Origin: Opitutia bacterium
Lineage (GTDB): Bacteria > Verrucomicrobiota > Verrucomicrobiia > Opitutales > Opitutaceae
DNA length: 64,000 nucleotides
Reading direction: 5' to 3'
NCBI GenBank assembly: GCA_016187945.1
Contig: JACPIT010000007.1
Coordinates: forward strand, 1 to 64,000
The position numbers and the translations under genes were made by a program. Positions 1-64,000 of the stretch are shown here, in pieces. The first letter of the stretch is position 1. Each line of letters starts with the position of its first letter. Under the pieces are notes generated by a model. It was given only the letters and a program-made list of their open reading frames with translations. It made no database searches and was not told where the DNA came from.

Positions 1-109
1 ATTTCGCGAAGCACCCAAAGCGCAGCAAACGTGAGATTGGCTGATGCCGCGTCAGGCCGCAGCCTGTTTACGCGGAAGCCGGGGCTGGGCGTGCGCTCGC
101 CGCTGGATC

Positions 110-139
110 GTCGCGTAAACGGCCCCGCCGACGCGATGG
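110..139. repeat. 30-bp imperfect direct repeat, copy 1
   Basis: This stretch begins GTCGCGTAAACGG and ends GACGCGATGG. It is matched in about 25 of 30 positions by 1047-1076. The two copies bracket the nitroreductase gene. The origin is unknown, and two copies of a short GC-rich sequence could still be chance similarity. Confidence 0.35.
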
Positions 140-164
140 ACTGAGGGCCCGGACTTGAGCAGGC

Positions 165-318
165 GGGGGCGGCGGGGTCGGGAGGCCCCGCCCTACATCG
201 CTGAAAGCGGAGGACGGTGCGTGCTGGGGCCGGCGGGACGCCGGCGCTACTCGGGGCGCGGAGGGGGGCATCGACGCTGAGACGCGAGCGGCGGCTCGTC
301 GGGGACGACTCGCCCTAC
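165..318. repeat. Cluster of three different REP-like palindromes
   Basis: The first 371 bases hold no gene I can support. They contain three hairpin-forming sequences: GGCGGGG/CCCCGCC (171-177 with 186-192), GCCGGC/GCCGGC (229-234 with 240-245, followed by GCTAC), and one arm of the REP family that surrounds the RAYT gene (about 291-318, ending GACTCGCCCTACC). The third is the same element found inside mpl and around the transposase, here as a single unit downstream of the nitroreductase. Confidence 0.6.
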
Positions 319-371
319 CTTCAGCCGAACTCTTGTAGAAGACCGTTCGCGGGCGATGGCGTGAGGCTGGC

Positions 372-1010
372 TCAACCTTCCCATGGTTCGCCGTAGCGTT
401 CGCTGTAGACGAGGTGGTTGAGCGAGCGAGAGTCGTGTTCGGGCAGGTCGACGCTGGTGGCGCGGCCGATCGCGAGCATTGCGACGACTTCGGCATCGGT
501 CGGCAGGCTGAGCGTCGTGGCGACTGAGGTCGGGTCGAAGCGCTCGATGAGCGTCGTATCCCAGCCGAGCGCTTCGGCGGTGAGCATCATGCAGGTGAAC
601 GCCATCGTCACGTGCCGGTGCAACCACACGCGGATGGGCGTGCGCTCGACGGTGTCGCTCGCGCGCGGGCGGACGGTGTCGGGGCGATTGGTGCCGAGGC
701 GTTCCGCGGGCACGTCGAGGGGGAAGGCCTCGCCGAGCGCGTCGCGCCATTGGTCGCGGCGGCCGAAAGCGACGATGACGACCGGGGCTTCGCCGACGCA
801 CGGTTCGTTGAACGCGGCGCGGCGGAGGCGGGCGCGCTTGCGGGAATCGCGGACGACGACGAAGCGCGCCGGTTGCACGCGATAGGCGCTGTGGGCTTGG
901 AGGCCGGCGTGCAGGATCATTTGCAGGACGCCGTCGGGTGGCGGCGGATCGGAGAAATGCTGCGGGGCGCGCCGCTCGACGAGGACGCGATGGAGAGGCT
1001 TGAGATGCAT
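372..1010 (-). CDS. Nitroreductase family protein
   Basis: This 212-residue protein fits the FMN-dependent nitroreductase fold, which reduces nitroaromatics, quinones or related substrates with NAD(P)H. The N-terminus shows the family pattern of an R-R-A-x-x-x-F segment near residue 13 followed by helices and a P-A-R-F-V-V-V strand. The middle has the E-A-P-V-V-I-V-A-F strand, and the C-terminus carries the G-W-D-T and A-M-L-A-I-G segments. Length is normal for the family. The ATG gives a complete domain. The substrate cannot be told from sequence. The gene lies between two short direct repeats and next to decayed genes, so the neighbourhood has been rearranged. Confidence 0.75.
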   Translation of the reverse strand: MHLKPLHRVLVERRAPQHFSDPPPPDGVLQMILHAGLQAHSAYRVQPARFVVVRDSRKRARLRRAAFNEPCVGEAPVVIVAFGRRDQWRDALGEAFPLDVPAERLGTNRPDTVRPRASDTVERTPIRVWLHRHVTMAFTCMMLTAEALGWDTTLIERFDPTSVATTLSLPTDAEVVAMLAIGRATSVDLPEHDSRSLNHLVYSERYGEPWEG

Positions 1011-1046
1011 GAAAGGCGGAAGGGCGAGGACGCAAAACGGAGAGCG

Positions 1047-1076
1047 GTCGCGTAGACGGCTGCGTCGACGCGATGG
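1047..1076. repeat. 30-bp imperfect direct repeat, copy 2
   Basis: Partner of 110-139, same orientation. It sits between the 5' end of the nitroreductase gene and the 3' end of the Rieske remnant. Confidence 0.35.
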
Positions 1077-1091
1077 GGCGCAGACGACGCC

Positions 1092-1448
1092 TCACGCCGG
1101 CGGGACCGGTGCGAGATTGGTGGCCGAGGGGCCGTGGAGGACTTCGCCGCGCGGGTTGAAGCGCGAGCCGTGGCACGGGCAATCCCACGTGTGCGCGGTT
1201 TCGTTCCAATCGGCGATGCGGCCGAGATGCGGGCCGCCGGCGGAGCATTCGAGGATCGTGCCGTTCTCGTCGCAGTGCGCGGCGATCTTGTGCGTGCCGC
1301 GCTGGAAGACGCGGCCTTCGCCGGGGCGGAGCGCAATCGCGCCGACGATGCAGACATCCGTTGTCAGGTTTTCCGTGAGCGCGGTTTCGTTGCGTTCGGG
1401 GCTGCGATCCTGCCAGAGCGAGAGAGTGGGGGCGGTGGCGGAAATCAT
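1092..1448 (-). pseudogene. Internally deleted FAD-oxidoreductase/Rieske protein
   Basis: The 118-residue frame joins two ends of one larger protein. Residues 1 to about 31 (…L-T-E-N-L-T-T-D-V-C-I-V-G-A) match the start of FAD-dependent oxidoreductases with a C-terminal Rieske domain (YhfW type), where V-G-A-G-I-A-G would follow. The frame then runs straight into the C-terminal Rieske part (L-R-P-G-E-G … W-D-C-P-C-H-G-S-R-F), so roughly 350-400 residues are missing in frame. The second ligand pair C-P-C-H is intact. In the first motif the expected C-x-H-L-G-C reads G-P-H-L-G-R, so one cluster Cys and the accessory disulfide Cys are lost. A normal [2Fe-2S] cluster seems impossible. It is open and could still be translated, but I read it as a remnant. 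Confidence 0.75.
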
Positions 1449-1519
1449 ATGCCGCCAGACTAGCCGCGGGCTGGACGCGCTGCCATCGGGCCTCGGTCGC
1501 AAACCGGGCTGGGAAGAAC

Positions 1520-1680
1520 TCCGAAGCCGCGCGCCGTGGGACGACACGCGGTTCGCGACGGTGCATCCGTCGGCGATTCTGCGCGCGCCGGCGATGACGC
1601 GCGACGCGGACCGCGCGGCGTTCGTCGCGGACTTGCGGCGCGCGGCGGAGCGGGTGAGCGCGCAACCGCATCCTGATGTC
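1520..1680 (+). pseudogene. C-terminal remnant of a uracil-DNA glycosylase (UdgX-like)
   Basis: Read in the same frame as the downstream DUF4142 gene, this stretch encodes R-F-A-T-V-H-P-S-A-I-L-R-A-P followed by R-A-A-F-V-A-D-L-R-R-A. That is the final motif and last helix of family 4/UdgX-type uracil-DNA glycosylases, where H-P-S-x-x-L-R contacts the uracil. No start, Fe-S cysteines or N-terminal motif is visible upstream, and there is no stop before the next gene. It is a truncated leftover, directly beside the deleted Rieske gene. Confidence 0.6.
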
Positions 1681-1776
1681 GGCCCGGTGAGTTTACCGGA
1701 GGACGTGCACCCTACGCGCGTCGCGACGCGGACCCGATACCGGCCACGGAAAGCGGGAAGTAGAGTGAACTTCGCT

Positions 1777-2625
1777 ATGAAACTGATCACCCACAGCCAA
1801 CGTTCCTGGAATAACCTTCTCCGCTGCGGCGCGACCGCGGCGTGTTTGAGCCTGGCGCTCGCGAGCTACGCGCAGACGTCGGGTTCTTCGAGCGGTTCGA
1901 CTTCGCCCTCGACGAGCAACGACCGCAACGCCTCGACGAATTATTCGCGATCGAGTCGCGACGGCGGCAAGTCCGCCAAAGCCGACCAGAAATTCATCCG
2001 CAAGATGACCGAGGCGAGCCAGCGCGAGATGGCGATCGCGCAACTCGGCGCCGAGCGCGCCACGGACCCGCAAGTGAAGGCGTTCGCGCAAAAAATGGTC
2101 ACGGATCATCAGAACCTCGATCGCGAGTTCACGAGCGTCGCGAGCGCGATCGGCTCCGGTTCCGCGGCGACCACGGCGATGCGCAGCTCGTCCGGTTCGA
2201 TGGACACATCGAGCAGCGGCTCCTCCGCGCCGAGCACGAGCAGCTCCAGCATGAGCACCTCCGGCAAAAGCAGCACGAGCGGTCAGTCGAGCGGCACGGC
2301 TTCTTCTTCCGGCTCCTCCGGCGCGAGCAGCGCCACCGGCACGACTGCGTCGGACGAATACAGCCGCGACCACGCGGCGATGACTCACGACGGCTCGCAG
2401 GATCGCGCCGTCCGCAAACTCATGGACGAAAAATCCGGCAAGGATTTCGACAAGGCGTTTGTGAAGGCGATGGTCAAGGAGCACAAGCACGCCGAGGATC
2501 TCCTCGAAGACGCCGCGAAGGACAACGATCACAGCGAGCAGATCCGCTCGTTCGCGAACAAGAACCTGCCGACGATCCGCGCGCATCTCGCCGAGGCGCA
2601 GCAGCTCGAAAAATCGATCGATTGA
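1777..2625 (+). CDS. DUF4142 domain protein split by a Ser/Thr/Gly linker
   Basis: This 282-residue exported protein starts at ATG 1777, which gives a signal peptide of about 32 residues ending A-S-Y-A-Q. DUF4142 proteins are small helical, ferritin-like periplasmic proteins of unclear function, often stress induced. The first half of the domain is at about 69-125 (K-A-D-Q-K-F-I-R-K-M-T-E-A-S). The second half is at about 194-282 (A-F-V-K-A-M-V-K-E-H-K-H-A-E-D-L). Between them lies a linker of about 65 residues that is almost only Ser, Thr, Gly and Ala, so the two halves are set apart by low-complexity sequence. The reading frame continues far upstream through the UDG remnant, but the signal peptide decides the start. 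Confidence 0.85.
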   Translation: MKLITHSQRSWNNLLRCGATAACLSLALASYAQTSGSSSGSTSPSTSNDRNASTNYSRSSRDGGKSAKADQKFIRKMTEASQREMAIAQLGAERATDPQVKAFAQKMVTDHQNLDREFTSVASAIGSGSAATTAMRSSSGSMDTSSSGSSAPSTSSSSMSTSGKSSTSGQSSGTASSSGSSGASSATGTTASDEYSRDHAAMTHDGSQDRAVRKLMDEKSGKDFDKAFVKAMVKEHKHAEDLLEDAAKDNDHSEQIRSFANKNLPTIRAHLAEAQQLEKSID

Positions 2626-2818
2626 CGCGGCGCGCGCCGCTTGCCGGGCCGAGCCGATCGGAGCCGGACCGGCGCTTCCCTCGCTGCCCGTCGCCGCCGT
2701 TTCTCCGCTTCCCGCGAAACGGCGCCGACCCCGAAGCGAACGACATCCCACCCCAGCACTACCCCAAGCTCGCGCGTGCGGTGGAGGCACCTCGCTCCAC
2801 CGCTCGCGATTTTTTCCC

Positions 2819-3055
2819 GTGAAGAAAGCCACTCGTTCACCGTTTTCCCGCGTGCGGTCGTTCGCCGCTGCCGCGCTGCGCCCGCCCGCCGACGAAGTCG
2901 AAGCTTACGCCCGCGTCATCTCCGAACGCGAAGGTCGCCCGATCGACGATTGTCGCCCGGAAGCCGAATTGCAGCTCTGGGTCTGGCACGCCGAGCACGC
3001 GCACACCGCCCACCCGTTCCGCCGTCGCGCGCTCGCGACGGCCGACGTCGCCTGA
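2819..3055 (+). CDS. Small hypothetical protein
   Basis: A 78-residue frame starts at GTG 2819. The C-terminal half (D-E-V-E-A-Y-A-R-V-I-S-E-R-E-G-R-P … E-A-E-L-Q-L-W) faintly resembles the DUF2934 pattern of a short helix, E-R-x-G-R-P and an E-A-E-x-x-L segment. The match is weak and the start is not the usual ATG. Codon choice looks coding. Nothing else identifies it. Confidence 0.4.
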   Translation: MKKATRSPFSRVRSFAAAALRPPADEVEAYARVISEREGRPIDDCRPEAELQLWVWHAEHAHTAHPFRRRALATADVA

Positions 3056-3494
3056 TCCCGCTATTCCCCCGCCATGACTCGCACCGTTTCCCGCACGCGC
3101 CTCCTGCGCGGCACGCAATCGACGCGCACGCGCGACGTCGTGCCCGGCGATGCCGTCGCACCGCGCCGCCGCCGCTTGAGCGCTGTCGGCCCGGAGGAGC
3201 CGGACCGAACGTCCGGGCTCGGTCGCGCGACCGCCGACAGACGCGGCCAGCGCGCCAGCTCGCTCGCGGACGAATCCGCCGCAGCTCCGCCACCGCCGAA
3301 ACGCCGTCGCCACGCGAACACCGCGGCGATCGGCTCGCTCGAGTCCGGCCGCGAAGGAATCGGCGCGGCGCTCGAAAACACGAGCGTGCGCGGCCCCAGC
3401 ACGGGCGGACCCGCCGCGCGCGAGCGGAGCAAACTCGCGCGCATCCGCGACGGTCGTAACGGACGCAGCCGTTCACGTTTCATCGTCCGATTTT
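3056..3494. other. Intergenic region without a supported gene
   Basis: Both strands have open frames here, but they are Arg/Ala/Pro-rich products of high GC with no domain, signal peptide or recognisable motif. No repeat or RNA gene was recognised. A decayed gene is possible. Confidence 0.5.
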
Positions 3495-3836
3495 ATGCCC
3501 ACCGCCACCGCTCGTCGAAATGCGCGCCGCAGCGCGCGCCAAGGCAAGAAACCCACCACGCAGGCTGGCGCCTACGTCCGCGAGGAGATGCACCAGCTCA
3601 AACGTGGCAGCGGCAATGTCCGCTCGCGCAAGCAGGCGATCGCCATCGGCCTTTCGGAAGCGCGCCGGGAAGGCGTGAAGCTCGGCCCGCCGCGCAAGGA
3701 CAAAACCTCGGCCGCGACGCGCCGCAAAGCGAAGCGCGACTCGGAGATTGGCTCCGGCCGTCGCAAGCCGTCCGCCGCGCGCTCGCGCGGTGCGCGCAAG
3801 GCCGCCCGCACCCGCGAACGGCGGTATCGACGGTAG
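3495..3836 (+). CDS. DUF6496 domain protein (basic, possibly nucleic-acid binding)
   Basis: This 113-residue, strongly basic protein carries V-R-E-E-M-H-Q-L-K-R-G followed by R-S-R-K-Q-A-I-A-I-G-L-S-E-A-R-R-E-G-V-K-L, the core of DUF6496. That family is small, found in many Gram-negative bacteria, and of unknown function. Its Lys/Arg-rich tail (about residues 72-113) looks like the tails of DNA-binding or histone H1-like proteins, which is an inference from composition only. It is a monocistronic gene ahead of mpl. Confidence 0.7.
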   Translation: MPTATARRNARRSARQGKKPTTQAGAYVREEMHQLKRGSGNVRSRKQAIAIGLSEARREGVKLGPPRKDKTSAATRRKAKRDSEIGSGRRKPSAARSRGARKAARTRERRYRR

Positions 3837-3985
3837 CGGAGTGTTTCGTGCGCTGGCGACATCCGCACCATAGCCGCGCTCGGGCGTAGAGTTTCGAGCA
3901 AAGTGAGATTCGGCACGTGTGGCGTTAGTGCGCGTCGCCGTAATTTTCGATGGCCAGCCGACTGCGCGACCGCAAGGGATAGCAC

Positions 3986-5518
3986 ATGCGGATCTATTTC
4001 ATGGGCATTTGCGGCACGGCGATGGGCAACGCGGCGCTGCTGGCGCGCGCGAACGGGCACCAAGTGCTCGGCGCCGATCTCGGCATTTACCCGCCGATGA
4101 GCCACGTGCTCGCCCAGGCCGGAATCGAACTGCACGAGGGCTACGACGCCGCCCGGCTCGCCCGGCTCGCGCCGGATCTCGTGGTCGTCGGCAACGCCAT
4201 GAGCCGCGGCAACGTCGAGGTCGAGTGGCTGCTCGACACCCGCGCGTTTCCGTTCACGTCGCTCCCGGCGCTGCTCGCGGATTTCGTGCTGAAAGGTCGC
4301 CAGAACATCGTCATCGCCGGCACGCACGGCAAAACGACGACGACGGCGCTCACGGCGTTTTTGCTGCGCGAAAACGGCCGCGATCCGGGCTTCCTGATCG
4401 GCGGCGTGCCGCAGGATCCGCCGGTAGGCAACCACCTCGGCCGCGCGAGCGATCCGTTCGTGATCGAAGGCGACGAATACGACAGCGCGTTCTTCGACAA
4501 GCGATCGAAGTTCATTCACTACGCGCCGCACATCGCGGTGTTGAACAACCTCGAGTTCGACCACGCCGACATTTTTCGCGACCTCGACGACGTGAAGCGG
4601 ACGTTTTTCCACCTCACGCGCATCGTGCCGCGCAATGGCTGGATCGTGCTGAACGGCGACGACGCGAACCTCGCGTCGCTCGGCGCGCTCGGCTGGACGC
4701 GCGTCGTGCGGGTCGGGCTGGGGGAGAATTGCGATGTGCGCATCACAAATTTTGCCGAGACGCCCGACGGCGCGAGTTTCACGCTGAGCTGGCGCGGCGC
4801 GAAGTGGGCCGATGTCAACTGGACGCAGCCGGGACTGTATAACGCGCGCAACGCGGCGATGGCGGCGGCGGCGGTCGCGCTCGCGCTCGAAGGTGGGAGG
4901 GCGAGTCGTCCCGACGAGCCGAAAGAATCCCCGCGTGCGGGCGACGGCTCATCCGGAGGATTCGCCCTACCCGCGGAATGTCTCGCGCGCGTTAGTCTCG
5001 CGCCGCTCGCGCGCTACCGCGGCGTGAAGCGCCGGCAGGAGTTGTTGCTTAATAGCCCCAAACTCAAAGTCGTCGAGGACTTCGGGCATCACCCGACGGC
5101 GGTGGGCGAGGCGCTGACGAGTTTCCGCGCGCGCTTCCCGGACCACGTGATCCACGCGGCGTTTGAGCCGCGCAGCAACACCTCGCGGCGACGCGTGATG
5201 CTCGAGGCGTTCAAGGACGCGCTCGTGCGCGCGGACTTTGTCTACCTCGGCCCGGTGGCGCGCGCGCACCTGCTGAAGCCGGAGGAACGTTTCGATCACG
5301 ACGAGCTCATTCAATTCCTAGCGACGCGCGGCGTGCAGGGCTGCACGGCGCCGTCGAACGTGGAGCTGTTGGATAAGCTCGTCGCGGCGACGCGGGCGGA
5401 AGTGGCGAAGCCTCAGCTCGTGGTGTTCTTCACGAACGGTTCGTTCGACGGGATCATCACGGGGTTCGTGCGGCAGGCGGGAAGCGGCTCGTCGGGGACG
5501 ACTCGCCCTGCCGACTGA
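3986..5518 (+). CDS. mpl: UDP-MurNAc:L-Ala-gamma-D-Glu-meso-DAP ligase (Mpl)
   Basis: Mpl recycles murein by joining the tripeptide L-Ala-gamma-D-Glu-meso-DAP to UDP-N-acetylmuramate in the cytoplasm, using ATP. The 510-residue protein opens with the Mur ligase Rossmann motif I-Y-F-M-G-I-C-G-T-A-M-G and has the ATP loop A-G-T-H-G-K-T-T-T-T near residue 112. Further family motifs are E-G-D-E-Y-D-S-A-F-F-D-K and, near the C-terminal domain, E-D-F-G-H-H-P-T-A-V. A GGGA-type Shine-Dalgarno (AAGGGA) lies just before ATG 3986. Residues about 303-329 (G-G-R-A-S-R-P-D-E-P … G-G-F-A-L-P) are not family sequence; they are encoded by a REP palindrome inserted in frame. The final residues S-G-T-T-R-P-A-D and the stop codon also come from a REP unit. 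The enzyme core looks intact. Confidence 0.93.
   Translation: MRIYFMGICGTAMGNAALLARANGHQVLGADLGIYPPMSHVLAQAGIELHEGYDAARLARLAPDLVVVGNAMSRGNVEVEWLLDTRAFPFTSLPALLADFVLKGRQNIVIAGTHGKTTTTALTAFLLRENGRDPGFLIGGVPQDPPVGNHLGRASDPFVIEGDEYDSAFFDKRSKFIHYAPHIAVLNNLEFDHADIFRDLDDVKRTFFHLTRIVPRNGWIVLNGDDANLASLGALGWTRVVRVGLGENCDVRITNFAETPDGASFTLSWRGAKWADVNWTQPGLYNARNAAMAAAAVALALEGGRASRPDEPKESPRAGDGSSGGFALPAECLARVSLAPLARYRGVKRRQELLLNSPKLKVVEDFGHHPTAVGEALTSFRARFPDHVIHAAFEPRSNTSRRRVMLEAFKDALVRADFVYLGPVARAHLLKPEERFDHDELIQFLATRGVQGCTAPSNVELLDKLVAATRAEVAKPQLVVFFTNGSFDGIITGFVRQAGSGSSGTTRPAD
4892..4971. repeat. REP pair inserted in frame inside mpl
   Basis: The left arm (4897-4921) reads GGCGAGTCGTCCCGACGAG in its core. 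The right arm (4945-4970, CGGCTC … TTCGCCCTAC) is a partly decayed inverted copy. It is the same family as the units around the RAYT gene at 5485 and 6058. The length keeps the mpl frame open, adding about 27 residues ahead of the conserved Y-R-G-V-K-R-R-Q-E-L segment. Confidence 0.85.
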
Positions 5519-5562
5519 GTTGCGCGGCGAAAAATGGTAGGGCGAGTCGTCCCGACGAGCCG
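5485..5562. repeat. REP/BIME unit upstream of the RAYT gene
   Basis: This unit of about 78 bp consists of two inverted REP arms (GGCTCGTCGGGGACGACTCG and GGCGAGTCGTCCCGACGAGC). They are separated by a spacer that contains GACTGAGTTGCGCGGCG and AAAAATGG. It is almost identical to 6058-6136. The TGA in the spacer (5516-5518) is the mpl stop codon, and the ATGG at 5534 is an in-frame but unlikely start for the transposase. Confidence 0.9.
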
Positions 5563-5563
5563 T

Positions 5564-5640
5564 CGCACGATGAACCACGAACTCCCGCAGCGCCGCACGA
5601 TGAAAGCCGAACTCCCGCAACGCCGCACGCTGCATCACGC
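5564..5640. repeat. 30-bp tandem repeat at the 5' end of the RAYT gene
   Basis: Units at 5564-5593 and 5594-5623 are nearly identical, with a third partial unit following. Each begins CGCACGATGA and ends CTCCCGCARCGC. They encode R-T-M-N-H-E-L-P-Q-R and R-T-M-K-A-E-L-P-Q-R. Each of the first two units offers an ATG in the RAYT frame. Confidence 0.85.
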
Positions 5641-6091
5641 GCCACCGACGTGGGTGGCAAACGGTTCGCTGTTCTTCGTCACGATTTGCGCGGAGACGCG
5701 CGGAGTGAATTCACTTTGCACCGATCCGACCGGACCGAGGCTTCTCGATTCGGCTCGCGACTATCAGGAGCGCCAGACGTGGTGGCTGAAGTTGTTTCTG
5801 CTGATGCCGGATCACTTGCACATGTTGGTGGGATTTCCCGCCGACCGTGCGATGGCGACCGTGATACGCGCATGGAAGTCCTACCAAACGCGGGCGCTCG
5901 GCGTGCGTTGGCAATCCGGCTTCTTCGATCATCGCTTGCGGTCGGATGAGTCGGAAGACGCGAAAACGGAATATATTCGCATGAATCCGGTGCGGGCGGG
6001 ATTGGTGGCGCGGACGGAGGACTGGCGATTTGTCTGGCCGGTGCCGCGCGCGGGCGACGGCTCGTCGGGGACGACTCGCCCTACCGACTGA
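5570..6091 (+). CDS. REP-associated tyrosine transposase (RAYT)
   Basis: RAYTs are single-copy Y1 HUH transposases related to IS200/IS605 TnpA that are thought to mobilise REP palindromes. Taking ATG 5570, the protein has 173 residues. F-F-V-T-I-C forms the first strand, and L-M-P-D-H-L-H-M-L-V carries the HxH metal pair (His82, His84). F-F-D-H-R-L-R-S-D-E-S and E-Y-I-R-M-N-P-V-R-A-G-L-V follow, with Tyr135 the likely nucleophile. All core motifs are intact. The last 14 residues (R-A-G-D-G-S-S-G-T-T-R-P-T-D) and the stop are encoded by the downstream REP unit. The 5' end is a 30-bp tandem repeat, so ATG 5570 or 5600 could be used. REP units lie on both sides and in the adjacent mpl, as expected for a functional RAYT-REP pair. 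Confidence 0.9.
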   Translation: MNHELPQRRTMKAELPQRRTLHHAPPTWVANGSLFFVTICAETRGVNSLCTDPTGPRLLDSARDYQERQTWWLKLFLLMPDHLHMLVGFPADRAMATVIRAWKSYQTRALGVRWQSGFFDHRLRSDESEDAKTEYIRMNPVRAGLVARTEDWRFVWPVPRAGDGSSGTTRPTD

Positions 6092-6137
6092 GTTGCGCGG
6101 CGAAAAATGGTAGGGCGAGTCGTCCCGACGAGCCGCC
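6058..6137. repeat. REP/BIME unit downstream of the RAYT gene
   Basis: This is a near-identical copy of 5485-5562, with the same arms and the same GACTGAGTTGCGCGGCG spacer. Its TGA (6089-6091) ends the RAYT gene, exactly as the upstream copy ends mpl. It lies only about 15 bases beyond the 3' end of rimO on the other strand and may also act as a transcript end for both genes. Confidence 0.9.
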
Positions 6138-6151
6138 CCGCGCGGCCCGTT

Positions 6152-7567
6152 TCACTGCGCCTGCTTCGCGACCTTGTAGACGACGGGCTCGTCGCCTTTC
6201 GCGACGGCGAGCAGGTCGTAGTCGTGGAAGGAGTTGATCGTCACGTCGACGAATTCGCCGACGGGGAGGCTCTTCGGCACGTAGACGCGGCCGTCGATGT
6301 CGGGCGCATCGGCTTCGCCGCGGGCGACGCCGAGCTCCTCGACGAGCACGCGGAGTTTTTTGCCGACGTAGCTCTTCGAGACTTCGCGGGCGACTTCGAG
6401 CTGGAGCTTCATCGTCTTGTTCCAGCGCGCTTCCTTCACCTTGGCGGGGAGCTGGTCGTTCATCTTCGCGGCGCGGGTGCCTTCTTCCTGCGAGTAGCGG
6501 AAGACGCCGAGGCGCTCGAACTTCGTCTCGCGGATGAATTGGCAGAGTTCGTCGACGTCGGCCTCGGTCTCGCCGGGGAAGCCGACGATGAACGTCGTGC
6601 GCACCGCGATGCCGGGGATGCCGGCGCGGATGCGGTGGATCAGGTCGCGGATGTAGGCGCCGCTCGTCTCGCGCTGCATCAGGCCGAGCATGTGGTCGCT
6701 GATGTGTTGGAGCGGAATGTCGATGTAGCGCGCGACTTTCGGGCACTCGGCGATGGTCTTGATGAGTTCGTCGGACCAGTGCGCGGGGTGCGTGTAGAGC
6801 AGGCGAATCCAGAAGTCGCCCTCGATGGCGTTGAGTTCGCGGAGGAGAGTGGTGAGCGCGGTGCCGCGCGAGGAGTCGACCGGCGTGCGCGGGTTCGGGC
6901 GCTGTTCCCAGGTGTCCATACCGAAGAAGGTCGTGTCCTGGGAGATCAGGTTGATCTCCTTCACGCCTTCGGCGATCAGGCGGCGCGCTTCGGCGACGAC
7001 GCTCTCGACGGTGCGGCTGCGGTGGCGGCCGCGGATCTGCGGGATGATGCAGAAGGTGCACGGGTGGTTGCAGCCTTCGGCGATCTTGAGGTAGGCAAAA
7101 TGTTTCGGCGTGAGCCGGAAGCGCGGCGTGTCGTAGTCGGGAATCCACGTGGATTTCCCCTCGATGAACGAGACCGGCGCGTCTTTTTTGCCGCGTTCCT
7201 TGGCGAAGATTTCCTCGATGATCGGCGCGACTTTGGTGACTTGATCGAGGCCGATGAAGGCGTCGACTTCGGGCATCGCGGTCGGGAGGTCCTTGGCGAA
7301 GCGCTGCGACATGCAGCCGGCGACGATCAGCTTTTGTTCCTTGCGGCGCTTGCGCATGCCGCGGTTCTGGTGGACCTCGAGGATGTGGCCGATCGATTCC
7401 TCCTTCGAGGAGTCGATGAACGAGCACGTGTTGACGATCACGACGTCGGCCTTCTCCGCCTCAGGGATGACCTGCATGCCGGCCTGGTGCAGATGGCCGA
7501 CCATGATCTCGCTATCGACGAGATTCTTCGCGCAACCGAGGGAGATGAGGCTGACCTTGATCGACAT
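6152..7567 (-). CDS. rimO: Ribosomal protein uS12 methylthiotransferase RimO
   Basis: RimO is a radical SAM enzyme that adds a methylthio group to the conserved aspartate of ribosomal protein uS12. The 471-residue protein begins S-L-G-C-A-K-N-L-V-D-S-E and then has N-T-C-S-F-I-D and G-C-M-S-Q-R. These supply the three cysteines of the auxiliary 4Fe-4S cluster. The radical SAM motif C-N-H-P-C-T-F-C follows, and a TRAM-like domain ends the protein (V-G-E-F-V-D-V-T). ATG 7567 is chosen because M-S-I-K-V-S-L-I-S-L-G-C is the family start; upstream in-frame codons run into a palindromic repeat. Length and motifs are normal. Confidence 0.95.
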   Translation of the reverse strand: MSIKVSLISLGCAKNLVDSEIMVGHLHQAGMQVIPEAEKADVVIVNTCSFIDSSKEESIGHILEVHQNRGMRKRRKEQKLIVAGCMSQRFAKDLPTAMPEVDAFIGLDQVTKVAPIIEEIFAKERGKKDAPVSFIEGKSTWIPDYDTPRFRLTPKHFAYLKIAEGCNHPCTFCIIPQIRGRHRSRTVESVVAEARRLIAEGVKEINLISQDTTFFGMDTWEQRPNPRTPVDSSRGTALTTLLRELNAIEGDFWIRLLYTHPAHWSDELIKTIAECPKVARYIDIPLQHISDHMLGLMQRETSGAYIRDLIHRIRAGIPGIAVRTTFIVGFPGETEADVDELCQFIRETKFERLGVFRYSQEEGTRAAKMNDQLPAKVKEARWNKTMKLQLEVAREVSKSYVGKKLRVLVEELGVARGEADAPDIDGRVYVPKSLPVGEFVDVTINSFHDYDLLAVAKGDEPVVYKVAKQAQ

Positions 7568-7576
7568 GGTGAAAAC

Positions 7577-7641
7577 TGTAGCGGCGGTCTGTGACCGCCG
7601 AAGCCGCAAAACGAAAACGGCGGTCATAGACCGCCGCTACA
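7577..7641. repeat. Inverted pair of GTAGCGGCGGTC palindromes
   Basis: TGTAGCGGCGGTCTGTGACC (start of 7577-7600) and its inverted copy at 7618-7641 match in 23 of 24 positions and face each other across 17 bases. Each arm is itself a hairpin (GGCGGTC/GACCGCC). The pair fills most of the gap between the small basic protein and rimO, just upstream of the rimO start. It is a different palindrome family from the RAYT-linked REP. Confidence 0.85.
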
Positions 7642-7663
7642 GGATGCAGGCGTGCGTGAATGG

Positions 7664-7762
7664 TTACTTCTTCTTGGCTTTGGCCTTGTTGGCAGCGTTC
7701 TTGCGCTTCAGGTAAGCGACGCGGCGTTTCTTTTTGATGACCTTGTTGTATTGTTTGCCCAT
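7664..7762 (-). CDS. Very small conserved-looking basic protein (32 aa)
   Basis: The frame starts at ATG 7762 and encodes M-G-K-Q-Y-N-K-V-I-K-K-K-R-R-V-A-Y-L-K-R followed by a Lys/Ala-rich tail. About half the residues are Lys or Arg. The composition resembles small ribosome-associated proteins such as bTHX. I believe similar M-G-K-Q-Y-N-K peptides occur in other Verrucomicrobia, but I could not check this and no function is claimed. A longer upstream frame to 7900 is open but has no sign of being coding. Confidence 0.6.
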   Translation of the reverse strand: MGKQYNKVIKKKRRVAYLKRKNAANKAKAKKK

Positions 7763-7829
7763 GGTGTTGGTAGATGAGTGAGCGGGGATTTGTCCGGATT
7801 GCGGGGCGCGAGTCAAGCCCTCCGGCAGT

Positions 7830-8150
7830 TCAATAGCGCGCGAGTCGCGGATCGACTTGGAGCGCCCAGGCGTCGATGCCGCCGGCGACGTTGGTGACAT
7901 TTTCCCAACCGGCGGAGCGGAGGAACTGCGTCACGCGCGCGCTGCGACCGCCGTGGTGGCAGAGGATCAGCACCTGCCGGTCGGTCGGAATCTCGCTCAT
8001 GCGTGTCGGAATTTCGCGAATCGGCATCTGGGTGCTGCCGGCGACGTGACTCACTGCGAGTTCGTTCGGTTCGCGAACGTCGATGAGGACGGCGCCGTCC
8101 TGAAAAAGACGAGCGGCATCGGAGGCATTGACTTCGAGCGGGAAAGCCAT
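7830..8150 (-). CDS. Rhodanese-like domain protein
   Basis: A single rhodanese domain of 106 residues (thiosulfate/persulfide sulfurtransferase fold). It has the L-I-D-V-R-E-P-N-E strand-loop, the G-S-T-Q-M-P-I segment and the active-site loop L-C-H-H-G-G-R-S. The catalytic Cys is in place and the C-terminal V-T-N-V-A-G-G-I-D-A-W motif is present. It resembles GlpE/YgaP-type single-domain proteins. There is no signal peptide, so it is cytoplasmic. It is divergent from manC. The sulfur acceptor is unknown. Confidence 0.9.
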   Translation of the reverse strand: MAFPLEVNASDAARLFQDGAVLIDVREPNELAVSHVAGSTQMPIREIPTRMSEIPTDRQVLILCHHGGRSARVTQFLRSAGWENVTNVAGGIDAWALQVDPRLARY

Positions 8151-8237
8151 GGAACCGGCGAAATTGGGTCAACACCCCGAAAATGCAAACCCAGTTCGCC
8201 GTTGACGGAGCGGTGGGGCGCGGAATCGTTGGGCGCC

Positions 8238-9323
8238 ATGCCTGCTCGTTACGTCGTGATCATGGCCGGCGGCCGCGGTGAGCGCTTCTGGCCCGCCAGC
8301 CGCCACTCCACGCCCAAACACCTGCTGCCGATCGTCGGCGAGACGCCGATGCTGACGCAGACGGTCGAGCGCGTGCTCGGCATCGCGCCGAAGGAAAACA
8401 TTTTCGTCATCACGACGCAGGCGCAATTCGCCGGTGTGCGCGTCGCGTGCCCGCAGTTGCCCACGGAAAACATCGTCGCGGAGCCGATGGGCCGCGACAC
8501 CGCCGCTGCGACCGGACTCGCGATGCTGCTCGTGAAACAGCGCGATCCGCAGGCGGCGTTCGCGATGCTGCCAGCCGACCACGTCATCCACGACGTGCGC
8601 GAGTATCAGGCGTTGCTCAACGTCGCCTTCGCCTCCGCGGAGAGCGCCGACGTGCTGGTGACGCTCGGCATCAAACCGACGGAGCCGGCGACGGGCTTCG
8701 GCTACATCGAGCAGGCGGGTCCGTGGAAAAACGTGGCCGGGCGCGATGTCGTTGCGGTGAAGCGCTTCGTCGAGAAACCGGATTTGGAAACCGCGCAGGG
8801 CTACATCGCGTCGGGGCGCTACCTCTGGAACGCCGGCATGTTCGTCTGGCGCGTGCCGGTGGTCGAGGCGGGCCTGAAGGCGCACGCGCCGGAGTTGCAC
8901 GCGGGCCTCGTGGCGATGGAGGCTGCGGCCGCGAAGGACGGCTGGGCGAGCGCGCTCGCGGCGGGTTACCCGAATTTGAAAAAAATCTCCGTCGACTACG
9001 CGCTGATGGAGAAGTCGACGAACGTCGTCGTCGTTCCCGCGACCTTCGACTGGGACGACGTTGGCGCCTGGCCGGCGGTGGCGAATCATTTTCCGACGGA
9101 TGCCGCCGGCAACGTCCTGCGCGGCCTCGCAATGATCGAGGACGGCGCGAACAACATCGTCGTCTCGCGCGACGGCCATCTGACGGCCGTCGTCGGCGCG
9201 GACGATTTGATCGTCGTCAGCACCGCGGACGCGACGCTCGTGTGCGCGCGAGCCCGGGCGCAGGAAATCAAGGCGCTCCTGAAGCGCCTCGAAGCCGACG
9301 CGGAGAAGAAGAAGTTCCTCTGA
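8238..9323 (+). CDS. manC: Mannose-1-phosphate guanylyltransferase
   Basis: This enzyme makes GDP-mannose from mannose-1-phosphate and GTP for exopolysaccharide, LPS or glycosylation precursors. The 361-residue protein starts with V-I-M-A-G-G-R-G-E-R-F-W-P-A-S-R and P-K-H-L-L-P-I, the nucleotidyltransferase signature with the catalytic Arg and Lys. It also has E-P-x-G-R-D-T-A-A-A, P-A-D-H-V-I and F-V-E-K-P. The length is that of the single-domain form, with no C-terminal phosphomannose isomerase cupin. ATG 8238 places the signature at the N-terminus. ruvX follows after 3 bases, so the two are probably cotranscribed. Confidence 0.92.
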   Translation: MPARYVVIMAGGRGERFWPASRHSTPKHLLPIVGETPMLTQTVERVLGIAPKENIFVITTQAQFAGVRVACPQLPTENIVAEPMGRDTAAATGLAMLLVKQRDPQAAFAMLPADHVIHDVREYQALLNVAFASAESADVLVTLGIKPTEPATGFGYIEQAGPWKNVAGRDVVAVKRFVEKPDLETAQGYIASGRYLWNAGMFVWRVPVVEAGLKAHAPELHAGLVAMEAAAAKDGWASALAAGYPNLKKISVDYALMEKSTNVVVVPATFDWDDVGAWPAVANHFPTDAAGNVLRGLAMIEDGANNIVVSRDGHLTAVVGADDLIVVSTADATLVCARARAQEIKALLKRLEADAEKKKFL

Positions 9324-9326
9324 CGA

Positions 9327-9755
9327 ATGCGCTATCTCGGCATCGACTACGGCGCGAAACGGATCGGACTCGCCCACGGTGACGAGATCGGCGTTGCGAC
9401 GCCGTTGCCAGCCGTGATCGAAGCGGCGCCGGAGGCGCGCTGGGCGAAATTCGGCGAGGTCGTCCGCGCGCGCCGCATCACCGATCTCGTGGTCGGCTAT
9501 CCCTACAACATGGACGGCTCGGTCGGCTTCAAAGCGAAGGAAGTCGACGCGTTCGTGGCGGAGCTGAAGATCCGCTTCGGCTTGCCGGTGCACCTCGTCG
9601 ACGAGACGCTGACGAGTTACGCCGCCGAATCGTCGATCAAAAAGAAGGACCGTCGCGGCGTGCGCGACAGCGGCCTGATCGACTCGCGCGCCGCGACGAT
9701 CATTTTGCAGGATTTCCTCGATCAGCGAAACCCGCCAGTGGCGCCGCCGGAGTAG
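9327..9755 (+). CDS. ruvX: Putative pre-16S rRNA nuclease / Holliday junction resolvase RuvX (YqgF)
   Basis: YqgF/RuvX has an RNase H-like fold and matures the 5' end of 16S rRNA in E. coli; a resolvase role was proposed from structure. The 142-residue protein has the first acidic strand L-G-I-D-Y-G-A-K-R-I-G-L-A. It also shows V-V-G-Y-P-Y-N-M-D-G-S, V-D-E-T-L-T-S (second acidic residue) and the closing D-S-R-A-A-T-I-I-L-Q-D-F-L helix. All are in family positions and the length is typical. It lies directly behind manC. Confidence 0.92.
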   Translation: MRYLGIDYGAKRIGLAHGDEIGVATPLPAVIEAAPEARWAKFGEVVRARRITDLVVGYPYNMDGSVGFKAKEVDAFVAELKIRFGLPVHLVDETLTSYAAESSIKKKDRRGVRDSGLIDSRAATIILQDFLDQRNPPVAPPE

Positions 9756-9781
9756 CTGCCGCGGCGGTTTCCGACTTCCGT

Positions 9782-9866
9782 GTTTTCTGTGGTTTCCACC
9801 GCGCTGCGCTTCTGACAGAGGTGCTCTGCACGGGCCACAACCACAGAAAACTCAGAATACACAGAA
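9782..9866. repeat. Left inverted repeat of the GxxExxY cassette
   Basis: Positions 9839-9866 (AACCACAGAAAACTCAGAAT then ACACAGAA) are the exact inverse complement of 10257-10284. An extra 13-bp inverted copy of the outer part, GTTTTCTGTGGTT, lies at 9782-9794 and could fold with 9839-9851. Confidence 0.9.
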
Positions 9867-9878
9867 AGGGTTACGGCC

Positions 9879-10256
9879 ATGAAGGAGTTCATTCACGGTG
9901 AGGAAACGCACGCGTTGCTCGGCGCATGCTTCGAGGTCTACAAGGAGAAGGGATGCGGGTTCCTGGAGGCGGTTTTTCAGGAGTGTCTTGAGTTCGAGCT
10001 GGCAGATCGCGGCATTCCGCACGTTGTCCAGCCGCGCTTGAAGCTGTCTTACAAAGGCCGTGAGTTGAAGCAGACCTATCAACCGGATTTTTTCTGCTTC
10101 GATAAGGTGCTGCTCGAGATCAAGGCGGTCTCCGGATTGACCGACGAGCATCGAACGCAAGTTCACAATTATCTCAAGGCAACCGGACTTCGTGTCGGAC
10201 TCCTGGTGAATTTCGGCCATTATCCTCTCGTCGAACACGAGAGAATCGTGCGCTGA
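9879..10256 (+). CDS. GxxExxY family protein (PD-(D/E)XK-like)
   Basis: The family is named for a G-x-x-E-x-x-Y motif in an N-terminal helix; here it reads G-F-L-E-A-V-F, with Phe in place of Tyr. The 125-residue protein also has R-L-K-L-S-Y-K-G, the Y-Q-P-D-F-F-C-F strand, L-L-E-I-K-A-V (an E-x-K of nuclease-like type) and the closing G-L-L-V-N-F-G. No biochemical role is established for the family; a nuclease-like fold is inferred from the D…ExK pattern. The gene is AT-richer than its neighbours and is enclosed by a perfect 28-bp inverted repeat, which suggests a mobile or transferred cassette inserted directly before truA. Confidence 0.88.
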   Translation: MKEFIHGEETHALLGACFEVYKEKGCGFLEAVFQECLEFELADRGIPHVVQPRLKLSYKGRELKQTYQPDFFCFDKVLLEIKAVSGLTDEHRTQVHNYLKATGLRVGLLVNFGHYPLVEHERIVR

Positions 10257-10284
10257 TTCTGTGTATTCTGAGTTTTCTGTGGTT
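10257..10284. repeat. Right inverted repeat of the GxxExxY cassette
   Basis: TTCTGTGTATTCTGAGTTTT followed by CTGTGGTT, the exact inverse complement of 9839-9866. It begins one base after the GxxExxY stop codon. It contains the only upstream start codons available for truA (GTG 10261 and GTG 10279). Confidence 0.9.
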
Positions 10285-11034
10285 ACCCGTCCCTTATCTC
10301 TTCCGCGCTGGAAATGCATCGTCGCCTACGATGGCGGCGCGTTCGACGGGTGGCAGAGCCAGGAGAGCGGCAATACGATCCAGGATGTGCTCGAGCGGCG
10401 GCTCGCGGCGATTTTCAAGACGTCCCTCCGCCTGCACGGCAGCGGACGCACCGACGCCGGCGTGCACGCGCTCGGGCAGGTGTTGCACTTCGACGCGGCG
10501 TGGTCGCACGGCGCCGAGAAGCTCCGACTCGCTCTGCGAGCGACACTGCCGAAGAGTATCCAGATCGTGAGCGTGCGCCGCGTGCCGGCGAGTTTTCACG
10601 CGCGTTTTTCGGCGAAGGGAAAAGTCTACCGCTATCACGTGTTTCTCGGCGAAGCGGATCCGTTTCACACCGCGTATCGCTGGTCGTTCGACCGTCCGCT
10701 CGATTTCGCCGCGATGGAGCGCGCGGCGAAGTTGCTGCGCGGCAAGCAGGACTTCTGGGCCTTTTCCGGCGAGAACGACCGCACCTACGAGACCACCGTG
10801 CGCGATCTCCGTCGGCTCGAGATCCGGCGCCGCGGCCGCGAGCTGACGTTCACTTTCGAGGCGGACGGGTTCCTCTACAAGATGGTGCGCAGCCTCACGG
10901 GTGCGCTGATGAACGTCGGCATCGGCAAACTCACCCCCGAGGACATTGCGGAGCTCATCCGGACGCGTCGGCGCATTCCGCACGTCGTGACGGCCCCACC
11001 GCAGGGGCTGTTTCTGGTGAAGGTGAGATATTGA
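10261..11034 (+). CDS. truA: tRNA pseudouridine(38-40) synthase TruA
   Basis: TruA converts uridines 38-40 of the anticodon arm to pseudouridine. The protein has I-V-A-Y-D-G-G-A-F-D-G-W-Q-S-Q at the start and the catalytic G-S-G-R-T-D-A-G-V-H-A-L-G-Q (the Asp nucleophile). G-K-V-Y-R-Y-H and A-D-G-F-L-Y-K-M-V-R lie in the second half. The core is intact and of usual length, 257 residues from GTG 10261. The start is uncertain. GTG 10261 and GTG 10279 both lie inside the inverted repeat that flanks the GxxExxY gene, and no ATG fits, so the insertion seems to have replaced the native start region. Confidence 0.9.
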   Translation: MYSEFSVVTRPLSLPRWKCIVAYDGGAFDGWQSQESGNTIQDVLERRLAAIFKTSLRLHGSGRTDAGVHALGQVLHFDAAWSHGAEKLRLALRATLPKSIQIVSVRRVPASFHARFSAKGKVYRYHVFLGEADPFHTAYRWSFDRPLDFAAMERAAKLLRGKQDFWAFSGENDRTYETTVRDLRRLEIRRRGRELTFTFEADGFLYKMVRSLTGALMNVGIGKLTPEDIAELIRTRRRIPHVVTAPPQGLFLVKVRY

Positions 11035-11048
11035 GGCAACCGCGCGCG

Positions 11049-11792
11049 ATGAAGGCGGAACTGCAACGGGTTTGGCGCGATACGCTCGATGTGGTTTTCC
11101 CGCGTGTGTGCGTGAGCTGCCAGGGCGTCGTGGAGGAGCGCGAGAATCACGTCCTTCGCCACGTTTGCGCGGCGTGCGCGCAGCAATTGCAGATCGTCGC
11201 GCCGCCGCACTGCGGCACGTGCGGGCATCCTTACTACGGGCAAGCGGAGGAAAACCGCCTCTGCGAACACTGCGAGGCGTTGGTGCCGGATTTCGGCGCC
11301 GGCAAGACCGCGATCCTGCTCCGCGGGCCGGGGCGTTCCCTGATCCACGCGTTGAAATACCGCCATGCGCTCCACGTGCTCGAGGACGTCGCGGCGTTGA
11401 TGCGGTGCGCGCCGGGTTACGCGGAGTTCGTGCGCGGCAAGGTCATCGTGCCCGTGCCGCTGCATCCGCGGAAGCTGCGGGAGCGCGGCTACAACCAGAG
11501 CCGGTTGCTCGCCGAGTGCGCCGTGCGGGCCGCGGGAGGCGCGACGCGCGTCGCGGAACTGCTCGTGCGCGCGGTCGACACGGTTTCGCAAACGCAATTC
11601 GACCGCGCCGCGCGCCAGCGGAACCTGAAAAATGCCTTTGCTTTGGCTCCCGGCGCAGTCATAACGCCCGGCCATCATTACCTACTCATCGATGACGTCT
11701 TCACCACGGGTTCCACGCTCAACGCCTGCGCCGCAGTCCTGCGCAAAGCAGGCGCGTTGAACCTCGACGTCGTCACGTTCGGTCACGGCTAA
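11049..11792 (+). CDS. ComF family phosphoribosyltransferase-like protein
   Basis: ComF-type proteins join a zinc-finger-like N-terminus to a phosphoribosyltransferase fold. Some act in DNA uptake during competence. This 247-residue protein has paired cysteines C-V-S-C, C-A-A-C, C-G-T-C and C-E-H-C within the first 80 residues. [18 protein letters not shown] segment follows, then the PRPP-binding motif [13 protein letters not shown]. Start ATG 11049 lies 14 bases after the truA stop. No other competence gene is in view, so the natural role is not established here. Confidence 0.88.
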
Positions 11793-11805
11793 TTTTTTCG
11801 CGCCC

Positions 11806-12702
11806 ATGTCGCATTTCTCGAAACCCAAACTGGCCACCGCTAAAAAGAAGAAGAACATCCCGGAGGGCCTGTGGACGAAGTGCCCGATCTCCGGCGAAAT
11901 CATCTTCAACAAAGACCTGGAGGCGAACCTCATGGTCGTGCCGAAGAGCGGCTACCATTTCCCGATCGGCTCGCGTGCGCGCATCGCGGGGCTGGTCGAC
12001 GAGGGGACGTTTCACGAACACGACGCCGGCGTGAAGTCGGCCGACCCGCTGAAGTTCGTCGACTCGGCGGCGTATCCCGACCGCATCAAACGCTACGAAA
12101 AAGAGAGCGGGCTGCCGGAGGCGGTGATCTGCGGCACGGCGAAGATCCACGGCATCCCGGTTTCGCTCGCGGTGATGGACTTTCGCTTCTGCGGCGGCGC
12201 GATGGGCGCGGCCGTCGGCGAAAAGATCACCCGCGCGATCGAACGCGCGCTCAAGCAAAAATGCCCGTGCATCATCGTCAGCTCGTCGGGCGGCGCGCGC
12301 ATGCAGGAAGGCATTTATTCGCTCATGCAAATGGCGAAGACCAGCGCCGCCCTCGGTCGCCTTGCGGCGGCCAAGCTCCCGTTCATCTCCGTGCTCACGC
12401 ATCCGACGACCGGCGGCGTGACGGCGAGCTTCGCGACCCTCGGCGACGTGATCATCGCCGAGCCGGGCGCGTTGATCGGCTTCGCCGGCGCGCGCGTCAT
12501 CAAGGAAACCACGAAGCAGACGCTGCCGCCGGGTTTCCAGACGGCGGAATTTCTGCTGAAGCACGGCCTCGTCGACCAGATCGTCCCGCGCCCGGAAATG
12601 CGCGAACGCCTGCGCGACTTGTTGCAGGCGCTCTTTCTGAAAAAGAAAACGCGCGCCAGCGCTACGGCGCGGGCGCCTGAGGTCGCGGTTGCCGCGACCT
12701 GA
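11806..12702 (+). CDS. accD: Acetyl-CoA carboxylase carboxyltransferase subunit beta, zinc ribbon lost
   Basis: AccD with AccA transfers the carboxyl group from biotin to acetyl-CoA in the first step of fatty acid synthesis. The 298-residue protein keeps the crotonase-like core: [30 protein letters not shown] and I-G-F-A-G-A-R-V-I. The N-terminal zinc ribbon, C-x2-C … C-x2-C in E. coli, reads K-C-P-I-S-G and V-V-P-K-S-G-Y-H, so three of the four Cys are gone (Ser, Val, Ser). The last residues (…E-V-A-V-A-A-T) are encoded by palindromic repeats. The gene precedes folC by 17 bases, a common bacterial pairing. Confidence 0.93.
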
Positions 12703-12703
12703 C
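12655..12703. repeat. Palindromes forming the 3' end of accD
   Basis: Two hairpins adjoin: CGCGCC…GGCGCG around GCGCTAC, and a perfect AGGTCGCGG/CCGCGACCT stem (12680-12688 with 12692-12700). The accD stop codon begins inside the second stem and ends just past it. The last dozen or so AccD residues are repeat-encoded. Confidence 0.7.
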
Positions 12704-12719
12704 CACCGGAGCGCACGCG

Positions 12720-14033
12720 ATGGCCTCGCTGCCTCCGCGCTTCGCCGACTACGCGGCGGCCACGGAGTATCTCTACGCGCTGAAGACCGCCGGGGTGAAG
12801 TTCGGCGTCGACCGCATGCGCAGTTTTGCCGCGGCGCTCGGCCATCCGGAACGCAACTGCCCGGTCGTCCACCTCGCCGGCACGAACGGGAAGGGCTCTG
12901 TCTCGGCCATGGTCGAGTCGATCCTGCGCCACGCTGGCTACAAGACCGGTCTCTACACTTCGCCGCACTTGGTGAAACTCGGTGAGCGCGTGCAGGCGAA
13001 CCGCCGCATCCTCTCGGAAGGCGAAATTCTCCGCTACACGAACGAACTCGCGCTGGTGGCCGAACGTCTCGGTGCCGAAGGGCCGGACGATCATCCGAGT
13101 TTCTTCGAATTCATGACGGCGATGGCGTTTCTCCAATTCGCGCGCGAGCAAGTCGACGCCGCTGTGATTGAGGTCGGGCTCGGCGGACGCCTCGACGCGA
13201 CCAACGTCGTGGAACCGGAAGTGACCGTGATCACCTCGATCGGTTTCGATCATCTCGAGCAGCTCGGTGACACCCTGGCGAAGATCGCGGCCGAAAAGGC
13301 GGGCATCGTGAAAGCGGGCCGCCCGCTGGTGTTGGGGAGGTTGCCGGTCGAGGCCGAAGAGGTGATCCGCGCGATCGCCGCCGAGCGGGGCGCGCCAGTC
13401 GTGGGAGTGCGCGACGAATTCGGCGAGGATCTCGCGCGTTACCCGCACACGAATCTCGAGGGCGATTATCAGCGCTGGAACGCCGCCACCGCCACGCTGG
13501 TCGCCCGCTTGTTGCGAACAAAGTTCGCCCGACTCGACGCCGACGCCATCGCGCACGGTCTCCAGCACGTCGCCTGGCCGGGGCGTTGGGAACGCACGAC
13601 GATTGGCGGCCGGCCGCTCATTCTCGACGCTTCGCACAATCCGGAAGGGGCGACGGTGCTCGATGCGAATCTCGCGCGGCTCGTGGCAAGAACGGGCCGC
13701 AAACCGATCGTCGTTGCGGGGGCGCTCGGGGAGTTCCGCGCCCGCGCGTTGCTGGAGGTGATCGCGCGGCACGCCAAGGAGGTGCACTTGATTCCGCCAC
13801 ACCAAGCACGCGCGTGCACCTATGAGGAGCTGGAGCGGCTGGCCGGTCCGGAGCTGCGCGACCGGCTGCATCGCGCGACAATCGAGTCGGTATTCCCGAG
13901 TGAGCAACGATGCGCGCTCGGCGGCCCGGACGATATTATCGTGGTGACGGGTTCGATTTATCTCCTCGGCGAAATCCTCGCGCGCATCGACCCGCAGCAC
14001 GGGGCGGGCGAGGGACGGTTGCAGGATTTTTGA
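12720..14033 (+). CDS. folC: Bifunctional folylpolyglutamate/dihydrofolate synthase
   Basis: FolC adds glutamate to dihydropteroate and to reduced folates. The 437-residue Mur-ligase-like protein has H-L-A-G-T-N-G-K-G-S-V-S (ATP loop) and Y-T-S-P-H-L-V-K-L-G-E-R-V. It also has V-G-L-G-G-R-L-D-A-T-N-V, T-S-I-G-F-D-H-L-E-Q-L-G and the C-terminal L-D-A-S-H-N-P-E-G-A. All motifs are in the expected order and the length is normal. It follows accD closely and probably shares its transcript. Confidence 0.94.
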   Translation: MASLPPRFADYAAATEYLYALKTAGVKFGVDRMRSFAAALGHPERNCPVVHLAGTNGKGSVSAMVESILRHAGYKTGLYTSPHLVKLGERVQANRRILSEGEILRYTNELALVAERLGAEGPDDHPSFFEFMTAMAFLQFAREQVDAAVIEVGLGGRLDATNVVEPEVTVITSIGFDHLEQLGDTLAKIAAEKAGIVKAGRPLVLGRLPVEAEEVIRAIAAERGAPVVGVRDEFGEDLARYPHTNLEGDYQRWNAATATLVARLLRTKFARLDADAIAHGLQHVAWPGRWERTTIGGRPLILDASHNPEGATVLDANLARLVARTGRKPIVVAGALGEFRARALLEVIARHAKEVHLIPPHQARACTYEELERLAGPELRDRLHRATIESVFPSEQRCALGGPDDIIVVTGSIYLLGEILARIDPQHGAGEGRLQDF

Positions 14034-14116
14034 CTACAGAGTCGGGCTTTCTCCGACAGTGGAGCGCCATATACGGCCTTGCAGCTTCGGGCCGGGATCG
14101 AATAGATAGCCACATT

Positions 14117-14494
14117 ATGGTTACCGACAAACTCAAGAAATTGCAGGAATATCAGCGGGAAATGGCGAAGATCGAGAAGGAACTCGCCAGCTTCGACCGC
14201 AAGCTCCTCGCCCTTCCGGGCAAGTTTGGCTTCAAGACGGTGGATGCGCTGGTCGACGCGCTGTGCGCTGCGGCCAAGTCCGGCGGCGGCAAAGCGGCCT
14301 CGTCCGCTCCGAAAGCGTCCGCCTCGGGCCGCAAGCCTCGCGCGGTCATCACTCCCGAAACGAAGCAGAAGGTGAAGGCGATGGTCGCCGACGAGAAGAC
14401 CGGCGCGCAGATCGCCAAGGCGCTGAATATCTCGCTGCCGAGCGTGCAGAATATCAAGAAAGAGCTCGGCCTCGTGAAGGCGCGCAAAAAGTAA
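14117..14494 (+). CDS. Coiled-coil/HTH small protein of unknown function
   Basis: This 125-residue protein is unrecognised by family. Residues about 4-33 form a heptad-rich helix (K-L-K-K-L-Q-E-Y-Q-R-E-M-A-K-I-E-K-E-L). A hydrophobic segment F-G-F-K-T-V-D-A-L-V-D-A-L follows, then a Ser/Ala/Gly/Lys-rich linker (about 55-75). The C-terminal part reads as a helix-turn-helix (T-G-A-Q-I-A-K-A-L-N-I-S-L-P-S-V-Q-N-I-K-K). The layout of oligomerising coiled coil, flexible linker and DNA-binding end is like H-NS-type nucleoid proteins, but there is no sequence evidence of homology. A strong hairpin terminator follows. Confidence 0.75.
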   Translation: MVTDKLKKLQEYQREMAKIEKELASFDRKLLALPGKFGFKTVDALVDALCAAAKSGGGKAASSAPKASASGRKPRAVITPETKQKVKAMVADEKTGAQIAKALNISLPSVQNIKKELGLVKARKK

Positions 14495-14523
14495 GACGCC
14501 CTCGCTCGATTAATTCTCCCACC

Positions 14524-14556
14524 AAAGCCGCGCAGGGTTGCGCGGCTTTGTTATTT
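14524..14556. terminator. Bidirectional hairpin terminator
   Basis: A perfect 11-bp stem AAAGCCGCGCA/TGCGCGGCTTT with loop GGGT is followed by a T-rich run on the + strand and preceded by A-rich sequence for the - strand. It lies between the convergent HTH gene and purA and can end both transcripts. Confidence 0.88.
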
Positions 14557-16074
14557 GAGCGCGAGCAGCTCCGCGGTGGCCGGGACGTCCTTGATGATCT
14601 GCGACGGCTGCGGCCCGACGCCGAGGTAGCGAAGATTCGGCAGCACCGCGGGCAGGCGATCGCCGTAGGCGACGCGCACGAGGCTGCGCACCATCGCGGC
14701 GGTGTAGAGTTGCGCGTTGCGCGGCAGGTCGGCGAAGCGACGCACGGTCGAGATGTCCTCCGTCCAGCCCGCGTGTTTCTCGTAGACCGGGCGGAGCGTC
14801 TTGCGGAGCGCCTCGTTGCGCGGCACGTGCGGGTAACGCTGGCCGGCGGCGTCTTCATAAGCGACGCAGATGAGCAGCTCGGCGGCGCCGGTGAGGGCGT
14901 CGATTTTGTTGATCATCACGTCCTGGAAGCCGCCGTAGCGCAGGGCGTCGCCTTTCTCCACGGCGTCATACCAGCCGACCATGCGCTGGCGGCCGGTCGT
15001 GGTGCCGAACTCGATTTGTTTCAGCTTCTGGCAAATCGGCAGCGCGTCGTCCATCTGCGTGAGGAAGGTGTGCGTGCCGACCTTGGTGTCGTAGGCCTTC
15101 GCGACGGCGAAGGTGTGGATCGGCTGCACGGGCACGCCGGCGCTCTCGAAAAACTCCGGTGTGAACGTGTGCGAGGCGGTGACGTTCGGCGAGAAGCCGT
15201 GGCGCTTGTCGAGCCAGTAGGCCTGGCCGAACTCGCCGACGATCGAACGGCCGGCCGCGAGTTCGCGCAAAACGATCTCGCGCACCTCGCCGATGTTGGC
15301 GCGGAGCTGCTGACCGGCCTCCCAGTAAACGCGCGCGAGTTCGTCGACGTTGAGCGTGAACGGCGCGGCGCCGCGGAAGCGCGCGAAGTCGAACTCCGCC
15401 TTCGCGAACAGCCCGAGTTCGACCGCCTCGGCGTTGGCGCGTGTTTCGGCGCCGGTGAGTTTCTCGAAAAACGAATCCCACGTCGCCGGCGACACCTGGC
15501 AGACGTGCTGGATCGTGCGCACAGCGCGGTCGGCGCGCGCGGCGATTTTGCGTTTGAAGAAATTCTCGCCGCCGAGGAAATCGGCGAACGTCACCTGCCA
15601 TTGACCGGTCTCGTCCTGATACGACGGCGTGATGCCGCGGCCGGTCGATCCACGCGGCTCCTCCTTGAGGACGTTCACGCGGTAGTCTTCCCACGCGAGG
15701 TCGAGCAGGCGGTGCGAGAGATCGGAAACCATCGCGCGCTCGTCGACGACGAGGCGGTTGAAGATCGCGTAGCCCTTCGTTTCGAGCGGGCGCGCTTCCC
15801 AAAGGATTTTGCGCGGATCGGCGACGACGCCCGCGCCGATCGCGAGATGAGCCACGCTGGTCTCAACGACACCGGCGGGCAGGAGGTTGAGTTTGATGCC
15901 GCCGGCGGTGTGGCCGGAGTTCGAGCCGCCGTTGACCTTGAAGACGACCGACACTGCGGCGGGCGTGCCGTGCAGTTCCTGCACGACCTCGGGAATGAGG
16001 CGGCCTTTGCCTTCGTCTCCGAAGGAAATACCGACGTCTGCGATCAATTGGCTGCGAAACGGCGTGAGCGACAT
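14551..16074 (-). CDS. purA: Adenylosuccinate synthetase-like protein (divergent)
   Basis: PurA joins IMP and aspartate with GTP on the way to AMP. This 507-residue protein has the key elements: [12 protein letters not shown] near residue 15 (catalytic Asp, GTP loop), [10 protein letters not shown] (catalytic His) and [23 protein letters not shown] and I-N-K-I-D-A-L-T-G are also present. It is about 75 residues longer than E. coli PurA, and several motifs are non-standard (G-I-S-F-G for G-x-Q-W-G, S-Y for A-Y). It may be the only PurA or a diverged paralogue. Start ATG 16074 puts the GTP loop close to the N-terminus. It is convergent with the HTH gene. Confidence 0.8.
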
Positions 16075-16219
16075 GCTGGGGAGGCAGCCGGGAAATGAGT
16101 CCCCAGTTGCCGAACAGCTCAAACGCGACCGGGCCCGCAGCGGCAAGGCAAAACCAAGTCATCGCCGCGCGCCGACCGAAAGACTCGACGGGACGCCCCG
16201 GTCACCGCACGCTCGCGGG

Positions 16220-17149
16220 ATGTGCGCCGAGATATTTACCGCGGTCGAACAGGGCTTCAACGTCGTCGGCCTGCGCACCGCGACCGCCGAGCTGGCGATG
16301 GTGCCGGAACTCGGCGGGCGCATCGTCAGCTTGCGCAACCGCCGCAGCGGCCGCGAATGGTGCTGGCATCGCGCCGGCGCGTCGTGGCTCTGGCCGAATC
16401 GCGCGGGCGACGATTTCGGCGGCAGTCCGCAGGCGGGGATCGACGAGTGCGTGCCGAGCGTGGCGGCGTGTGCGTGGCGCGGTCGCGCCGTGCCGGATCA
16501 CGGCGAAGTCTGGTTTCAAAGCTGGCAACTCGACGCGACCGAACTCGCCGCCGGTCGGCTGACGGCGACGCTCGATCTGCCGGTCACGCCGCTGCGTTTT
16601 CGTCGGACGATTTCGGCGACGCTGTCGGGCGGCTTCCGTTTCGATTACGCGCTGACGAACGTTGGCGCGGCGTCCGAGGAATACATCTGGTGCGTGCACC
16701 CGCTCTTCAAGATCGAGGAGGGCGACCGCCTGGAGCTGCCGGCGGAGGTGCGCGAACTGCGCGTGAACGGCGGCATAGGCACGGTGCCGATCGCTCAGGG
16801 CGATCGCTGGACCTATCCGGAACCGCAGCCGGGAATCAGACTCGACCGACTCGAAACGCCGGGCATGCCGCGCGGGTGCATCAAGGGTTTCCTCGGTCCG
16901 CTCCGCGAGGGAGTCGCTGCGTTGGCGAACGACCGCACGAGCGACCGGTTGGAGTTGCGTTGGGATGTGAGCGCGGCGCCGTTGCTGGGGCTCTGGCTGA
17001 ATCGCGGACACGCCGGCTTTCATCACATCGCCCTCGAGCCGACGAACGGCGCGCCGGACTCGCTGGCGCAAGCGGTGGAAGAGTGGCGTCAATTCGGCCA
17101 GCTCGCGCCCGGCGAGACGCGCGAATGGTGGCTCGAATTCGTCGTCTAG
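16220..17149 (+). CDS. Aldose 1-epimerase-like protein
   Basis: This 309-residue protein fits the galactose-mutarotase/YihR-like beta-sandwich superfamily. It has a M-V-P-E-L-G-G-R-I-V-S-L strand pair near the start, then a P-D-H-G-E-V-W segment in the middle. W-C-V-H-P-L-F and G-L-W-L-N-R-G-H lie further on, and an H-H-I-A-L-E-P-T-N-G-A motif is near the C-terminus. In the superfamily a Glu and a His act as acid and base at the sugar ring. The substrate is not known. There is no signal peptide. It stands divergent from purA. Confidence 0.72.
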   Translation: MCAEIFTAVEQGFNVVGLRTATAELAMVPELGGRIVSLRNRRSGREWCWHRAGASWLWPNRAGDDFGGSPQAGIDECVPSVAACAWRGRAVPDHGEVWFQSWQLDATELAAGRLTATLDLPVTPLRFRRTISATLSGGFRFDYALTNVGAASEEYIWCVHPLFKIEEGDRLELPAEVRELRVNGGIGTVPIAQGDRWTYPEPQPGIRLDRLETPGMPRGCIKGFLGPLREGVAALANDRTSDRLELRWDVSAAPLLGLWLNRGHAGFHHIALEPTNGAPDSLAQAVEEWRQFGQLAPGETREWWLEFVV

Positions 17150-17369
17150 GCGACCGGCGTGACCGCTCGCCGGCTCACCGCACGCGGTCACTTGCTGGAA
17201 TCGCCCGAATACCGCGCCGCTTTCCTGCCGGACGGCCTCGCGGACGCGGCGGCGCGGAGCGATTTCCGCGGACGGTGAGATTTTTCGATCGGGGGAAACG
17301 GCGGCTCGTGCGTCTTAGTAGATAAGGGCACGGCGTGGCACTACGCGCACAGCCGTTGCCCCTTTCCCT

Positions 17370-17678
17370 ATGGTCGCCCGCCGTTCGTCCTCTCGTTACG
17401 TCCCGCTGAGTTTTCTGGCGGGGGCAAGCTGCCTGCTGCCCCTGCGCGAAGTCGCGCCCCCGCGGGTGTCGCTGCGCTCCGGCGCGACGCTCGCGCCCGA
17501 TCCCGCGCTGACGCCCGCCGAGGCGCGCGTGCTCGAATTTCTGCTGTGCGGCCTGTGCAACAAGGAAATCGCCGCCGAACTCGGCCGCGCGGAGGCGACG
17601 ATCAAGAATCAGGTCGCGTCGATCCTGCACAAGCACCGCGTCCCGTCGCGCGCGCGTTTGCTGGCGGTGTTGCGCTGA
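17370..17678 (+). CDS. LuxR-type helix-turn-helix protein, single domain
   Basis: This 102-residue protein has an unremarkable N-terminus of about 45 residues and then a GerE/LuxR DNA-binding domain. The domain reads L-T-P-A-E-A-R-V-L-E-F-L-L-C-G-L, N-K-E-I-A-A-E-L-G and A-T-I-K-N-Q-V-A-S-I-L-H-K. It has no receiver or ligand domain. It lies 129 bases upstream of the ECF sigma gene on the same strand and could control or be part of that operon. An imperfect hairpin (GGGCACGGC … GCCGTTGCCC, about 17328-17360) sits just before its start. No target can be named. Confidence 0.8.
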   Translation: MVARRSSSRYVPLSFLAGASCLLPLREVAPPRVSLRSGATLAPDPALTPAEARVLEFLLCGLCNKEIAAELGRAEATIKNQVASILHKHRVPSRARLLAVLR

Positions 17679-17807
17679 GCGTCGACCGCTGAGACGGACG
17701 CGCGGCCCGAATCTACTAAGGCCTCCGCGGAAAATTTTTCCGGACGCAAAATCCCCGGAATCCCGCTCGACTCCGACGGCGGCGGGGCCGATGTGAGGAG
17801 CGCCGTC

Positions 17808-18350
17808 ATGCCGCCGCACGATCCCGAGACCGCCGACTGGTTTGCCCGCGAGGTGCAGCCGCACGAGGCGTCGCTGCGTTCGTATCTGCGCGGGAAATTC
17901 CCCGCGCATCCCGACATCGACGATCTCGTGCAGGAAACCTACGCGCGGCTCCTGCAAGCGCGCGAACACGGCGAGGTGCGCGCACCGAAGGCGTTTCTGT
18001 TCACGACGGCCCGCAATGCGGCCTTCGACTACTTCCGCCGGCGAAAAATCGCCACGATCGACGGCATAGCTGAACTCGAGTCGCTGCCCGTCTTGGAAGA
18101 TAGGCCCGGCATCCCCGAGGCCGTCGCCCATGACCAGGAACTCCAATTGCTCGCCGCCGCCATCGAGGCGTTGCCCAATCGCTGCCGCCAAGTGCTGACC
18201 TTGCGCAAAATCTACGGACTTTCCCACCGGGAGATCGCCGGCCAACTCGGCGTCTCCGAGCACACCGTCAACGCCCAGATCGCCGTCGGCGTTCTGCGCC
18301 TGCGCGATTTCCTGAAGGCGCGTGGCTTACCGAGCGGAGGTGCCGCATGA
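17808..18350 (+). CDS. ECF RNA polymerase sigma factor (FecI-like)
   Basis: This 180-residue sigma-70 family protein has region 2 (D-I-D-D-L-V-Q-E-T-Y-A-R-L, F-T-T-A-R-N-A-A-F-D-Y-F-R-R). Region 4 follows (L-P-N-R-C-R-Q-V-L-T-L-R, L-S-H-R-E-I-A-G-Q-L-G-V-S-E-H-T-V-N). The pattern is that of FecI-type sigma factors that respond to outer-membrane receptors. Its stop overlaps the start of the FecR gene (ATGA), so the two are translationally coupled. ATG 17808 is preferred to GTG 17793. It most likely transcribes the TonB receptor operon that follows. Confidence 0.92.
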   Translation: MPPHDPETADWFAREVQPHEASLRSYLRGKFPAHPDIDDLVQETYARLLQAREHGEVRAPKAFLFTTARNAAFDYFRRRKIATIDGIAELESLPVLEDRPGIPEAVAHDQELQLLAAAIEALPNRCRQVLTLRKIYGLSHREIAGQLGVSEHTVNAQIAVGVLRLRDFLKARGLPSGGAA

Positions 18351-19399
18351 ATCCCGAGCTGCCGTCGAAAACCGATCCCGAGGAAATCGAGGCCACCGCC
18401 GCCGTCTGGCTCAGCCTGCGCGATCGTGGCATGACCGAGAGCGAGACCGCGGAATTCATGCGCTGGTTGCAACAGTCGCCGCGCCACGCGGATGTTTTCG
18501 CCGAACTCGACGGCGTGTGGCGGCGATTCAACCGCACCGTCGAATTGCGTCCCGCGGTCGCCGGCGCGCTCGAGCCGGAGTTGCTCGCGCCGCGTCCGCG
18601 ACCGCGCGCGGCATGCGGCCGTCCGCTCGTGTGGCGCTCGCTCGCCGCGGCCGCTGCGATCGCGCTCGGTTGGGCGGGGTGGGTGAGCTTCGACGCGGCG
18701 CGTCCGACGGCGGAGACCGCCATCGGCGCGTTCCAGAAACTCGATTTGCCCGACGGCTCGGTCGTGCAGCTCAACACCGACAGCGCGATCAAAGTGCACT
18801 TCACCGACCACGAGCGCCGCGTCGAGCTGCTGCGCGGCGAGGCGCATTTCGACGTGGCGAAGAATCCCGCGCGACCGTTCGTCGTCGCGGCCGACCACGT
18901 CGCCGTGCGCGCGGTCGGCACGGCGTTCAACGTCCGTCTGCGCGAGGAAGCGGTCGATGTGCTCGTCACCGAGGGCAAGGTGCAGGTGAACGATGCCGTG
19001 AGCGGCGGCTCGCTGCTTCCCGCTGCGCCGGACCATGCCGGCCAGCCCCTGCTGGTGCAGGGTGAGCGGGTGCGCGTGCCTTTGGTCGCGACAGCGGAGC
19101 GAGCCGGGCCGCCGCCGGTGGCGATCAGCGAAGTCGCCGCCGTGGAGATGCAGCGCGCGCTCGCCTGGCAGGAGCGCCGGCTGGAATTCGATGATCTGCC
19201 GCTTGCGGAAGTCGTGGCGGAGTTCAACCGCTACAACACGACGAAGATCGTCATCGCCGACCCCGCGCTGCGGGCGAAGCGCTTCAGCGGCACCTTCCGC
19301 GCGGACGCCTACGAACCGTTTGTGCGTCTGCTCGAGGATAACTTTGGCATCGCGGTCGAGCGCGGTGCGCAAGGCGTCGAACTGCGCTCGGCGCGCTGA
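18347..19399 (+). CDS. FecR family anti-sigma factor/sensor
   Basis: FecR proteins hold an ECF sigma factor at the inner membrane and receive the signal from a TonB receptor. In this 350-residue protein the N-terminal cytoplasmic part has the W-L-x-x-x-x-H-x-x-x-F pattern near residues 40-54 (F-M-R-W-L-Q-Q-S-P-R-H-A). A single membrane helix lies at about 103-120. The periplasmic FecR domain follows (L-P-D-G-S-V-V-Q-L-N-T-D-S, L-L-R-G-E-A-H-F-D-V, V-G-T-A-F-N-V). The C-terminus has a STN-like L-P-L-A-E-V-V-A-E-F-N-R-Y segment typical of FecR C-termini. It is coupled to the sigma gene by a 4-base overlap. Confidence 0.92.
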   Translation: MNPELPSKTDPEEIEATAAVWLSLRDRGMTESETAEFMRWLQQSPRHADVFAELDGVWRRFNRTVELRPAVAGALEPELLAPRPRPRAACGRPLVWRSLAAAAAIALGWAGWVSFDAARPTAETAIGAFQKLDLPDGSVVQLNTDSAIKVHFTDHERRVELLRGEAHFDVAKNPARPFVVAADHVAVRAVGTAFNVRLREEAVDVLVTEGKVQVNDAVSGGSLLPAAPDHAGQPLLVQGERVRVPLVATAERAGPPPVAISEVAAVEMQRALAWQERRLEFDDLPLAEVVAEFNRYNTTKIVIADPALRAKRFSGTFRADAYEPFVRLLEDNFGIAVERGAQGVELRSAR

Positions 19400-19496
19400 G
19401 CGTGCACGCGAAACTATTTTCTAGAGAGTTGGCGGGTCTTGTCCGTCTGCCCTTGGTGACCGGCGCGCCGCCCCTTCCGCGTGCCGGTCGCACACT

Positions 19497-22400
19497 ATGA
19501 CCACACTCTCGCATCCCCGCGTCGGCGCCGCGCGTTACCTGCGGACGCCTTTGGTTTTCCTGTTCATGCTCGGTTTCGCTGTGCTCGGCTTCGCGGCCGA
19601 CGCCGTGAAGAAAAATTTCGATATCGCGGCCGATGACGCGGCGCGCGCGTTGAAGCAATTCGCCGCGCAGTCCGGCGAGCAACTGCTCTACTCGCCCTCC
19701 GACGTTGCTGGCGTGAAGACGCTCGCGATCAAAGGTGAACTCACCGCGCGCGAGGCGCTCGCCAAGATGCTCGAAGGCACGGCGCTCGTCGTGGCCCAGG
19801 ATAAATCCACCGGCGCCCTCGCGGTGCGCCGCGAAACCTCCGAAGAATCAAAAAACGCCGTGAGCCGTCCCGCTGACGCGGCGGCGGCGAACGTGAAAGT
19901 CAAAGACGGCACCGTCCAGCTCAACACTTTCGAAGTCAGAGAACGCCGCATCGATGGCCTGAACAACAAGGGCCTGCTCCAAGGCGGTGCCAACGCGCCG
20001 CTGTATCACGACGTCGTGACGCGCGAAGACATCGAGCGAATGGGCGTCACGAGTCTCGAGGAACTTTTCCGGGTGATTCCGCAGACCAGCGCACCGACGA
20101 CCGCGATCCAAGAGGCGGTGAACAACAGTCAGTTCACCGGTGGCGCGACGATTAATTTCTCGACCGTCGGGTTGCGCGGCTTCGAGTCCGGGCAGACGGT
20201 GATTTTGGTGAACGGTCGCGCGTTACCGCGCACCGGAGAAAGCGATTCCGATGGGCCAGACCTGTCGCGCATCCCGCTCGCTTCGATCGAACGCGTCGAA
20301 ATTCTACCCTACGCCGGCTCTGCGATCTACGGCGCGGGCGCGATTGGCGGCGCGATCAACATTATCCTGCGCAAGGAATACACCGGGAAAGACCTCACGC
20401 TTTACACTGGCACGACGACGGACGGCGGTGGCAGCGAGTATCGCGTGAGCTACGTCGACGGTCGGAGCTTCAATCACGGGAAGGGCAATCTGACGTTGAC
20501 GTTCAGTTATGTGCATCGCGACACGCTGCTGGCCAGCGACCGCGACTATCTCGACCGCGCGCTGCAGCGCTTTTCTCCCAATGGCGGGCCGCGCACCGCG
20601 TCGGGCCAACTCGCGTTCGAACAATTCATGCTACCGGCGCTGGCCGGCGCGCCGGGCGTGATCGTGGTGGGTAGCTCCGGCGGTCCGACGATGGATTTGG
20701 GCATCCCCGGAGCGCCGGGCGCGCGCTACGCGATGATTCCCGCCGGCACCTCGCCGGCGGCGAGTTTCTCCCTGACGCCAGCATCGTTCGCCTCGACGGC
20801 GAACAAATTTTCCAACGGCGGACGCTTGGGCCGGAGCGTGCTTTATGAGCCGCTCGACAGCTACTCGCTCAACGCCCAGGTGGAGCACGAGTTCATCAAG
20901 GATCGGCTTTCCTCCTACGGCGAGTTCACGGTGGGCTACAACCGCAAGAGCTACAGTTACCCGCAGGCGCTGTCGGTCGACTTGGCCGCGGATGATCCGC
21001 TGAATCCTTTTCGCACCGACGTGACGCCTGGCTTTGTCGGTCGGCCCGTGACGATCTACTTCGATGCGGTCGACGTGCCCGACTCGTCTGCGCTCTACAA
21101 GTCGGATTACGCCCGCGCGGTGGTTGGCCTCAAGGGCAAGCTCTCGGAGAAATGGGAATGGTCGGCGGACGGCGTGATCGACTACAGCCACAACACCGTG
21201 CGGAGTCTCGACACGACGACGACGATCGCGTCGCTGAACGCTCCCGATAGTTTCTACGCGCCGCCGGGAATGGCACCGGCCGCGACGCGCCGTCTCGTCT
21301 ATCCTTTGCTCGCGGATCACCAGGCGTTCCCGAACTCCCCGGCGGATACGACGCGGTATTTTCAAACGGTGCGCACCAGCAGTGTCCACGGCCTCCAGAA
21401 AGAAGGCAACGCGCGCGTGAGCGGCGATCTCTGGGAACTCCCGGCCGGGGTGTTGAAGCTCTCGGCGATCACGAAGTATCAGAAGTGGTCGTTTACCTCG
21501 GGCGGCGCGACCATGGGAGCGAGCGAGATCAGCCCGTTGCTGACGAACACGGACGCCAGCACTTCTGGTAACAACTCGCGGAGCATCTGGCAAAATGCCG
21601 TGGAATTCAGCGTGCCAGTGATCGGTCCGCAATGGCGTCCGATTCGAATCGAGTCGTTCGAGTTGCAGGGGAGCGCTTCCTACGAGACGGACACGACGGT
21701 CAGCAATACGAGCAACGGCTTGTTCTCGCCGATGCGCTATGTTCGCCATGCGGACAGCGAGGTGATCGCGGGGAAGATCCAACTCACACCCGATGTCGCG
21801 TTCCGCGCTTCGTATTCGACCGCGTTCTATCCTCCCGGTTGGTCCGCGGTGACCCAGCCGCAATTTAGCTTCCCGCTCCCGGGCCTTTTCCCGGACGCCG
21901 CGCGCGGCAATACGATCCAGAGCGAGATGTGGACGCTCTCGGGCGGCGGGAATCCCAATCTGCTGCCGGAGCATGCGAACTCGCAGAACTACGGCGTGAT
22001 TTTCACGCCGCGTTTCCTGCCGGGCTTCACGCTGAACATCGATTACTGGAAGATCGCGAAGAAGGACGCGGTCACCTATCCGGACTTTTTCGCGACGTGG
22101 AGTAATCCCGCTTACGCCTACGCGGTGAAGCGCGCGGCGGCGACGTCCGCGGACCAAGCCTTGGGCTGGCCGGGCGTCGTGACGGAGATCAGCATCGCGC
22201 CGTTCAACGCCGCTCGCGTGAACACCGAAGGCGTCGACTTCCGCCTGCGTTATCTTTGGAAAACGGAGCATTTCGGGTCGCTCACGTTCAACGCGAACGG
22301 CTCGTTCACGAATAATTTCTATCAGCAGCTTTCGCCCACGAGTGAGGTCATCAACCAAATCAACGAGGGTGGGGCGGCGCCGCTGAAGTGGCGCGGTCTC

Positions 22401-22772
22401 GGCTCGGTGACGTGGAGCAAGGGGAAGTGGGCGACGACCGCGACGGCGCGCTACGTCGGCCACTATTACTCGACGTTCACGAATCCGTCGCCCGTCTATC
22501 CGAACGCGGTCCCGCTCGATGGCGGACGCATCCCCGCGTATCTGCACTGGGATTTCCAGGTCAGCTACGAAATCCCCGCCAGCACCGGAAAGGGCACGTG
22601 GCGTGACATCCTCGCCGGCACGAAGTGGACGCTCGGCGTAAACAACGTGCTAGACGAGAAGCCCGCGTTTCAGACTGGCATCGGAACGTCTTTCGCCGGC
22701 TCTGCATTCTACAGCACCTACGACGACCCTCGGCAGCGGCTCGTCTATCTCTCGATCAAAAAGAGTCTCTGA
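19497..22772 (+). CDS. TonB-dependent receptor with STN signalling domain (FecA-like)
   Basis: This 1091-residue outer-membrane receptor has a signal peptide of about 33 residues ending F-A-A-D. The STN signalling domain spans residues about 40-112 (F-D-I-A-A-D-D-A-A-R-A-L-K-Q-F-A-A-Q-S-G-E-Q-L-L-Y opens it). A TonB-box-like V-Q-L-N-T-F-E-V lies at about 140-147. The plug has T-R-E-D-I-E-R-M-G-V-T-S-L-E-E-L and the barrel runs to the C-terminus (V-Y-L-S-I-K-K-S-L). The STN domain is what contacts FecR in trans-envelope signalling, matching the two genes upstream. The ligand is unknown. The operon contains thioredoxin-like proteins rather than ABC or hydrolase genes, so neither siderophore nor glycan can be chosen. 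Confidence 0.93.
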   Translation: MTTLSHPRVGAARYLRTPLVFLFMLGFAVLGFAADAVKKNFDIAADDAARALKQFAAQSGEQLLYSPSDVAGVKTLAIKGELTAREALAKMLEGTALVVAQDKSTGALAVRRETSEESKNAVSRPADAAAANVKVKDGTVQLNTFEVRERRIDGLNNKGLLQGGANAPLYHDVVTREDIERMGVTSLEELFRVIPQTSAPTTAIQEAVNNSQFTGGATINFSTVGLRGFESGQTVILVNGRALPRTGESDSDGPDLSRIPLASIERVEILPYAGSAIYGAGAIGGAINIILRKEYTGKDLTLYTGTTTDGGGSEYRVSYVDGRSFNHGKGNLTLTFSYVHRDTLLASDRDYLDRALQRFSPNGGPRTASGQLAFEQFMLPALAGAPGVIVVGSSGGPTMDLGIPGAPGARYAMIPAGTSPAASFSLTPASFASTANKFSNGGRLGRSVLYEPLDSYSLNAQVEHEFIKDRLSSYGEFTVGYNRKSYSYPQALSVDLAADDPLNPFRTDVTPGFVGRPVTIYFDAVDVPDSSALYKSDYARAVVGLKGKLSEKWEWSADGVIDYSHNTVRSLDTTTTIASLNAPDSFYAPPGMAPAATRRLVYPLLADHQAFPNSPADTTRYFQTVRTSSVHGLQKEGNARVSGDLWELPAGVLKLSAITKYQKWSFTSGGATMGASEISPLLTNTDASTSGNNSRSIWQNAVEFSVPVIGPQWRPIRIESFELQGSASYETDTTVSNTSNGLFSPMRYVRHADSEVIAGKIQLTPDVAFRASYSTAFYPPGWSAVTQPQFSFPLPGLFPDAARGNTIQSEMWTLSGGGNPNLLPEHANSQNYGVIFTPRFLPGFTLNIDYWKIAKKDAVTYPDFFATWSNPAYAYAVKRAAATSADQALGWPGVVTEISIAPFNAARVNTEGVDFRLRYLWKTEHFGSLTFNANGSFTNNFYQQLSPTSEVINQINEGGAAPLKWRGLGSVTWSKGKWATTATARYVGHYYSTFTNPSPVYPNAVPLDGGRIPAYLHWDFQVSYEIPASTGKGTWRDILAGTKWTLGVNNVLDEKPAFQTGIGTSFAGSAFYSTYDDPRQRLVYLSIKKSL

Positions 22773-22800
22773 GCGGGTTCAAAAAACCGCTTCCACCGTC

Positions 22801-23961
22801 ATGAAAAATTCGTTGCTCACTCCGGTGCGGCTCGTCGTCGCGTTTTCGTTGCTCGCGGTTTCCGCGAGCGCGCAGTTCAACAAAGACGTTCGGCTGAGAA
22901 TCGGCGATCCCGCGCCGGCGATAAAAGTCGAGACGTGGGTTCGCGGTGCGCCCGTCACCCAGTTCGAAAAGGGCAAAGTTTACGTCCTCGATTTTTGGGC
23001 GACCTGGTGCGGCGGGTGTATCATGGCGTTCCCGCACATCAGCGCGATCGCCGAGAAGTTCGGCGATCGGGTGTCCTTCAGCTCCATCGATACCTACGAG
23101 GCGATCGGCGATTCCGGGAAGAAGGTCGACCCGGTGGAGAAGGTGAAGGCTTTCCTCAAAACGGAGCCGGCGCAAAAGCTGACCCTCAGCGTCGCGATCG
23201 ACGGCGGTTCCAACGCGATGTGGGATGCGTGGATCAAGCCCCTACGCCGCGGCGGCCTGCCGACGACCTTCGTGATCGATCAAGAGGGCAGGATCGCCTG
23301 GGTGGACGTCAACCTCGACAACCTGGAGTGGGCGCTCGATCAGGTTTTGGCAGGGCGCTGGGATCGTGCCAAGGCGGCGGCGATCATGCAGGCGAGAGAC
23401 GACATCGACGACCGGGTTATGGAGCTGATGCGGTCCATGGAGGGCCCGCCCGGACAGAAACCGCTCACGCCGGAGCAACGGCAGATGAACCAGGCGATTT
23501 TTTCCGCGTGCGAGGCGTTCGAGAATAAATTCCCGGACCGGAAGGACGCCGTCGCCTTCTACAAGCTGTGTGCCCTCCTGGAGATCGATCGGAGCAAGTT
23601 GGGCGGTATGCTCGAGCAGATGGCGGCGGACCCGCTGTCTCGGTATCTGCATATGTCGGACTCCGCGTATCTGGTCGCACTGACGAAAGATCTCCCGCCA
23701 TCCGCCCACGCCGGAGCGGCGAAGGTGTTGGAGCGCGGTCTGCTCAACCCGCATCCTCAGCCTAACACCTGCGGGAAGAACGCGCTGACTTACAAGCGCC
23801 TGGCTGCTGCCTACGACATGGCCGGCGAGCCGGCGAAAGCGACCGCCGCCATCGAGAACGCGCTCACGTTGGCCGGCGCCGAAGGAGCGCCCGCGGAGCA
23901 GATCGCCGAGCTCAAACAGATGCTCGAAAAATTTCGGAGCGCTGCGCCACGCCACGAGTGA
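22801..23961 (+). CDS. TlpA-like thioredoxin protein with CGGC site
   Basis: This 386-residue exported protein has a signal peptide ending A-S-A-Q. A TlpA/redoxin domain occupies residues about 33-185 and contains F-W-A-T-W-C-G-G-C-I-M (Cys70, Cys73), and G-G-L-P-T-T-F-V-I-D supplies the cis-Pro loop. The active-site dipeptide is Gly-Gly instead of the usual Gly-Pro. The C-terminal 190 residues are helical and unrecognised, ending in a possible TPR-like segment (Y-K-R-L-A-A-A-Y-D-M-A-G-E-P-A-K-A). It lies 28 bases after the receptor gene. It may reduce or isomerise disulfides of the receptor's ligand or of periplasmic proteins; this is inference. Confidence 0.85.
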   Translation: MKNSLLTPVRLVVAFSLLAVSASAQFNKDVRLRIGDPAPAIKVETWVRGAPVTQFEKGKVYVLDFWATWCGGCIMAFPHISAIAEKFGDRVSFSSIDTYEAIGDSGKKVDPVEKVKAFLKTEPAQKLTLSVAIDGGSNAMWDAWIKPLRRGGLPTTFVIDQEGRIAWVDVNLDNLEWALDQVLAGRWDRAKAAAIMQARDDIDDRVMELMRSMEGPPGQKPLTPEQRQMNQAIFSACEAFENKFPDRKDAVAFYKLCALLEIDRSKLGGMLEQMAADPLSRYLHMSDSAYLVALTKDLPPSAHAGAAKVLERGLLNPHPQPNTCGKNALTYKRLAAAYDMAGEPAKATAAIENALTLAGAEGAPAEQIAELKQMLEKFRSAAPRHE

Positions 23962-24023
23962 GCGGCGTGCACATCTGATCGAACTCACCCCGTTTCCTTT
24001 CGACGGCATCCACATCCCCCCTC

Positions 24024-25217
24024 ATGAAAAGAACACTTCTCCCTCTTCTCGTTGGCGTCACTTTTGGCGCCCTGGCCGCTTTTGCTCAGAACGCTGGCTC
24101 GTCCGAGCAAACTCCTGCCGCCGATCGCGACTTGCTCAAGCCCGGCGACAAGGTTCCCGAATTGATGGTCGCCGAGTGGGTCAAGGGCGCGCCGGTTTCG
24201 GGTTTCGAGCCCGGCAAAGTCTATGTGGTCGAGTTCTGGGCGACGTGGTGCGGCCCGTGCATCATGAATATCCCGCACCTCAACGAACTTCAGCAGAAGT
24301 ATGCGAAGGACGGATTGGTCGTGATCGGCATGACGAATCCCGACCTCGATGTGAACGCGCCGCGCGGCGGCCGACCCGAGAACAACACGCTCGAGCAAGT
24401 GCGGAAGTTCGTCGAAAAGCAGGGCGAGCGGATGAACTACCGCGTCGCTTACGACACGCCGAATCGCGACACCTACAAGCGGATGATGCCGCCGAACTCC
24501 GGCATTCCGCATGCGTTTGTGATCGGGCGCGACGGTCGGCTCGTCGCCTCCGATCATCCGGTCTATCTGGATTTCGTCATCGAACGCCTGATGGCCGGAA
24601 CGTGGGATCAGGCGCGCGATTACCCACAGTTAGCCCGTTCCAAACACCTGGCGAGCACGCTCGCCTCCACCGAGGACTACGCCGAGTTCAAACGCGGTTG
24701 CGAGGAACTCGAAAAGAATTTCCCGGCCCTCGCCGAACAATGGACGAGCGTGAAGTTCGCGAAGGCGCTCAATGCGGCCGACCTTCCCGCTGTCGCCAGC
24801 GCGGCGCACAAGATGGTGAATCAAGCCCGCAAATCGAACGCGGTGCTCCCGCTCGCCTACATCGCCTTCAAGACGTCCCGCGATATTGTCGCGACCATGC
24901 GCTCCAGCGCGGCGGGGTTGCTCCTTCCGGGGAGCGGCGAACAGATGATCGAACTCGCCCGTGAGATGGCCGTCGCGGCCGATGAAGTCGCCAAAGGTGA
25001 AGACGGTTATGCGAAGGGCGCGCTCGCCGAGCTGGCCTACTACGATCGCAACAACGCGCGTGCGGTCGAGCTGCAGACCAAGGCGATCGAGCTGATGGAG
25101 CACCCGATGTTGAAGGAAATCGAAGGGAAACGGCTCGCCGAATACCAGCGCGCGCTCGAAACACAGCGCCTGATCGAACAAGCCGAAGCTGAGCGCAAAC
25201 AGCAGGAGAAACAATAG
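24024..25217 (+). CDS. TlpA-like thioredoxin protein with CGPC site
   Basis: This 397-residue exported paralogue of the gene before it has a signal peptide ending F-A-Q. Its redoxin domain contains F-W-A-T-W-C-G-P-C-I-M-N-I-P-H-L (Cys76, Cys79) and G-I-P-H-A-F-V-I-G (cis-Pro). The C-terminal half is helical and ends in a Glu/Gln/Lys-rich charged helix. The active-site dipeptide is the canonical Gly-Pro, unlike its neighbour. Tandem position and shared layout suggest duplication followed by change of redox potential. It closes the sigma-FecR-receptor operon. Confidence 0.87.
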   Translation: MKRTLLPLLVGVTFGALAAFAQNAGSSEQTPAADRDLLKPGDKVPELMVAEWVKGAPVSGFEPGKVYVVEFWATWCGPCIMNIPHLNELQQKYAKDGLVVIGMTNPDLDVNAPRGGRPENNTLEQVRKFVEKQGERMNYRVAYDTPNRDTYKRMMPPNSGIPHAFVIGRDGRLVASDHPVYLDFVIERLMAGTWDQARDYPQLARSKHLASTLASTEDYAEFKRGCEELEKNFPALAEQWTSVKFAKALNAADLPAVASAAHKMVNQARKSNAVLPLAYIAFKTSRDIVATMRSSAAGLLLPGSGEQMIELAREMAVAADEVAKGEDGYAKGALAELAYYDRNNARAVELQTKAIELMEHPMLKEIEGKRLAEYQRALETQRLIEQAEAERKQQEKQ

Positions 25218-25336
25218 CCCGCGACACCGCGGCGATTCGGCGGGGTCGAAGCCGGCACCGTCCGTTCGCGGCGAAAAACTCCACGATCGAAGAGAATCGC
25301 TCTTCGGGCCTCTGATCGCGCGACCCTCGACAGCAC

Positions 25337-25513
25337 ATGCGTCCTTCGATTCGACGAAAACCGCCTCCCGGCCCGACGCTCGACGACTCGCTCGTCTTGT
25401 TCTGTTGGCTGCTCGGGCTGATAGCGGCGTTCGGTCTCACCTGCTGGCTGTGCTACCGGTTGCTCCAAATGCCGCCATTCGTCCTCCTGTCGCCGTCGCT
25501 CGGCGGTTCGTGA
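25337..25513 (+). CDS. Possible small single-pass membrane protein (58 aa)
   Basis: The frame starts at ATG 25337 with a basic, Pro-rich N-terminus (M-R-P-S-I-R-R-K-P-P-P-G-P-T). A hydrophobic stretch of about 25 residues follows (L-V-L-F-C-W-L-L-G-L-I-A-A-F-G-L-T-C-W-L), then a short tail ending L-G-G-S. The positive-inside arrangement favours an N-in single helix. There is no homology evidence and no clear ribosome site, so it may be spurious. It follows the second TlpA gene by 119 bases. Confidence 0.35.
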   Translation: MRPSIRRKPPPGPTLDDSLVLFCWLLGLIAAFGLTCWLCYRLLQMPPFVLLSPSLGGS

Positions 25514-25798
25514 GCGTAGCGAGGACGGGGGAGTCCCAATGCGGCCGTCGGGTGGAAATTTCCAAGGAGTTCGCGGCGGACAGCGGCGACTGACTTTGCA
25601 GGCTAGTTTTCTCCGCAAAGGCGCGGAAACACGAAGGACACTCCGAACTTCGCGCCTTGTGCTGTTGCGGCAAACGGGCGGTCCCGGTCGTGAACACGCG
25701 TTGCGCCCACCGGCCGCGGAGGATCGAACGGTGACGACGGCGTGATCGCGAAGCGGATGTTGTTCGCTCCAGACGGCGCGGTTGGGCGGCAGACGAAA
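25514..25798. other. Intergenic region, no gene recognised
   Basis: Open frames here are short and without motifs. The stretch contains GCAAAGGCGCGGAAACACGA (about 25614-25635), which looks like the dispersed CGCAAAGG-type repeat seen in many GC-rich genomes. It precedes the terminator of the minus-strand receptor. Confidence 0.4.
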
Positions 25799-25826
25799 AC
25801 GGGCCGGCATCGCTGCCGGCCCGTCG
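25792..25826 (-). terminator. Rho-independent terminator of the TonB receptor gene
   Basis: A perfect 11-bp stem ACGGGCCGGCA/TGCCGGCCCGT with loop TCGC (25799-25824) is followed on the minus strand by a run of T (GTTTTCGTCTG). It lies about 75 bases past the receptor stop codon. Confidence 0.85.
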
Positions 25827-25900
25827 GGAATGGCGACGAACCCCCGCTCGCCACCAAGCGCGGCGTGCGACGCCGCGAGGGTTAACCCTAAGTATCGCGC

Positions 25901-28900
25901 TCAGAAATTACCGCGGAGGCCGAACGTCCAGTTCGTGCCGTAGTTCTCGTAACGGAAGAGCACGTCGGGATTGCCGGCGCTCTTTTCCATTAGCAGGTGC
26001 GGCTCCTCAAAAATGTTTCGGCCGGCGAAGAAGAAGCTGAGGTTTTCCGTCAGGTAGATGTTGCCGGAGAGATCGCACTTCATGTTGCGTTTCTGGTAGC
26101 GGTTGGCGGCCTGATACGGCCCCGAGTCGTCCTGCCAGATCGAGCTGAAGCTGACGCTGAAGCGGCGATTGCGGTAGCCGAGCGTGCCTTTCAGCGTGTG
26201 AGGGATGACGCCGAGGATGACTTGCGCGGGCGGCGTCTCCACGTAGGTGCGCGTGTAGGACGCGGTGAGCGAGGTGCCCTGGAGAAAGCGTGGGAGAAAA
26301 CTCAGGTATTGCTGGTAGGAGTATTCCATCGAGTTGTAGGTGATGGGCAGCAGCGCGCTGCTGAAGCTGATGAAGTCGTAGCCGTCGTAGGTCGGGTCGG
26401 TGTTGCCGTATTCCTCGGACGTGAGCGTTTTCTGGAGCGTCTTGTTCGTGACCTTGTTGCGGCTGGCGACGACTTGGAGGTTGTTCACGCCGGTGCTGCC
26501 GAAGAAGTAGCTGAGCGAAGCGGCGATCTTCTGGGAGCGTTCGGGCATCAGGTTCGGGTTGGGCGTGGTAACTTGCAGCGCGTCGTCGTTGACCTGGCGG
26601 GTGCCGCTGATCTTGCCGAGATCGGGGCGGCGGATGGATTTGCCCCAGCCGATGTCGAACAGGAGATTCGGGTCCAGGGCGTATTTCGCCGTAGCGCTCG
26701 GGAAATAATCGGCGTAGTCGCCGTGGCGCTGCACGCGCGGACGCGAGTATTTGTAGTCGATTGCCGCCATGCTGTTTGGCGCGCCGGTCGAGGTGACGGG
26801 GTAACCGGCCGCGGCAACCTGCTGATTCGAGTAGGGATCGAGTTCGGTCGAGTCGATCTCGGTGAGTTCGTAGCGCACGCCGCCCTGGAGCGTGAGTTTT
26901 TCGATGCGAGTGTTGCCCATGAGGTAGCCGGCGGTGACGGTTTCCTTCACGTCGTAGGTCGGTTGGTTGAGGTAGGTGCCGGACTCGTAGTTCGCGAGAG
27001 AGATGCCGGACGTCGACGAGCCCGTCGCGCTCGTCGGCAGCGTGCGGACGAAATATTCGGGGTGCGACGTGAAGAGGTCGCCGAGCGTGTCGCGATCGGG
27101 GAAGGGCGGCGCGCCGGCGCCGTTGAGCGAGGTGAAGATGACGCCAGGCTGGTTCGAGCCTTGGAAAAGGACGAAGGGAGACGGGTAGTTGCCGAACGAG
27201 CCGGTGGTGCCGCCGCCGGGGCCGACGTAGAGCCACTTGTCGGAATCGTTCGAGTTGCGCGCGAACTGGGCGTTGCGGGCGCGCTTGGCGCCGAGCTGGA
27301 GAAACGACGGGAGGCGAAACGGCAGGTGGTAGCGGGCGTTCAGGTCGCCGGACTTGATGTCGATCGTGTTCTGGCGGTTGTCGTCGGAGATGCGCGGGTT
27401 GGTCTGGAGCGCGAGGTTGGTCCAATCGGCGCCGCCGGTCTGTGCGATGTGCCAATCGGCCGCGTCGGCGGCAGAGCGCGTCGCGGTGAAGCCGATGCCG
27501 GTGACGTTGTTGACGGTGGTGTTGGCGACGAGTTTGTGCGCGAGGTTGTCGTAGTCGTTGCGCGAGTGCGAGGTGGTGAACGAGCCGTCGAGGCGGAGGT
27601 TTTCGCGGCGATACTCGAAGCTCGGGGAGAACGTGAGGGTGTTGGTGAACTTCGCGCCGTTGCCGCCGCCGAACTGGATGCTGCCGGCGTTCGTGGGCGA
27701 GGAGCCGTAGGTGAGGATGCCGTCGCCGGGCACGGTGGCGCGCGTGCCGCCGGCGATCATCGTGACCTGGCGATTGTAGAATTGCGCGTGGTAACGGCTG
27801 AAGAGCGCATTGAGCGAGAAGGTGAGGTGCGGCGTCGCGCGGAAGTCGAGCGTCGCGGTGTAGCTGCCGCGGTTGGTCCATTTCGGACCGTCCTTCAGGA
27901 GCACTTGCGTGAGGACTTGCGCGCGCGTGTCGGTGGCGGTCGGCGTGCGGTTGTAGGTGTGGTCGACGCGATACTGCTCGTTGTAGAGGTTCGACTCCTG
28001 GACGCTGAGGATGACGCCGAGGCGGTTGTTGAAGAAGATATCGGAGTAGACGGCGTTGAAATTCGGGCGCCATTTGCGGCCGGTGCGATCGCCGGGGCCG
28101 GGCGTGGCGCCGAGCGAGAATTCCTCGGAGTTCAGGACGGTGGAGAGCGAACCGCCGAAGTATCGGCCTTTGCGGTCGAAGGCTTTTTTCGTCTTCAGGT
28201 TGATGTTGCCGGCGGGCGCGTTGGCGTCCATCGCGGCGCTGGTGACGCGGTTGAGCTCGATCGACTCGATGCTGTTGATCGAGATGCTGTCGAAGCCGAA
28301 GGAGCGGTTCGCGGTGCCGGAGGCGGAGTTCTCGAAGCCGACATACTGGCCGAACGAGTCGGCGCTCGCGATGCTCTTGCCGTCGAGCGTGACGGAGGCG
28401 TATTCGGAACTCATGCCGCCGATGCGTGGGCCGCGCGTGTCGGCTTCGACGTATTCGAGTTCGACTCCGGGAAGAAACTTGAGGAACTCGCCGACGTTGC
28501 CCTCGGTGATGTTGCCGAACGCATCGGACGCGACCGAGCGACTCATGTTCATCGAGTTCTTCTGCCGCGAGAGCGCCTTGGCGTTGCCGTCCTTCTCGGC
28601 GGTGACGGTGAACGTCTGCAACTGCACGATCTTGTCGTCGCCCTTGGTGGATGCGGTCGCGTTGCCGTCGATTTCGATTTCCTGGCTGACGGTCGCGCTG
28701 GCGACGACGTTCACTTTCATCGAGACCGGCGGCAGGCCGAGATAGCTCACGGTGACGGTGACCTCGCCGGCGGGCACGCGCTCGAGCGAGAAGTAGCCGC
28801 TCGTTTCGGAGACGGCCGAGAGGTTCGTGCCCTCGACGCGCACGATGGCGTCGCGCGTGTATTCCTTCGCGACGGCGTTGTAGATGTGACCGGTGATCGT

Positions 28901-28990
28901 GCCGGTGGCGGCGGTTTGCGCGGACGCCAGGGCCACGCACGCGAGGGAGACGAGCGCGACGAGCGCCCGGATGGGTAGGTGTAGTTTCAT
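25901..28990 (-). CDS. TonB-dependent receptor with carboxypeptidase-like N-domain
   Basis: This 1029-residue outer-membrane receptor has a signal peptide of about 25 residues (A-L-A-S-A-Q). A carboxypeptidase-D regulatory-like beta-sandwich follows at about 28-110 (G-T-I-T-G-H-I-Y-N-A, S-G-Y-F-S-L-E-R-V-P-A-G). A TonB-box-like V-Q-L-Q-T-F-T-V lies at about 122-129. The plug has R-G-P-R-I-G-G-M-S-S-E-Y and V-T-L-D-G-K-S-I-A-S-A, and a long barrel ends W-T-F-G-L-R-G-N-F. The layout is that of SusC-like or CirA-like oligosaccharide receptors. It is divergent from the GH2-GH1 operon, which suggests uptake of beta-linked oligosaccharides. ATG 28990 is the only start that yields the signal peptide. 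Confidence 0.92.
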   Translation of the reverse strand: MKLHLPIRALVALVSLACVALASAQTAATGTITGHIYNAVAKEYTRDAIVRVEGTNLSAVSETSGYFSLERVPAGEVTVTVSYLGLPPVSMKVNVVASATVSQEIEIDGNATASTKGDDKIVQLQTFTVTAEKDGNAKALSRQKNSMNMSRSVASDAFGNITEGNVGEFLKFLPGVELEYVEADTRGPRIGGMSSEYASVTLDGKSIASADSFGQYVGFENSASGTANRSFGFDSISINSIESIELNRVTSAAMDANAPAGNINLKTKKAFDRKGRYFGGSLSTVLNSEEFSLGATPGPGDRTGRKWRPNFNAVYSDIFFNNRLGVILSVQESNLYNEQYRVDHTYNRTPTATDTRAQVLTQVLLKDGPKWTNRGSYTATLDFRATPHLTFSLNALFSRYHAQFYNRQVTMIAGGTRATVPGDGILTYGSSPTNAGSIQFGGGNGAKFTNTLTFSPSFEYRRENLRLDGSFTTSHSRNDYDNLAHKLVANTTVNNVTGIGFTATRSAADAADWHIAQTGGADWTNLALQTNPRISDDNRQNTIDIKSGDLNARYHLPFRLPSFLQLGAKRARNAQFARNSNDSDKWLYVGPGGGTTGSFGNYPSPFVLFQGSNQPGVIFTSLNGAGAPPFPDRDTLGDLFTSHPEYFVRTLPTSATGSSTSGISLANYESGTYLNQPTYDVKETVTAGYLMGNTRIEKLTLQGGVRYELTEIDSTELDPYSNQQVAAAGYPVTSTGAPNSMAAIDYKYSRPRVQRHGDYADYFPSATAKYALDPNLLFDIGWGKSIRRPDLGKISGTRQVNDDALQVTTPNPNLMPERSQKIAASLSYFFGSTGVNNLQVVASRNKVTNKTLQKTLTSEEYGNTDPTYDGYDFISFSSALLPITYNSMEYSYQQYLSFLPRFLQGTSLTASYTRTYVETPPAQVILGVIPHTLKGTLGYRNRRFSVSFSSIWQDDSGPYQAANRYQKRNMKCDLSGNIYLTENLSFFFAGRNIFEEPHLLMEKSAGNPDVLFRYENYGTNWTFGLRGNF

Positions 28991-29100
28991 GAGGTTGCCA
29001 GGGGAGAGGGAGCCGCGGGGTGGCGGGCGACCGGTGGGGCGAAATTCGCCGAGGGGGTGGCCGGGAGCGTGCGCAGAATATCGGGCGTCGCGCGGAGCCG

Positions 29101-29165
29101 CATCCCTCCTTGGAGGGGTGGATTTGCGCGCGGGGAAACCCCGTGCGCCCCTCCAACGAGGGATG
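29101..29165. repeat. Inverted pair of CATCCCTC palindromes
   Basis: CATCCCTCCTTGGAGGGGTG (29101-29120) and its inverted copy at 29146-29165 match in 18 of 20 positions. Each is itself a hairpin, and a third hairpin CGGGGAAACCCCG lies between them. The element occupies the promoter region between the divergent receptor and GH2 genes. A third, single copy is at 36891-36908, also in an intergenic region ahead of a receptor gene. Confidence 0.85.
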
Positions 29166-29189
29166 GCGCGACGGGGCGGAGCGATTAAG

Positions 29190-31337
29190 GTGAGCGCGTG
29201 CCGTCGATCGCGCAGCTCAGCGCGCCGCGGCGTCCCTGCTGTGTTTCTCCTCAATTTTGCTCCGACGCTTTCGCGTGGATTCCTCCTCGGCGCGCTGTGC
29301 GCTTCCGGCCTCGCCGCGTCCGCTCAACCGGCGCGACTCGTGCTCGAACTCGCGGACTGGCACTTTCGCTTCGGGGAGCTGCCCGCCGTGCCGGCGCCGG
29401 CTGTGACGGAGGCGTGGAGCGAGGTGCGCTTGCCGCATACGTGGAACGCGCAGGACGGCGCCGACGGCGGCGGCGACTACGCGCGCGGCACCGGCTGGTA
29501 TGCGCGGCGCTTCACGCTCGGACCGGAGTGGGCCGCGAAGCGCGTGTTCCTCGAGTGCGACGGCGCGAGCCGCGCCGCGCGAGTTTTTCTCAATGGCCGG
29601 CTGCTCGGCGAGCACGTGGGCGGGTTCGCGCGCTTCCGCTTCGATCTCACACCGGCGCTGCGCCGCGACGCCGAGAACATCCTCGCGATCGCGGTGAGCA
29701 ACGCGCCCGACGGCACGGCGCCGCTCAGTGCGGATTTCACTTTCTTCGGCGGTCTCTATCGCGCGGTGCGGCTCGTCGGCGTGGACGACGTGCACATCGA
29801 GTTGCTCGACCACGCCTCGCCCGGCGTCTACGTGACGCCGCAACGCGTCAGCGCGGAGCACGCGGACATCTCCGTCGCCGTGCTGGTGCGCAACGACACG
29901 GCGCAGGACGTTCGCGGCGAGATCGAAGTCGCCTTGCGCGAGGCGGACGGCGCGCTGGTCGGCACGCAGCGCAAGATGCTCGACCTGCCGGCGGACGCGA
30001 CGACGCGCGCGAGTCTGGACTTTTCGGTTGCGCGACCGCGACTCTGGAACGGCCGGCGCGATCCGCACCAGTATCGCGCGCAGGTGACGGTGCGCGCGGA
30101 CGGAGTGGAGCGAGACGTGCTCGAGCAGCGTTTCGGCGTGCGCGCGTTCCGGGTGGATGCCGACAGGGGGTTCTTTTTGAACGGCGAGCCGCTCGACTTG
30201 CACGGCGCGAGCCGCCACCAGGATCGCGCGGGCAAAGGCTGGGCGATCGGCGAGGCTGACGAGCGCGAGGATTTTGCGCTCCTCCGCGAGATCGGCGCGA
30301 GCGCGGTGCGCGTGGCGCATTACCAGCAGTCGCCGCTCTGGTTCGATCTGGCTGACGCGGCCGGTCTGGTCGCGTGGGCCGAGGTGCCGGTGGTCAACGA
30401 GGTGCCGGGCGGCGCGCTCTATCTCGAAAACGCGCGGCAGCAGCTCCGCGAGTTGATCCGACAAAACTACAACCGTCCGGCGATCTGCTTTTGGAGCGTC
30501 GGCAACGAGACGCGCGAGGACGGCGAGAAATCCAGCGGTCCCATCCGCCCGAACGGCGAGGAGTCGAACCGCGTCCTCGCCGCGCTGGCGCAGACGGCGA
30601 AGGCGGAAGACCCGACGCGGCTCTCGGTCTACGCGTCGAATCACCAGGCGGAAGACACGAGGAATTTCCACACGGACGTCACGGCGTTCAACCGCTACTT
30701 CGGTTGGTATCACGGGCGGAGCGACGAGATCGGCGCGTGGCTCGACGATGTGCATCGGCGCTACCCGGCGCTGCGCTTCGGCGTGAGCGAATACGGCGCG
30801 GGCGCGAACCCCGCGCAACACGAGTGGCCGCCCCGCAAACCGCCGCACGCCGGGCCGTGGCACCCTGAAGAATACCAGAGCGATTATCACGAGCGGCATT
30901 GGCTAGCGTTGCGCGCGCGTCCGTTCGTCTGGTGCAAGTTCGTCTGGAATCTTTTCGATTTCGCGGTCGACGCGCGGGACGAGGGCGGCGTGCGGGGGCG
31001 GAACGACAAAGGCCTCGTCACCTCCGACCGACGGCTGAGGAAAGACGCGTTCTACTGGTATAAAGCGAACTGGAGCGAGGAGCCTGTGCTCTACGTCACA
31101 AGCCGGCGGTTTCGCGAACGACCCGCCGGGCGCAGCGAGTTGAAAGTCTACTCGAACGCGCCACGCGTCGAACTGTGGCTCGACGGCAGGCCGCTTGGCG
31201 AGCGCACGAGCGACGAGCGAATTTTTCGTTGGCCAGTGGAACTGGCTCTCGGCGAACATCGCGTGGTCGCCCGTGCGGGCGGCCTCGCCGACGAAATCGT
31301 CTTCACCTGTCAGCCGCCTCCTTCCGCCACCCCATGA
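29190..31337 (+). CDS. Glycoside hydrolase family 2 protein (beta-galactosidase-like)
   Basis: GH2 enzymes cleave beta-galactosides, beta-mannosides or beta-glucuronides with retention. This protein of about 715 residues has the sugar-binding N-domain (W-S-E-V-R-L-P-H-T-W-N). An Ig-like domain and the TIM barrel with N-G-E-P-L-D-L-H-G-A-S-R-H-Q-D follow. The acid/base Glu is in S-V-G-N-E-T (about 440) and the nucleophile Glu in V-S-E-Y-G-A (about 534). A signal peptide-like stretch (F-L-L-G-A-L-C-A-S-G-L-A-A-S-A-Q) is present. The start is unsure: GTG 29190 and GTG 29241 both fit and no ATG does. It ends in an ATGA overlap with the GH1 gene. Confidence 0.88.
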   Translation: MSACRRSRSSARRGVPAVFLLNFAPTLSRGFLLGALCASGLAASAQPARLVLELADWHFRFGELPAVPAPAVTEAWSEVRLPHTWNAQDGADGGGDYARGTGWYARRFTLGPEWAAKRVFLECDGASRAARVFLNGRLLGEHVGGFARFRFDLTPALRRDAENILAIAVSNAPDGTAPLSADFTFFGGLYRAVRLVGVDDVHIELLDHASPGVYVTPQRVSAEHADISVAVLVRNDTAQDVRGEIEVALREADGALVGTQRKMLDLPADATTRASLDFSVARPRLWNGRRDPHQYRAQVTVRADGVERDVLEQRFGVRAFRVDADRGFFLNGEPLDLHGASRHQDRAGKGWAIGEADEREDFALLREIGASAVRVAHYQQSPLWFDLADAAGLVAWAEVPVVNEVPGGALYLENARQQLRELIRQNYNRPAICFWSVGNETREDGEKSSGPIRPNGEESNRVLAALAQTAKAEDPTRLSVYASNHQAEDTRNFHTDVTAFNRYFGWYHGRSDEIGAWLDDVHRRYPALRFGVSEYGAGANPAQHEWPPRKPPHAGPWHPEEYQSDYHERHWLALRARPFVWCKFVWNLFDFAVDARDEGGVRGRNDKGLVTSDRRLRKDAFYWYKANWSEEPVLYVTSRRFRERPAGRSELKVYSNAPRVELWLDGRPLGERTSDERIFRWPVELALGEHRVVARAGGLADEIVFTCQPPPSATP

Positions 31338-32704
31338 GCAAGCTCACTCTCGGCGCGCCATCGGCCGCCCGTCCGTTTCCGAAGAATTTCTGCTGGGGCG
31401 CCGCCTCGGCTTCCGCGCAAGTCGAGGGCGCCGCCGACGAAGACGGCAAGGGCCCCTCCATCTGGGACGTGTTCGCGCGCCGGCCCGGCGCGATCAAGCA
31501 CGGCGACACGCCTGCGATCGCATGCGATCATTATCACCGCTTCCGCGAAGATGCCGAGCTGATGGCGCGACTCGGTTTGAAACACTATCGGCTCTCGATC
31601 GCCTGGCCGCGCCTCATGCCCAACGGTGCCGGCACGCTGAACCGTCGCGGGCTCGACTTCTACTCGCGGTTGCTCGACGCGCTGCTCGAGCGCGGCATCA
31701 CGCCGTGGGTGACGATGTTCCACTGGGACTTGCCGCAGACCCTCGAGGACAAAGGCGGCTGGCCGACGCGGCAAGTCGCGGACGCGTTCGCCGATTATGC
31801 CGACACGATCGTGAAGACCTACGGCGATCGCGTGAAAAACTGGATCACGTTGAACGAAACCTCGGTGTTTCTCGACAGCGGCTACGGGCTCGGCCGCCAT
31901 GCGCCGGGCCGCAAAGAGGATTTCGCGACGGTGCACCAGGGATTTCATCACGCGCTGCTGTGCCACGGACACGGGGTGCGCGCGGTCCGCGAGCACGGCG
32001 GCGCCGGGGCGCGCGTCGGAATCACCGACAACTCGCGCGCCACGACGCCGGTGCGCGAGACGGCCGCCGACATCGCTGCGGCGCGCGAAGCGTTTGCGCG
32101 CGAGAACTGTCGCGTCCTCGAGCCGATCTACACCGGCGCTTACGGCGAGGTTTACCGGCACCACACGAAAGGCTGGCTGCCGAAAATCGCGCCCGGCGAC
32201 ATGGAACTGATTTCCGCTCCGACGGATTTTCTCGGGCTGAACATTTACACCGGCGAGTTCGTCCGTGCCGGCGCGGATGGCCGCGCGGCAAGCGTGCCCG
32301 TGCCCGAGCACTATCCCGTCGCCGACAGCCCGTGGCTGCGTTGGAACGCCCGCGCGCTCTACTGGGGCCCGCGTCTGGCGGTCGAAGTTTTCGGCGCAAA
32401 GGAAATCGTGATCACCGAAAACGGCGCCGGTTACGACGAGACGCCGCCGGTGAACGGCGAGGTGAACGACCTGCACCGGCTCGAATACATCCGCGCCTGC
32501 CTCGGCGAATTGCGACGAGGCATCGGCGACGGCGTGCCGGTTACGGGCTATTTCGCGTGGTCGCTCATGGACAACTTCGAGTGGGCCGAGGGCTACGCGC
32601 GGCGATTCGGGCTCGTCTACAACGATTTTCAAACGCAACAGCGCACGCCGAAAGCGAGCGCGCTGTGGTATCGCGAGGTCATCAAAGCCAATGCGCTCGT
32701 CTGA
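31334..32704 (+). CDS. Beta-glucosidase, GH1
   Basis: GH1 enzymes release glucose or galactose from beta-linked oligosaccharides. The 456-residue protein has F-C-W-G-A-A-S-A-S-A-Q-V-E-G at the start and M-F-H-W-D-L-P-Q in the barrel. The acid/base is in T-L-N-E (Glu175) and the nucleophile in I-T-E-N-G-A (Glu362). The late motif is W-S-L-M-D-N-F-E-W-A-E-G-Y. No signal peptide, so cytoplasmic. Translational overlap with the exported GH2 gene suggests that outside or periplasmic trimming is followed by hydrolysis inside. Start ATG 31334 overlaps the GH2 stop. Confidence 0.94.
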   Translation: MSKLTLGAPSAARPFPKNFCWGAASASAQVEGAADEDGKGPSIWDVFARRPGAIKHGDTPAIACDHYHRFREDAELMARLGLKHYRLSIAWPRLMPNGAGTLNRRGLDFYSRLLDALLERGITPWVTMFHWDLPQTLEDKGGWPTRQVADAFADYADTIVKTYGDRVKNWITLNETSVFLDSGYGLGRHAPGRKEDFATVHQGFHHALLCHGHGVRAVREHGGAGARVGITDNSRATTPVRETAADIAAAREAFARENCRVLEPIYTGAYGEVYRHHTKGWLPKIAPGDMELISAPTDFLGLNIYTGEFVRAGADGRAASVPVPEHYPVADSPWLRWNARALYWGPRLAVEVFGAKEIVITENGAGYDETPPVNGEVNDLHRLEYIRACLGELRRGIGDGVPVTGYFAWSLMDNFEWAEGYARRFGLVYNDFQTQQRTPKASALWYREVIKANALV

Positions 32705-33629
32705 CGCCGCCCCGCTCTCGCGCCGCGCGTTCGTGCGTTCGCTCGGAGTGGCGGGCGCCGCGCTCGCGGCGGCGCCGTGGCTCGCGGGACGCTCGGCAAC
32801 GGTGCCGCACGGCGAGCGGTCGCTCGTGGTGATTCACCTCGCGGGCGGACACGACGGGCTGAGCACATTCGTGCCATGCGACGACGATGGCTACCATCGC
32901 GCGCGGCCGACGCTCGCGCTGCAACGCCGCGACACCGTGCAACTCGGCGAAGCGGTCTGGTTGAACCGCGCCGCGGCCGACCTCGCCGAGATTTGGGAGC
33001 GCGGTCAGCTCGCCGTCGTGCCGGAGACCGGCTTTGGCGTGTCGGTCCCGAGTCACTTTCGCGCCACGGAGCTCTGGCTTACCGGCAGCGCCAGCGACGA
33101 AGTGGCCGGGTCGCGCTGGACCGACTGCTGCGGACGACGCGGGCACGACGACGCGGGCGATTTCGAACGGGCGCTCACGCGCGTGGCGGAGCGGATCGCG
33201 AGCAGTGAAGCGGGCGAGATTCATCGCGTGCGCCTCGGCGGCTTCGACACGCATTTCGATCAACGTGCGGCGCACGACGCCGCAATCGCGACCTTCGCGC
33301 GCGGTGTCGCGCAGTTTCAACGCCGCCTCGCGCGGAGCGGCGTCGCGGATCGCGTGCTCACGCTGGCGTTTTCGGAGTTCGGCCGCGCGCTCGAGGAAAA
33401 CGAGTTCGGCGGCACGCATCACGGCGAGCGCGGGCAGTGCTACTTCATCGGTGCTCCTGTGCGCGGGGGCGCACACGGGGCGATTGTCGCGACGACGGCC
33501 GCGGGCGCGATGCCGATCGACTATCGCCGCGCGATCGCGACCGCCGCGGCAGGCTGGCTGCGCGCCGCGCCGCGTCGCGCTTCGGGCGAGGCGATCGCGC
33601 CGTTGCCGGTCTTATTGGGTCTCGCGTAA
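32691..33629 (+). CDS. DUF1501 family protein, shortened, Tat signal
   Basis: DUF1501 proteins resemble the alkaline phosphatase/sulfatase fold and are usually exported by the Tat pathway; their role is unknown. This 312-residue member has S-R-R-A-F-V-R at the N-terminus with a hydrophobic stretch after it. Family motifs are V-V-I-H-L-A-G-G-H-D-G-L-S-T, V-P-S-H-F-R-A-T, G-G-F-D-T-H, F-S-E-F-G-R and G-G-T-H-H-G. Family members usually have about 400-450 residues. Here the middle is short, with about 30 residues between the W-L-T-G segment and D-F-E-R-A-L. It overlaps the GH1 3' end by 14 bases, so it belongs to the GH2-GH1 operon. Confidence 0.82.
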   Translation: MRSSDAAPLSRRAFVRSLGVAGAALAAAPWLAGRSATVPHGERSLVVIHLAGGHDGLSTFVPCDDDGYHRARPTLALQRRDTVQLGEAVWLNRAAADLAEIWERGQLAVVPETGFGVSVPSHFRATELWLTGSASDEVAGSRWTDCCGRRGHDDAGDFERALTRVAERIASSEAGEIHRVRLGGFDTHFDQRAAHDAAIATFARGVAQFQRRLARSGVADRVLTLAFSEFGRALEENEFGGTHHGERGQCYFIGAPVRGGAHGAIVATTAAGAMPIDYRRAIATAAAGWLRAAPRRASGEAIAPLPVLLGLA

Positions 33630-33969
33630 TCGGACTGAGAGGTCGGGCGCACCGGCCCGGCACCGAGTGCGCCGCCGCGGCGGTGCGCCGGGAGCGTGGT
33701 ATCGCGCTCGCAGCGGTGCGGGCCGCGCCGCCCTGCCTTCGTGAGCGTCGGTCTATTGCGCGAGCCTTCCAATCGTGGGCGACGCTCACGGCGCACGCTG
33801 GTCGGGGCTGGATGGCGTGCACGGCTCGCCCGCACGACGGAGCGAAAATCGCGGTGCGCGTGCAACTCGAACGCGCGCTGGACGGTGGCGGCCGTTTCCC
33901 GGCGGTCTTGCAGCCGGTGTCTCACGCGCGATAGCGGTGCGCGGTCGCGGGCCTCGCGCGCGGGACGTT
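33630..33969. other. Intergenic region with a 44-bp palindromic repeat
   Basis: Between the convergent DUF1501 and response-regulator genes there is no supported gene. Positions 33646-33689 carry a 44-bp imperfect palindrome (GGCGCACCGG … CGGTGCGCC) that recurs at 49917-49960 with 38 of 44 identical positions. It may serve as a transcript end. Confidence 0.7.
33646..33689. repeat. 44-bp palindromic repeat, copy 1
   Basis: The ends GGCGCACCG and CGGTGCGCC are inverse complements, and the middle CGAGTGCG is conserved between the two copies. The other copy is at 49917-49960. Confidence 0.8.
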
Positions 33970-34602
33970 TCAGGGGAGCCGGATGATGCCGCGTTGCAGC
34001 GCAGCGGTAACGGCTTGGGTGCGGTCGGCGGCGCGGAGTTTCGCGAGGATGCTCTTCAGGTGGTCCTTCGTCGTGTATTCGCTGATGCCGAGACGGTCGG
34101 CGATTTCCTTGTTCGCGAGACCGGTGGCGAGCGCGTTCAGCACTTCGATCTCGCGCGGCGTGAGTTGTTCGTAGAGCTGGCGCGATTTCAGGCGCGAGGC
34201 GACGTCGTGGGGGATCCAGCGTCGCCCGGCAGCGACGGCGTGGATCGCCGGGATCAGTTCCTTGTCCGTCGCGCTTTTCAACACGTAGCCTTGCGCGCCG
34301 GCTTGGAGGGCGTTGTGGATTTCCTCGTCGCCGTCGAACGCCGAGAGCATCAGCACGCGTGCGTCGGGTGCGAGGCGGCGGATGTGGCGCATGGCGTCGT
34401 GACCGGATTTCCCGGGCATGCGCACGTCCATCAATACGAGTTCGGGGCGCAATTGCTCGAAGAGCGCGATCACGCGCTCGCCGTCGTCCGCTTCGCCGAC
34501 CACGCGCAGGCCAGGCTCGGTGTTGATGAGCGCGATCAAACCCATCCGCACGATGAAGTGATCGTCGGCCACGAGAATGCGCACTTCGCCGTTCGGGATC
34601 AT
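33970..34602 (-). CDS. NarL/FixJ-type response regulator
   Basis: This 210-residue protein has an N-terminal receiver domain with D-D-H (Asp13/14), the phosphoacceptor in V-L-M-D-V-R-M-P-G (Asp59) and K109 in Y-V-L-K-S. A C-terminal LuxR-type HTH follows (L-T-P-R-E-I-E-V-L-N-A-L-A-T-G, N-K-E-I-A-D-R-L-G-I-S, K-D-H-L-K-S-I-L-A-K-L). Its start overlaps the histidine kinase stop by 4 bases (ATGA), so the pair is translationally coupled. A likely target is the divergent alpha-glucan locus, judged from position only. Confidence 0.93.
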   Translation of the reverse strand: MIPNGEVRILVADDHFIVRMGLIALINTEPGLRVVGEADDGERVIALFEQLRPELVLMDVRMPGKSGHDAMRHIRRLAPDARVLMLSAFDGDEEIHNALQAGAQGYVLKSATDKELIPAIHAVAAGRRWIPHDVASRLKSRQLYEQLTPREIEVLNALATGLANKEIADRLGISEYTTKDHLKSILAKLRAADRTQAVTAALQRGIIRLP

Positions 34603-36878
34603 ATCACCGGAGCGTCGGCATGCGCGCCGGTGCGCGCCGTATCGTCGAGCGGAATGGTCGCCTGCACCGTCGTGCCTTCGCCGGGCGGGCCGCTGAGGTC
34701 GAGGCGACCGCCGAGGCGTTTGGCGCGCTCGCTCATGCCGAGGAGGCCGAAGTGGCGCTCGCGATCGGCGGCGACGCGCTCGGGCGCGAGGCCGCTGCCG
34801 TTATCCTTTATCACGAGCGTCACCTGATGGGGCGCGAACGACAGGCGCACGACGGCAAGCGTGGCGCCGGAATGTTTCAGCACATTGGTCAGCGCCTCCT
34901 GCGTGATGCGCAGCAGGTTTTCCTCGACGATTTCCGGAAGGCGGCGCCGCGCGCCGAGCGTTTCGCATTCGACGGCGACGGCGCCGCCGGCTGCGACTTG
35001 CCGACAAGTGATCGCGAGCGCCTCGGCGAGGTCGAACTGGTCCAGCTCGCGGGAGCGCAACGCCCAGATGGATTGGCGCAGCTCGAGCTGGCTTTGGCGG
35101 ACGAAATCGCGCGCGAGTTCCAGTGGCGGCTTCGCCTCGGCGGGCTTGGCGGCGAAGAGGCGCGTGGCGGCGTCGAGCTGGAGCGCGATGCCGGTCAGCG
35201 TCTGCTCGAGTCCATCGTGCAATTCGCGCGCGAGGCGGGTGCGCTCACTGAGCACGGCGCGAAACTCCACCTCCGCGGCTTTGCGCGCGCCCATCTCGAC
35301 CTGGAGTTGCTCGGTGCGTTCCTTCACGCGCTGCTCGAGCAGATCGTGCGCGCGCTGCAATTCGTGTTGCGCCTGCTCGCGCTCGGCCACGGCGGCGCTG
35401 AGCATGGCGTTTTTCTTCGCGATCGTGAGCAGCCAGGCGAGCGCCCCGGCGAGGATCACGGACAAGATCAGGAAACCGACGATCATGCGCTCGGCGGTGA
35501 ACCAGCTCGGATTTTCGAGGACGCGCAGACTCGCCGGGGTGGGGAGGAGCAGGTTGAGCGTGCGCATCTTGCCGTCGTCGCCGGTGTCGTATTTCGCCAC
35601 GCCGGCGACCGCCACCAGCGCGCCGAGCGGCGCGAGCGTGAGCGCGGAGGATTCCTGCGGGGTCTCGCATTCGGCGGTGAACGTCGCGTCGGCATTCTGG
35701 ATCGTGCAGAGCACGCGCGTGCCGGAAAAGGGGCCGGCCTCGCGCTGCACGGGGCGGACGCTGCGCGCGAGGAGCCGGCCGCGCAGCAGGATGAATTCCG
35801 CCGGATGCAGACCGCTGCGCAGCTCCTCGAACGGCACCTCGCGCGGCGTGGGCGAAGGGTCGTTCGCGTCGACGGAGCGCAACACGGCATCCTTGAGCAC
35901 GGGTTGATAGTCGACGAACTCGACGAAGCCGACCGCCTCGATCGTGCGGCCGAGCGGCGCCTGCATGGCTTGCGTGGTCTGAATCTGCAGTCCGCCGGTG
36001 CCGTCCTGGACGAAGAGGTCGAGGCCGAGCCGCTGCAACGTCACGGCGCCGCGCACGTGGATGCGCTCGCCCAGCGTGGCGTCGGCGCGGTAGCGCGCGA
36101 TGTCGCGAATGGCGACGGCGGCTTGCGCGAACGGCGGATGCGTTTCCGGCTGCTCGACGATGAAATCCTCCGCGGTCGGCACGAAGAGATTCACCGCCGT
36201 CAACTGGCGGATCGCGGCGTTGAACGACATCGTGACCGTGCCGCGCACGCGGACCTTGGCGGCGATGAGCGATTGCGGGTCGACCTGCGGCGGCAGTTTC
36301 GGAAACACGCGCACGCGATACCCGCCGAGCGAGACATCGACCTCGAGCTTGCGCGTCGTGGTGATGCCCACGGAGCGCACGACGCCGCCGATCTCGACGC
36401 GCTGACAATCTTCCACGCCGGCCATCAAGCGCTCGATGCTCACTTGGCGCGCCGGCGGCAGCGCCGCGAGACCGAGTCGGGCGACTTTGTCGGCTCGGAT
36501 GACCGGGGCAAAAGCGCCGGGGCGCGTGACGCCGATGACTTCCATCACTGCTCCGATCGCCGGCGGAGCGCCGACCCGGCTGATATAGACACCGCCGCTG
36601 GCGTCTTGCAGCGTGAACTTCCCGTTCCAGTCCGGCTCGACCGCGGTGACGACTCCGCGCACGGCGACCGGCAACTCGCGTCGTGCCATGTCGGGCGACA
36701 GCGCGAGAACCTCCGCCGCGGTGCGCAACGGCCCCGGCGCGCCGCTTTGCGCGTGCGCGGCGAGCGGCGCGAGTGCGGCGAGCGAGATGCAGGCGAGGGC
36801 GGCGCGGAGGATTCCGGCGCGCAGGGTAGAGGCGGCAGCGATGCCCGCGAGTGCAGCGGCCGCGGCGCGCGATTCCAA
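34599..36878 (-). CDS. Sensor histidine kinase with large periplasmic OB-like region
   Basis: In this 759-residue protein an N-terminal signal/anchor (about 20-44) is followed by some 420 periplasmic residues. These hold repeated beta-rich modules (V-R-G-V-V-T-A-V, F-T-L-Q-D-A-S-G-G-V-Y-I, V-R-G-A-V-T-L, L-F-V-Q-D-G-T-G-G-L-Q-I) that look like OB-fold domains. A membrane helix lies at about 475-495 and a coiled coil at about 505-540. The HisKA_3 domain has A-R-E-L-H-D-G-L-E-Q (His554), and the ATPase domain has E-A-L-T-N-V-L-K-H-S, D-N-G-S-G-L and G-L-L-G-M-S-E-R-A. All catalytic boxes are intact. It probably senses a ligand in the periplasm and drives the coupled regulator. Confidence 0.92.
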   Translation of the reverse strand: MESRAAAAALAGIAAASTLRAGILRAALACISLAALAPLAAHAQSGAPGPLRTAAEVLALSPDMARRELPVAVRGVVTAVEPDWNGKFTLQDASGGVYISRVGAPPAIGAVMEVIGVTRPGAFAPVIRADKVARLGLAALPPARQVSIERLMAGVEDCQRVEIGGVVRSVGITTTRKLEVDVSLGGYRVRVFPKLPPQVDPQSLIAAKVRVRGTVTMSFNAAIRQLTAVNLFVPTAEDFIVEQPETHPPFAQAAVAIRDIARYRADATLGERIHVRGAVTLQRLGLDLFVQDGTGGLQIQTTQAMQAPLGRTIEAVGFVEFVDYQPVLKDAVLRSVDANDPSPTPREVPFEELRSGLHPAEFILLRGRLLARSVRPVQREAGPFSGTRVLCTIQNADATFTAECETPQESSALTLAPLGALVAVAGVAKYDTGDDGKMRTLNLLLPTPASLRVLENPSWFTAERMIVGFLILSVILAGALAWLLTIAKKNAMLSAAVAEREQAQHELQRAHDLLEQRVKERTEQLQVEMGARKAAEVEFRAVLSERTRLARELHDGLEQTLTGIALQLDAATRLFAAKPAEAKPPLELARDFVRQSQLELRQSIWALRSRELDQFDLAEALAITCRQVAAGGAVAVECETLGARRRLPEIVEENLLRITQEALTNVLKHSGATLAVVRLSFAPHQVTLVIKDNGSGLAPERVAADRERHFGLLGMSERAKRLGGRLDLSGPPGEGTTVQATIPLDDTARTGAHADAPVI

Positions 36879-36890
36879 GATTTCTTTGCC

Positions 36891-36908
36891 CCCCTCAAAA
36901 GAGGGATG
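36891..36908. repeat. Single copy of the CATCCCTC palindrome
   Basis: CCCCTCAAAAGAGGGATG matches the arm at 29148-29165 in about 15 of 18 positions. It lies between the histidine kinase and the divergent receptor gene. Confidence 0.6.
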
Positions 36909-37156
36909 CGACGCGGAACATAACGCGCGAAGTCGACGCGAAATTCTTCTAGAAACGGGCGTCGATCTTCGTCGCGTCGAAATCGAGCCCGCTCACCGGA
37001 AGGCGCCGTCGCGACGAGTCGATCCGATAGCGCGGCGGCTCTCAGCGCAACGTTTGCAGACGGGGAACGTAGCGCCCCGCGAAAAGCGCGCTATCAACGA
37101 CCGCGACCGACTGGAAACCCTCATCACCGCCAGGTCGCGTCAAGCGTTAGCTCCCC

Positions 37157-40100
37157 ATGAAATCGACCAACCCGATTCGCACCACCCCAAGCCCCAGTTC
37201 CTTCACCAGACCGGATCACCGGAAGTCGCGTCGACTCCTGCCGGTTTTTGCCGCCGCAGTTTTCGCCCTGCCCGTCGTCCGTGCCCAGACCGCCCCCGCC
37301 GTCCCAGACCGGGCGAAGGAAACGGAAAAGGAAGAGCTGCTGGTTCTCTCGCCGTTTGAAGTCAAAGCCAGCGACGGCAAGGAAGGCTACTCTGCCGCCA
37401 CCTCCCTCGCCGGCAACCGCCTGAACACCGAATTGCGCGACATCGGCAGCGCGGTGACGGTCGTCACCAAGGAGTTTCTCCAAGACGTCGGCGCGACCGA
37501 CAACAAGTCGTTGCTCCAATACACTACGGGCACCGAAGTCGGCGGCGCGCGCGGCAATTTCGCCGGCGTCGGCGATGCCGCCCAGCTCAACGAGGACACG
37601 CTTCGTCCGAACGACAACACGCGCGTCCGCGGTCTCGCCGCGGCGGACAACACGCGCGACTTCTTCCGCTCCGACATCCCGTGGGATTCCTACAACGTCG
37701 AGCGCGTCGACATGCAGCGCGGCGCCAACTCGATTCTCTTCGGTCAGGGCAGCCCCGCCGGCATCATCAACACCGGTTTGAAAACCGCGCAATTCCGCAA
37801 CTTCGGCTCAGTCGAAGGCACGGTCGACAATTACGGCACGACGCGCGGCACGTTCGACATCAACCGCGTGCTCGTCCCGAAAGAATTGTCCCTGCGGCTG
37901 TCGTTGCTGGCGGAGAAGGAGAAATTCCGCCAGGAGCCGGCGTTCTCCGAGGACCGTCGCGCCTACGGCGCCCTGCGCTACGAGCCGAAAGCGCTCAATC
38001 GCGACGGCACGCTCACGTCGATCAAGGCGAACTTCGAGACCGGCCACATCGACAGCAACAACCCGCGCATGCTGCCGCCCGCGGACGCGATTTCGCCATG
38101 GTTCACCGTGCTGAGTCAGGCAACGTATAACCAGTTCCAGGCGTTCGACCACCTGTCCGGCCGGCCGAACCACGGCCAGTTCCGCGTCAATCTCGCCTCC
38201 ACCGGCGCGCGGAATCCCGCTTATCAGCCCTACATCGGAACCTTCGCGTTCCCGTCCGGGCGCGGCGGTCCGACGGTGTTCATGAACGGCAGCGGTCAGA
38301 CGATGATGGTGACAGACATCATCGGCGCGTTTGTGTCCGGCGGTCGCGGCGCCGACGGCAGCGTCGACGGTGGCATCGCGGCGATGCCCGACAACGGCTG
38401 GGTATCGCTCAACGGCACCGCGCAATGGGCGATCAACGCCGGCGCGCCATATTCCAAGGCCGGGCTTTGGAAGAACAATTTGATCACCGATCCGTCGGTT
38501 TTCGATTTCTACAACCGACTCATCGACGGTGACACGAAGCGCGAGTGGCAGGATTTCAACGTCGGCAACGTTAGCCTGACGCAGACCTATTTCCACAATC
38601 GCGCGGGTGTCTCGTTGGACTACTCGAAGGAGCGTTACGAAAACGGCCAGAAGGCGCTCCTGCCGGGCGAGGTCCGCCTGCAGATCGACCCGATGGCGGT
38701 CTACGGCGACGGTTCGCCGGACACCGGCTTGGCCGCCAACGGCGAGCCTTATTCCAATGGCTCGAAAAACCCGAACGTCGGTCGCGCGTTCGTCTCGTCC
38801 AACAACGCTTGGAGCAACCGCTCGCTCCTGAGCGAGCGCGAGGCCTTCCGCGCCACCGCGTTCGCCCAGCACGATTTCAAGGAGAAGGACAACACGCTGT
38901 GGCGCCGGATCCTCGGCGTCCACACCGTCACCGGCCTGCTCGGACGCGACAAAGTCGAGACCGACGCGCGCACCTGGCAGCGTTACGGCATCTTCGACGA
39001 TTCCTTCTACACGCTCGCCGGCCGCGCGGATCAGCGCTTCAACGGCGCGCTGACGCCGGTGCAGGTCGTCTATCTCGGCGACTCGCTGCTCGGTCACTCG
39101 CTTTCGGGCGCGAATCTGCCGTCGGTCGGCGGCAACACCACCATGGCCAGCGGCGCGCTGCGTTATTTCAACTCGACCTGGAATTCCGGTGTGAACCCGG
39201 CCGACCCGTGGCAGAACGGCTTCTACCTGCCCGGCGATCCGGCCCGCAATTCGACGCAGGCCGAGAATCCCGCCAACTACGTCGGCTGGACGACGACACC
39301 GCTCAACATCGTCGACGCCGAGACATCGGCCGCGAACCGCGACCGCCTCACCACGCGCGCTTCGCTCGACAAAGCGATCACCGAATCGAAGGTTCTCGTC
39401 TGGCAAGGCAAGTGGCTCGACGACTCGCTCGTGAGCACGATCGGCTGGCGCAAGGACGTCGCGAAGTCGTGGGCGTTCGACATGTCGCCGAACGATTTTC
39501 CCGTCACGCAGAACCGCGGCGCGGTCAACCTCAGTCCCGATTACTACAAGCTGCCCGCGATCGGTGCACGCGCCGAGGTCGACTCGAAGTCTTACAGCCT
39601 CGTCGCGCACGTGACCGAGCTGCCGTTCCTCCGTCGTTCGCTCGAGCGCCTGCCGGTGAACGTGAGCGTTTACTACAACCGCTCGACCAACTTCAAACCC
39701 GACGCCAGTCGCGTGGACATCTATGGCGAAGCGCTCTCGGCACCCGCGGGCAAGACCGTCGATTACGGCGTCCGCGTCGAGACGAAGGACGGCCGCTACT
39801 CGCTCCGCGTGAATCGCTATGAGACGAGCAATTTCAATGCGACCAGCACGCAGATCAACGCCGCTTCCATCGGCAACTGGATGCAACTCACGCAGAATTT
39901 CGCGAATGTCTTCCAATACAACATCCGCCCGTGGGGCTACGACGCCACGGCGTCCGGCCAGACCGGCTACGACACCGACATCTTCAACGGCAACACCGGC
40001 GTGTGGGAGCCGATGCGCTACAACTTCCATTTCTTCGCCAACCGCCCGCTCCAACCGGGTGAGATTCTCTCCGCCGACGGAGCGTGGATCGTTTCACCGG

Positions 40101-40948
40101 CGCTCGAGAAGAAGATCCTCGATAACACCCGCATCTTTCAGCGCTCGGTCGATCCGCGCTTCTGGAAGGCGTGGCGCATCGACACATTCGGCGACTTCGG
40201 CCCGTCCACGCACGAGGTGACTTACAGCGTGCCGACCGGCTTCGCCATCACGGAGGACAACGTCTCCAAAGGCTGGGAAATCGAACTCGCCGCGCAGCCG
40301 ACCCCGAATTGGCGCATCCTGCTCAACGCGAGCAAAACCGACGCGCGTCGCACCAACATCGGCAACGCCAACATGCGGGAGTTCATGAACCTCGTCGCCG
40401 CTGCGCTGAAAGTTCAGGACGGCGTCTCGAAACTCCACCACTACTGGGGCACCGAGGACGTCGTGACCGCGGGCAAGAACTGGTTCGACGGCGAAGGTCT
40501 CGTCGGCGCGCCGGGCAGCGAATGGCGTCTGGCTCAACTCGTCGAAGGCACCACGGTGCCCGAACTCCGCGAGTGGCGCGTCAACCTGATCACCAACTAC
40601 GAAATCGAGACCGGCGCGCTCAAGGGCGTCCACTTCGGCGGCGGCGTTCGCTACCAGAGCGATGCCACCGCGGGCTTCCGCCCGACGGGCAATCCGAACG
40701 ACCCGACGACAGTCGAATACGACTTGGACAATCCGTTCAAAACGCCCGCCGAGACGAACGTCGATCTCTGGGTCGGCTACAATCGGCGGCTCTCCAAGAA
40801 TCTGCACTGGCACGTCCAGCTCAACGTGAAGGACGCCTTCTCCGGCAAGGAACTGATTCCGATCACGTATCAGCCCGACGGCACGGTGGCCGCCTACCGC
40901 ATCGCTCCGACGCGGACGTTCACCCTCACCAACACGTTCAGCTTCTGA
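37157..40948 (+). CDS. TonB-dependent receptor (large, alpha-glucan locus)
   Basis: This 1263-residue outer-membrane receptor has a signal peptide of about 43 residues ending V-V-R-A-Q. A TonB-box-like L-V-L-S-P-F-E-V lies at about 62-69. The plug has L-N-T-E-L-R-D-I-G-S-A-V-T-V-V-T-K-E-F, R-G-L-A-A-A-D-N-T-R-D-F-F and V-D-M-Q-R-G-A-N-S-I-L-F-G. The barrel ends T-F-T-L-T-N-T-F-S-F with the usual C-terminal aromatic residue. It heads a set of genes for alpha-glucan use on the same strand. Import of oligosaccharides is inferred from that context. There is no SusD partner, in line with verrucomicrobial receptors. Confidence 0.92.
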   Translation: MKSTNPIRTTPSPSSFTRPDHRKSRRLLPVFAAAVFALPVVRAQTAPAVPDRAKETEKEELLVLSPFEVKASDGKEGYSAATSLAGNRLNTELRDIGSAVTVVTKEFLQDVGATDNKSLLQYTTGTEVGGARGNFAGVGDAAQLNEDTLRPNDNTRVRGLAAADNTRDFFRSDIPWDSYNVERVDMQRGANSILFGQGSPAGIINTGLKTAQFRNFGSVEGTVDNYGTTRGTFDINRVLVPKELSLRLSLLAEKEKFRQEPAFSEDRRAYGALRYEPKALNRDGTLTSIKANFETGHIDSNNPRMLPPADAISPWFTVLSQATYNQFQAFDHLSGRPNHGQFRVNLASTGARNPAYQPYIGTFAFPSGRGGPTVFMNGSGQTMMVTDIIGAFVSGGRGADGSVDGGIAAMPDNGWVSLNGTAQWAINAGAPYSKAGLWKNNLITDPSVFDFYNRLIDGDTKREWQDFNVGNVSLTQTYFHNRAGVSLDYSKERYENGQKALLPGEVRLQIDPMAVYGDGSPDTGLAANGEPYSNGSKNPNVGRAFVSSNNAWSNRSLLSEREAFRATAFAQHDFKEKDNTLWRRILGVHTVTGLLGRDKVETDARTWQRYGIFDDSFYTLAGRADQRFNGALTPVQVVYLGDSLLGHSLSGANLPSVGGNTTMASGALRYFNSTWNSGVNPADPWQNGFYLPGDPARNSTQAENPANYVGWTTTPLNIVDAETSAANRDRLTTRASLDKAITESKVLVWQGKWLDDSLVSTIGWRKDVAKSWAFDMSPNDFPVTQNRGAVNLSPDYYKLPAIGARAEVDSKSYSLVAHVTELPFLRRSLERLPVNVSVYYNRSTNFKPDASRVDIYGEALSAPAGKTVDYGVRVETKDGRYSLRVNRYETSNFNATSTQINAASIGNWMQLTQNFANVFQYNIRPWGYDATASGQTGYDTDIFNGNTGVWEPMRYNFHFFANRPLQPGEILSADGAWIVSPALEKKILDNTRIFQRSVDPRFWKAWRIDTFGDFGPSTHEVTYSVPTGFAITEDNVSKGWEIELAAQPTPNWRILLNASKTDARRTNIGNANMREFMNLVAAALKVQDGVSKLHHYWGTEDVVTAGKNWFDGEGLVGAPGSEWRLAQLVEGTTVPELREWRVNLITNYEIETGALKGVHFGGGVRYQSDATAGFRPTGNPNDPTTVEYDLDNPFKTPAETNVDLWVGYNRRLSKNLHWHVQLNVKDAFSGKELIPITYQPDGTVAAYRIAPTRTFTLTNTFSF

Positions 40949-41086
40949 TCCGGGGTTGCGCGCGGCGCGTGGGTGCGCCGCGCGCGATTTTCCGGAAGGT
41001 TAACCGAGCAACCGATCGTGTTTGTCCTTCTGAGACGCCCGACCAGCCGCGTTTTATCCGGCGGTTCAAACGCCGCTACCCACCTC

Positions 41087-41920
41087 GTGACCTCGTCATT
41101 CCCGTCCGCTCAATCCTCCTCGTCGCGCGCCTCGGCCGCGCATCCGGCGTCCGCCCGATGGTTCGATGCCGCGATCTTCGACATGGATGGCGTGCTCACC
41201 GACACCGCGGCCGTTCACTCGGCCGCATGGAAGCAGGCGTTCGATGAGTTCCTCCGCACCTGGGCGCAGCGCACCGGAGCGATGTTCGAGGAATTCTGCC
41301 ACGCGCGCGACTACCGGGCGCATGTGGATGGCAGGCCCCGTCACCAAGGCGTCGCATCGTTCCTCGCCTCGCGCGGCATTTCGTTGCCGCAAGGCTCGCC
41401 CAACGATCTTCCGCGCACCGGGACGATCTGCGGGCTCGGCAACCGAAAGAACGAACTCTTCCACGCCGCCATCGCGGCGAGCGGAGCCGCGGTTTACCCG
41501 TCGACGGTCGCACTCATCCGCGCGCTGCACGTCGCGGGCATCAAAGTCGGGCTCGCCACCTCCAGCCGCAACTCGGAGCTGATTCTCTCTCGCAGCCGGA
41601 CCGCGTCGCTCTTTGCGACGGTGGTCGATGGCCTTGTTTCCGAGCGGCTCGGCCTGCGCGGCAAACCGCTGCCGGACATTTTCGCGGCCGCGAGCGCCAA
41701 CCTGGGCGCCGAGCCGGCGCGTGCGGTGATCTTCGAGGATGCCGTTTCCGGAGTGCGCGCGGGTGCCGACGGCGGGTTCGCTCTCGTGATCGGCGTCGCC
41801 CGGGAGAACAACGCGTGGGAGTTGCGCGAGAACGGCGCGGACTTCGTGGTCGAAGACCTCGGCGGGTTAAGCGTCGAAAAAATCGACGAGCAGGTTCGCC
41901 TCAAACGCGCCGCGGCGTGA
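41087..41920 (+). CDS. Beta-phosphoglucomutase
   Basis: This HAD-superfamily enzyme interconverts beta-glucose-1-phosphate and glucose-6-phosphate, the step after inverting GH65 phosphorolysis. The 277-residue protein has the nucleophile motif F-D-M-D-G-V-L-T-D-T (Asp32, Asp34), then A-T-S-S-R-N-S, G-L-R-G-K-P-L-P-D-I-F and F-E-D-A-V-S-G-V-R-A-G. GTG 41087 is the closest sensible start. A GTG at 40973 is also in frame but adds 38 residues of non-family sequence. A Ser/Ala-rich stretch precedes the catalytic strand. It sits between the receptor and transporter genes. Confidence 0.87.
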   Translation: MTSSFPSAQSSSSRASAAHPASARWFDAAIFDMDGVLTDTAAVHSAAWKQAFDEFLRTWAQRTGAMFEEFCHARDYRAHVDGRPRHQGVASFLASRGISLPQGSPNDLPRTGTICGLGNRKNELFHAAIAASGAAVYPSTVALIRALHVAGIKVGLATSSRNSELILSRSRTASLFATVVDGLVSERLGLRGKPLPDIFAAASANLGAEPARAVIFEDAVSGVRAGADGGFALVIGVARENNAWELRENGADFVVEDLGGLSVEKIDEQVRLKRAAA

Positions 41921-41931
41921 GGATCGCCGCC

Positions 41932-43452
41932 ATGTCTTCCGTCATGCTCCCCAAACCCCGACTGAATTTCTGGCAGCTCTGGAACATGAACTTCGGCTAC
42001 GTCGGCATCCAGTTCGGTTTCGCGCTGCAGAACGCAAACGTCAGCCGCATTTTCGAGACGCTCGGTGCGCGTGTGGACGAGATTCCGATCCTCTGGATCG
42101 CCGGCCCGGTCACCGGCTTGCTCGTGCAGCCGGTCGTCGGCTACATGAGCGACAAGACCTGGAATCGCCTCGGTCGTCGCAAGCCCTACTTCCTGGTCGG
42201 TGCGCTGTGCGCGTCGGCCGCGCTGCTCGTGATGCCGAACTCGCCGGCGCTGTGGTTCGCCGCGGGCATGCTCTGGATCATGGACGCGGCCATCAACATC
42301 ACGATGGAGCCGATGCGCGCTTTCGTGGGCGACATGCTGCCGGACGACCAGCGGACGACTGGCTTTGCCGTGCAGACGTTCTTCATCGGGGCGAGTTCCG
42401 TGATCGGTTCGCTGCTGCCATATCTGCTGACGAACGTGTTTCACGTCGCGAACACCGCGCCCGAGGGGCACGTGCCGGATTCCGTGAAATGGTCCTTCGG
42501 TCTCGGCGGCGTCATCTATTTGGCGGCAGTGCTCTGGACGGTGTGGAAAGTGAAGGAGTATTCTCCGGAAGAGCAGCGCGCGTTTCACGGCGAGACGGAG
42601 CAGACGGCGGAAGCGGCGGGGGAGACCGTCGTGCTCGAGCCGGCGCACTACTATCGCGTCGGCGGTGTCGTCGCTCTCGCCGGCGCGGCCTTCACAGCGC
42701 TGATCTGGGCGCTGCGCTGGGACAAGGGCCTCTACATTCTGTCCGGCGGCGCGATCTTCTACGGCTTGTTGCAGGGCGTGACCGCGTGGCGCTACGGAGC
42801 CGGCAAGAAGCGGGGCTTGGTCGAGCTGGTTTACGACGTGAACAACATGCCGCGTTCCATGCGCCAGCTCGCGCTGGCGCAGATGTTCACGTGGTTCGCG
42901 CTCTTCGCGTTCTTCATCTACGCGACGGCGGCGGTGACCGAGCATCATTTCGGCACGACCGATCCGAAGACCGTCGCCTACAACGCCGGCGCAAACTGGG
43001 TCGGCGTGCTGATGTCCGTCTACAACGGCGTCGCCGCGCTGGCCGCGTTCGTGTTGCCGCCGCTGGCGCGACGCCTCAGCCGTGTGCGCACGCACGCGCT
43101 GTGCCTCGGTGTCGGCGGCGTCGGTCTCGGTTCGGTCTATTTCCTCGCGGAGCCGCGGTGGCTGATCGTCTCGATGATCGGTCTCGGTGTCGGCTGGGCG
43201 AGTTTGCTCACGCTGCCTTACGCGATTCTCAGCAGCGTCGTGCCCTACCGGAAGATGGGCGTCTACATGGGCATGTTTAATTTTTTCATCGTCATCCCGC
43301 AGATTCTCGCCGCGGCCGTGCTCGGCTTGCTCGTGCGGACGGTCTTCCACGGCCACGCGGTCAACGCGCTCCTGCTCGGCGGCCTGTCGATGATCCTCGC
43401 CGCGGGCCTGATGCTGCGTGTGCACGACGAACCGCGTGCGCCCGCCTCCTAG
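41932..43452 (+). CDS. MFS sugar transporter (GPH/SLC45-like)
   Basis: This 506-residue integral membrane protein has about 12 predicted helices. The N-terminus L-W-N-M-N-F-G-Y-V-G-I-Q-F-G-F-A-L-Q-N-A is typical of the sucrose/maltose type of the GPH family. The cytoplasmic loop 2-3 motif G-Y-M-S-D-K-T-W-N-R-L-G-R-R-K-P-Y is present. These carriers move disaccharides by proton symport. Lying between beta-phosphoglucomutase and the GH65 phosphorylase, it most likely imports an alpha-linked disaccharide such as maltose, nigerose or kojibiose. It starts 11 bases after the mutase gene. Confidence 0.9.
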   Translation: MSSVMLPKPRLNFWQLWNMNFGYVGIQFGFALQNANVSRIFETLGARVDEIPILWIAGPVTGLLVQPVVGYMSDKTWNRLGRRKPYFLVGALCASAALLVMPNSPALWFAAGMLWIMDAAINITMEPMRAFVGDMLPDDQRTTGFAVQTFFIGASSVIGSLLPYLLTNVFHVANTAPEGHVPDSVKWSFGLGGVIYLAAVLWTVWKVKEYSPEEQRAFHGETEQTAEAAGETVVLEPAHYYRVGGVVALAGAAFTALIWALRWDKGLYILSGGAIFYGLLQGVTAWRYGAGKKRGLVELVYDVNNMPRSMRQLALAQMFTWFALFAFFIYATAAVTEHHFGTTDPKTVAYNAGANWVGVLMSVYNGVAALAAFVLPPLARRLSRVRTHALCLGVGGVGLGSVYFLAEPRWLIVSMIGLGVGWASLLTLPYAILSSVVPYRKMGVYMGMFNFFIVIPQILAAAVLGLLVRTVFHGHAVNALLLGGLSMILAAGLMLRVHDEPRAPAS

Positions 43453-43458
43453 TTTTTG

Positions 43459-45813
43459 ATGAATCCTCTTTGGCAAGTCACCACGACCGAATGCTCCGGC
43501 GGCAAGGAAAACCTCCTGCGCCGCGGCAATGTCTATCAAATCGCCAACGGCTACATGGGCTATCGCGGAACGCTCGACGAGTTCGGGCCTGACGAAGCCG
43601 TGGGCATCACGCTCGCCGGACTCTTCGACCAGGTCGGCACGGCCTGGCGGGAACCGGTGAATGCGCCCAACGGCGCATTCACCCAGGTCGAGCTCGACGG
43701 TCACGCGGTCTCGGCGCTCGGTGACGACGTCGTGCAGCATCGCCAGACGCTGCATTTCGCGAATGCGCTGTTCGAGCGCGAGACGCGCTTCGCCGTCGGC
43801 GATAAATGCGTCACGCTGCACTCGACGCGCTTCCTGAGCGCCGACGAGCCTCACCTCGGCGTCGTGCGATTCACGGTGACGTGCGATCGTGACGCGGAAA
43901 TCACGCTCCGCACCGGCATCGACGCGAACGTCTGGGATCTCAACGGTCCGCATCTACGCGAGTTGGCGACCTCGATCGACGGCGATGTGCTCGGCGTCGA
44001 GGGGCGCACGCACGAACTTCGCAAGCGCGTCGCCGTCGCCGAAGCGGTGTCCGGTGCGCCCGCCGCCGAGCGGCGCGACGACAGCGGCGGGCGACGCCTG
44101 CGGGTATTCGCGGTTCGCGTTCGTGCCGGCGTCCCGATGACGTTTGTGAAGTATTTCGCGGTGTGCTCGGACAACGATCCCGGGGCGGACGCGCCGCTTC
44201 CGGCCGCGATCCGGGTCGTGCGGCGCGCGCGCGAACGCGGTTACGAGGATTGTCTCGCGGGGCATTCGGCTGCGTGGGCCGAAAAATGGGCCGGCTGCGA
44301 CGTGCGGATCGAAGGCGACGACGAGGCGCAGCACGCACTCCGCTACAGCATCCTGCAACTGCTGATGGTCGCACCGGCGCGCGGCAGCGGAAATTCCATC
44401 CCCGCGCGGGCGCTGTCGGGCCAGGTCTACAAGGGCGCGATCTTCTGGGACACGGAGATGTTCATGTTCCCGTTCTTTCTTCACACGTATCCGGAAAAGG
44501 CGGTGGAGCTGCTGCGCTATCGCATCCGCACGCTCGACGGCGCACGGCGCAAGGCGGCGACGGAGGGCGCCGGCTACCGCGGCGCGTTCTACGCGTGGGA
44601 AAGCCAGGACACCGGCGACGACGCCTGCACGTATTTCAACATCGGCGACCCGATCACGGGCCGCGAGCTGCGCACGCATTTCCGGGACAAGCAGGTTCAC
44701 ATCAGCGGCGACGTCGCGATCGCGTTCTGGCAACATTTCAAACTCACCGGCGACGACTCGCTGCTGCTCGACGGCGGCGCGGAGGTCATCCTCGAGTGCG
44801 CGCGATTCTACTATTCGTATGCGCACTATCGGCAGGATCAGGGGCGCTACGAGATCCTCGATGTCGTCGGCCCCGACGAGTATCACGAGCGCGTCAACAA
44901 CAACGCCTTCACCAATGCCGTCGCGCGCGAAACCTTTGCGATCGCGAGTGCGGTGGTGGAGCATCTGCGGGTGGCGCATCCGGACGCGCTCGCGGCGTTG
45001 CTGGAAAAGCTCGCGATCGCGGGCGAGCTGCCCGGCTTCGCGGAGACGGCGGCGCGCCTCCACGTGCCGGCTCCCGATCCGGCGACCGGCGTGATCGAGC
45101 AATTCGACGGCTACTTCAAGCTGCGCGAGGCCTCGGTCGAGGAACTGCGCGCGAAGATGGTGCATCCGCACGAATATCTCGGCGCCGGGCAGGGGCTCGC
45201 CGTGCCGACGAAAATCATCAAGCAGGCGGACGTCGTGATGATGCTCAATCTGTTCAAGACTCGCTACTCGGCCGACGTGAAACGCGCCAACTGGCGCTAC
45301 TACGAGCCGCGCACCGAGCACGGTTCGAGCTTGAGCGCGTGCGCCTACGCGATGGTCGCGGCGGAGATCGGCGACCTCGCGTCGGCCTATCGCTATTTTC
45401 TCAAAACCGCGACGATCGACCTCCACGCCGCCTACAAAGTCTACGTCGGCACCGTCTTCATGGGCGGCTCGCACCCCGCGGCGAACGGCGGCGCGTGGAT
45501 GACCGCAGTGCTCGGCTTCGGCGGTGTGCTTGCGGATCAGCACGGCGTGCGCATCGAGCCGCGTCTGCCCGCGGCATGGCGCGTCTTGGAGTTCGGCCTC
45601 GTCTATCGCGGCGACCGTTTCCGCATGCGGATTGACGCGGCGACGGTGAGCGTCGCCGCCGATCCCGCCAACCGTTCCGAGCGGAGCTTCACGGTCGCAC
45701 GCGAGACATTCGCTTGTCGTGCGGGCGAAACCCGCGTCGTGCCCTTCGCGTCGAGCGCCGCGGAGCGGGCGTCGAGCCGGACTGGCCGCGACACGATTTC
45801 CTCGTCGCGATGA
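43459..45813 (+). CDS. GH65 disaccharide phosphorylase (maltose/nigerose/kojibiose type)
   Basis: GH65 phosphorylases split alpha-linked glucose disaccharides with phosphate, giving beta-glucose-1-phosphate and glucose. The 784-residue protein has N-G-Y-M-G-Y-R-G at the start and F-W-D-T-E-M-F in the barrel. The general acid is Glu474 in V-V-G-P-D-E-Y-H. The phosphate and +1 region follows (K-Q-A-D-V-V-M, R-T-E-H-G-S-S-L-S). The linkage specificity depends on loop residues I cannot read with confidence. The next gene looks like an alpha-1,3-glucanase, which makes nigerose a good candidate beside maltose. Its stop overlaps the next start (ATGA). Confidence 0.92.
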   Translation: MNPLWQVTTTECSGGKENLLRRGNVYQIANGYMGYRGTLDEFGPDEAVGITLAGLFDQVGTAWREPVNAPNGAFTQVELDGHAVSALGDDVVQHRQTLHFANALFERETRFAVGDKCVTLHSTRFLSADEPHLGVVRFTVTCDRDAEITLRTGIDANVWDLNGPHLRELATSIDGDVLGVEGRTHELRKRVAVAEAVSGAPAAERRDDSGGRRLRVFAVRVRAGVPMTFVKYFAVCSDNDPGADAPLPAAIRVVRRARERGYEDCLAGHSAAWAEKWAGCDVRIEGDDEAQHALRYSILQLLMVAPARGSGNSIPARALSGQVYKGAIFWDTEMFMFPFFLHTYPEKAVELLRYRIRTLDGARRKAATEGAGYRGAFYAWESQDTGDDACTYFNIGDPITGRELRTHFRDKQVHISGDVAIAFWQHFKLTGDDSLLLDGGAEVILECARFYYSYAHYRQDQGRYEILDVVGPDEYHERVNNNAFTNAVARETFAIASAVVEHLRVAHPDALAALLEKLAIAGELPGFAETAARLHVPAPDPATGVIEQFDGYFKLREASVEELRAKMVHPHEYLGAGQGLAVPTKIIKQADVVMMLNLFKTRYSADVKRANWRYYEPRTEHGSSLSACAYAMVAAEIGDLASAYRYFLKTATIDLHAAYKVYVGTVFMGGSHPAANGGAWMTAVLGFGGVLADQHGVRIEPRLPAAWRVLEFGLVYRGDRFRMRIDAATVSVAADPANRSERSFTVARETFACRAGETRVVPFASSAAERASSRTGRDTISSSR

Positions 45814-47561
45814 AACGGAAATATCCGATCGCGCTCGTGGCCGCCCTCGCGCTGGCGATGCTGCTCAACGTCGGCCTCGGCGCGCCCAGCGGAAAAATCG
45901 GGGCGGACATTCCGTGGACGACGATCGAAGCCGAGGACATGCGCGGCACGGGCACGACGCTCGGACCGATCTATGCGCCGCATCGCGTGGAGATGGAGTC
46001 TTCCTGCCAACGATGCGTGAAACTCGCGCAGGCCGGCGAGCACGTGGAGTTCGCATCGCCGATCGCGTGCGATGCGCTGGTTGTCCGCTATCATCTGCCG
46101 GACGCGCCGAAGGGCGGTGGACTCGCCTCGAGTCTCGCGTTGTCGGTCAACGGCCACGTCGTGCGCGAACTGGCGCTCAGTTCACGCGACATGTGGCTCT
46201 ACGGCGCCTATCCTTTCTCCAACGATCCACGGCAGGCGAAGCCGCGGAATTTCTACGACGAACTGCGTGTGAAAGGAGTCGTGCTCGCCCGGGGCGACGT
46301 CGTGCGTCTTCAAAAAATTGCCGGTGACGGCGTCGATTGCGTCATCGACTTGGTCGACCTCGAGGTCGTCTCGCCCGCCGTGGTGCGTCCCCGGGGCTCG
46401 CTTTCTGTGCTCGACTACGGCGCAGGCGGCGAGGGCGAAACCGACGACACAGAGGCGCTGCGGCGCACCATCGCGGCCGCGCAGCGGAAGAGCGGCGGCA
46501 TCGTCTGGGTGCCGGCGGGGAACTACAAAGTCACGGGCGACATCGTCATTCCCTCAAACGTCACGATCCAAGGTGCCGGCATGTGGCACACGACTTTCGT
46601 GGGCGACGCGGCACTCTACGGCGACGCCGCGCGGCGCGTGCGACTCAAGCTGACCGGCGCGAACGTGCACATGGCGGACTTCGCGGTCGTCGGCGCCCTG
46701 AATTACCGCGACGACAGCGAGGCAAACGACGGCATCGTGGGCGCGGATTGCCGCGATGCGTCGATCTCCCGTGTCTGGGTGGAGCACACGAAGGCCGGCG
46801 CGTGGATCTACAATGGCGTCAATCTCGTGATTGAAGGCTGCCGGTTTCGCAACCTGCTCGCCGATGGCGTCAACCTTTGCGTGGGCACGACACGCTCCGT
46901 CGTCCAGAATTGCTCGGCACGCGGCACGGGCGACGACTGCTACGCGATCTGGCCGGTGCCGTCCGACCAGGGCCACGACGAATGGGCGGAGAAGCCCGGG
47001 CACAACGTCATCCGGCGCTGCACGGGGCAATTGCCGTTCCTCGCCAACGGCGCTTCGTTCTACGGCGGCGCGAGCAATCGCATCGAGGACTGCCTGTTCA
47101 CGGACATCACGGCCGGTTGCGGCATCCTGCTCAGCACGACGTTTCCGACCGCGGACGCTGCGGGCAAGGTGGACAACAATTTCAGCGGCGAGACGGTCGT
47201 GCAAAACTGCCGGCTGATCCGTTGCGGCGGCTACGACCACGATTGGGCGTGGCGCAGCGCGTTGCAGCTCTGCCTCCATCGCCGCAGCATCGCGGGCGTG
47301 CGCATTCGGCAGACGGAAATACGCGACAGCCTGTCCGAGGGCCTGTCGGTGCTCGCCCCCGGACGCGCGAAAGGGCAGGGCACGCTCGCGGACGCTCGAT
47401 TGGAAGACGTCACCATCGTCGGCACGGGCCTCGGCGCACCGCACCGGCCGGCGGTTTGGATCCGCCACGATGCAGCGGGCGGCTTCACCTGCGCGGACTC
47501 GTCATTGGGAGCGGTCTGCAACGAGTCCGCCGATTTCGTGATCCGCACCGATTCGCACTGA
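45810..47561 (+). CDS. GH87-like beta-helix glucanase (mycodextranase/alpha-1,3-glucanase type)
   Basis: This 583-residue exported protein has a signal peptide of about 26 residues. A beta-sandwich follows at about 35-190 (W-T-T-I-E-A-E-D-M, a CBM35-like opening). A right-handed beta-helix follows from about 195 (V-L-D-Y-G-A-G-G-E-G-E-T-D-D-T-E-A-L). The likely catalytic pair is in G-T-G-D-D-C-Y-A-I-W (Asp375, Asp376), as in GH87 enzymes that cut alpha-1,3-glucan or nigeran. Family assignment rests on this motif and the domain order. Other beta-helix families such as pectate-lyase-like proteins are possible. It is coupled by ATGA to the GH65 gene and would supply its substrates from a polymer. 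Confidence 0.75.
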   Translation: MKRKYPIALVAALALAMLLNVGLGAPSGKIGADIPWTTIEAEDMRGTGTTLGPIYAPHRVEMESSCQRCVKLAQAGEHVEFASPIACDALVVRYHLPDAPKGGGLASSLALSVNGHVVRELALSSRDMWLYGAYPFSNDPRQAKPRNFYDELRVKGVVLARGDVVRLQKIAGDGVDCVIDLVDLEVVSPAVVRPRGSLSVLDYGAGGEGETDDTEALRRTIAAAQRKSGGIVWVPAGNYKVTGDIVIPSNVTIQGAGMWHTTFVGDAALYGDAARRVRLKLTGANVHMADFAVVGALNYRDDSEANDGIVGADCRDASISRVWVEHTKAGAWIYNGVNLVIEGCRFRNLLADGVNLCVGTTRSVVQNCSARGTGDDCYAIWPVPSDQGHDEWAEKPGHNVIRRCTGQLPFLANGASFYGGASNRIEDCLFTDITAGCGILLSTTFPTADAAGKVDNNFSGETVVQNCRLIRCGGYDHDWAWRSALQLCLHRRSIAGVRIRQTEIRDSLSEGLSVLAPGRAKGQGTLADARLEDVTIVGTGLGAPHRPAVWIRHDAAGGFTCADSSLGAVCNESADFVIRTDSH

Positions 47562-47687
47562 AGCCGCCGTTTGCCAGTGGAGGGAGGCCGTTGCGTCACG
47601 AGCCAGCCCGTTCGGGTCTCTTGCCAACATTGGGTAATGCCACTCACGAGGTTGACCACTCAGGCTCGCATCCGCATTAGAAATTCC

Positions 47688-48770
47688 ATGCTTTCGGTCA
47701 CCCCAGCCGGAAAGGTCACCCTGCAGGACGTGGCGGTCCGCGCCGGCGTGTCCATTTCCACGGCGTCGCGCAGTCTCACGGGAGCCGTCAGCATCTCCAA
47801 GGATACGCAGGCGCGCGTCCTGTCTGCGGCGGAGGAGCTCGGCTACCGTCACAATCCGCTCCTTGGAGAGGTCATGCGCTCGACGCGCCGCGGCGCGGCC
47901 AACCAATGCCTCGGCACGCTCGCCTACGTCACGCCTTACGACGACGTGCAGGAGTGGCGGGAAACGCCGACGCTATGCCGCCACTGGTCGGCCGCACGCG
48001 AGCAGGCCGCGCTGTTTGGATTCGGCATGACGGAGTTTGCGCTGACGTCGCACGGCATGACGGCTCGCCGGCTCGGCGACATCCTGCGCGCACGCGGCAT
48101 CACCGGCATCCTGCTCGCCGCGTTTCCGAAGGATCCGTTCGAACTGGTGTTGCCGTGGGAGTATTTTGCGACCGTGCCTGTCGGCCACATGGTCCAGAAC
48201 CCGCAGCTCGATTGCGTGGTGAGCGATCACACGCAGGCGGTCCTGCTTTCCGGCCGCACGCTGGCGGCGCGCGGTTACCGGCGGATCGGTCTGGCGATCG
48301 AGAACTATCAAAATTCCATCACGAACCACGGTTGGGCGAACGGCTGCGCCGCTCTCGCCCTGGAAAATCCCGGGCTGGCGAACATTCCCTGCTATCTGCC
48401 CGATCGGATGACGAAGGCCGGGTTTCTCGCTTGGACGCGCGAGCAGCGCGTGGATTGCGTGCTGACGCTTTCGACGTTTCGCAACACCGCCAACCCGATG
48501 CGCGATTGGCTGGCCGGCGCCGGGCTCGTCTGCCCGCGCGACATCGGCCTGGTGTCGCTCGACATCACCAACGCCACGGCCGGCTGGGCCGGGATCGACC
48601 AAAACTCCGACGAAATCGGCAAGGCCGCCGTCGACCTCGTGATGGCCAAGCTTCGCGCGGGCGAGCACGGCATTCCCAAGGTTCGCCGCAGTCTGCTGGT
48701 GCACTGCCACTGGCGCGAAGGCGCCACGGTGCGCGACACGTCTCCGGCGCGTCAGTCCGATCCGGAATAA
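47688..48770 (+). CDS. LacI-family transcriptional regulator
   Basis: In this 360-residue protein the N-terminal HTH and hinge are V-T-L-Q-D-V-A-V-R-A-G-V-S-I-S-T-A-S-R-S, with hinge L-G-Y-R-H-N-P. A periplasmic-binding-protein-like domain follows (G-I-T-G-I-L-L-A, R-G-Y-R-R-I-G-L-A, D-I-G-L-V-S-L-D). The central region is less like a sugar pocket of known type, so the effector is unknown. ATG 47688 is closest to the HTH; ATG 47637 is an alternative that adds 17 residues. It follows the alpha-glucan genes on the same strand and is their likely local regulator. Confidence 0.9.
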   Translation: MLSVTPAGKVTLQDVAVRAGVSISTASRSLTGAVSISKDTQARVLSAAEELGYRHNPLLGEVMRSTRRGAANQCLGTLAYVTPYDDVQEWRETPTLCRHWSAAREQAALFGFGMTEFALTSHGMTARRLGDILRARGITGILLAAFPKDPFELVLPWEYFATVPVGHMVQNPQLDCVVSDHTQAVLLSGRTLAARGYRRIGLAIENYQNSITNHGWANGCAALALENPGLANIPCYLPDRMTKAGFLAWTREQRVDCVLTLSTFRNTANPMRDWLAGAGLVCPRDIGLVSLDITNATAGWAGIDQNSDEIGKAAVDLVMAKLRAGEHGIPKVRRSLLVHCHWREGATVRDTSPARQSDPE

Positions 48771-48809
48771 AGTTGCTGACGACGGTTCGTCTCCCGCGAA
48801 GATGCCGAG

Positions 48810-49832
48810 ATGCCTGCCGAGCGCCCCATGTCCCCTGCGGAGTTTCGACGCTTCTACAAAAACAAACCGGTCCTGATCACGGGCGGACTCGGCTTCATCG
48901 GCTCGAATCTCGCGCGCACGCTCGTCGGACTCGGCGCGCGCGTGACGCTGGTCGACAGCCTGATTCCGGAATACGGCGGCAATCGCCGAAACATTGCCGG
49001 CCTCGAGGGCAAACTCGTGGTCAACATCTCCGATGTGCGCGACCACCACAGCCTGCCGATCTTCCTGCGCGGGCAGGAAGTGCTGTTCAATCTCGCCGGA
49101 CAGACGAGCCACATGGATTCGATGTCGGACCCGTTCACCGACCTCGAGATCAACGGCCGCGCCCAGCTCTCGCTCCTCGAAGCGTGTCGGAAGCACAATC
49201 CCGGCATCCGCGTCGTCTTCGCGAGCACGCGGCAGATTTACGGCCGCCCCGATTACCTGCCCGTCGACGAGAAACACCCGCTGCGCCCGGTCGATGTCAA
49301 CGGCATCAACAAGCTCGCGGGCGAACAGTTCCACCTGCTCTACTCGGAGGTCCACGGCATCCGCAGCACGGTGCTGCGCCTGACGAACACGATCGGCCCG
49401 CGCATGCGGATCAAGGACGCGCGCCAGACCTTCGTCGGCATATGGATCAAGAACGCGCTCGAAGGCACGCCGTTCGAGGTGTGGGGGGGCGAGCAGTTGC
49501 GCGACTTCACCTACGTCGACGACGCCGTGGAGGCATTCCTGCTCGCCGCGTGCCGGCGCGAGGCGGTCGGTCGGGTTTTCAACATCGGCGGCATGGAACG
49601 CGTCAGTTTGCGACAACTCGCCGAGGAGCTACGCGACATCGCCGGCGAAAAGGCGAGCTACGCGAGCCGCAAATTCCCCGAAGACCGCAAGAAGATCGAC
49701 ATCGGCGATTTCTACTCGGACGGCACGCTCATCGAGCAGACGCTCGGCTGGAAGCCGCGGGTGGACGTCCGCACCGCCCTGCGCCGCACCGTCGCCTACT
49801 TCCGCCGCGAGCTGCGGCACTACGCCGATTAA
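48810..49832 (+). CDS. NAD-dependent epimerase/dehydratase, atypical YxxxK site
   Basis: This extended short-chain dehydrogenase of 340 residues has the NAD loop L-I-T-G-G-L-G-F-I-G-S-N at about 23-34, then N-L-A-G-Q-T-S-H (the N-L-A-A position) and S-T-R-Q-I-Y-G. Where the catalytic Tyr-x-x-x-Lys should be, the sequence reads N-G-I-N-K-L-A-G-E, so Asn164 replaces Tyr and Lys168 is kept. R-D-F-T-Y-V-D-D-A and F-N-I-G-G are present further on. It may be a subfamily with altered chemistry acting on a nucleotide sugar. No glycosyltransferase lies next to it. Start ATG 48810 (ATG 48828 also possible). Confidence 0.85.
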   Translation: MPAERPMSPAEFRRFYKNKPVLITGGLGFIGSNLARTLVGLGARVTLVDSLIPEYGGNRRNIAGLEGKLVVNISDVRDHHSLPIFLRGQEVLFNLAGQTSHMDSMSDPFTDLEINGRAQLSLLEACRKHNPGIRVVFASTRQIYGRPDYLPVDEKHPLRPVDVNGINKLAGEQFHLLYSEVHGIRSTVLRLTNTIGPRMRIKDARQTFVGIWIKNALEGTPFEVWGGEQLRDFTYVDDAVEAFLLAACRREAVGRVFNIGGMERVSLRQLAEELRDIAGEKASYASRKFPEDRKKIDIGDFYSDGTLIEQTLGWKPRVDVRTALRRTVAYFRRELRHYAD

Positions 49833-49869
49833 GGTTCGCGCAATAGACTGACGCGCACGGAGCGGGAAG

Positions 49870-49895
49870 GTAGGGCGGAGCGGCCCGCTCCGCCG
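49870..49895. repeat. REP-like hairpin GGCGGAGCGG
   Basis: The perfect stem GGCGGAGCGG/CCGCTCCGCC lies 42 bases after the epimerase stop and is preceded by GGTAG as in the RAYT-linked family. It may be another REP class or a transcript end. Confidence 0.6.
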
Positions 49896-49916
49896 CAAGG
49901 GCGATATCACGTCTTC

Positions 49917-49960
49917 GGCGCACCGGGCCGGCGACGAGTGCGATGCCTCGGCGGTGCGCC
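49917..49960. repeat. 44-bp palindromic repeat, copy 2
   Basis: Second copy of the element at 33646-33689, 38 of 44 positions identical in the same orientation, again in a non-coding stretch directly behind a plus-strand gene. Confidence 0.8.
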
Positions 49961-50097
49961 CTGCCTGTCAGTCTGATACGCGATGCGCAAAAGTCTCGAC
50001 GAGGCGAGCGTGGTTTCAGTCTCGACGGGGAGGATGGCGGGCTGATCAAGCGCAGGAGCGCGCGGCACATCACCTTAAAAGAGGTGGTTTTGCTCAT

Positions 50098-50352
50098 ATG
50101 GGATCGCGGTTTCGACGATCTAGATTTCCTGACGTGGACGATTCTCCCGCATCGTTTCCCCGTCCGACCGCGGTCGTGCCGCCGCCTCGTCAGGTGTTCG
50201 TCACCGTGTCGGCGGCGTCGCTCGCTCAGCTCGAGCAGCGCCTGTCGGAAATGGGGCGGTCGGGCTACGTCCAAATCGGTTGCGTCGTGTCCTCTCGCTC
50301 GATTCCCGCGGTCGAAAAGTATTTTTGCCTGATGAGTTTTCTCGCCCACTGA
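50098..50352 (+). CDS. Small hypothetical protein (84 aa)
   Basis: The frame begins at ATG 50098. The first 35 residues are Arg/Pro/Ser-rich, and a more ordered part follows (Q-V-F-V-T-V-S-A-A-S-L-A-Q-L-E-Q-R-L-S-E-M-G). No family is recognised. It ends one base before the ATG of the next gene, which suggests coupling, and the base composition is slightly AT-richer than nearby genes. Confidence 0.45.
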   Translation: MGSRFRRSRFPDVDDSPASFPRPTAVVPPPRQVFVTVSAASLAQLEQRLSEMGRSGYVQIGCVVSSRSIPAVEKYFCLMSFLAH

Positions 50353-50353
50353 C

Positions 50354-50767
50354 ATGCCGCACCGCCTCAAGTTCATCGACGATCTCCTGCTGGTTGAAGT
50401 CAGCGGGCGGTTCGATCGCTCTGCGCTCGATGCGCTCGCCGAGACGATCGTCGAATGTGAAGCCGATCTCTGTCGTTCGCCTGATCGCCTGACGGATTTG
50501 TCGGCGGTCGTTCACGTGACCGTGAAGGCCGACGATCTTCGCTCCGTCCTCGAACGGCGGTTCAGCGCATATCCTCCGTTCAACGCGTTCCGGCACGCGC
50601 TGGTCGGTGCGACGCCACTCCAATACGGCATGTCGCGAATGTATCAGATTCTGAACACTTCTCCGCAGACCGAGATGGAAGTCTTCACCAATCGAGAAGA
50701 TGCGCTTGGCTGGCTTCGTCCGGATCGCGCGCCGCGGTTGCGCCGCGAACTGTCGTTGCTCGAGTAG
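50354..50767 (+). CDS. STAS/SpoIIAA-like hypothetical protein
   Basis: This 137-residue protein has alternating strands and helices resembling SpoIIAA-like/STAS proteins. The opening L-L-L-V-E-V-S-G-R-F-D-R-S-A-L-D-A-L is followed by a D-L-S-A-V-V-H-V strand, and a C-terminal M-E-V-F-T-N-R-E-D-A-L-G-W-L segment is seen in that group. The function is unknown. Its last 83 bases overlap the 3' end of the opposite-strand rhamnosidase gene. One base separates it from the preceding small gene. Confidence 0.65.
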   Translation: MPHRLKFIDDLLLVEVSGRFDRSALDALAETIVECEADLCRSPDRLTDLSAVVHVTVKADDLRSVLERRFSAYPPFNAFRHALVGATPLQYGMSRMYQILNTSPQTEMEVFTNREDALGWLRPDRAPRLRRELSLLE

Positions 50768-53414
50768 GCGAGGCGACGGATGCGGATGACGAGAAACGGT
50801 CGGGCAGGCTGAATTCGTAGCGACCCGACCCGAGTGCGAGGACGGCGTGGTTGCCTTCCAGATGCGCGCTGAGCACGCCGTCGGCGTGGAGCGCGGATCG
50901 ATCGCCCTCGCAAATGGCGTCGAGAGTCTGCGCGGGGAGATAGAGGCGCGCGGTGGCATTGGCCGGGACGTCGATGGCGAGCACGATGCGGCCGGCTTCC
51001 CGGCGCCAGCGGCTGCCTACGATTCCCATCACAGTCGCGCGCGAGCAGTCGACGGAGGAGAGCGCGGTCGGAAATGCCGGGCAAAAGACAATTTCGCGAA
51101 AGCCGGGCACGCCGGGTTGGATGCCGCCGAGGCGGGAGAAAAGCGTGGCGTCCGGTCCGGCGAACATCGCGTGGTTGTGGGTCTGCATGCTGCCGTCGAA
51201 GCTCCACTGCTCCCACGTCGTCGTGGCGCCTTGCGCGATTTGATCGGCGTAGCCGGGATAACCGGTCGCGGTCAGCACGCGGAGCGCGAGATCGGCGAGA
51301 CCATGGTCGAAGAGAACCTCGAAGAGATAGCGCGTGCCGAAAATGCCCGTGTCGAGGTGACCGCGATCGACCTCTTCGATGCGCTGGCGCAGCGCGGCCA
51401 CGACGGCCGAGCGTCGCGCGGACGGCACCATGTCGAACGCGAGCGGCAGCACGGAGGTGACTTGCCGGCCGAGGCCGTAGGTGGCGGTGCGCGGATCGTA
51501 GAAACGCGCGTCGAACTCGGTGCGGACGCGTTCGGCGAGCTGCGCGTAGCGCTCGGCGTCGGGCGCGCGGCCGAGCAGCGCGGCGGCGTCGGCGACGATT
51601 CGCGCGGTGCGGTAGAACAGCGCGCGGTTGACCAGCTCGCCCTCGCTGAAGCTGCCTTCGTAGGAACCCGACGGATTGGGCGCGGCCCAGTCGCCGAAGG
51701 CGGCGGCCCAATGCTTCGCGGCCTCGGCCGTTGCGGCGAAGCGATCGACGACTTGCCGCATGTTGTCGTAGTGCTCCGCGAGAAGCCGGCGGTCGCCGTA
51801 GTTTTCCCAGAGGAGAAACGGCAGCACGACTTGATCGCCGGTCCAGTTGGGAAGACTGCCGCCGTCGCCCGCGATGTCGTGCAGCCATTTCGCGTAGTAG
51901 GGCGCCAGCGCGAAATTGCAGATCGCGGCGTCCTCGACCGTGAGCGAATCCATCTGACAGGGCGTGCGCTCGTCGCGCGTCGCGGTGTCGGTGGGGATGC
52001 CCATGAGATTGTTTGCGATCGTCCAGCGGAAGTTCGCGTGCATGCGGTTGAGCAATGGATCGGAGCAGGAAAACGAGCCCGCTTCCGGCACGGCGGCACG
52101 AATCGCGCAGCCGGTGAGGCTGTCGAGTGTCGGCGTGCCGGTGTAGCCGGTGACCTCGACGTAGCGGAAGCCGTGGTAGGTGAAGCGCGGTTCGTAGCTC
52201 TCGTCGCGGTCGCCGCGGAGGATGTAGGTGTCGGTGGCTTGCGCGGCGCGATTGGTTTTCACATCGAGCGTGCCGTCGGCGTGCAATTCCTCGGCGTGGC
52301 GCAGCACGACGCGAGCACCTGCGGGCCCGCGCGTGCGCAGGCGCACCCAGCCGGCGATGTTCTGGCCGAGGTCGAAGACGAAGACGCCGGGCTTGGACTC
52401 GGTCATCTTCACCGGGCGGTATTCGGCGGCGACGGCGAGGCCGGGGAACGGGCACGCGATCAGCGGTCCCGGCGGGGCAGCGCGGAGCGCAACGGGCTTC
52501 CAGTCTTGATCGTCGAAACGACTTTCGCTCCAGCCGGCGATCTCGCGGCGCGCGTCGTAGGTCTCGCCATGATAGATGTCGCTCGCGACGACCGGACTCG
52601 CGGTCCATTTCCACGCCTCGTCGGTCGCGATCGTTTGCGTCGTGCCATCGTCGAACGCGATTTGAAGCTGCGCGAAGGCTGCGGGCGGCGTGTCCCAGCG
52701 ATAACCGTATTTCGAATAACTTTGAGCGTAGCCTGGCGCCATCCACATGCCGATTGCGTTGCCGCCGCGCCGCACGAGGGCAGTGACGTCGTAGGCGTCG
52801 TAGAAGAGGCCCTTCGGGTAGTTGGAGTTCACCGGCGAGAGCACGCGCTCGGTCAACTCCGTGCCGTTGACGAGCAGGCGATACCAGCCGATGGCGTAGG
52901 CGTAGGCAGTGGCGCGCACGATTTTCTTTTCGAGCTGAAATGCGCGACGGAGCAGCGGACTCGGCGCGTCAGGCGCGGCGCCGATCCATCGCGCATGCCA
53001 GTCGGTCGGCTTGAGCGGTCCCATTTGCCACCACGACGGCGTCGACCATGCCGAGGGTTGATTGCGAGCGTCCCAGACGCGCACGGACCAGTAATAGCGA
53101 GCGCCAGCGCGCAGCTCCGGGCCGCCGTAGGGCACGCCAAAATTGTCCGCGACGGTGACTCTGCCCGAATCCCACACGTCGACCTCGTTAGCCGTCAGAG
53201 TTTCCGGAGAAGTCGCGACGCGGATCTGATACGCGGTCTGCCGTTGCGCGCGCTCATCGGCGTGCAACTCCCAACTGAAACGCGGGTGCGGCCGATCCAG
53301 CGCGAGCGGCTGCGTTTGGTATTCGGTGCGCAGGTGATCGACCGCGATCGCCTGCGCGAGCGCGCACGGAAGCAGCACCAGGCCGAGGAAGCGAATCAGG
53401 CGAGTCGCACGCAT
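50685..53414 (-). CDS. Alpha-L-rhamnosidase, GH78, secreted
   Basis: GH78 enzymes remove terminal alpha-L-rhamnose from plant glycosides and pectic chains by inversion. This 909-residue protein has a signal peptide of about 22 residues. The family start L-R-T-E-Y follows, then P-L-A-L-D-R-P-H-P-R-F-S-W-E, and the N-terminal sandwiches include W-H-A-R-W-I-G. The (alpha/alpha)6 barrel has the R-D-E-R region holding the general acid (R-D-E-R-T-P-C-Q-M-D-S, where D-E-R-x-G-W is usual). The beta-sandwich ends G-R-Y-E-F-S-L-P. Beyond that is a tail of about 38 residues that lies antisense to the neighbouring gene, suggesting a lost stop codon. It is the last gene of a minus-strand operon with the GxGYxYP gene. 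Confidence 0.9.
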   Translation of the reverse strand: MRATRLIRFLGLVLLPCALAQAIAVDHLRTEYQTQPLALDRPHPRFSWELHADERAQRQTAYQIRVATSPETLTANEVDVWDSGRVTVADNFGVPYGGPELRAGARYYWSVRVWDARNQPSAWSTPSWWQMGPLKPTDWHARWIGAAPDAPSPLLRRAFQLEKKIVRATAYAYAIGWYRLLVNGTELTERVLSPVNSNYPKGLFYDAYDVTALVRRGGNAIGMWMAPGYAQSYSKYGYRWDTPPAAFAQLQIAFDDGTTQTIATDEAWKWTASPVVASDIYHGETYDARREIAGWSESRFDDQDWKPVALRAAPPGPLIACPFPGLAVAAEYRPVKMTESKPGVFVFDLGQNIAGWVRLRTRGPAGARVVLRHAEELHADGTLDVKTNRAAQATDTYILRGDRDESYEPRFTYHGFRYVEVTGYTGTPTLDSLTGCAIRAAVPEAGSFSCSDPLLNRMHANFRWTIANNLMGIPTDTATRDERTPCQMDSLTVEDAAICNFALAPYYAKWLHDIAGDGGSLPNWTGDQVVLPFLLWENYGDRRLLAEHYDNMRQVVDRFAATAEAAKHWAAAFGDWAAPNPSGSYEGSFSEGELVNRALFYRTARIVADAAALLGRAPDAERYAQLAERVRTEFDARFYDPRTATYGLGRQVTSVLPLAFDMVPSARRSAVVAALRQRIEEVDRGHLDTGIFGTRYLFEVLFDHGLADLALRVLTATGYPGYADQIAQGATTTWEQWSFDGSMQTHNHAMFAGPDATLFSRLGGIQPGVPGFREIVFCPAFPTALSSVDCSRATVMGIVGSRWRREAGRIVLAIDVPANATARLYLPAQTLDAICEGDRSALHADGVLSAHLEGNHAVLALGSGRYEFSLPDRFSSSASVASPTRATTVRGATAARDPDEASQAHLLDW

Positions 53415-53430
53415 GACCGGACGAGCGAGT

Positions 53431-55095
53431 TCAGTTGTGACCGGCGAAGTGCTTCGGGTCCGCCGGGTCCTGGTAACGGGTCGTATAGGTCTTGTTGCTC
53501 GCCGCGAGTTTCAGGAAAACGTCGAGCGGCACGATCTCCACCGGGCCTTCGAGCTGCTTCGTGACCTCGACGAGACTGTTCACGTCGTTCGACTCGCGAA
53601 CGTGCACGAGGAGGAAGTAGGGGCGCTTGGCGTTGAGCGCGATGAGTTCGTTGAGATCGGCGGCGACTTCGGCGCGCGGGCGGCGCGGGTCGATGTAGTA
53701 GTCGTAGGAAATCAGCGGTCGTGAGTCGCGCAGGTCGCGTGTGCGCGCGGGGCCGTAGCCGTTGATGAAGCCGATGACGTTCGGGAACGTGGCATAGTAG
53801 CGATCGACGGTGGTCTTCGTGAGGTCGGCGTTGCCGACGTTTCCGGCCGCGGCGGAATTGTCCATGATTTCGAGCACGCGCTCGTCGAGGAGATCCATCA
53901 GCTCGCGCGCCTCGGCCATGAGGGCTTCGAAACGGTCGGCGGGAATGTGGTTCGGATACATGTAGCCCGGACCGGAGAGGCCGCCGATGAAGTAGTCGCT
54001 GGGTGTGGCGCTCTCGTGGAAATACTCGAGAGCGGCGGGCGAGAATTTCGTCCAGTTCATCGTCACCTGCCAGCCGAAGGGCAACTTGCCGCGACCGGGC
54101 TTCGTCCACACGCCGATACCGATCGAGTCGGATTGCACGAAGCTGAGATAGACTTTCGGTTGCGCGGTGAGCTTCGCATCGCGCGCGACGTTGTGGTTGT
54201 TCGTGAAGCGGAAGCCTGGCGTGAAGGTGAATTGGCAGTTGAAGGACAGGTTGGGGAGGTTGTGCAGGCCTTCCATCTTGAGGCCGTAGCTCGAGAGGAG
54301 CGTCGTGTGCTGCTCCTCGGTGTCCTTACCGTAAGAATGCCAGCCGAAGATCGTCGCGCCGGGGTGCAGGTCGCGGAGGAGTTCCCGGTTGAGCGCGAGT
54401 TCGCCCGGGTGAGCGGGATTGGCGGAGAGATCGTGGAAGAACATCCGCTCGCACACGCCCCAATCCGCCATGCCCGGCATGCGAATCGCGCCGGCGTGAC
54501 CGCCCATGAGCATGATCTTATCTTTGTTGCAGCGCGCCCAGTAACGCTGACGGGCGTCGCGGTAGATTTGTTCGTCGCTGTGGCCATCGTAGCGGCCGCG
54601 GAGATCGTCGATGCGCTTGAGACCGTGGCGCTCCACGAGCGAGATGAGCGGCTCGGTGACGACGAGCGCGTCCTCGAGTCCAGCGATCGTGAACGCGACG
54701 TTCATCGACGCGGGGACTTTCGGATCCCAGACGACGTAACCTTTCGCATCGCGGACGAACGTCGTGAGCGCGTCGTCGGTAGTGCGCAGCTCGGTGAATT
54801 GCACGTGGTGTTTGCGCCGGTAGAAATCGAAGAGCGGTTCGGTGATCTCCCACTGGTATTCGTGTGGATGGACGACGTAGAGGCGCGGCGCGGCGCGGTT
54901 GGCGAGGCCCTGCAAGCTAAGCAGCAGAATTTTTTCCGGGAGGCCGCTGGCGACTTGCCAATCGGAGTCGAAGTGCATGACCCACGCTTGGCGCGACGCG
55001 GACGCGGATGTGGCGGCGGGCGTCTCCGCGCCGGCCAGCACGGTGAGCGCGAGGAACAGAACGAGCGAACGTGAGTGCGAGAAAAGGGATTTCAT
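53431..55095 (-). CDS. GxGYxYP domain protein, secreted
   Basis: Named for its motif, here G-P-G-Y-M-Y-P (about residue 377). The family is found in polysaccharide-degrading Bacteroidetes and Verrucomicrobia and is suspected to be a carbohydrate-active enzyme; no activity is established. The 554-residue protein has a signal peptide of about 23 residues, an N-terminal domain (L-L-L-S-L-Q-G-L-A-N-R-A-A-P-R-L-Y opens it), a G-W-H-S-Y-G-K-D-T-E-E-Q segment, and the C-terminal N-G-Y-G-P-A-R. Start ATG 55095 overlaps the preceding stop (ATGA). It is 16 bases from the GH78 gene, consistent with a shared role on rhamnose-containing glycans. Confidence 0.88.
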   Translation of the reverse strand: MKSLFSHSRSLVLFLALTVLAGAETPAATSASASRQAWVMHFDSDWQVASGLPEKILLLSLQGLANRAAPRLYVVHPHEYQWEITEPLFDFYRRKHHVQFTELRTTDDALTTFVRDAKGYVVWDPKVPASMNVAFTIAGLEDALVVTEPLISLVERHGLKRIDDLRGRYDGHSDEQIYRDARQRYWARCNKDKIMLMGGHAGAIRMPGMADWGVCERMFFHDLSANPAHPGELALNRELLRDLHPGATIFGWHSYGKDTEEQHTTLLSSYGLKMEGLHNLPNLSFNCQFTFTPGFRFTNNHNVARDAKLTAQPKVYLSFVQSDSIGIGVWTKPGRGKLPFGWQVTMNWTKFSPAALEYFHESATPSDYFIGGLSGPGYMYPNHIPADRFEALMAEARELMDLLDERVLEIMDNSAAAGNVGNADLTKTTVDRYYATFPNVIGFINGYGPARTRDLRDSRPLISYDYYIDPRRPRAEVAADLNELIALNAKRPYFLLVHVRESNDVNSLVEVTKQLEGPVEIVPLDVFLKLAASNKTYTTRYQDPADPKHFAGHN

Positions 55096-55607
55096 GCGGC
55101 GACCTTGCGGAAAACGTAGATGAGGGGACGATTGCGGGTGGAATGCAGCTCGATGACGGTCAACGTGCCGCCATCCTCGCTGACGCGATACTCGGTGGTG
55201 ACGCGCAGGTGCGTTTCGCCTTGGGAGATTTCGACGGGGACGATGGCCTCGGTGCGCAAGGTGCGTCCGTCGTCGATCCACGCGGCGCTGGCACGCGTGA
55301 CGCCGTCCTTCGCGGGGTAGACGGCCATGTGGCGCTGATCGATGCGGAAAAAGTCGCGCAGCTCGCCCGGCGTGGCGGTATCGAAGACGTTTGTCTTCGT
55401 GAGCTTCGTGTCGCGCCAGGTCATGCGGTGTTCGAGTGCGACGCGTGAGCCGTCAACGCGAATGGCGAGGTCGATGGCGGTCCAGCCGTCGAGCGCCGTG
55501 CTCGCGGTCGGGTCGAAGCGCCAAAGGCCTTGAAAATTCGGCGCGGCGTGCGCGATCAGCGCGAGCGCGCTCAAAAGCAGAGTGCGGAGCAGGAGTTTCT
55601 TGATCAT
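55092..55607 (-). CDS. Secreted hypothetical protein
   Basis: This 171-residue protein has a clear signal peptide (M-I-K-K-L-L-L-R-T-L-L-L, cleavage near A-H-A-A-P). The mature part is beta-rich (F-Q-G-L-W-R-F-D, V-A-L-E-H-R-M-T-W, T-H-L-R-V-T-T-E-Y-R-V) and looks like a small lipocalin-like or beta-barrel fold, by pattern only. It is the first gene of the GxGYxYP-GH78 operon and overlaps the second by 4 bases. Function is not known; binding of a ligand or of the enzyme is possible. Confidence 0.7.
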   Translation of the reverse strand: MIKKLLLRTLLLSALALIAHAAPNFQGLWRFDPTASTALDGWTAIDLAIRVDGSRVALEHRMTWRDTKLTKTNVFDTATPGELRDFFRIDQRHMAVYPAKDGVTRASAAWIDDGRTLRTEAIVPVEISQGETHLRVTTEYRVSEDGGTLTVIELHSTRNRPLIYVFRKVAA

Positions 55608-55744
55608 GGAAAATTCAGGCGAGCAGGACGGCGTGGGTTCGGCGCCGAGGACGGTGGTGCGGCGCGTCGCGAGGGTGATGGCAATCTCAGCGTTGTTCGG
55701 GCGGTGGCGGCGACGCGCACGGTGCAGAAAGTGGGGTCCGCGAA

Positions 55745-55780
55745 CAAAAGAGGCGGAGACCGGATCGGTCTCCGCCTCAG
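55745..55780 (-). terminator. Rho-independent terminator of the TonB receptor gene
   Basis: An 11-bp perfect stem AGGCGGAGACC/GGTCTCCGCCT (55751-55761 with 55767-55777) lies 32 bases past the receptor stop and is followed on the minus strand by CTTTTGTTC. It separates the receptor from the following operon. Confidence 0.87.
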
Positions 55781-55808
55781 TCTGTCTAGCGAACTGAACC
55801 CATTTCGA

Positions 55809-58800
55809 TCAGAAGCTCAGCGTGTTCGTCAGCAGCCACGTGCGCGGCGGCGAGAGAACGGTGGTCGGACCTTCGATGTAGTCTTTGTCGGTCGCGTTGT
55901 AGATGCCGAGGTTGGTCTGGAGCTTGTAGCCCAGGATTTCCCACGGATACGACGCGGTCACGTCGAACACGAGGAAGTTGCCGGAGGTGAGACCGCCGCG
56001 CCGCGGGTTGAAGTCGACGTTGCGCGCGATGATCGTTTCGGAGCTGTAGCGGGCGCCAAGGCCGACCGCGAGGCCCCGCACGATGCCGTCGGTGAACGTG
56101 TATTTGTTCAGCATGTTGAGGCGGAACTCGGGCACGTTCTCGATGCGCTCGCCGTATTGGAGGTCGGCGTTGATCTTGGCGACGCCGGTGAGGGCGTTGT
56201 AGGCGGCGGTGCCGGGGTGGGGAACGGTCGGATTGTCGACGGTTTTAGCCGTCCACATCCACGCGCCGTTGACCAGCGTCTGGAAGTTGCGGATGGGCGT
56301 CCAGATGACTTCGAAGTCGGCGCCTTCGATGCGATTCTTCAGGCCGACGGTGCGCCAGCGCAGCACGCGGCCGTTGGCGTAGGCGTTGGTGCCGGCGGGG
56401 CCGAAGATGCCGAGGTTGTTGCCGTAGTTGAGATTTTCGGCGAGCTGATGCGCGGTGTCGTCGTAGCGCTGGTCTTTGCGCTCGGCGCGGAAGACGGAGA
56501 GCGTGCCGACGAGCTTGTTGTCCCAGAGGCTGGTCTTGACGCCGATTTCCATGTTCGTGCCGGTCTCGTTCGGAACCTTCACGAGCGCGCCGGTCGCGGC
56601 GATGGCGGATTTGAATTGGTCGAGCGAGCTGATCGTCTGGCCGTTGTAGACGAAGCTATTGCTGCCGATGCTCGATTGGTAGGCCATCGCGGCGTTGTAG
56701 ATGTCGGGCAGGGCAATCTCGCCGATGCCGCCGGCGTTGCCGACGTTCAGACGGAAGGTTTTCGAGAACGACGCGAAGACGTTGACGTCCTTCACGATTT
56801 CGAACGATGCGCCGCCCATCCACGAAGTGCCCGCCTGGCGGGTGAACAAGTCGTAGCCGCCCGCGTAACTCGGCGTGTAGTTGTAGACGCTCGGGGGATA
56901 TGCGGTCTGATCCGCGAAGGCGTAGGGCGGAGGCGCGAACCACGGGAAGTTCGAGGTGAGGTATTGGCCGCTGTCGCGATTCATTTCCCGGCGCACGCCG
57001 CCGAGGAGATTCAGGCGATCGTTGAAGAGGCTGCCGTTGTAGTTGATGTAGCCGGCTTGGTATTGCGTGTAGTAGCCGTCGAGCAGCGTGCGATCGTAGA
57101 GATAAATGCGGCTGATGTCGGGTTGGATTTCGTAGCCGGGATCCCACTGCGTGAAGACTTGTTGCACGGTCTTGATGTTGCCGAAGCGGTCGCGGATGAC
57201 CTGATTGACCGGAACGTCGGCCGTGGAAACCCAGGGCGCGAATTGACCGCCGGTGCCGACGGAGCCGTTGATGACGACGCCGGGGTTGCCGGCGGGATTC
57301 GTCGCGCCGGGGATCTGCGAGTAGTTGGGCGAGAGCGGCGCGTTGGCGTTGTATTGCTGGAGTTGTTCCTGGAACAAACCGCCGACGAGCAGCGTGTGCT
57401 TCATGCCCCACAGCTCTTTCTTGAAGATCGCGTCGAACTGGTGGGTGTTGAGCTTGCGGTAGTAGCCGGCGGTGGAGTTGCCACCGAGTGCGTTGAACGT
57501 CCGACCGTCCGCGGTGGGGCTCTGCGTGCCTTCAAGGCTGTCGAAGCGCGCGTTCTCGCGCACCATCACGTAGCGGAAATCCATCCAGCTAAACGGCGAG
57601 AGGTCGACCGTGAGGCTGGGGACGTTCACGACGTTGTTCGAGAACGTGCCGCGGTTGGTGTAGCTGAAGCTTTTGTCGAGGATGCGGCTGCCGTTCTTGT
57701 CGGTGTAATAAGCGCCGCGGGTCACGGACGTGTAGAGCGGGATGCCGTAGTCGTTGGCGGCCTTGCGGACGTCGGCGATGTAGTTGCCCGGGCTCGAGAG
57801 GATGCGAGCGCGATAAGCATCGGCGGTCGCGGAGCCGGCGGCGGTCATGAGTGCTGCGCTCGGATTCGCATAAGCGTCGAACCAGCCTTGCGGCCAGACC
57901 CATGCGCCTTGGTTCTGGTTGAAGCGCGACTCGAGATGCTCCAGCTCGAACGTGAGCTTCACTTTGCCGCTGGAGAACGGCACGACGGCGAGGTTGCCGG
58001 TGATGCTGTTCGTCTTGTTCCGCTCAAAGACGGCGGCGCCTTTCGAGTCCTCCCATGAGCCGATGATGCGCATGGCGGCTTTCTTGCCCATGTGGGAATT
58101 CATATCGACGACCACGCGTTCGAGCGACTCGTCGCCGACCGTGTAGCTGATCGTGGTAGGCGAGTTGCCGAAGACGGGTTGCTTCGTGATGTAGTTGATC
58201 ACACCGCCGGGGTAACCGGCGCCGAAGAACACGGACGCGGGGCCTTTCACGACTTCGACGCGATCGACGTTGTTCACGTTGTAGCCGATGTAGCGCGGCA
58301 CGCCGTTGCGCAGGACCGTGTTGATGCCGAAGCCGCGGCTCGTGAAGCCGCCTTGGGGCGTCGCGCTGTTCGCGGGGCGGCGCATGGCGTAGTTGTTGTC
58401 GCCGGCGCCGGAGGAGCTGTAGCGAAGAATATCGGTGAGCGAACGAATGTTGGCGTCGTCGAGGAAATCCTTCGAAAGAACCGAGACGGACATCGGCGTT
58501 TTCTGAATCGGCATGCCGATGCGGGTGGCCGTCATGGAATTGGTTTTGAGGTAACCGTAGTCCTTGTCCGAACTGACTTCGAACGGAGAGAGCATGAGCA
58601 CGCCGTCTTCGCGGACAGCGCTCGCGCTACCGGCGGAAGCGGGTGCGGTCTTGGCCGACGAGGTGGTGGGCGCCGGCGCTGTGGTCGGTGCGGGGGCTGG
58701 CGTGGCGGGCTTGGTGCTGCCTTCGAGTTCGGCGAGCCGCTTGCGTAGCGCGGCGTTTTCTTCCTGGAGGCGTCGGACGACATCGCTATCGGCCGTTTGC

Positions 58801-58889
58801 CCGGAGGCGAAGGTGGCCGATAGCAATGCCACCAGACCGGTCGCCAGCAAATGTCTGGCCCGGTCAGTTGGGGTATGCGGTGGTTTCAT
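55809..58889 (-). CDS. TonB-dependent receptor with N-terminal coiled coil
   Basis: This 1026-residue outer-membrane receptor has a signal peptide of about 30 residues. A leucine-zipper-like helix follows (R-R-L-Q-E-E-N-A-A-L-R-K-R-L-A-E-L, about 39-56), then a Pro/Thr/Ala-rich linker (about 58-95). The TonB-box-like L-M-L-S-P-F-E-V (about 98-105) precedes the plug (T-P-M-S-V-S-V-L-S-K-D-F-L-D-D). The barrel ends T-W-L-L-T-N-T-L-S-F. The plug is closest to siderophore-type receptors in style, but the neighbours are rhamnosidases and a LacI regulator, so a glycan ligand is more likely. The coiled coil plus linker ahead of the TonB box is unusual. Confidence 0.9.
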   Translation of the reverse strand: MKPPHTPTDRARHLLATGLVALLSATFASGQTADSDVVRRLQEENAALRKRLAELEGSTKPATPAPAPTTAPAPTTSSAKTAPASAGSASAVREDGVLMLSPFEVSSDKDYGYLKTNSMTATRIGMPIQKTPMSVSVLSKDFLDDANIRSLTDILRYSSSGAGDNNYAMRRPANSATPQGGFTSRGFGINTVLRNGVPRYIGYNVNNVDRVEVVKGPASVFFGAGYPGGVINYITKQPVFGNSPTTISYTVGDESLERVVVDMNSHMGKKAAMRIIGSWEDSKGAAVFERNKTNSITGNLAVVPFSSGKVKLTFELEHLESRFNQNQGAWVWPQGWFDAYANPSAALMTAAGSATADAYRARILSSPGNYIADVRKAANDYGIPLYTSVTRGAYYTDKNGSRILDKSFSYTNRGTFSNNVVNVPSLTVDLSPFSWMDFRYVMVRENARFDSLEGTQSPTADGRTFNALGGNSTAGYYRKLNTHQFDAIFKKELWGMKHTLLVGGLFQEQLQQYNANAPLSPNYSQIPGATNPAGNPGVVINGSVGTGGQFAPWVSTADVPVNQVIRDRFGNIKTVQQVFTQWDPGYEIQPDISRIYLYDRTLLDGYYTQYQAGYINYNGSLFNDRLNLLGGVRREMNRDSGQYLTSNFPWFAPPPYAFADQTAYPPSVYNYTPSYAGGYDLFTRQAGTSWMGGASFEIVKDVNVFASFSKTFRLNVGNAGGIGEIALPDIYNAAMAYQSSIGSNSFVYNGQTISSLDQFKSAIAATGALVKVPNETGTNMEIGVKTSLWDNKLVGTLSVFRAERKDQRYDDTAHQLAENLNYGNNLGIFGPAGTNAYANGRVLRWRTVGLKNRIEGADFEVIWTPIRNFQTLVNGAWMWTAKTVDNPTVPHPGTAAYNALTGVAKINADLQYGERIENVPEFRLNMLNKYTFTDGIVRGLAVGLGARYSSETIIARNVDFNPRRGGLTSGNFLVFDVTASYPWEILGYKLQTNLGIYNATDKDYIEGPTTVLSPPRTWLLTNTLSF

Positions 58890-58974
58890 TGCTTGTTCGT
58901 GGGTTAAGCTTCGATTCCCCGGGCGGTGTGAACCGGTCCGGGAAATCGAAAAGGAAACGCGTGGCGCCGGCCGC

Positions 58975-60021
58975 TCAGCGGGGCGGGGGAGAATCGGGTG
59001 TTAGCAAGCGGGGAGAGACGGTGACGCCGACGCGGCCGCTCACGGTCGCGTGGGCAACTCGCCAGAGCAGGTGGTCGACGACCTTGCGCACCAGCAGGGG
59101 CAGGTTGATGTCGATCGCGGCGGGCGAGTGGTCGAGGTTGTGGTAGATCATCGGATTGTAGTTCCCGAGGATCGCGTCGAAATCGCGGCCCGGTTTCTTG
59201 CCGGCTTCGCGCAGCGCGCGGAAGAACGCGCCGCAGAAGTGGTCGACCGGGAGGAAAAGTCCGGTGGCCTTCGGCGTGCACTCGAGCAGGCGGCGCACGA
59301 GCGTGTCGCTCTCGCTGTGCAGCGGCATGAGTTCGAGGTAGCTGACGCCGGGGTTGGCTTCGCCGAGGACGGTGTGCACGGACATGCCGAGTTCGGTCGC
59401 GCGTGCGACGAACGCCTTGTTGCGGTGCACGATCGCGCTGTAGGTGGGATCGGTGGAGATGACCGCCACCGCTTTGTGGCCGCGCTGGTGAAGGTATTCG
59501 GCGGCCATGCGGCCGTTTTCCTCGTTGTTCGGCTCGACGTAGTCGCCGGGATAAGTGGCGGAGCGGCGCGTCATGAACCACACGTGCGGCAAGCCGCGGA
59601 GCTGCGCGAGGCACTCGGCCGACGGCTCCATGCCTTGGATGATGACGCCGTCGAGGCGCTCGGCGGCGAGATTGCGCGGCAGTTCGTCGGGCGTGTTGGA
59701 AAACAACACGCGCAAATCCACGCGATAGTGCGGATCGGCGGATTGCACCTGAAGGAGCTGATCTTGAAACCAGTTCAGGCTCGGATTGTTCGCCTTCGCG
59801 CCGACGAACCAGACCCCGATCCGGCGTTGTTCGGTCGGACGGGCCTTGGGGCCGCGACGTCGACCGATCGGAGTGGGCACGTAGTTGTGCTCCTGCATCA
59901 CCGCGCGGATGCGCGCGAGACTCTCCGCGGCGACGAGCTGGGGCTGATTAATCGCGCGTGAAACGGTGGCGGGGGAGACGCGGGCTTTGCGGGCGATTTC
60001 GGTGATCGGCAGGGCGGTCAT
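58975..60021 (-). CDS. LacI-family transcriptional regulator
   Basis: This 348-residue protein has the HTH at the extreme N-terminus (I-T-E-I-A-R-K-A-R-V-S-P-A-T-V-S-R-A-I-N). A basic hinge follows (P-T-P-I-G-R-R-R-G-P-K-A-R) and then a sugar-binding-protein-like domain (R-L-D-G-V-I-I-Q-G, R-G-H-K-A-V-A-V-I-S). It lies between the receptor gene and the isomerase-like gene, with both on the same strand. The natural ligand is probably a rhamnose-type sugar; this is inferred from neighbours. Confidence 0.9.
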   Translation of the reverse strand: MTALPITEIARKARVSPATVSRAINQPQLVAAESLARIRAVMQEHNYVPTPIGRRRGPKARPTEQRRIGVWFVGAKANNPSLNWFQDQLLQVQSADPHYRVDLRVLFSNTPDELPRNLAAERLDGVIIQGMEPSAECLAQLRGLPHVWFMTRRSATYPGDYVEPNNEENGRMAAEYLHQRGHKAVAVISTDPTYSAIVHRNKAFVARATELGMSVHTVLGEANPGVSYLELMPLHSESDTLVRRLLECTPKATGLFLPVDHFCGAFFRALREAGKKPGRDFDAILGNYNPMIYHNLDHSPAAIDINLPLLVRKVVDHLLWRVAHATVSGRVGVTVSPRLLTPDSPPPR

Positions 60022-60075
60022 GAAAAGAGCGGCGTGAAATTTGCAGGAAAAGACATGAAAAATGATGAGAAACGG

Positions 60076-60954
60076 TCAAGCAATTTCGCGCGACGACCGG
60101 CGCGGCCGCATGCGTTGTCGCGCCCGATTCCAAGCGGCGATGAGCTCGGCGCGGCAGCGAATCGTGTCGGGCCACACGGGCGGATTGGTGCTCACGTTGT
60201 AGCCGACCGTAGTGCCGAGTTCCGGGCAGACCCAGAGTTCGTCGCGCGAGGTCGGACCTTGCAACCAGACGACGAAAAGTTCTTCGACAAAGGCGATGTA
60301 GTCGCGGAATTCCGGCGTCAGCCGGCCGCGTCCGTTTGTCACCGGCACCTGGCAATGCTGGCTGTTGAACGGCCGGCAGTGAAACATGCGGGAGTGCTGG
60401 ATTAGACGTTTGTCGCCGAGCAGGCGCGAGACGTAGTCTGCAGGCAGCACGTGCTTCATTACCGCCAAGTGGGAGTGATCCCACGTCAGCGGGAGCATCT
60501 CGCCCGTTTTCGCTCTGTAGAGACGGGCGATCGCCGCGAGTTTTTCGGGCGTTTCGGTGCAGGTATCGCGATGCGTTTCGATGTGGGCGGACAAGCCGAG
60601 CTGGCGCGCCTCGCGAACGGTGCGAACGATGATTTCGGTCGCGCGTTCCGGCGTGGTGTCGTGCGCGCCGAGCATGCAATTGACGAAGCGGGCGCCACCG
60701 CTCGCCTCGATTTTTAGAAGCTGAGGCACCTCGCGTCCGTTGCGCGAGAATACGCGGCCGCAGATCTTCAGGTTCAAGCGCCGGAGGTGGGGCGCGAGTT
60801 CCGGCCGGAACATCTCGGCGACACCATCGAAGCCGGCGGCCTTGATCGCCTCCATCTTGTGCGCGAGCGACCACTCGCGGCGCGGTGAAGGATGGCCGAC
60901 GAGCGACCAGAGCGACGCACACAAGACTAGGCGGGGTTCTGAAACAATTTTCAT
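60076..60954 (-). CDS. Sugar isomerase/epimerase-like TIM barrel protein
   Basis: This 292-residue protein matches the xylose isomerase-like TIM barrel superfamily (AP endonuclease 2 fold). It has H-K-M-E-A-I-K-A-A-G-F-D-G-V-A-E-M near the start, the S-A-H-I-E-T-H-R-D-T strand (metal Glu/His) and a T-W-D-H-S-H motif. E-L-W-V-C-P-E-L-G lies near the end. Members act on sugars, sugar acids or inositol. ATG 60954 is preferred; an upstream in-frame start at 61011 adds a non-family stretch. A candidate operator palindrome overlaps this start. It is upstream of the LacI gene by 54 bases. Confidence 0.78.
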   Translation of the reverse strand: MKIVSEPRLVLCASLWSLVGHPSPRREWSLAHKMEAIKAAGFDGVAEMFRPELAPHLRRLNLKICGRVFSRNGREVPQLLKIEASGGARFVNCMLGAHDTTPERATEIIVRTVREARQLGLSAHIETHRDTCTETPEKLAAIARLYRAKTGEMLPLTWDHSHLAVMKHVLPADYVSRLLGDKRLIQHSRMFHCRPFNSQHCQVPVTNGRGRLTPEFRDYIAFVEELFVVWLQGPTSRDELWVCPELGTTVGYNVSTNPPVWPDTIRCRAELIAAWNRARQRMRPRRSSREIA

Positions 60955-60979
60955 AAGACCGGTGAAAAATGATGAAAAG
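60947..60979. promoter_or_regulatory. Candidate operator between the divergent TIM-barrel and GH78 genes
   Basis: ATTTTCA (60947-60953) and TGAAAAA (60963-60969) form an imperfect inverted repeat around 9 bases. The motif TGAAAAATGATGAAAAG (60963-60979) recurs as TGAAAAATGATGAGAAA at 60056-60072 before the LacI gene. This is compatible with autoregulation and shared control by LacI, but is unproven. Confidence 0.35.
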
Positions 60980-61062
60980 AGATGTTGAAATTTTTCCATT
61001 GGCCAGCCCAATTTGGCCTCACCACGCTGCGATCACCCCGATGTCGATCGCTTCGTTGCCCC

Positions 61063-63516
61063 ATGCCACCTCTGCCGTTCGTCAATCGCGCTGCTTGGAT
61101 TTGGTCCGCCGAAGGAAGCCATGCTTCGCCGGCGCCTGGCGACCGCTCGCCGTCGCACTATCAGGTGCGACTCTTCCGGCGCGGCTTCGCGCTCGCGGCC
61201 GAAAGCGCTTCGTCGGCGACGTTGCTCGTCCACGTGTCGGCGGACAGTCGCTTCCTGCTTTATTGCAACGGGCATCTCGTGAGCCGCGGACCGGCGCGCG
61301 GCGACATCCGGCATCATTTCTACGACACGTGCGATCTGACGCCGCATTTGCGGTCGGGAGAAAATGTGCTCGCGGCTATCGTGTTCGACATGTCCCGCGT
61401 CGCGCATCGACCGAGTGCGTTGGGTGCGCCGTGTGCGATCATGACGTTTGCGGGAGGATTTTTGCTCGAAGGCGAAATCGAGTCGCGCGGCCGCTCGCTG
61501 GAACGACTCGACACGGGTGTGGCTGGCTGGTGCGTGCGCGCGGACACGTCTTATCGTTTCCAGAACGAAGGCACGCGCTTCGAGGGGTATCACGGGTATT
61601 TTGAGCACCGGGTCGGGCGCGAGTTGCCCGCGGGTTGGAACCTGCCGGAGTTCGACGACTCCTCGTGGGCGGAGGCGACGACGCTCTATGTGGCGGAGCG
61701 CATCGAGAACCGTCGTGATCCGGCGAGCCCTTACGGTTTGTTACCGCGGATGATTCCCGCTTTGGAGGAGTCGCGCGTCGATCGCTTCGCGGATTGTTTC
61801 TCGCCCGGCGGAAGCGGCGCGTCCGACGAGTGGCGGAGGTTGGTGGCGGAGGACGAGTCCGTCACGATTCCGCCGCGACAGACGGTGAAGGTGATTCTGG
61901 ACGCCGGTCGTTTGACGACGGCGTATCCTGAACTCGGCACCGCGGGTGGCGCGGGCGCGAAGTTGCGGCTGACCTATGCGGAAGCGCTGCGGTTGCCCTG
62001 GGGAACACCCGGGGCGCAGATGCTCGGCCGTCCGCAGCCGCTCGCGAATCTCGCCTCGCACTTCGCCGACGAGTCGAGCGGCTGGACCTTCAACCGTCGC
62101 GGAATGGTCGCGGGCTGGTCGGACATCTGGGAGCCGGCGGGACTGGATTCCGGCGAGACTTTCGAGCCGTGGCATTGGCGCGCGTTTCGATTTGTCGGGC
62201 TGGAAATCACCACCGGCGATGCGCCGCTGTCGCTCCGGTCGCTGCGGCATCGTTTCACCGCGTATCCGTATCGCATCGTGGGCGAGTTCACGTGCTCCGA
62301 TCCACGACTCGAAAAAATCTGGCACGTCGCGCTGCACACGATGCGCCTCTGTTCGCACGAAACCTTCGAGGACTGTCCGCACTACGAGCAGATGCAGTAT
62401 GCGGGCGACACGATGATCACCTCGAAAATCGCCATGCTGACGACGGGCGACTACGCGCTGAGCCGGCAGGCGCTGTTTCAGTTCGACTGGTCGCGGCTGC
62501 CGGAAGGGCTGACGCAGAGCCGCTATCCGTCGCGATTGCTGCAAGTGATTCCGTCGTGGTCGCTGCACTGGATCACGAACGTGCGCGACTACCTCTACTG
62601 CAGCGGCGACGCGGCGACCGTGCGCGAGCTGTTGCCGGGTGCGCTGGCGGTGCTCGACTGGTTTCGCCAGCACGCGGACCCGAGCGGACTGCCGGCGGCG
62701 CTGCCTTTCTGGAACATCACGGATTGGTGTCCGTGGTGGCCGCGCGGTGTCGTGCCCGGCGCCGGCGAAGGACCGACGTGCATTATTTCCGCGCAATACA
62801 TCCGCGCGCTCGATGAAGTGGCCGATCTCGCTCGTGCCCTCGACGACGAGACGCGTGGCAGTTCACTGCGTGCCGAGGCCGATGCATTGCGCGCGCGCCT
62901 GCACGAGCGTTTCTGGTCGGAGGAGGAAGGGCTCTACTTCGACCGGCCCGGCGGCCCCGAGGTCAGCCAATACGGCAACGCCTGGGCGATCCTCTGCGGC
63001 GCGGCGGGCTCGAGCGAGCGGGCGCGGATTTTGCGACGATTTCCCCAAGACCTGCAGCTCGCTCCGGGATCGTTCTTCTGCTGGCACGCCGTATTCGAGG
63101 CGCTGGAAATCGCCGGCGCCTACGATCGCATGTCGGACTTCCTCGGCCCGTGGCACGAGATGATCGACCTCGGGCTCGACACCTTTGCAGAGGAAAACAG
63201 TTTCTGGCGCTCGCTCTGTCACGCGTGGAGCGCGCACCCCGCGCTGGAGTTTCTCGGTCGTGTGCTCGGCGTCGCTCCGCTCGCGCCCGGCTTCGCGTGC
63301 GTGGAAATCGCTCCGCATCGCTGCGGACTCGCGCACGCCCGCGGACGGGTGTGCACGCCGCGCGGTCTGATCGAAGTGCACTGGCGCACCGAGGAAAACC
63401 GATTCGTGATCGAGGGTGGAGTGCCCGCCGCGACACCGACGATCGTGCGCCTGCCCGATGGTTCGCGGCACGAACTGCCGGGCGGGTCGTTCAAACTGGA
63501 GTGTCGTCTCGCGTGA
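61063..63516 (+). CDS. Alpha-L-rhamnosidase-like protein, GH78, no signal peptide
   Basis: In this 817-residue protein the N-terminal half has the sandwich motifs A-A-W-I-W-S-A-E-G, V-H-V-S-A-D-S-R-F-L-L-Y-C-N-G and E-F-D-D-S-S-W. The (alpha/alpha)6 barrel carries E-D-C-P-H-Y-E-Q-M-Q-Y-A-G-D, the GH78 signature with acid residues, and the C-terminal sandwich includes P-H-R-C-G-L-A-H-A-R-G-R-V. No signal peptide follows ATG 61063, so it probably acts in the cytoplasm on imported oligosaccharides. The other GH78 here is exported. The stop overlaps the next start (GTGA). Confidence 0.86.
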   Translation: MPPLPFVNRAAWIWSAEGSHASPAPGDRSPSHYQVRLFRRGFALAAESASSATLLVHVSADSRFLLYCNGHLVSRGPARGDIRHHFYDTCDLTPHLRSGENVLAAIVFDMSRVAHRPSALGAPCAIMTFAGGFLLEGEIESRGRSLERLDTGVAGWCVRADTSYRFQNEGTRFEGYHGYFEHRVGRELPAGWNLPEFDDSSWAEATTLYVAERIENRRDPASPYGLLPRMIPALEESRVDRFADCFSPGGSGASDEWRRLVAEDESVTIPPRQTVKVILDAGRLTTAYPELGTAGGAGAKLRLTYAEALRLPWGTPGAQMLGRPQPLANLASHFADESSGWTFNRRGMVAGWSDIWEPAGLDSGETFEPWHWRAFRFVGLEITTGDAPLSLRSLRHRFTAYPYRIVGEFTCSDPRLEKIWHVALHTMRLCSHETFEDCPHYEQMQYAGDTMITSKIAMLTTGDYALSRQALFQFDWSRLPEGLTQSRYPSRLLQVIPSWSLHWITNVRDYLYCSGDAATVRELLPGALAVLDWFRQHADPSGLPAALPFWNITDWCPWWPRGVVPGAGEGPTCIISAQYIRALDEVADLARALDDETRGSSLRAEADALRARLHERFWSEEEGLYFDRPGGPEVSQYGNAWAILCGAAGSSERARILRRFPQDLQLAPGSFFCWHAVFEALEIAGAYDRMSDFLGPWHEMIDLGLDTFAEENSFWRSLCHAWSAHPALEFLGRVLGVAPLAPGFACVEIAPHRCGLAHARGRVCTPRGLIEVHWRTEENRFVIEGGVPAATPTIVRLPDGSRHELPGGSFKLECRLA

Positions 63517-64000
63517 GCACCGCTTTGCAATTCACCGCGGCCGGCGAGAGCGCCATGGAGTTGCGCCACGAGGGGCGGCCCTTGTTGCGCTACGTTTTTT
63601 CCGCGGAGACGCCGAGCGACGAGGCAACGCGGCCTTACGCGCACCCGGTCTGCACGCTCGCGGGTGCGGAGCTGACTAATTTTCGCCCCAACGACCACCG
63701 CTGGCATCACGGCCTGAGCTTCACGATCAATCGCGTCGCCGAATGGAACTTCTGGGGCGGTCCGACTTACCGCAAAGCCGACGGCTACCGCTGGCGCGGC
63801 GATCACGGCACTCAGCGTCACGTTGCTTGGCGCGAATGCAGCGCCACGCGCCTCGTGCAATCCCTCGAATGGCTCAGCGGGGCAGGGGAACTGCTCTTGC
63901 GCGAACGCCGCACGCTCACCCCCGCGATCGATTCCTCCTCGGTGTGGTCGCTGCGCTGGCAGGCGGAACTCGAAAACGCGAGCGGGCGCGTGCTGCCGCT
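63513..64000 (+). CDS. PmoA/DUF6807 family protein, cut by window end
   Basis: The first 162 residues are visible, starting at GTG 63513 in an overlap with the GH78 stop. The motif F-R-P-N-D-H-R-W-H-H-G-L followed by N-F-W-G-G-P-T-Y is the core of the DUF6807 family, which is annotated as methane-oxygenase PmoA by name only. These proteins lie in sugar-degradation loci and have an aldose-epimerase-like fold; no methane oxidation role is implied. Translational coupling suggests it acts in the same rhamnose pathway. The 3' end lies outside the window. Confidence 0.82.
   Translation, partial: MSTALQFTAAGESAMELRHEGRPLLRYVFSAETPSDEATRPYAHPVCTLAGAELTNFRPNDHRWHHGLSFTINRVAEWNFWGGPTYRKADGYRWRGDHGTQRHVAWRECSATRLVQSLEWLSGAGELLLRERRTLTPAIDSSSVWSLRWQAELENASGRVLP

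Follow-up and report, generated by a model that had tools for sequence, protein, structure and literature searches.

The GxxExxY gene analyzed here is paired with an inverted repeat built of units of about nine nucleotides, and this pairing of gene and repeat is established by their association, by the covariation of repeat and protein, by specificity among the gene families tested, by a population of gene-less repeats, and by gain and loss of the element. The explanation that we favor, at somewhat better than even chances, is that the GxxExxY protein and its 28-bp nonamer arm form a cognate nuclease–repeat pair working like RAYT/REPIN, with a Cas4-like enzyme replacing the tyrosine transposase. 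The binding, the cutting, and the movement or spreading of the arms by the GxxExxY protein are the parts of this explanation that we infer from the patterns described below.

The window (the whole stretch of 64,000 nucleotides of Opitutia bacterium DNA that was analyzed) carries the element between ruvX and a truA-type gene, and the locus comprises the following features:

9327..9755, plus strand: ruvX, the upstream neighbor (context)
9776..9797, plus strand: third, partial arm, upstream, in the orientation opposite to the left arm
9839..9866, minus strand: 28-bp left arm made up of three units of about 9 nt (AACCACAGA AAACTCAGA ATACACAGAA)
9879..10256, plus strand: GxxExxY gene, 125 aa, PD-(D/E)XK nuclease family (TIGR04256 and PF13366 matches; D70, E80, and K82 present)
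10257..10284, plus strand: right arm, exact reverse complement of the left arm
10288..11034, plus strand: tRNA pseudouridine synthase (truA-type) region, the downstream neighbor (context; end at 11034, start approximate)

The exact inverse complementarity of 9839-9866 and 10257-10284 around the gene, proposed by the sequence-only reading, was confirmed as a perfect 28-bp inverted repeat with 100% complementarity and 390 nt between the arms. The left arm, assigned to the minus strand on which its TTCTGTG reading falls, ends 12 nt before the GxxExxY ATG, and the first base of the right arm is the base right after the stop codon. The third partial copy of that reading does exist and pairs with the left arm (9776-9794 is complementary to 9839-9857 over 19 nt at 89%), its start being 9776 and not 9782, a few bases off. 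Allowing up to two mismatches, the pattern TTCTGTGNNTTCTGNG occurs five times in the window, every time within the GxxExxY locus, and five occurrences were reached by 0 of 100 dinucleotide shuffles of the window. The inverted-repeat score of this locus is 28, and a score of 18 was reached by 0 of 1747 shifted control windows from the related loci; the shuffles and the shifted windows together rule out a chance origin of the repeat.

Profile comparison bore out the earlier description of the gene as nuclease-like, the window protein scoring 127.4 bits against TIGR04256 (cut-off 35) and 131.1 bits against PF13366 (PDDEXK_3; cut-off 22), both of the PD-(D/E)XK family; a Y1_Tnp (HuH tyrosine) transposase domain is absent, PF13366 being the only match in that domain search. 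The residues presumed to be catalytic hardly vary: D70, E80, and K82 occur in 110, 109, and 110 of 111 GxxExxY proteins, respectively, with all three present in the window protein, and, together with Q94, E30, E40, and Y58, each is kept in 109 to 111 of the 111. Cysteines 17, 26, 36, and 73, all found in the window protein, have family frequencies of 79, 62, 93, and 79 of 111. In the structure model of the window protein (pLDDT 93.1, pTM 0.86), the nearest solved fold was Cas4 SSO0001 (4ic1; Foldseek E 1.7e-4, TMq 0.61), with a VIA-align Z of 10.3 and an rmsd of 5.0 over 101 residues, followed by many PD-(D/E)XK enzymes such as lambda-type exonucleases, Holliday-junction resolvases, and restriction enzymes, all with Z of at most 7.8; a PDB search by sequence returned two matches for the window protein at E about 0.3, which are not convincing. 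The modeled fold suggests a minimal Cas4-like PD-(D/E)XK enzyme, a likeness of fold that does not prove function, and the protein differs from Cas4 in its length of only 125 aa; its four cysteines, candidate counterparts of the cluster cysteines of Cas4, are common but not universal in the family, and Cas1 and Cas2 are not beside the GxxExxY gene in the window. Two other roles were considered for the gene and rejected, namely defense gene (0 PADLOC families at E <= 0.01 for the window protein, and one weak PHROGs family of unknown function at E 0.00096) and phage or plasmid cargo (0 matches in 50,697 phage records and 8 in 72,556 plasmid records at E 1e-5). Among the best 80 of 188 protein relatives, the closest are mostly from Opitutaceae and other Verrucomicrobia assemblies, and the window's own genome (G000, 5.47 Mb) encodes four distinct GxxExxY genes. 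One related copy (L037) is broken by an internal stop, and another, in a record titled as a Klebsiella pneumoniae MAG (L091), has a PVC-type protein and PVC-type arms, so that this label is probably wrong.

The check for repeats around other GxxExxY genes, as the sequence-only reading had suggested, was positive. The 114 loci collected comprise the best 80 of 188 relatives, the 4 genes of the own genome, and a further 30 found in 100 genomes belonging to the same family; 111 were scored, leaving out one with a short flank (L063) and two at contig ends (L164 and L166). The protein alignment (A1) combined the window protein with 69 of the best 80 relatives (without L037, L091, L100-L103, and L106-L110). 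Scoring the best ungapped inverted match between the 250 nt upstream and the 250 nt downstream of the gene, with same-shaped windows shifted along the same loci as a control (n=1747), we found an inverted repeat of at least 14 at 84 of 111 loci versus 6 of 1747 shifted windows, and of at least 18 at 62 of 111 versus 0 of 1747, while direct repeats of at least 14 were seen at 26 loci versus 11 shifted windows. The remaining 27 of 111 loci show no inverted repeat of at least 14, and two of the four own-genome genes fall below that score. The arms face inward in 77 of the 84 armed loci, and their type varies by locus (CACGAAA, CACGGAA, CACAGAA, CGCGAAA, CGCGAAT, CACGGAT, CACGGAG, and others), CTGTGTATTCTG being merely one among many; the median arm match score was 20 within a locus versus 9 between loci (83 loci, without L063). 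Of the 76 arms of at least 20 nt, 55 had their best self-repeat lag at 9 nt and 17 at 10 nt. At one locus (L112), a palindrome of about 77 bp lies on each side of the gene as two direct copies 99-100% identical, which is a recent duplication; near-identical copies in that genome are limited to these two gene-flanking ones (100 and 99%), with one further copy at 75%.

A strict three-unit test (again without L063) detected inward nonamer pairs at 38 of 79 and 17 of 32 GxxExxY loci (55 of 111 in total) but at none of 28 four-helix-bundle (TIGR02436) loci, none of 24 Y1_Tnp loci, and none of 1697 shifted windows. These comparison sets retained 28 of 30 four-helix-bundle loci (without L253 and L262) and 24 of 30 Y1_Tnp loci, the latter being a rough control because gene bounds are wrong at the loci cut by contig ends, which number at least 4 of the 24. 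The four-helix-bundle genes resemble the GxxExxY genes in that inverted arms of short tandem units surround a small gene, with an inverted repeat of at least 14 at 18 of 28 loci (L245-L274, without L253 and L262) versus 0 of 224 shifted windows; they differ in their unrelated protein, in their 7-nt units (the best lag was 7 nt in 16 of 16 arms scored), and in lacking strict nonamer arms. TIGR02436 genes and arms of 7-nt units appear as a parallel pairing of gene and repeat.

The letters of the arms track the protein sequence, across phyla as well. In the 84 armed loci, the Mantel correlation between arm similarity and protein identity was rho 0.593, with 0 of 2000 permutations as high; this test excludes the 27 loci without an inverted repeat of at least 14. 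Shuffling the arms within phyla only again gave 0 of 2000, cross-phylum pairs alone gave rho 0.55 (0 of 2000), and control for GC gave 0.594 (0 of 1000), while the closer loci alone (62 of the best 80 relatives) gave a weaker rho of 0.23 (0 of 2000). All of these figures are inflated by relatedness because the permutations ignore the tree, the cross-phylum test, with phylum labels taken from record titles, being the best guard here. Mutual information between residues and arm type was diffuse, a pattern for which ancestry could account. GxxExxY genes also recur in many species in the gap between an ABC ATPase gene and the same ABC permease gene (L035, L038, L039, L041, L053, L062, L072, L100, and L108 by start motif; L400, L402, and L403 by eye), and there the arms are CACGAAA in some species and CACGGAA in others, with both sides switched together (arm types partly by eye). 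Per genome, the net count of motifs had a median of 9 with a GxxExxY gene (n 85) versus 1 without (n 15; Mann-Whitney p 7e-5), and over 100 genomes, which are non-independent, it correlated with GxxExxY at rho 0.41 but about equally with four-helix-bundle genes, at rho 0.39.

This covariation bears on the possibility that the palindromes are sites of a nucleoid or global regulator (IHF/HU-like) which the GxxExxY gene merely adjoins. Such a role was proposed for Geobacter metallireducens, whose genome paper predicts that its paired ‘class 2’ tandem-repeat sites are targets of global regulators and suggests recognition by IHF/HU (PMC2700814, 2009). As given in the section of that paper on these sites, each comprises three tandem copies of TCTCCGTS[Y], a consensus that looks like the CACGGAG arm type; the sites are paired across opposite strands, the distance between them varies, and they are reported there without a named nuclease gene (PMC2700814). 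A general regulator, however, would need no different site for the arms of each paralog, and neither the strict inward pairs, frequent at GxxExxY loci and absent from the shifted windows, nor arms that covary with the GxxExxY protein are what it predicts; we regard this possibility as highly improbable.

Most of the armed elements found in the own genome are gene-less. The strict triple pattern, which misses G-tailed and other arm types, gave 87 matches there versus 5 for the reversed pattern, and in the stretches around the matches we counted 43 gene-less left–right arm pairs, whose spacers measure 5 to 208 nt, using an arm matrix trained on gene-flanking arms. Spacers mostly look unrelated between these elements, with the exception of the CACGGAT element, of which eight aligned copies share an interior and lie, with different flanks, inside a unit of about 175 bp with its own terminal repeats; this MITE-like unit (L115, L117, L130, L139, L191, L192, L209, and L213) ends near TCCTAAAATC / GAATTTAGGA. 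In another genome (G065), the arms are 92% identical in both the 19 CACGGAA and the 11 CACGAAA elements, versus 52% and 49% for the respective spacers (44% and 42% when shuffled), although 12 of 171 CACGGAA spacer pairs are still at least 75% identical. Pooled, the CACGGAA arms of G065 hold at least 1.2 bits at 27 of 28 positions and 0.5 at one, with at most 0.7 outside, which delimits a sharply bounded block of 28 bp, equal in length to the window repeat. Some populations are orphans: about 16 CACGAAA-like gene-less pairs exist in the own genome, where 0 of 4 GxxExxY genes have such arms, and 11 in G065, where such arms flank 0 of the 5 genes read.

The MITE-borne subset raises the alternative that a different transposase, of RAYT or DDE type, mobilizes the palindromes as MITE-like elements, with the GxxExxY gene as a captured passenger. 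The eight CACGGAT copies fit this account, as does the presence of Y1_Tnp genes in 89 of 100 family genomes, yet a passenger is not expected to covary with the arms as observed, strict nonamer arms are absent from the 24 Y1_Tnp loci of the rough control, and spacers mostly differ between elements; we judge it unlikely. A distinctly unlikely account, in our estimate, is that the protein acts as an RNase or autoregulator on transcribed hairpins and the palindromes as signals of operon processing, decay, or attenuation. Some elements do lie in operon-like gaps (gap-pgk; ABC ATPase-permease), and the single-strand folding of the tested elements is strong (z -7.8 and -11.5). Against it, the arm pairs of the own genome are no more alike within an element than between elements of the same type, and because of this lack of excess the pairing of the hairpin itself appears to be under no extra constraint; the fold neighbors are mostly DNA enzymes, though tRNA splicing endonucleases also appear; and 0 Rfam families reached the gathering threshold in 7 loci, on which grounds an RNA family was rejected.

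Relatives were also inspected for empty sites, and these were found. The ruvX-truA site was compared in 13 genomes of the genus, with the left arms identified by matrix and the rest by eye: two hold an armed GxxExxY gene (G000 and G105), two a gene-less CACGGAT palindrome (G096 and G101; right arms partly by eye), five a short plain spacer (G100, G103, G104, G106, and G107), one another filler (G102), and three a different ORF (G040, G074, and G108; L217, L216, and L226), which by eye only is HAD-phosphatase-like. The GxxExxY pair of G000 and G105 shares 78% of amino acids and 70% of bases, dS being undefined. At five gene-less sites of the own genome, whose states, like those of ruvX-truA, were judged partly by eye, the element at gap-pgk was common to 1 of 9 aligned relatives, and the other four were absent in 3 of 3, 3 of 3, 2 of 2, and 3 of 3 relatives; at one of these four, a congener (L293) seems by eye to have a palindrome of a different, CACTAAT-like type. 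The empty sites of both kinds are too diverged for base-level junctions, and target-site duplication is neither claimed nor excluded.

The mobile cassette initially proposed is thus supported in part, through the flanking inverted repeats of the family and the presence and absence at ruvX-truA among the 13 congeners, while movement or target-site duplication was not seen. Because there are many arm types, because the elements are mostly gene-less, and because the armed gene recurs at one ABC permease site in many species, we read the arms more as recognition sites belonging to a resident population of repeats than as the mere ends of a cassette that roams. A related proposal treats the armed gene as a selfish cassette of the homing type that copies itself into gene-less arm palindromes; it draws on the occurrence of an armed gene and a gene-less palindrome at the same ruvX-truA site in different congeners, with the gene taking the place of the spacer. 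The gene-less palindromes at this site belong, however, to another arm type, and the four genes of the own genome are distinct from one another despite dozens of available palindromes, which leaves homing very unlikely.

Action of the GxxExxY protein on the arms is the simplest account because the gene is bracketed by its own arm type, the arms covary with it, and uniform arms surround drifting spacers. Under the nuclease–repeat pairing, the protein would recognize the nonamer arms, whether these are duplex, extruded as a cruciform, or folded into a single-stranded hairpin, and would cut there. Paired arms would afterwards be spread, restored, or pruned by repair or by copying of a strand; the arms would thereby stay uniform while the spacers drift, and a gene copy would be the coding member of the arm population. 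Expression of the gene probably often comes from read-through from its neighbors, both of which were oriented like the gene at 33 of the 62 loci scored (by crude ORF calls). Several observations stand against this account, namely the orphan CACGAAA populations, the 27 of 111 genes (two of the four own-genome genes among those scoring below 14) that lack a clear inverted repeat, the absence of a within-element excess, the MITE-borne subset, the motif counts that follow four-helix-bundle genes about equally, and the weaker Mantel rho of the closer loci.

The closest parallels are REPIN/RAYT systems (REPtrons) and TIRtrons, in which, according to the portions of the literature drawn on here, inverted arms likewise enclose a small enzyme gene, inverted doublets without a gene (43 here) are scattered around the genome, arms are conserved and spacers less so, and distinct gene copies have their own arm type, with arms coevolving with the enzyme (PMC3116915, PMC3733652, PMC8266576). 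The systems differ in their enzymes, a PD-(D/E)XK protein here versus a Y1/HuH transposase there, and in their arms, which here are three units of about 9 nt without a GTAG or CGTC tag; the pertinent part of PMC3733652 describes RAYT-associated repeats as carrying GTAG at one end, and this tag is absent from the window arms and the G065 consensus, which begin AACC or GCCC. The GxxExxY pairing, moreover, is known here from sequence comparison. The GxxExxY name occurs in PMC8934634 and PMC12085832; the six arm strings had no match in PMC full text, and no paper joining the family to repeats was found in PMC, outside whose scope lie most subscription papers and preprints. The frequent arms, their covariation with the protein, and the gene-less population together suggest a partnership of nuclease and repeat that has gone unrecognized.

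More tentatively, at somewhat less than even chances, GxxExxY proteins may represent a second, non-transposase class of ‘repeat keepers’, PD-(D/E)XK nucleases that read tandem nonamers by a diversifying specificity surface and create and maintain populations of palindromes in many phyla, with TIGR02436 and its heptamer arms as a third, independent class. If this is true, a cognate small protein would belong to each of many bacterial palindromes of short units that lack an explanation. The proposed pairing offers a testable role for a widespread family whose only label is the name of its motif, and a candidate partner protein for intergenic palindromes noticed yet unexplained. If the pairing is functional, REPtron-like systems would have arisen in bacteria from enzymes unrelated to each other, and the arm–protein pairs found in nature would offer a ready data set on how the DNA specificity of a tiny nuclease changes.

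The window holds a further element of related interest. A Y1_Tnp (RAYT-like) gene at 5534-6088 lies inside 102-nt direct repeats (90%) holding GGGACGACTCGCCCTACC palindromes (window 5468-6142), and this region appears to be a classical REPtron, at a distance of about 4 kb from the GxxExxY gene and its arms.
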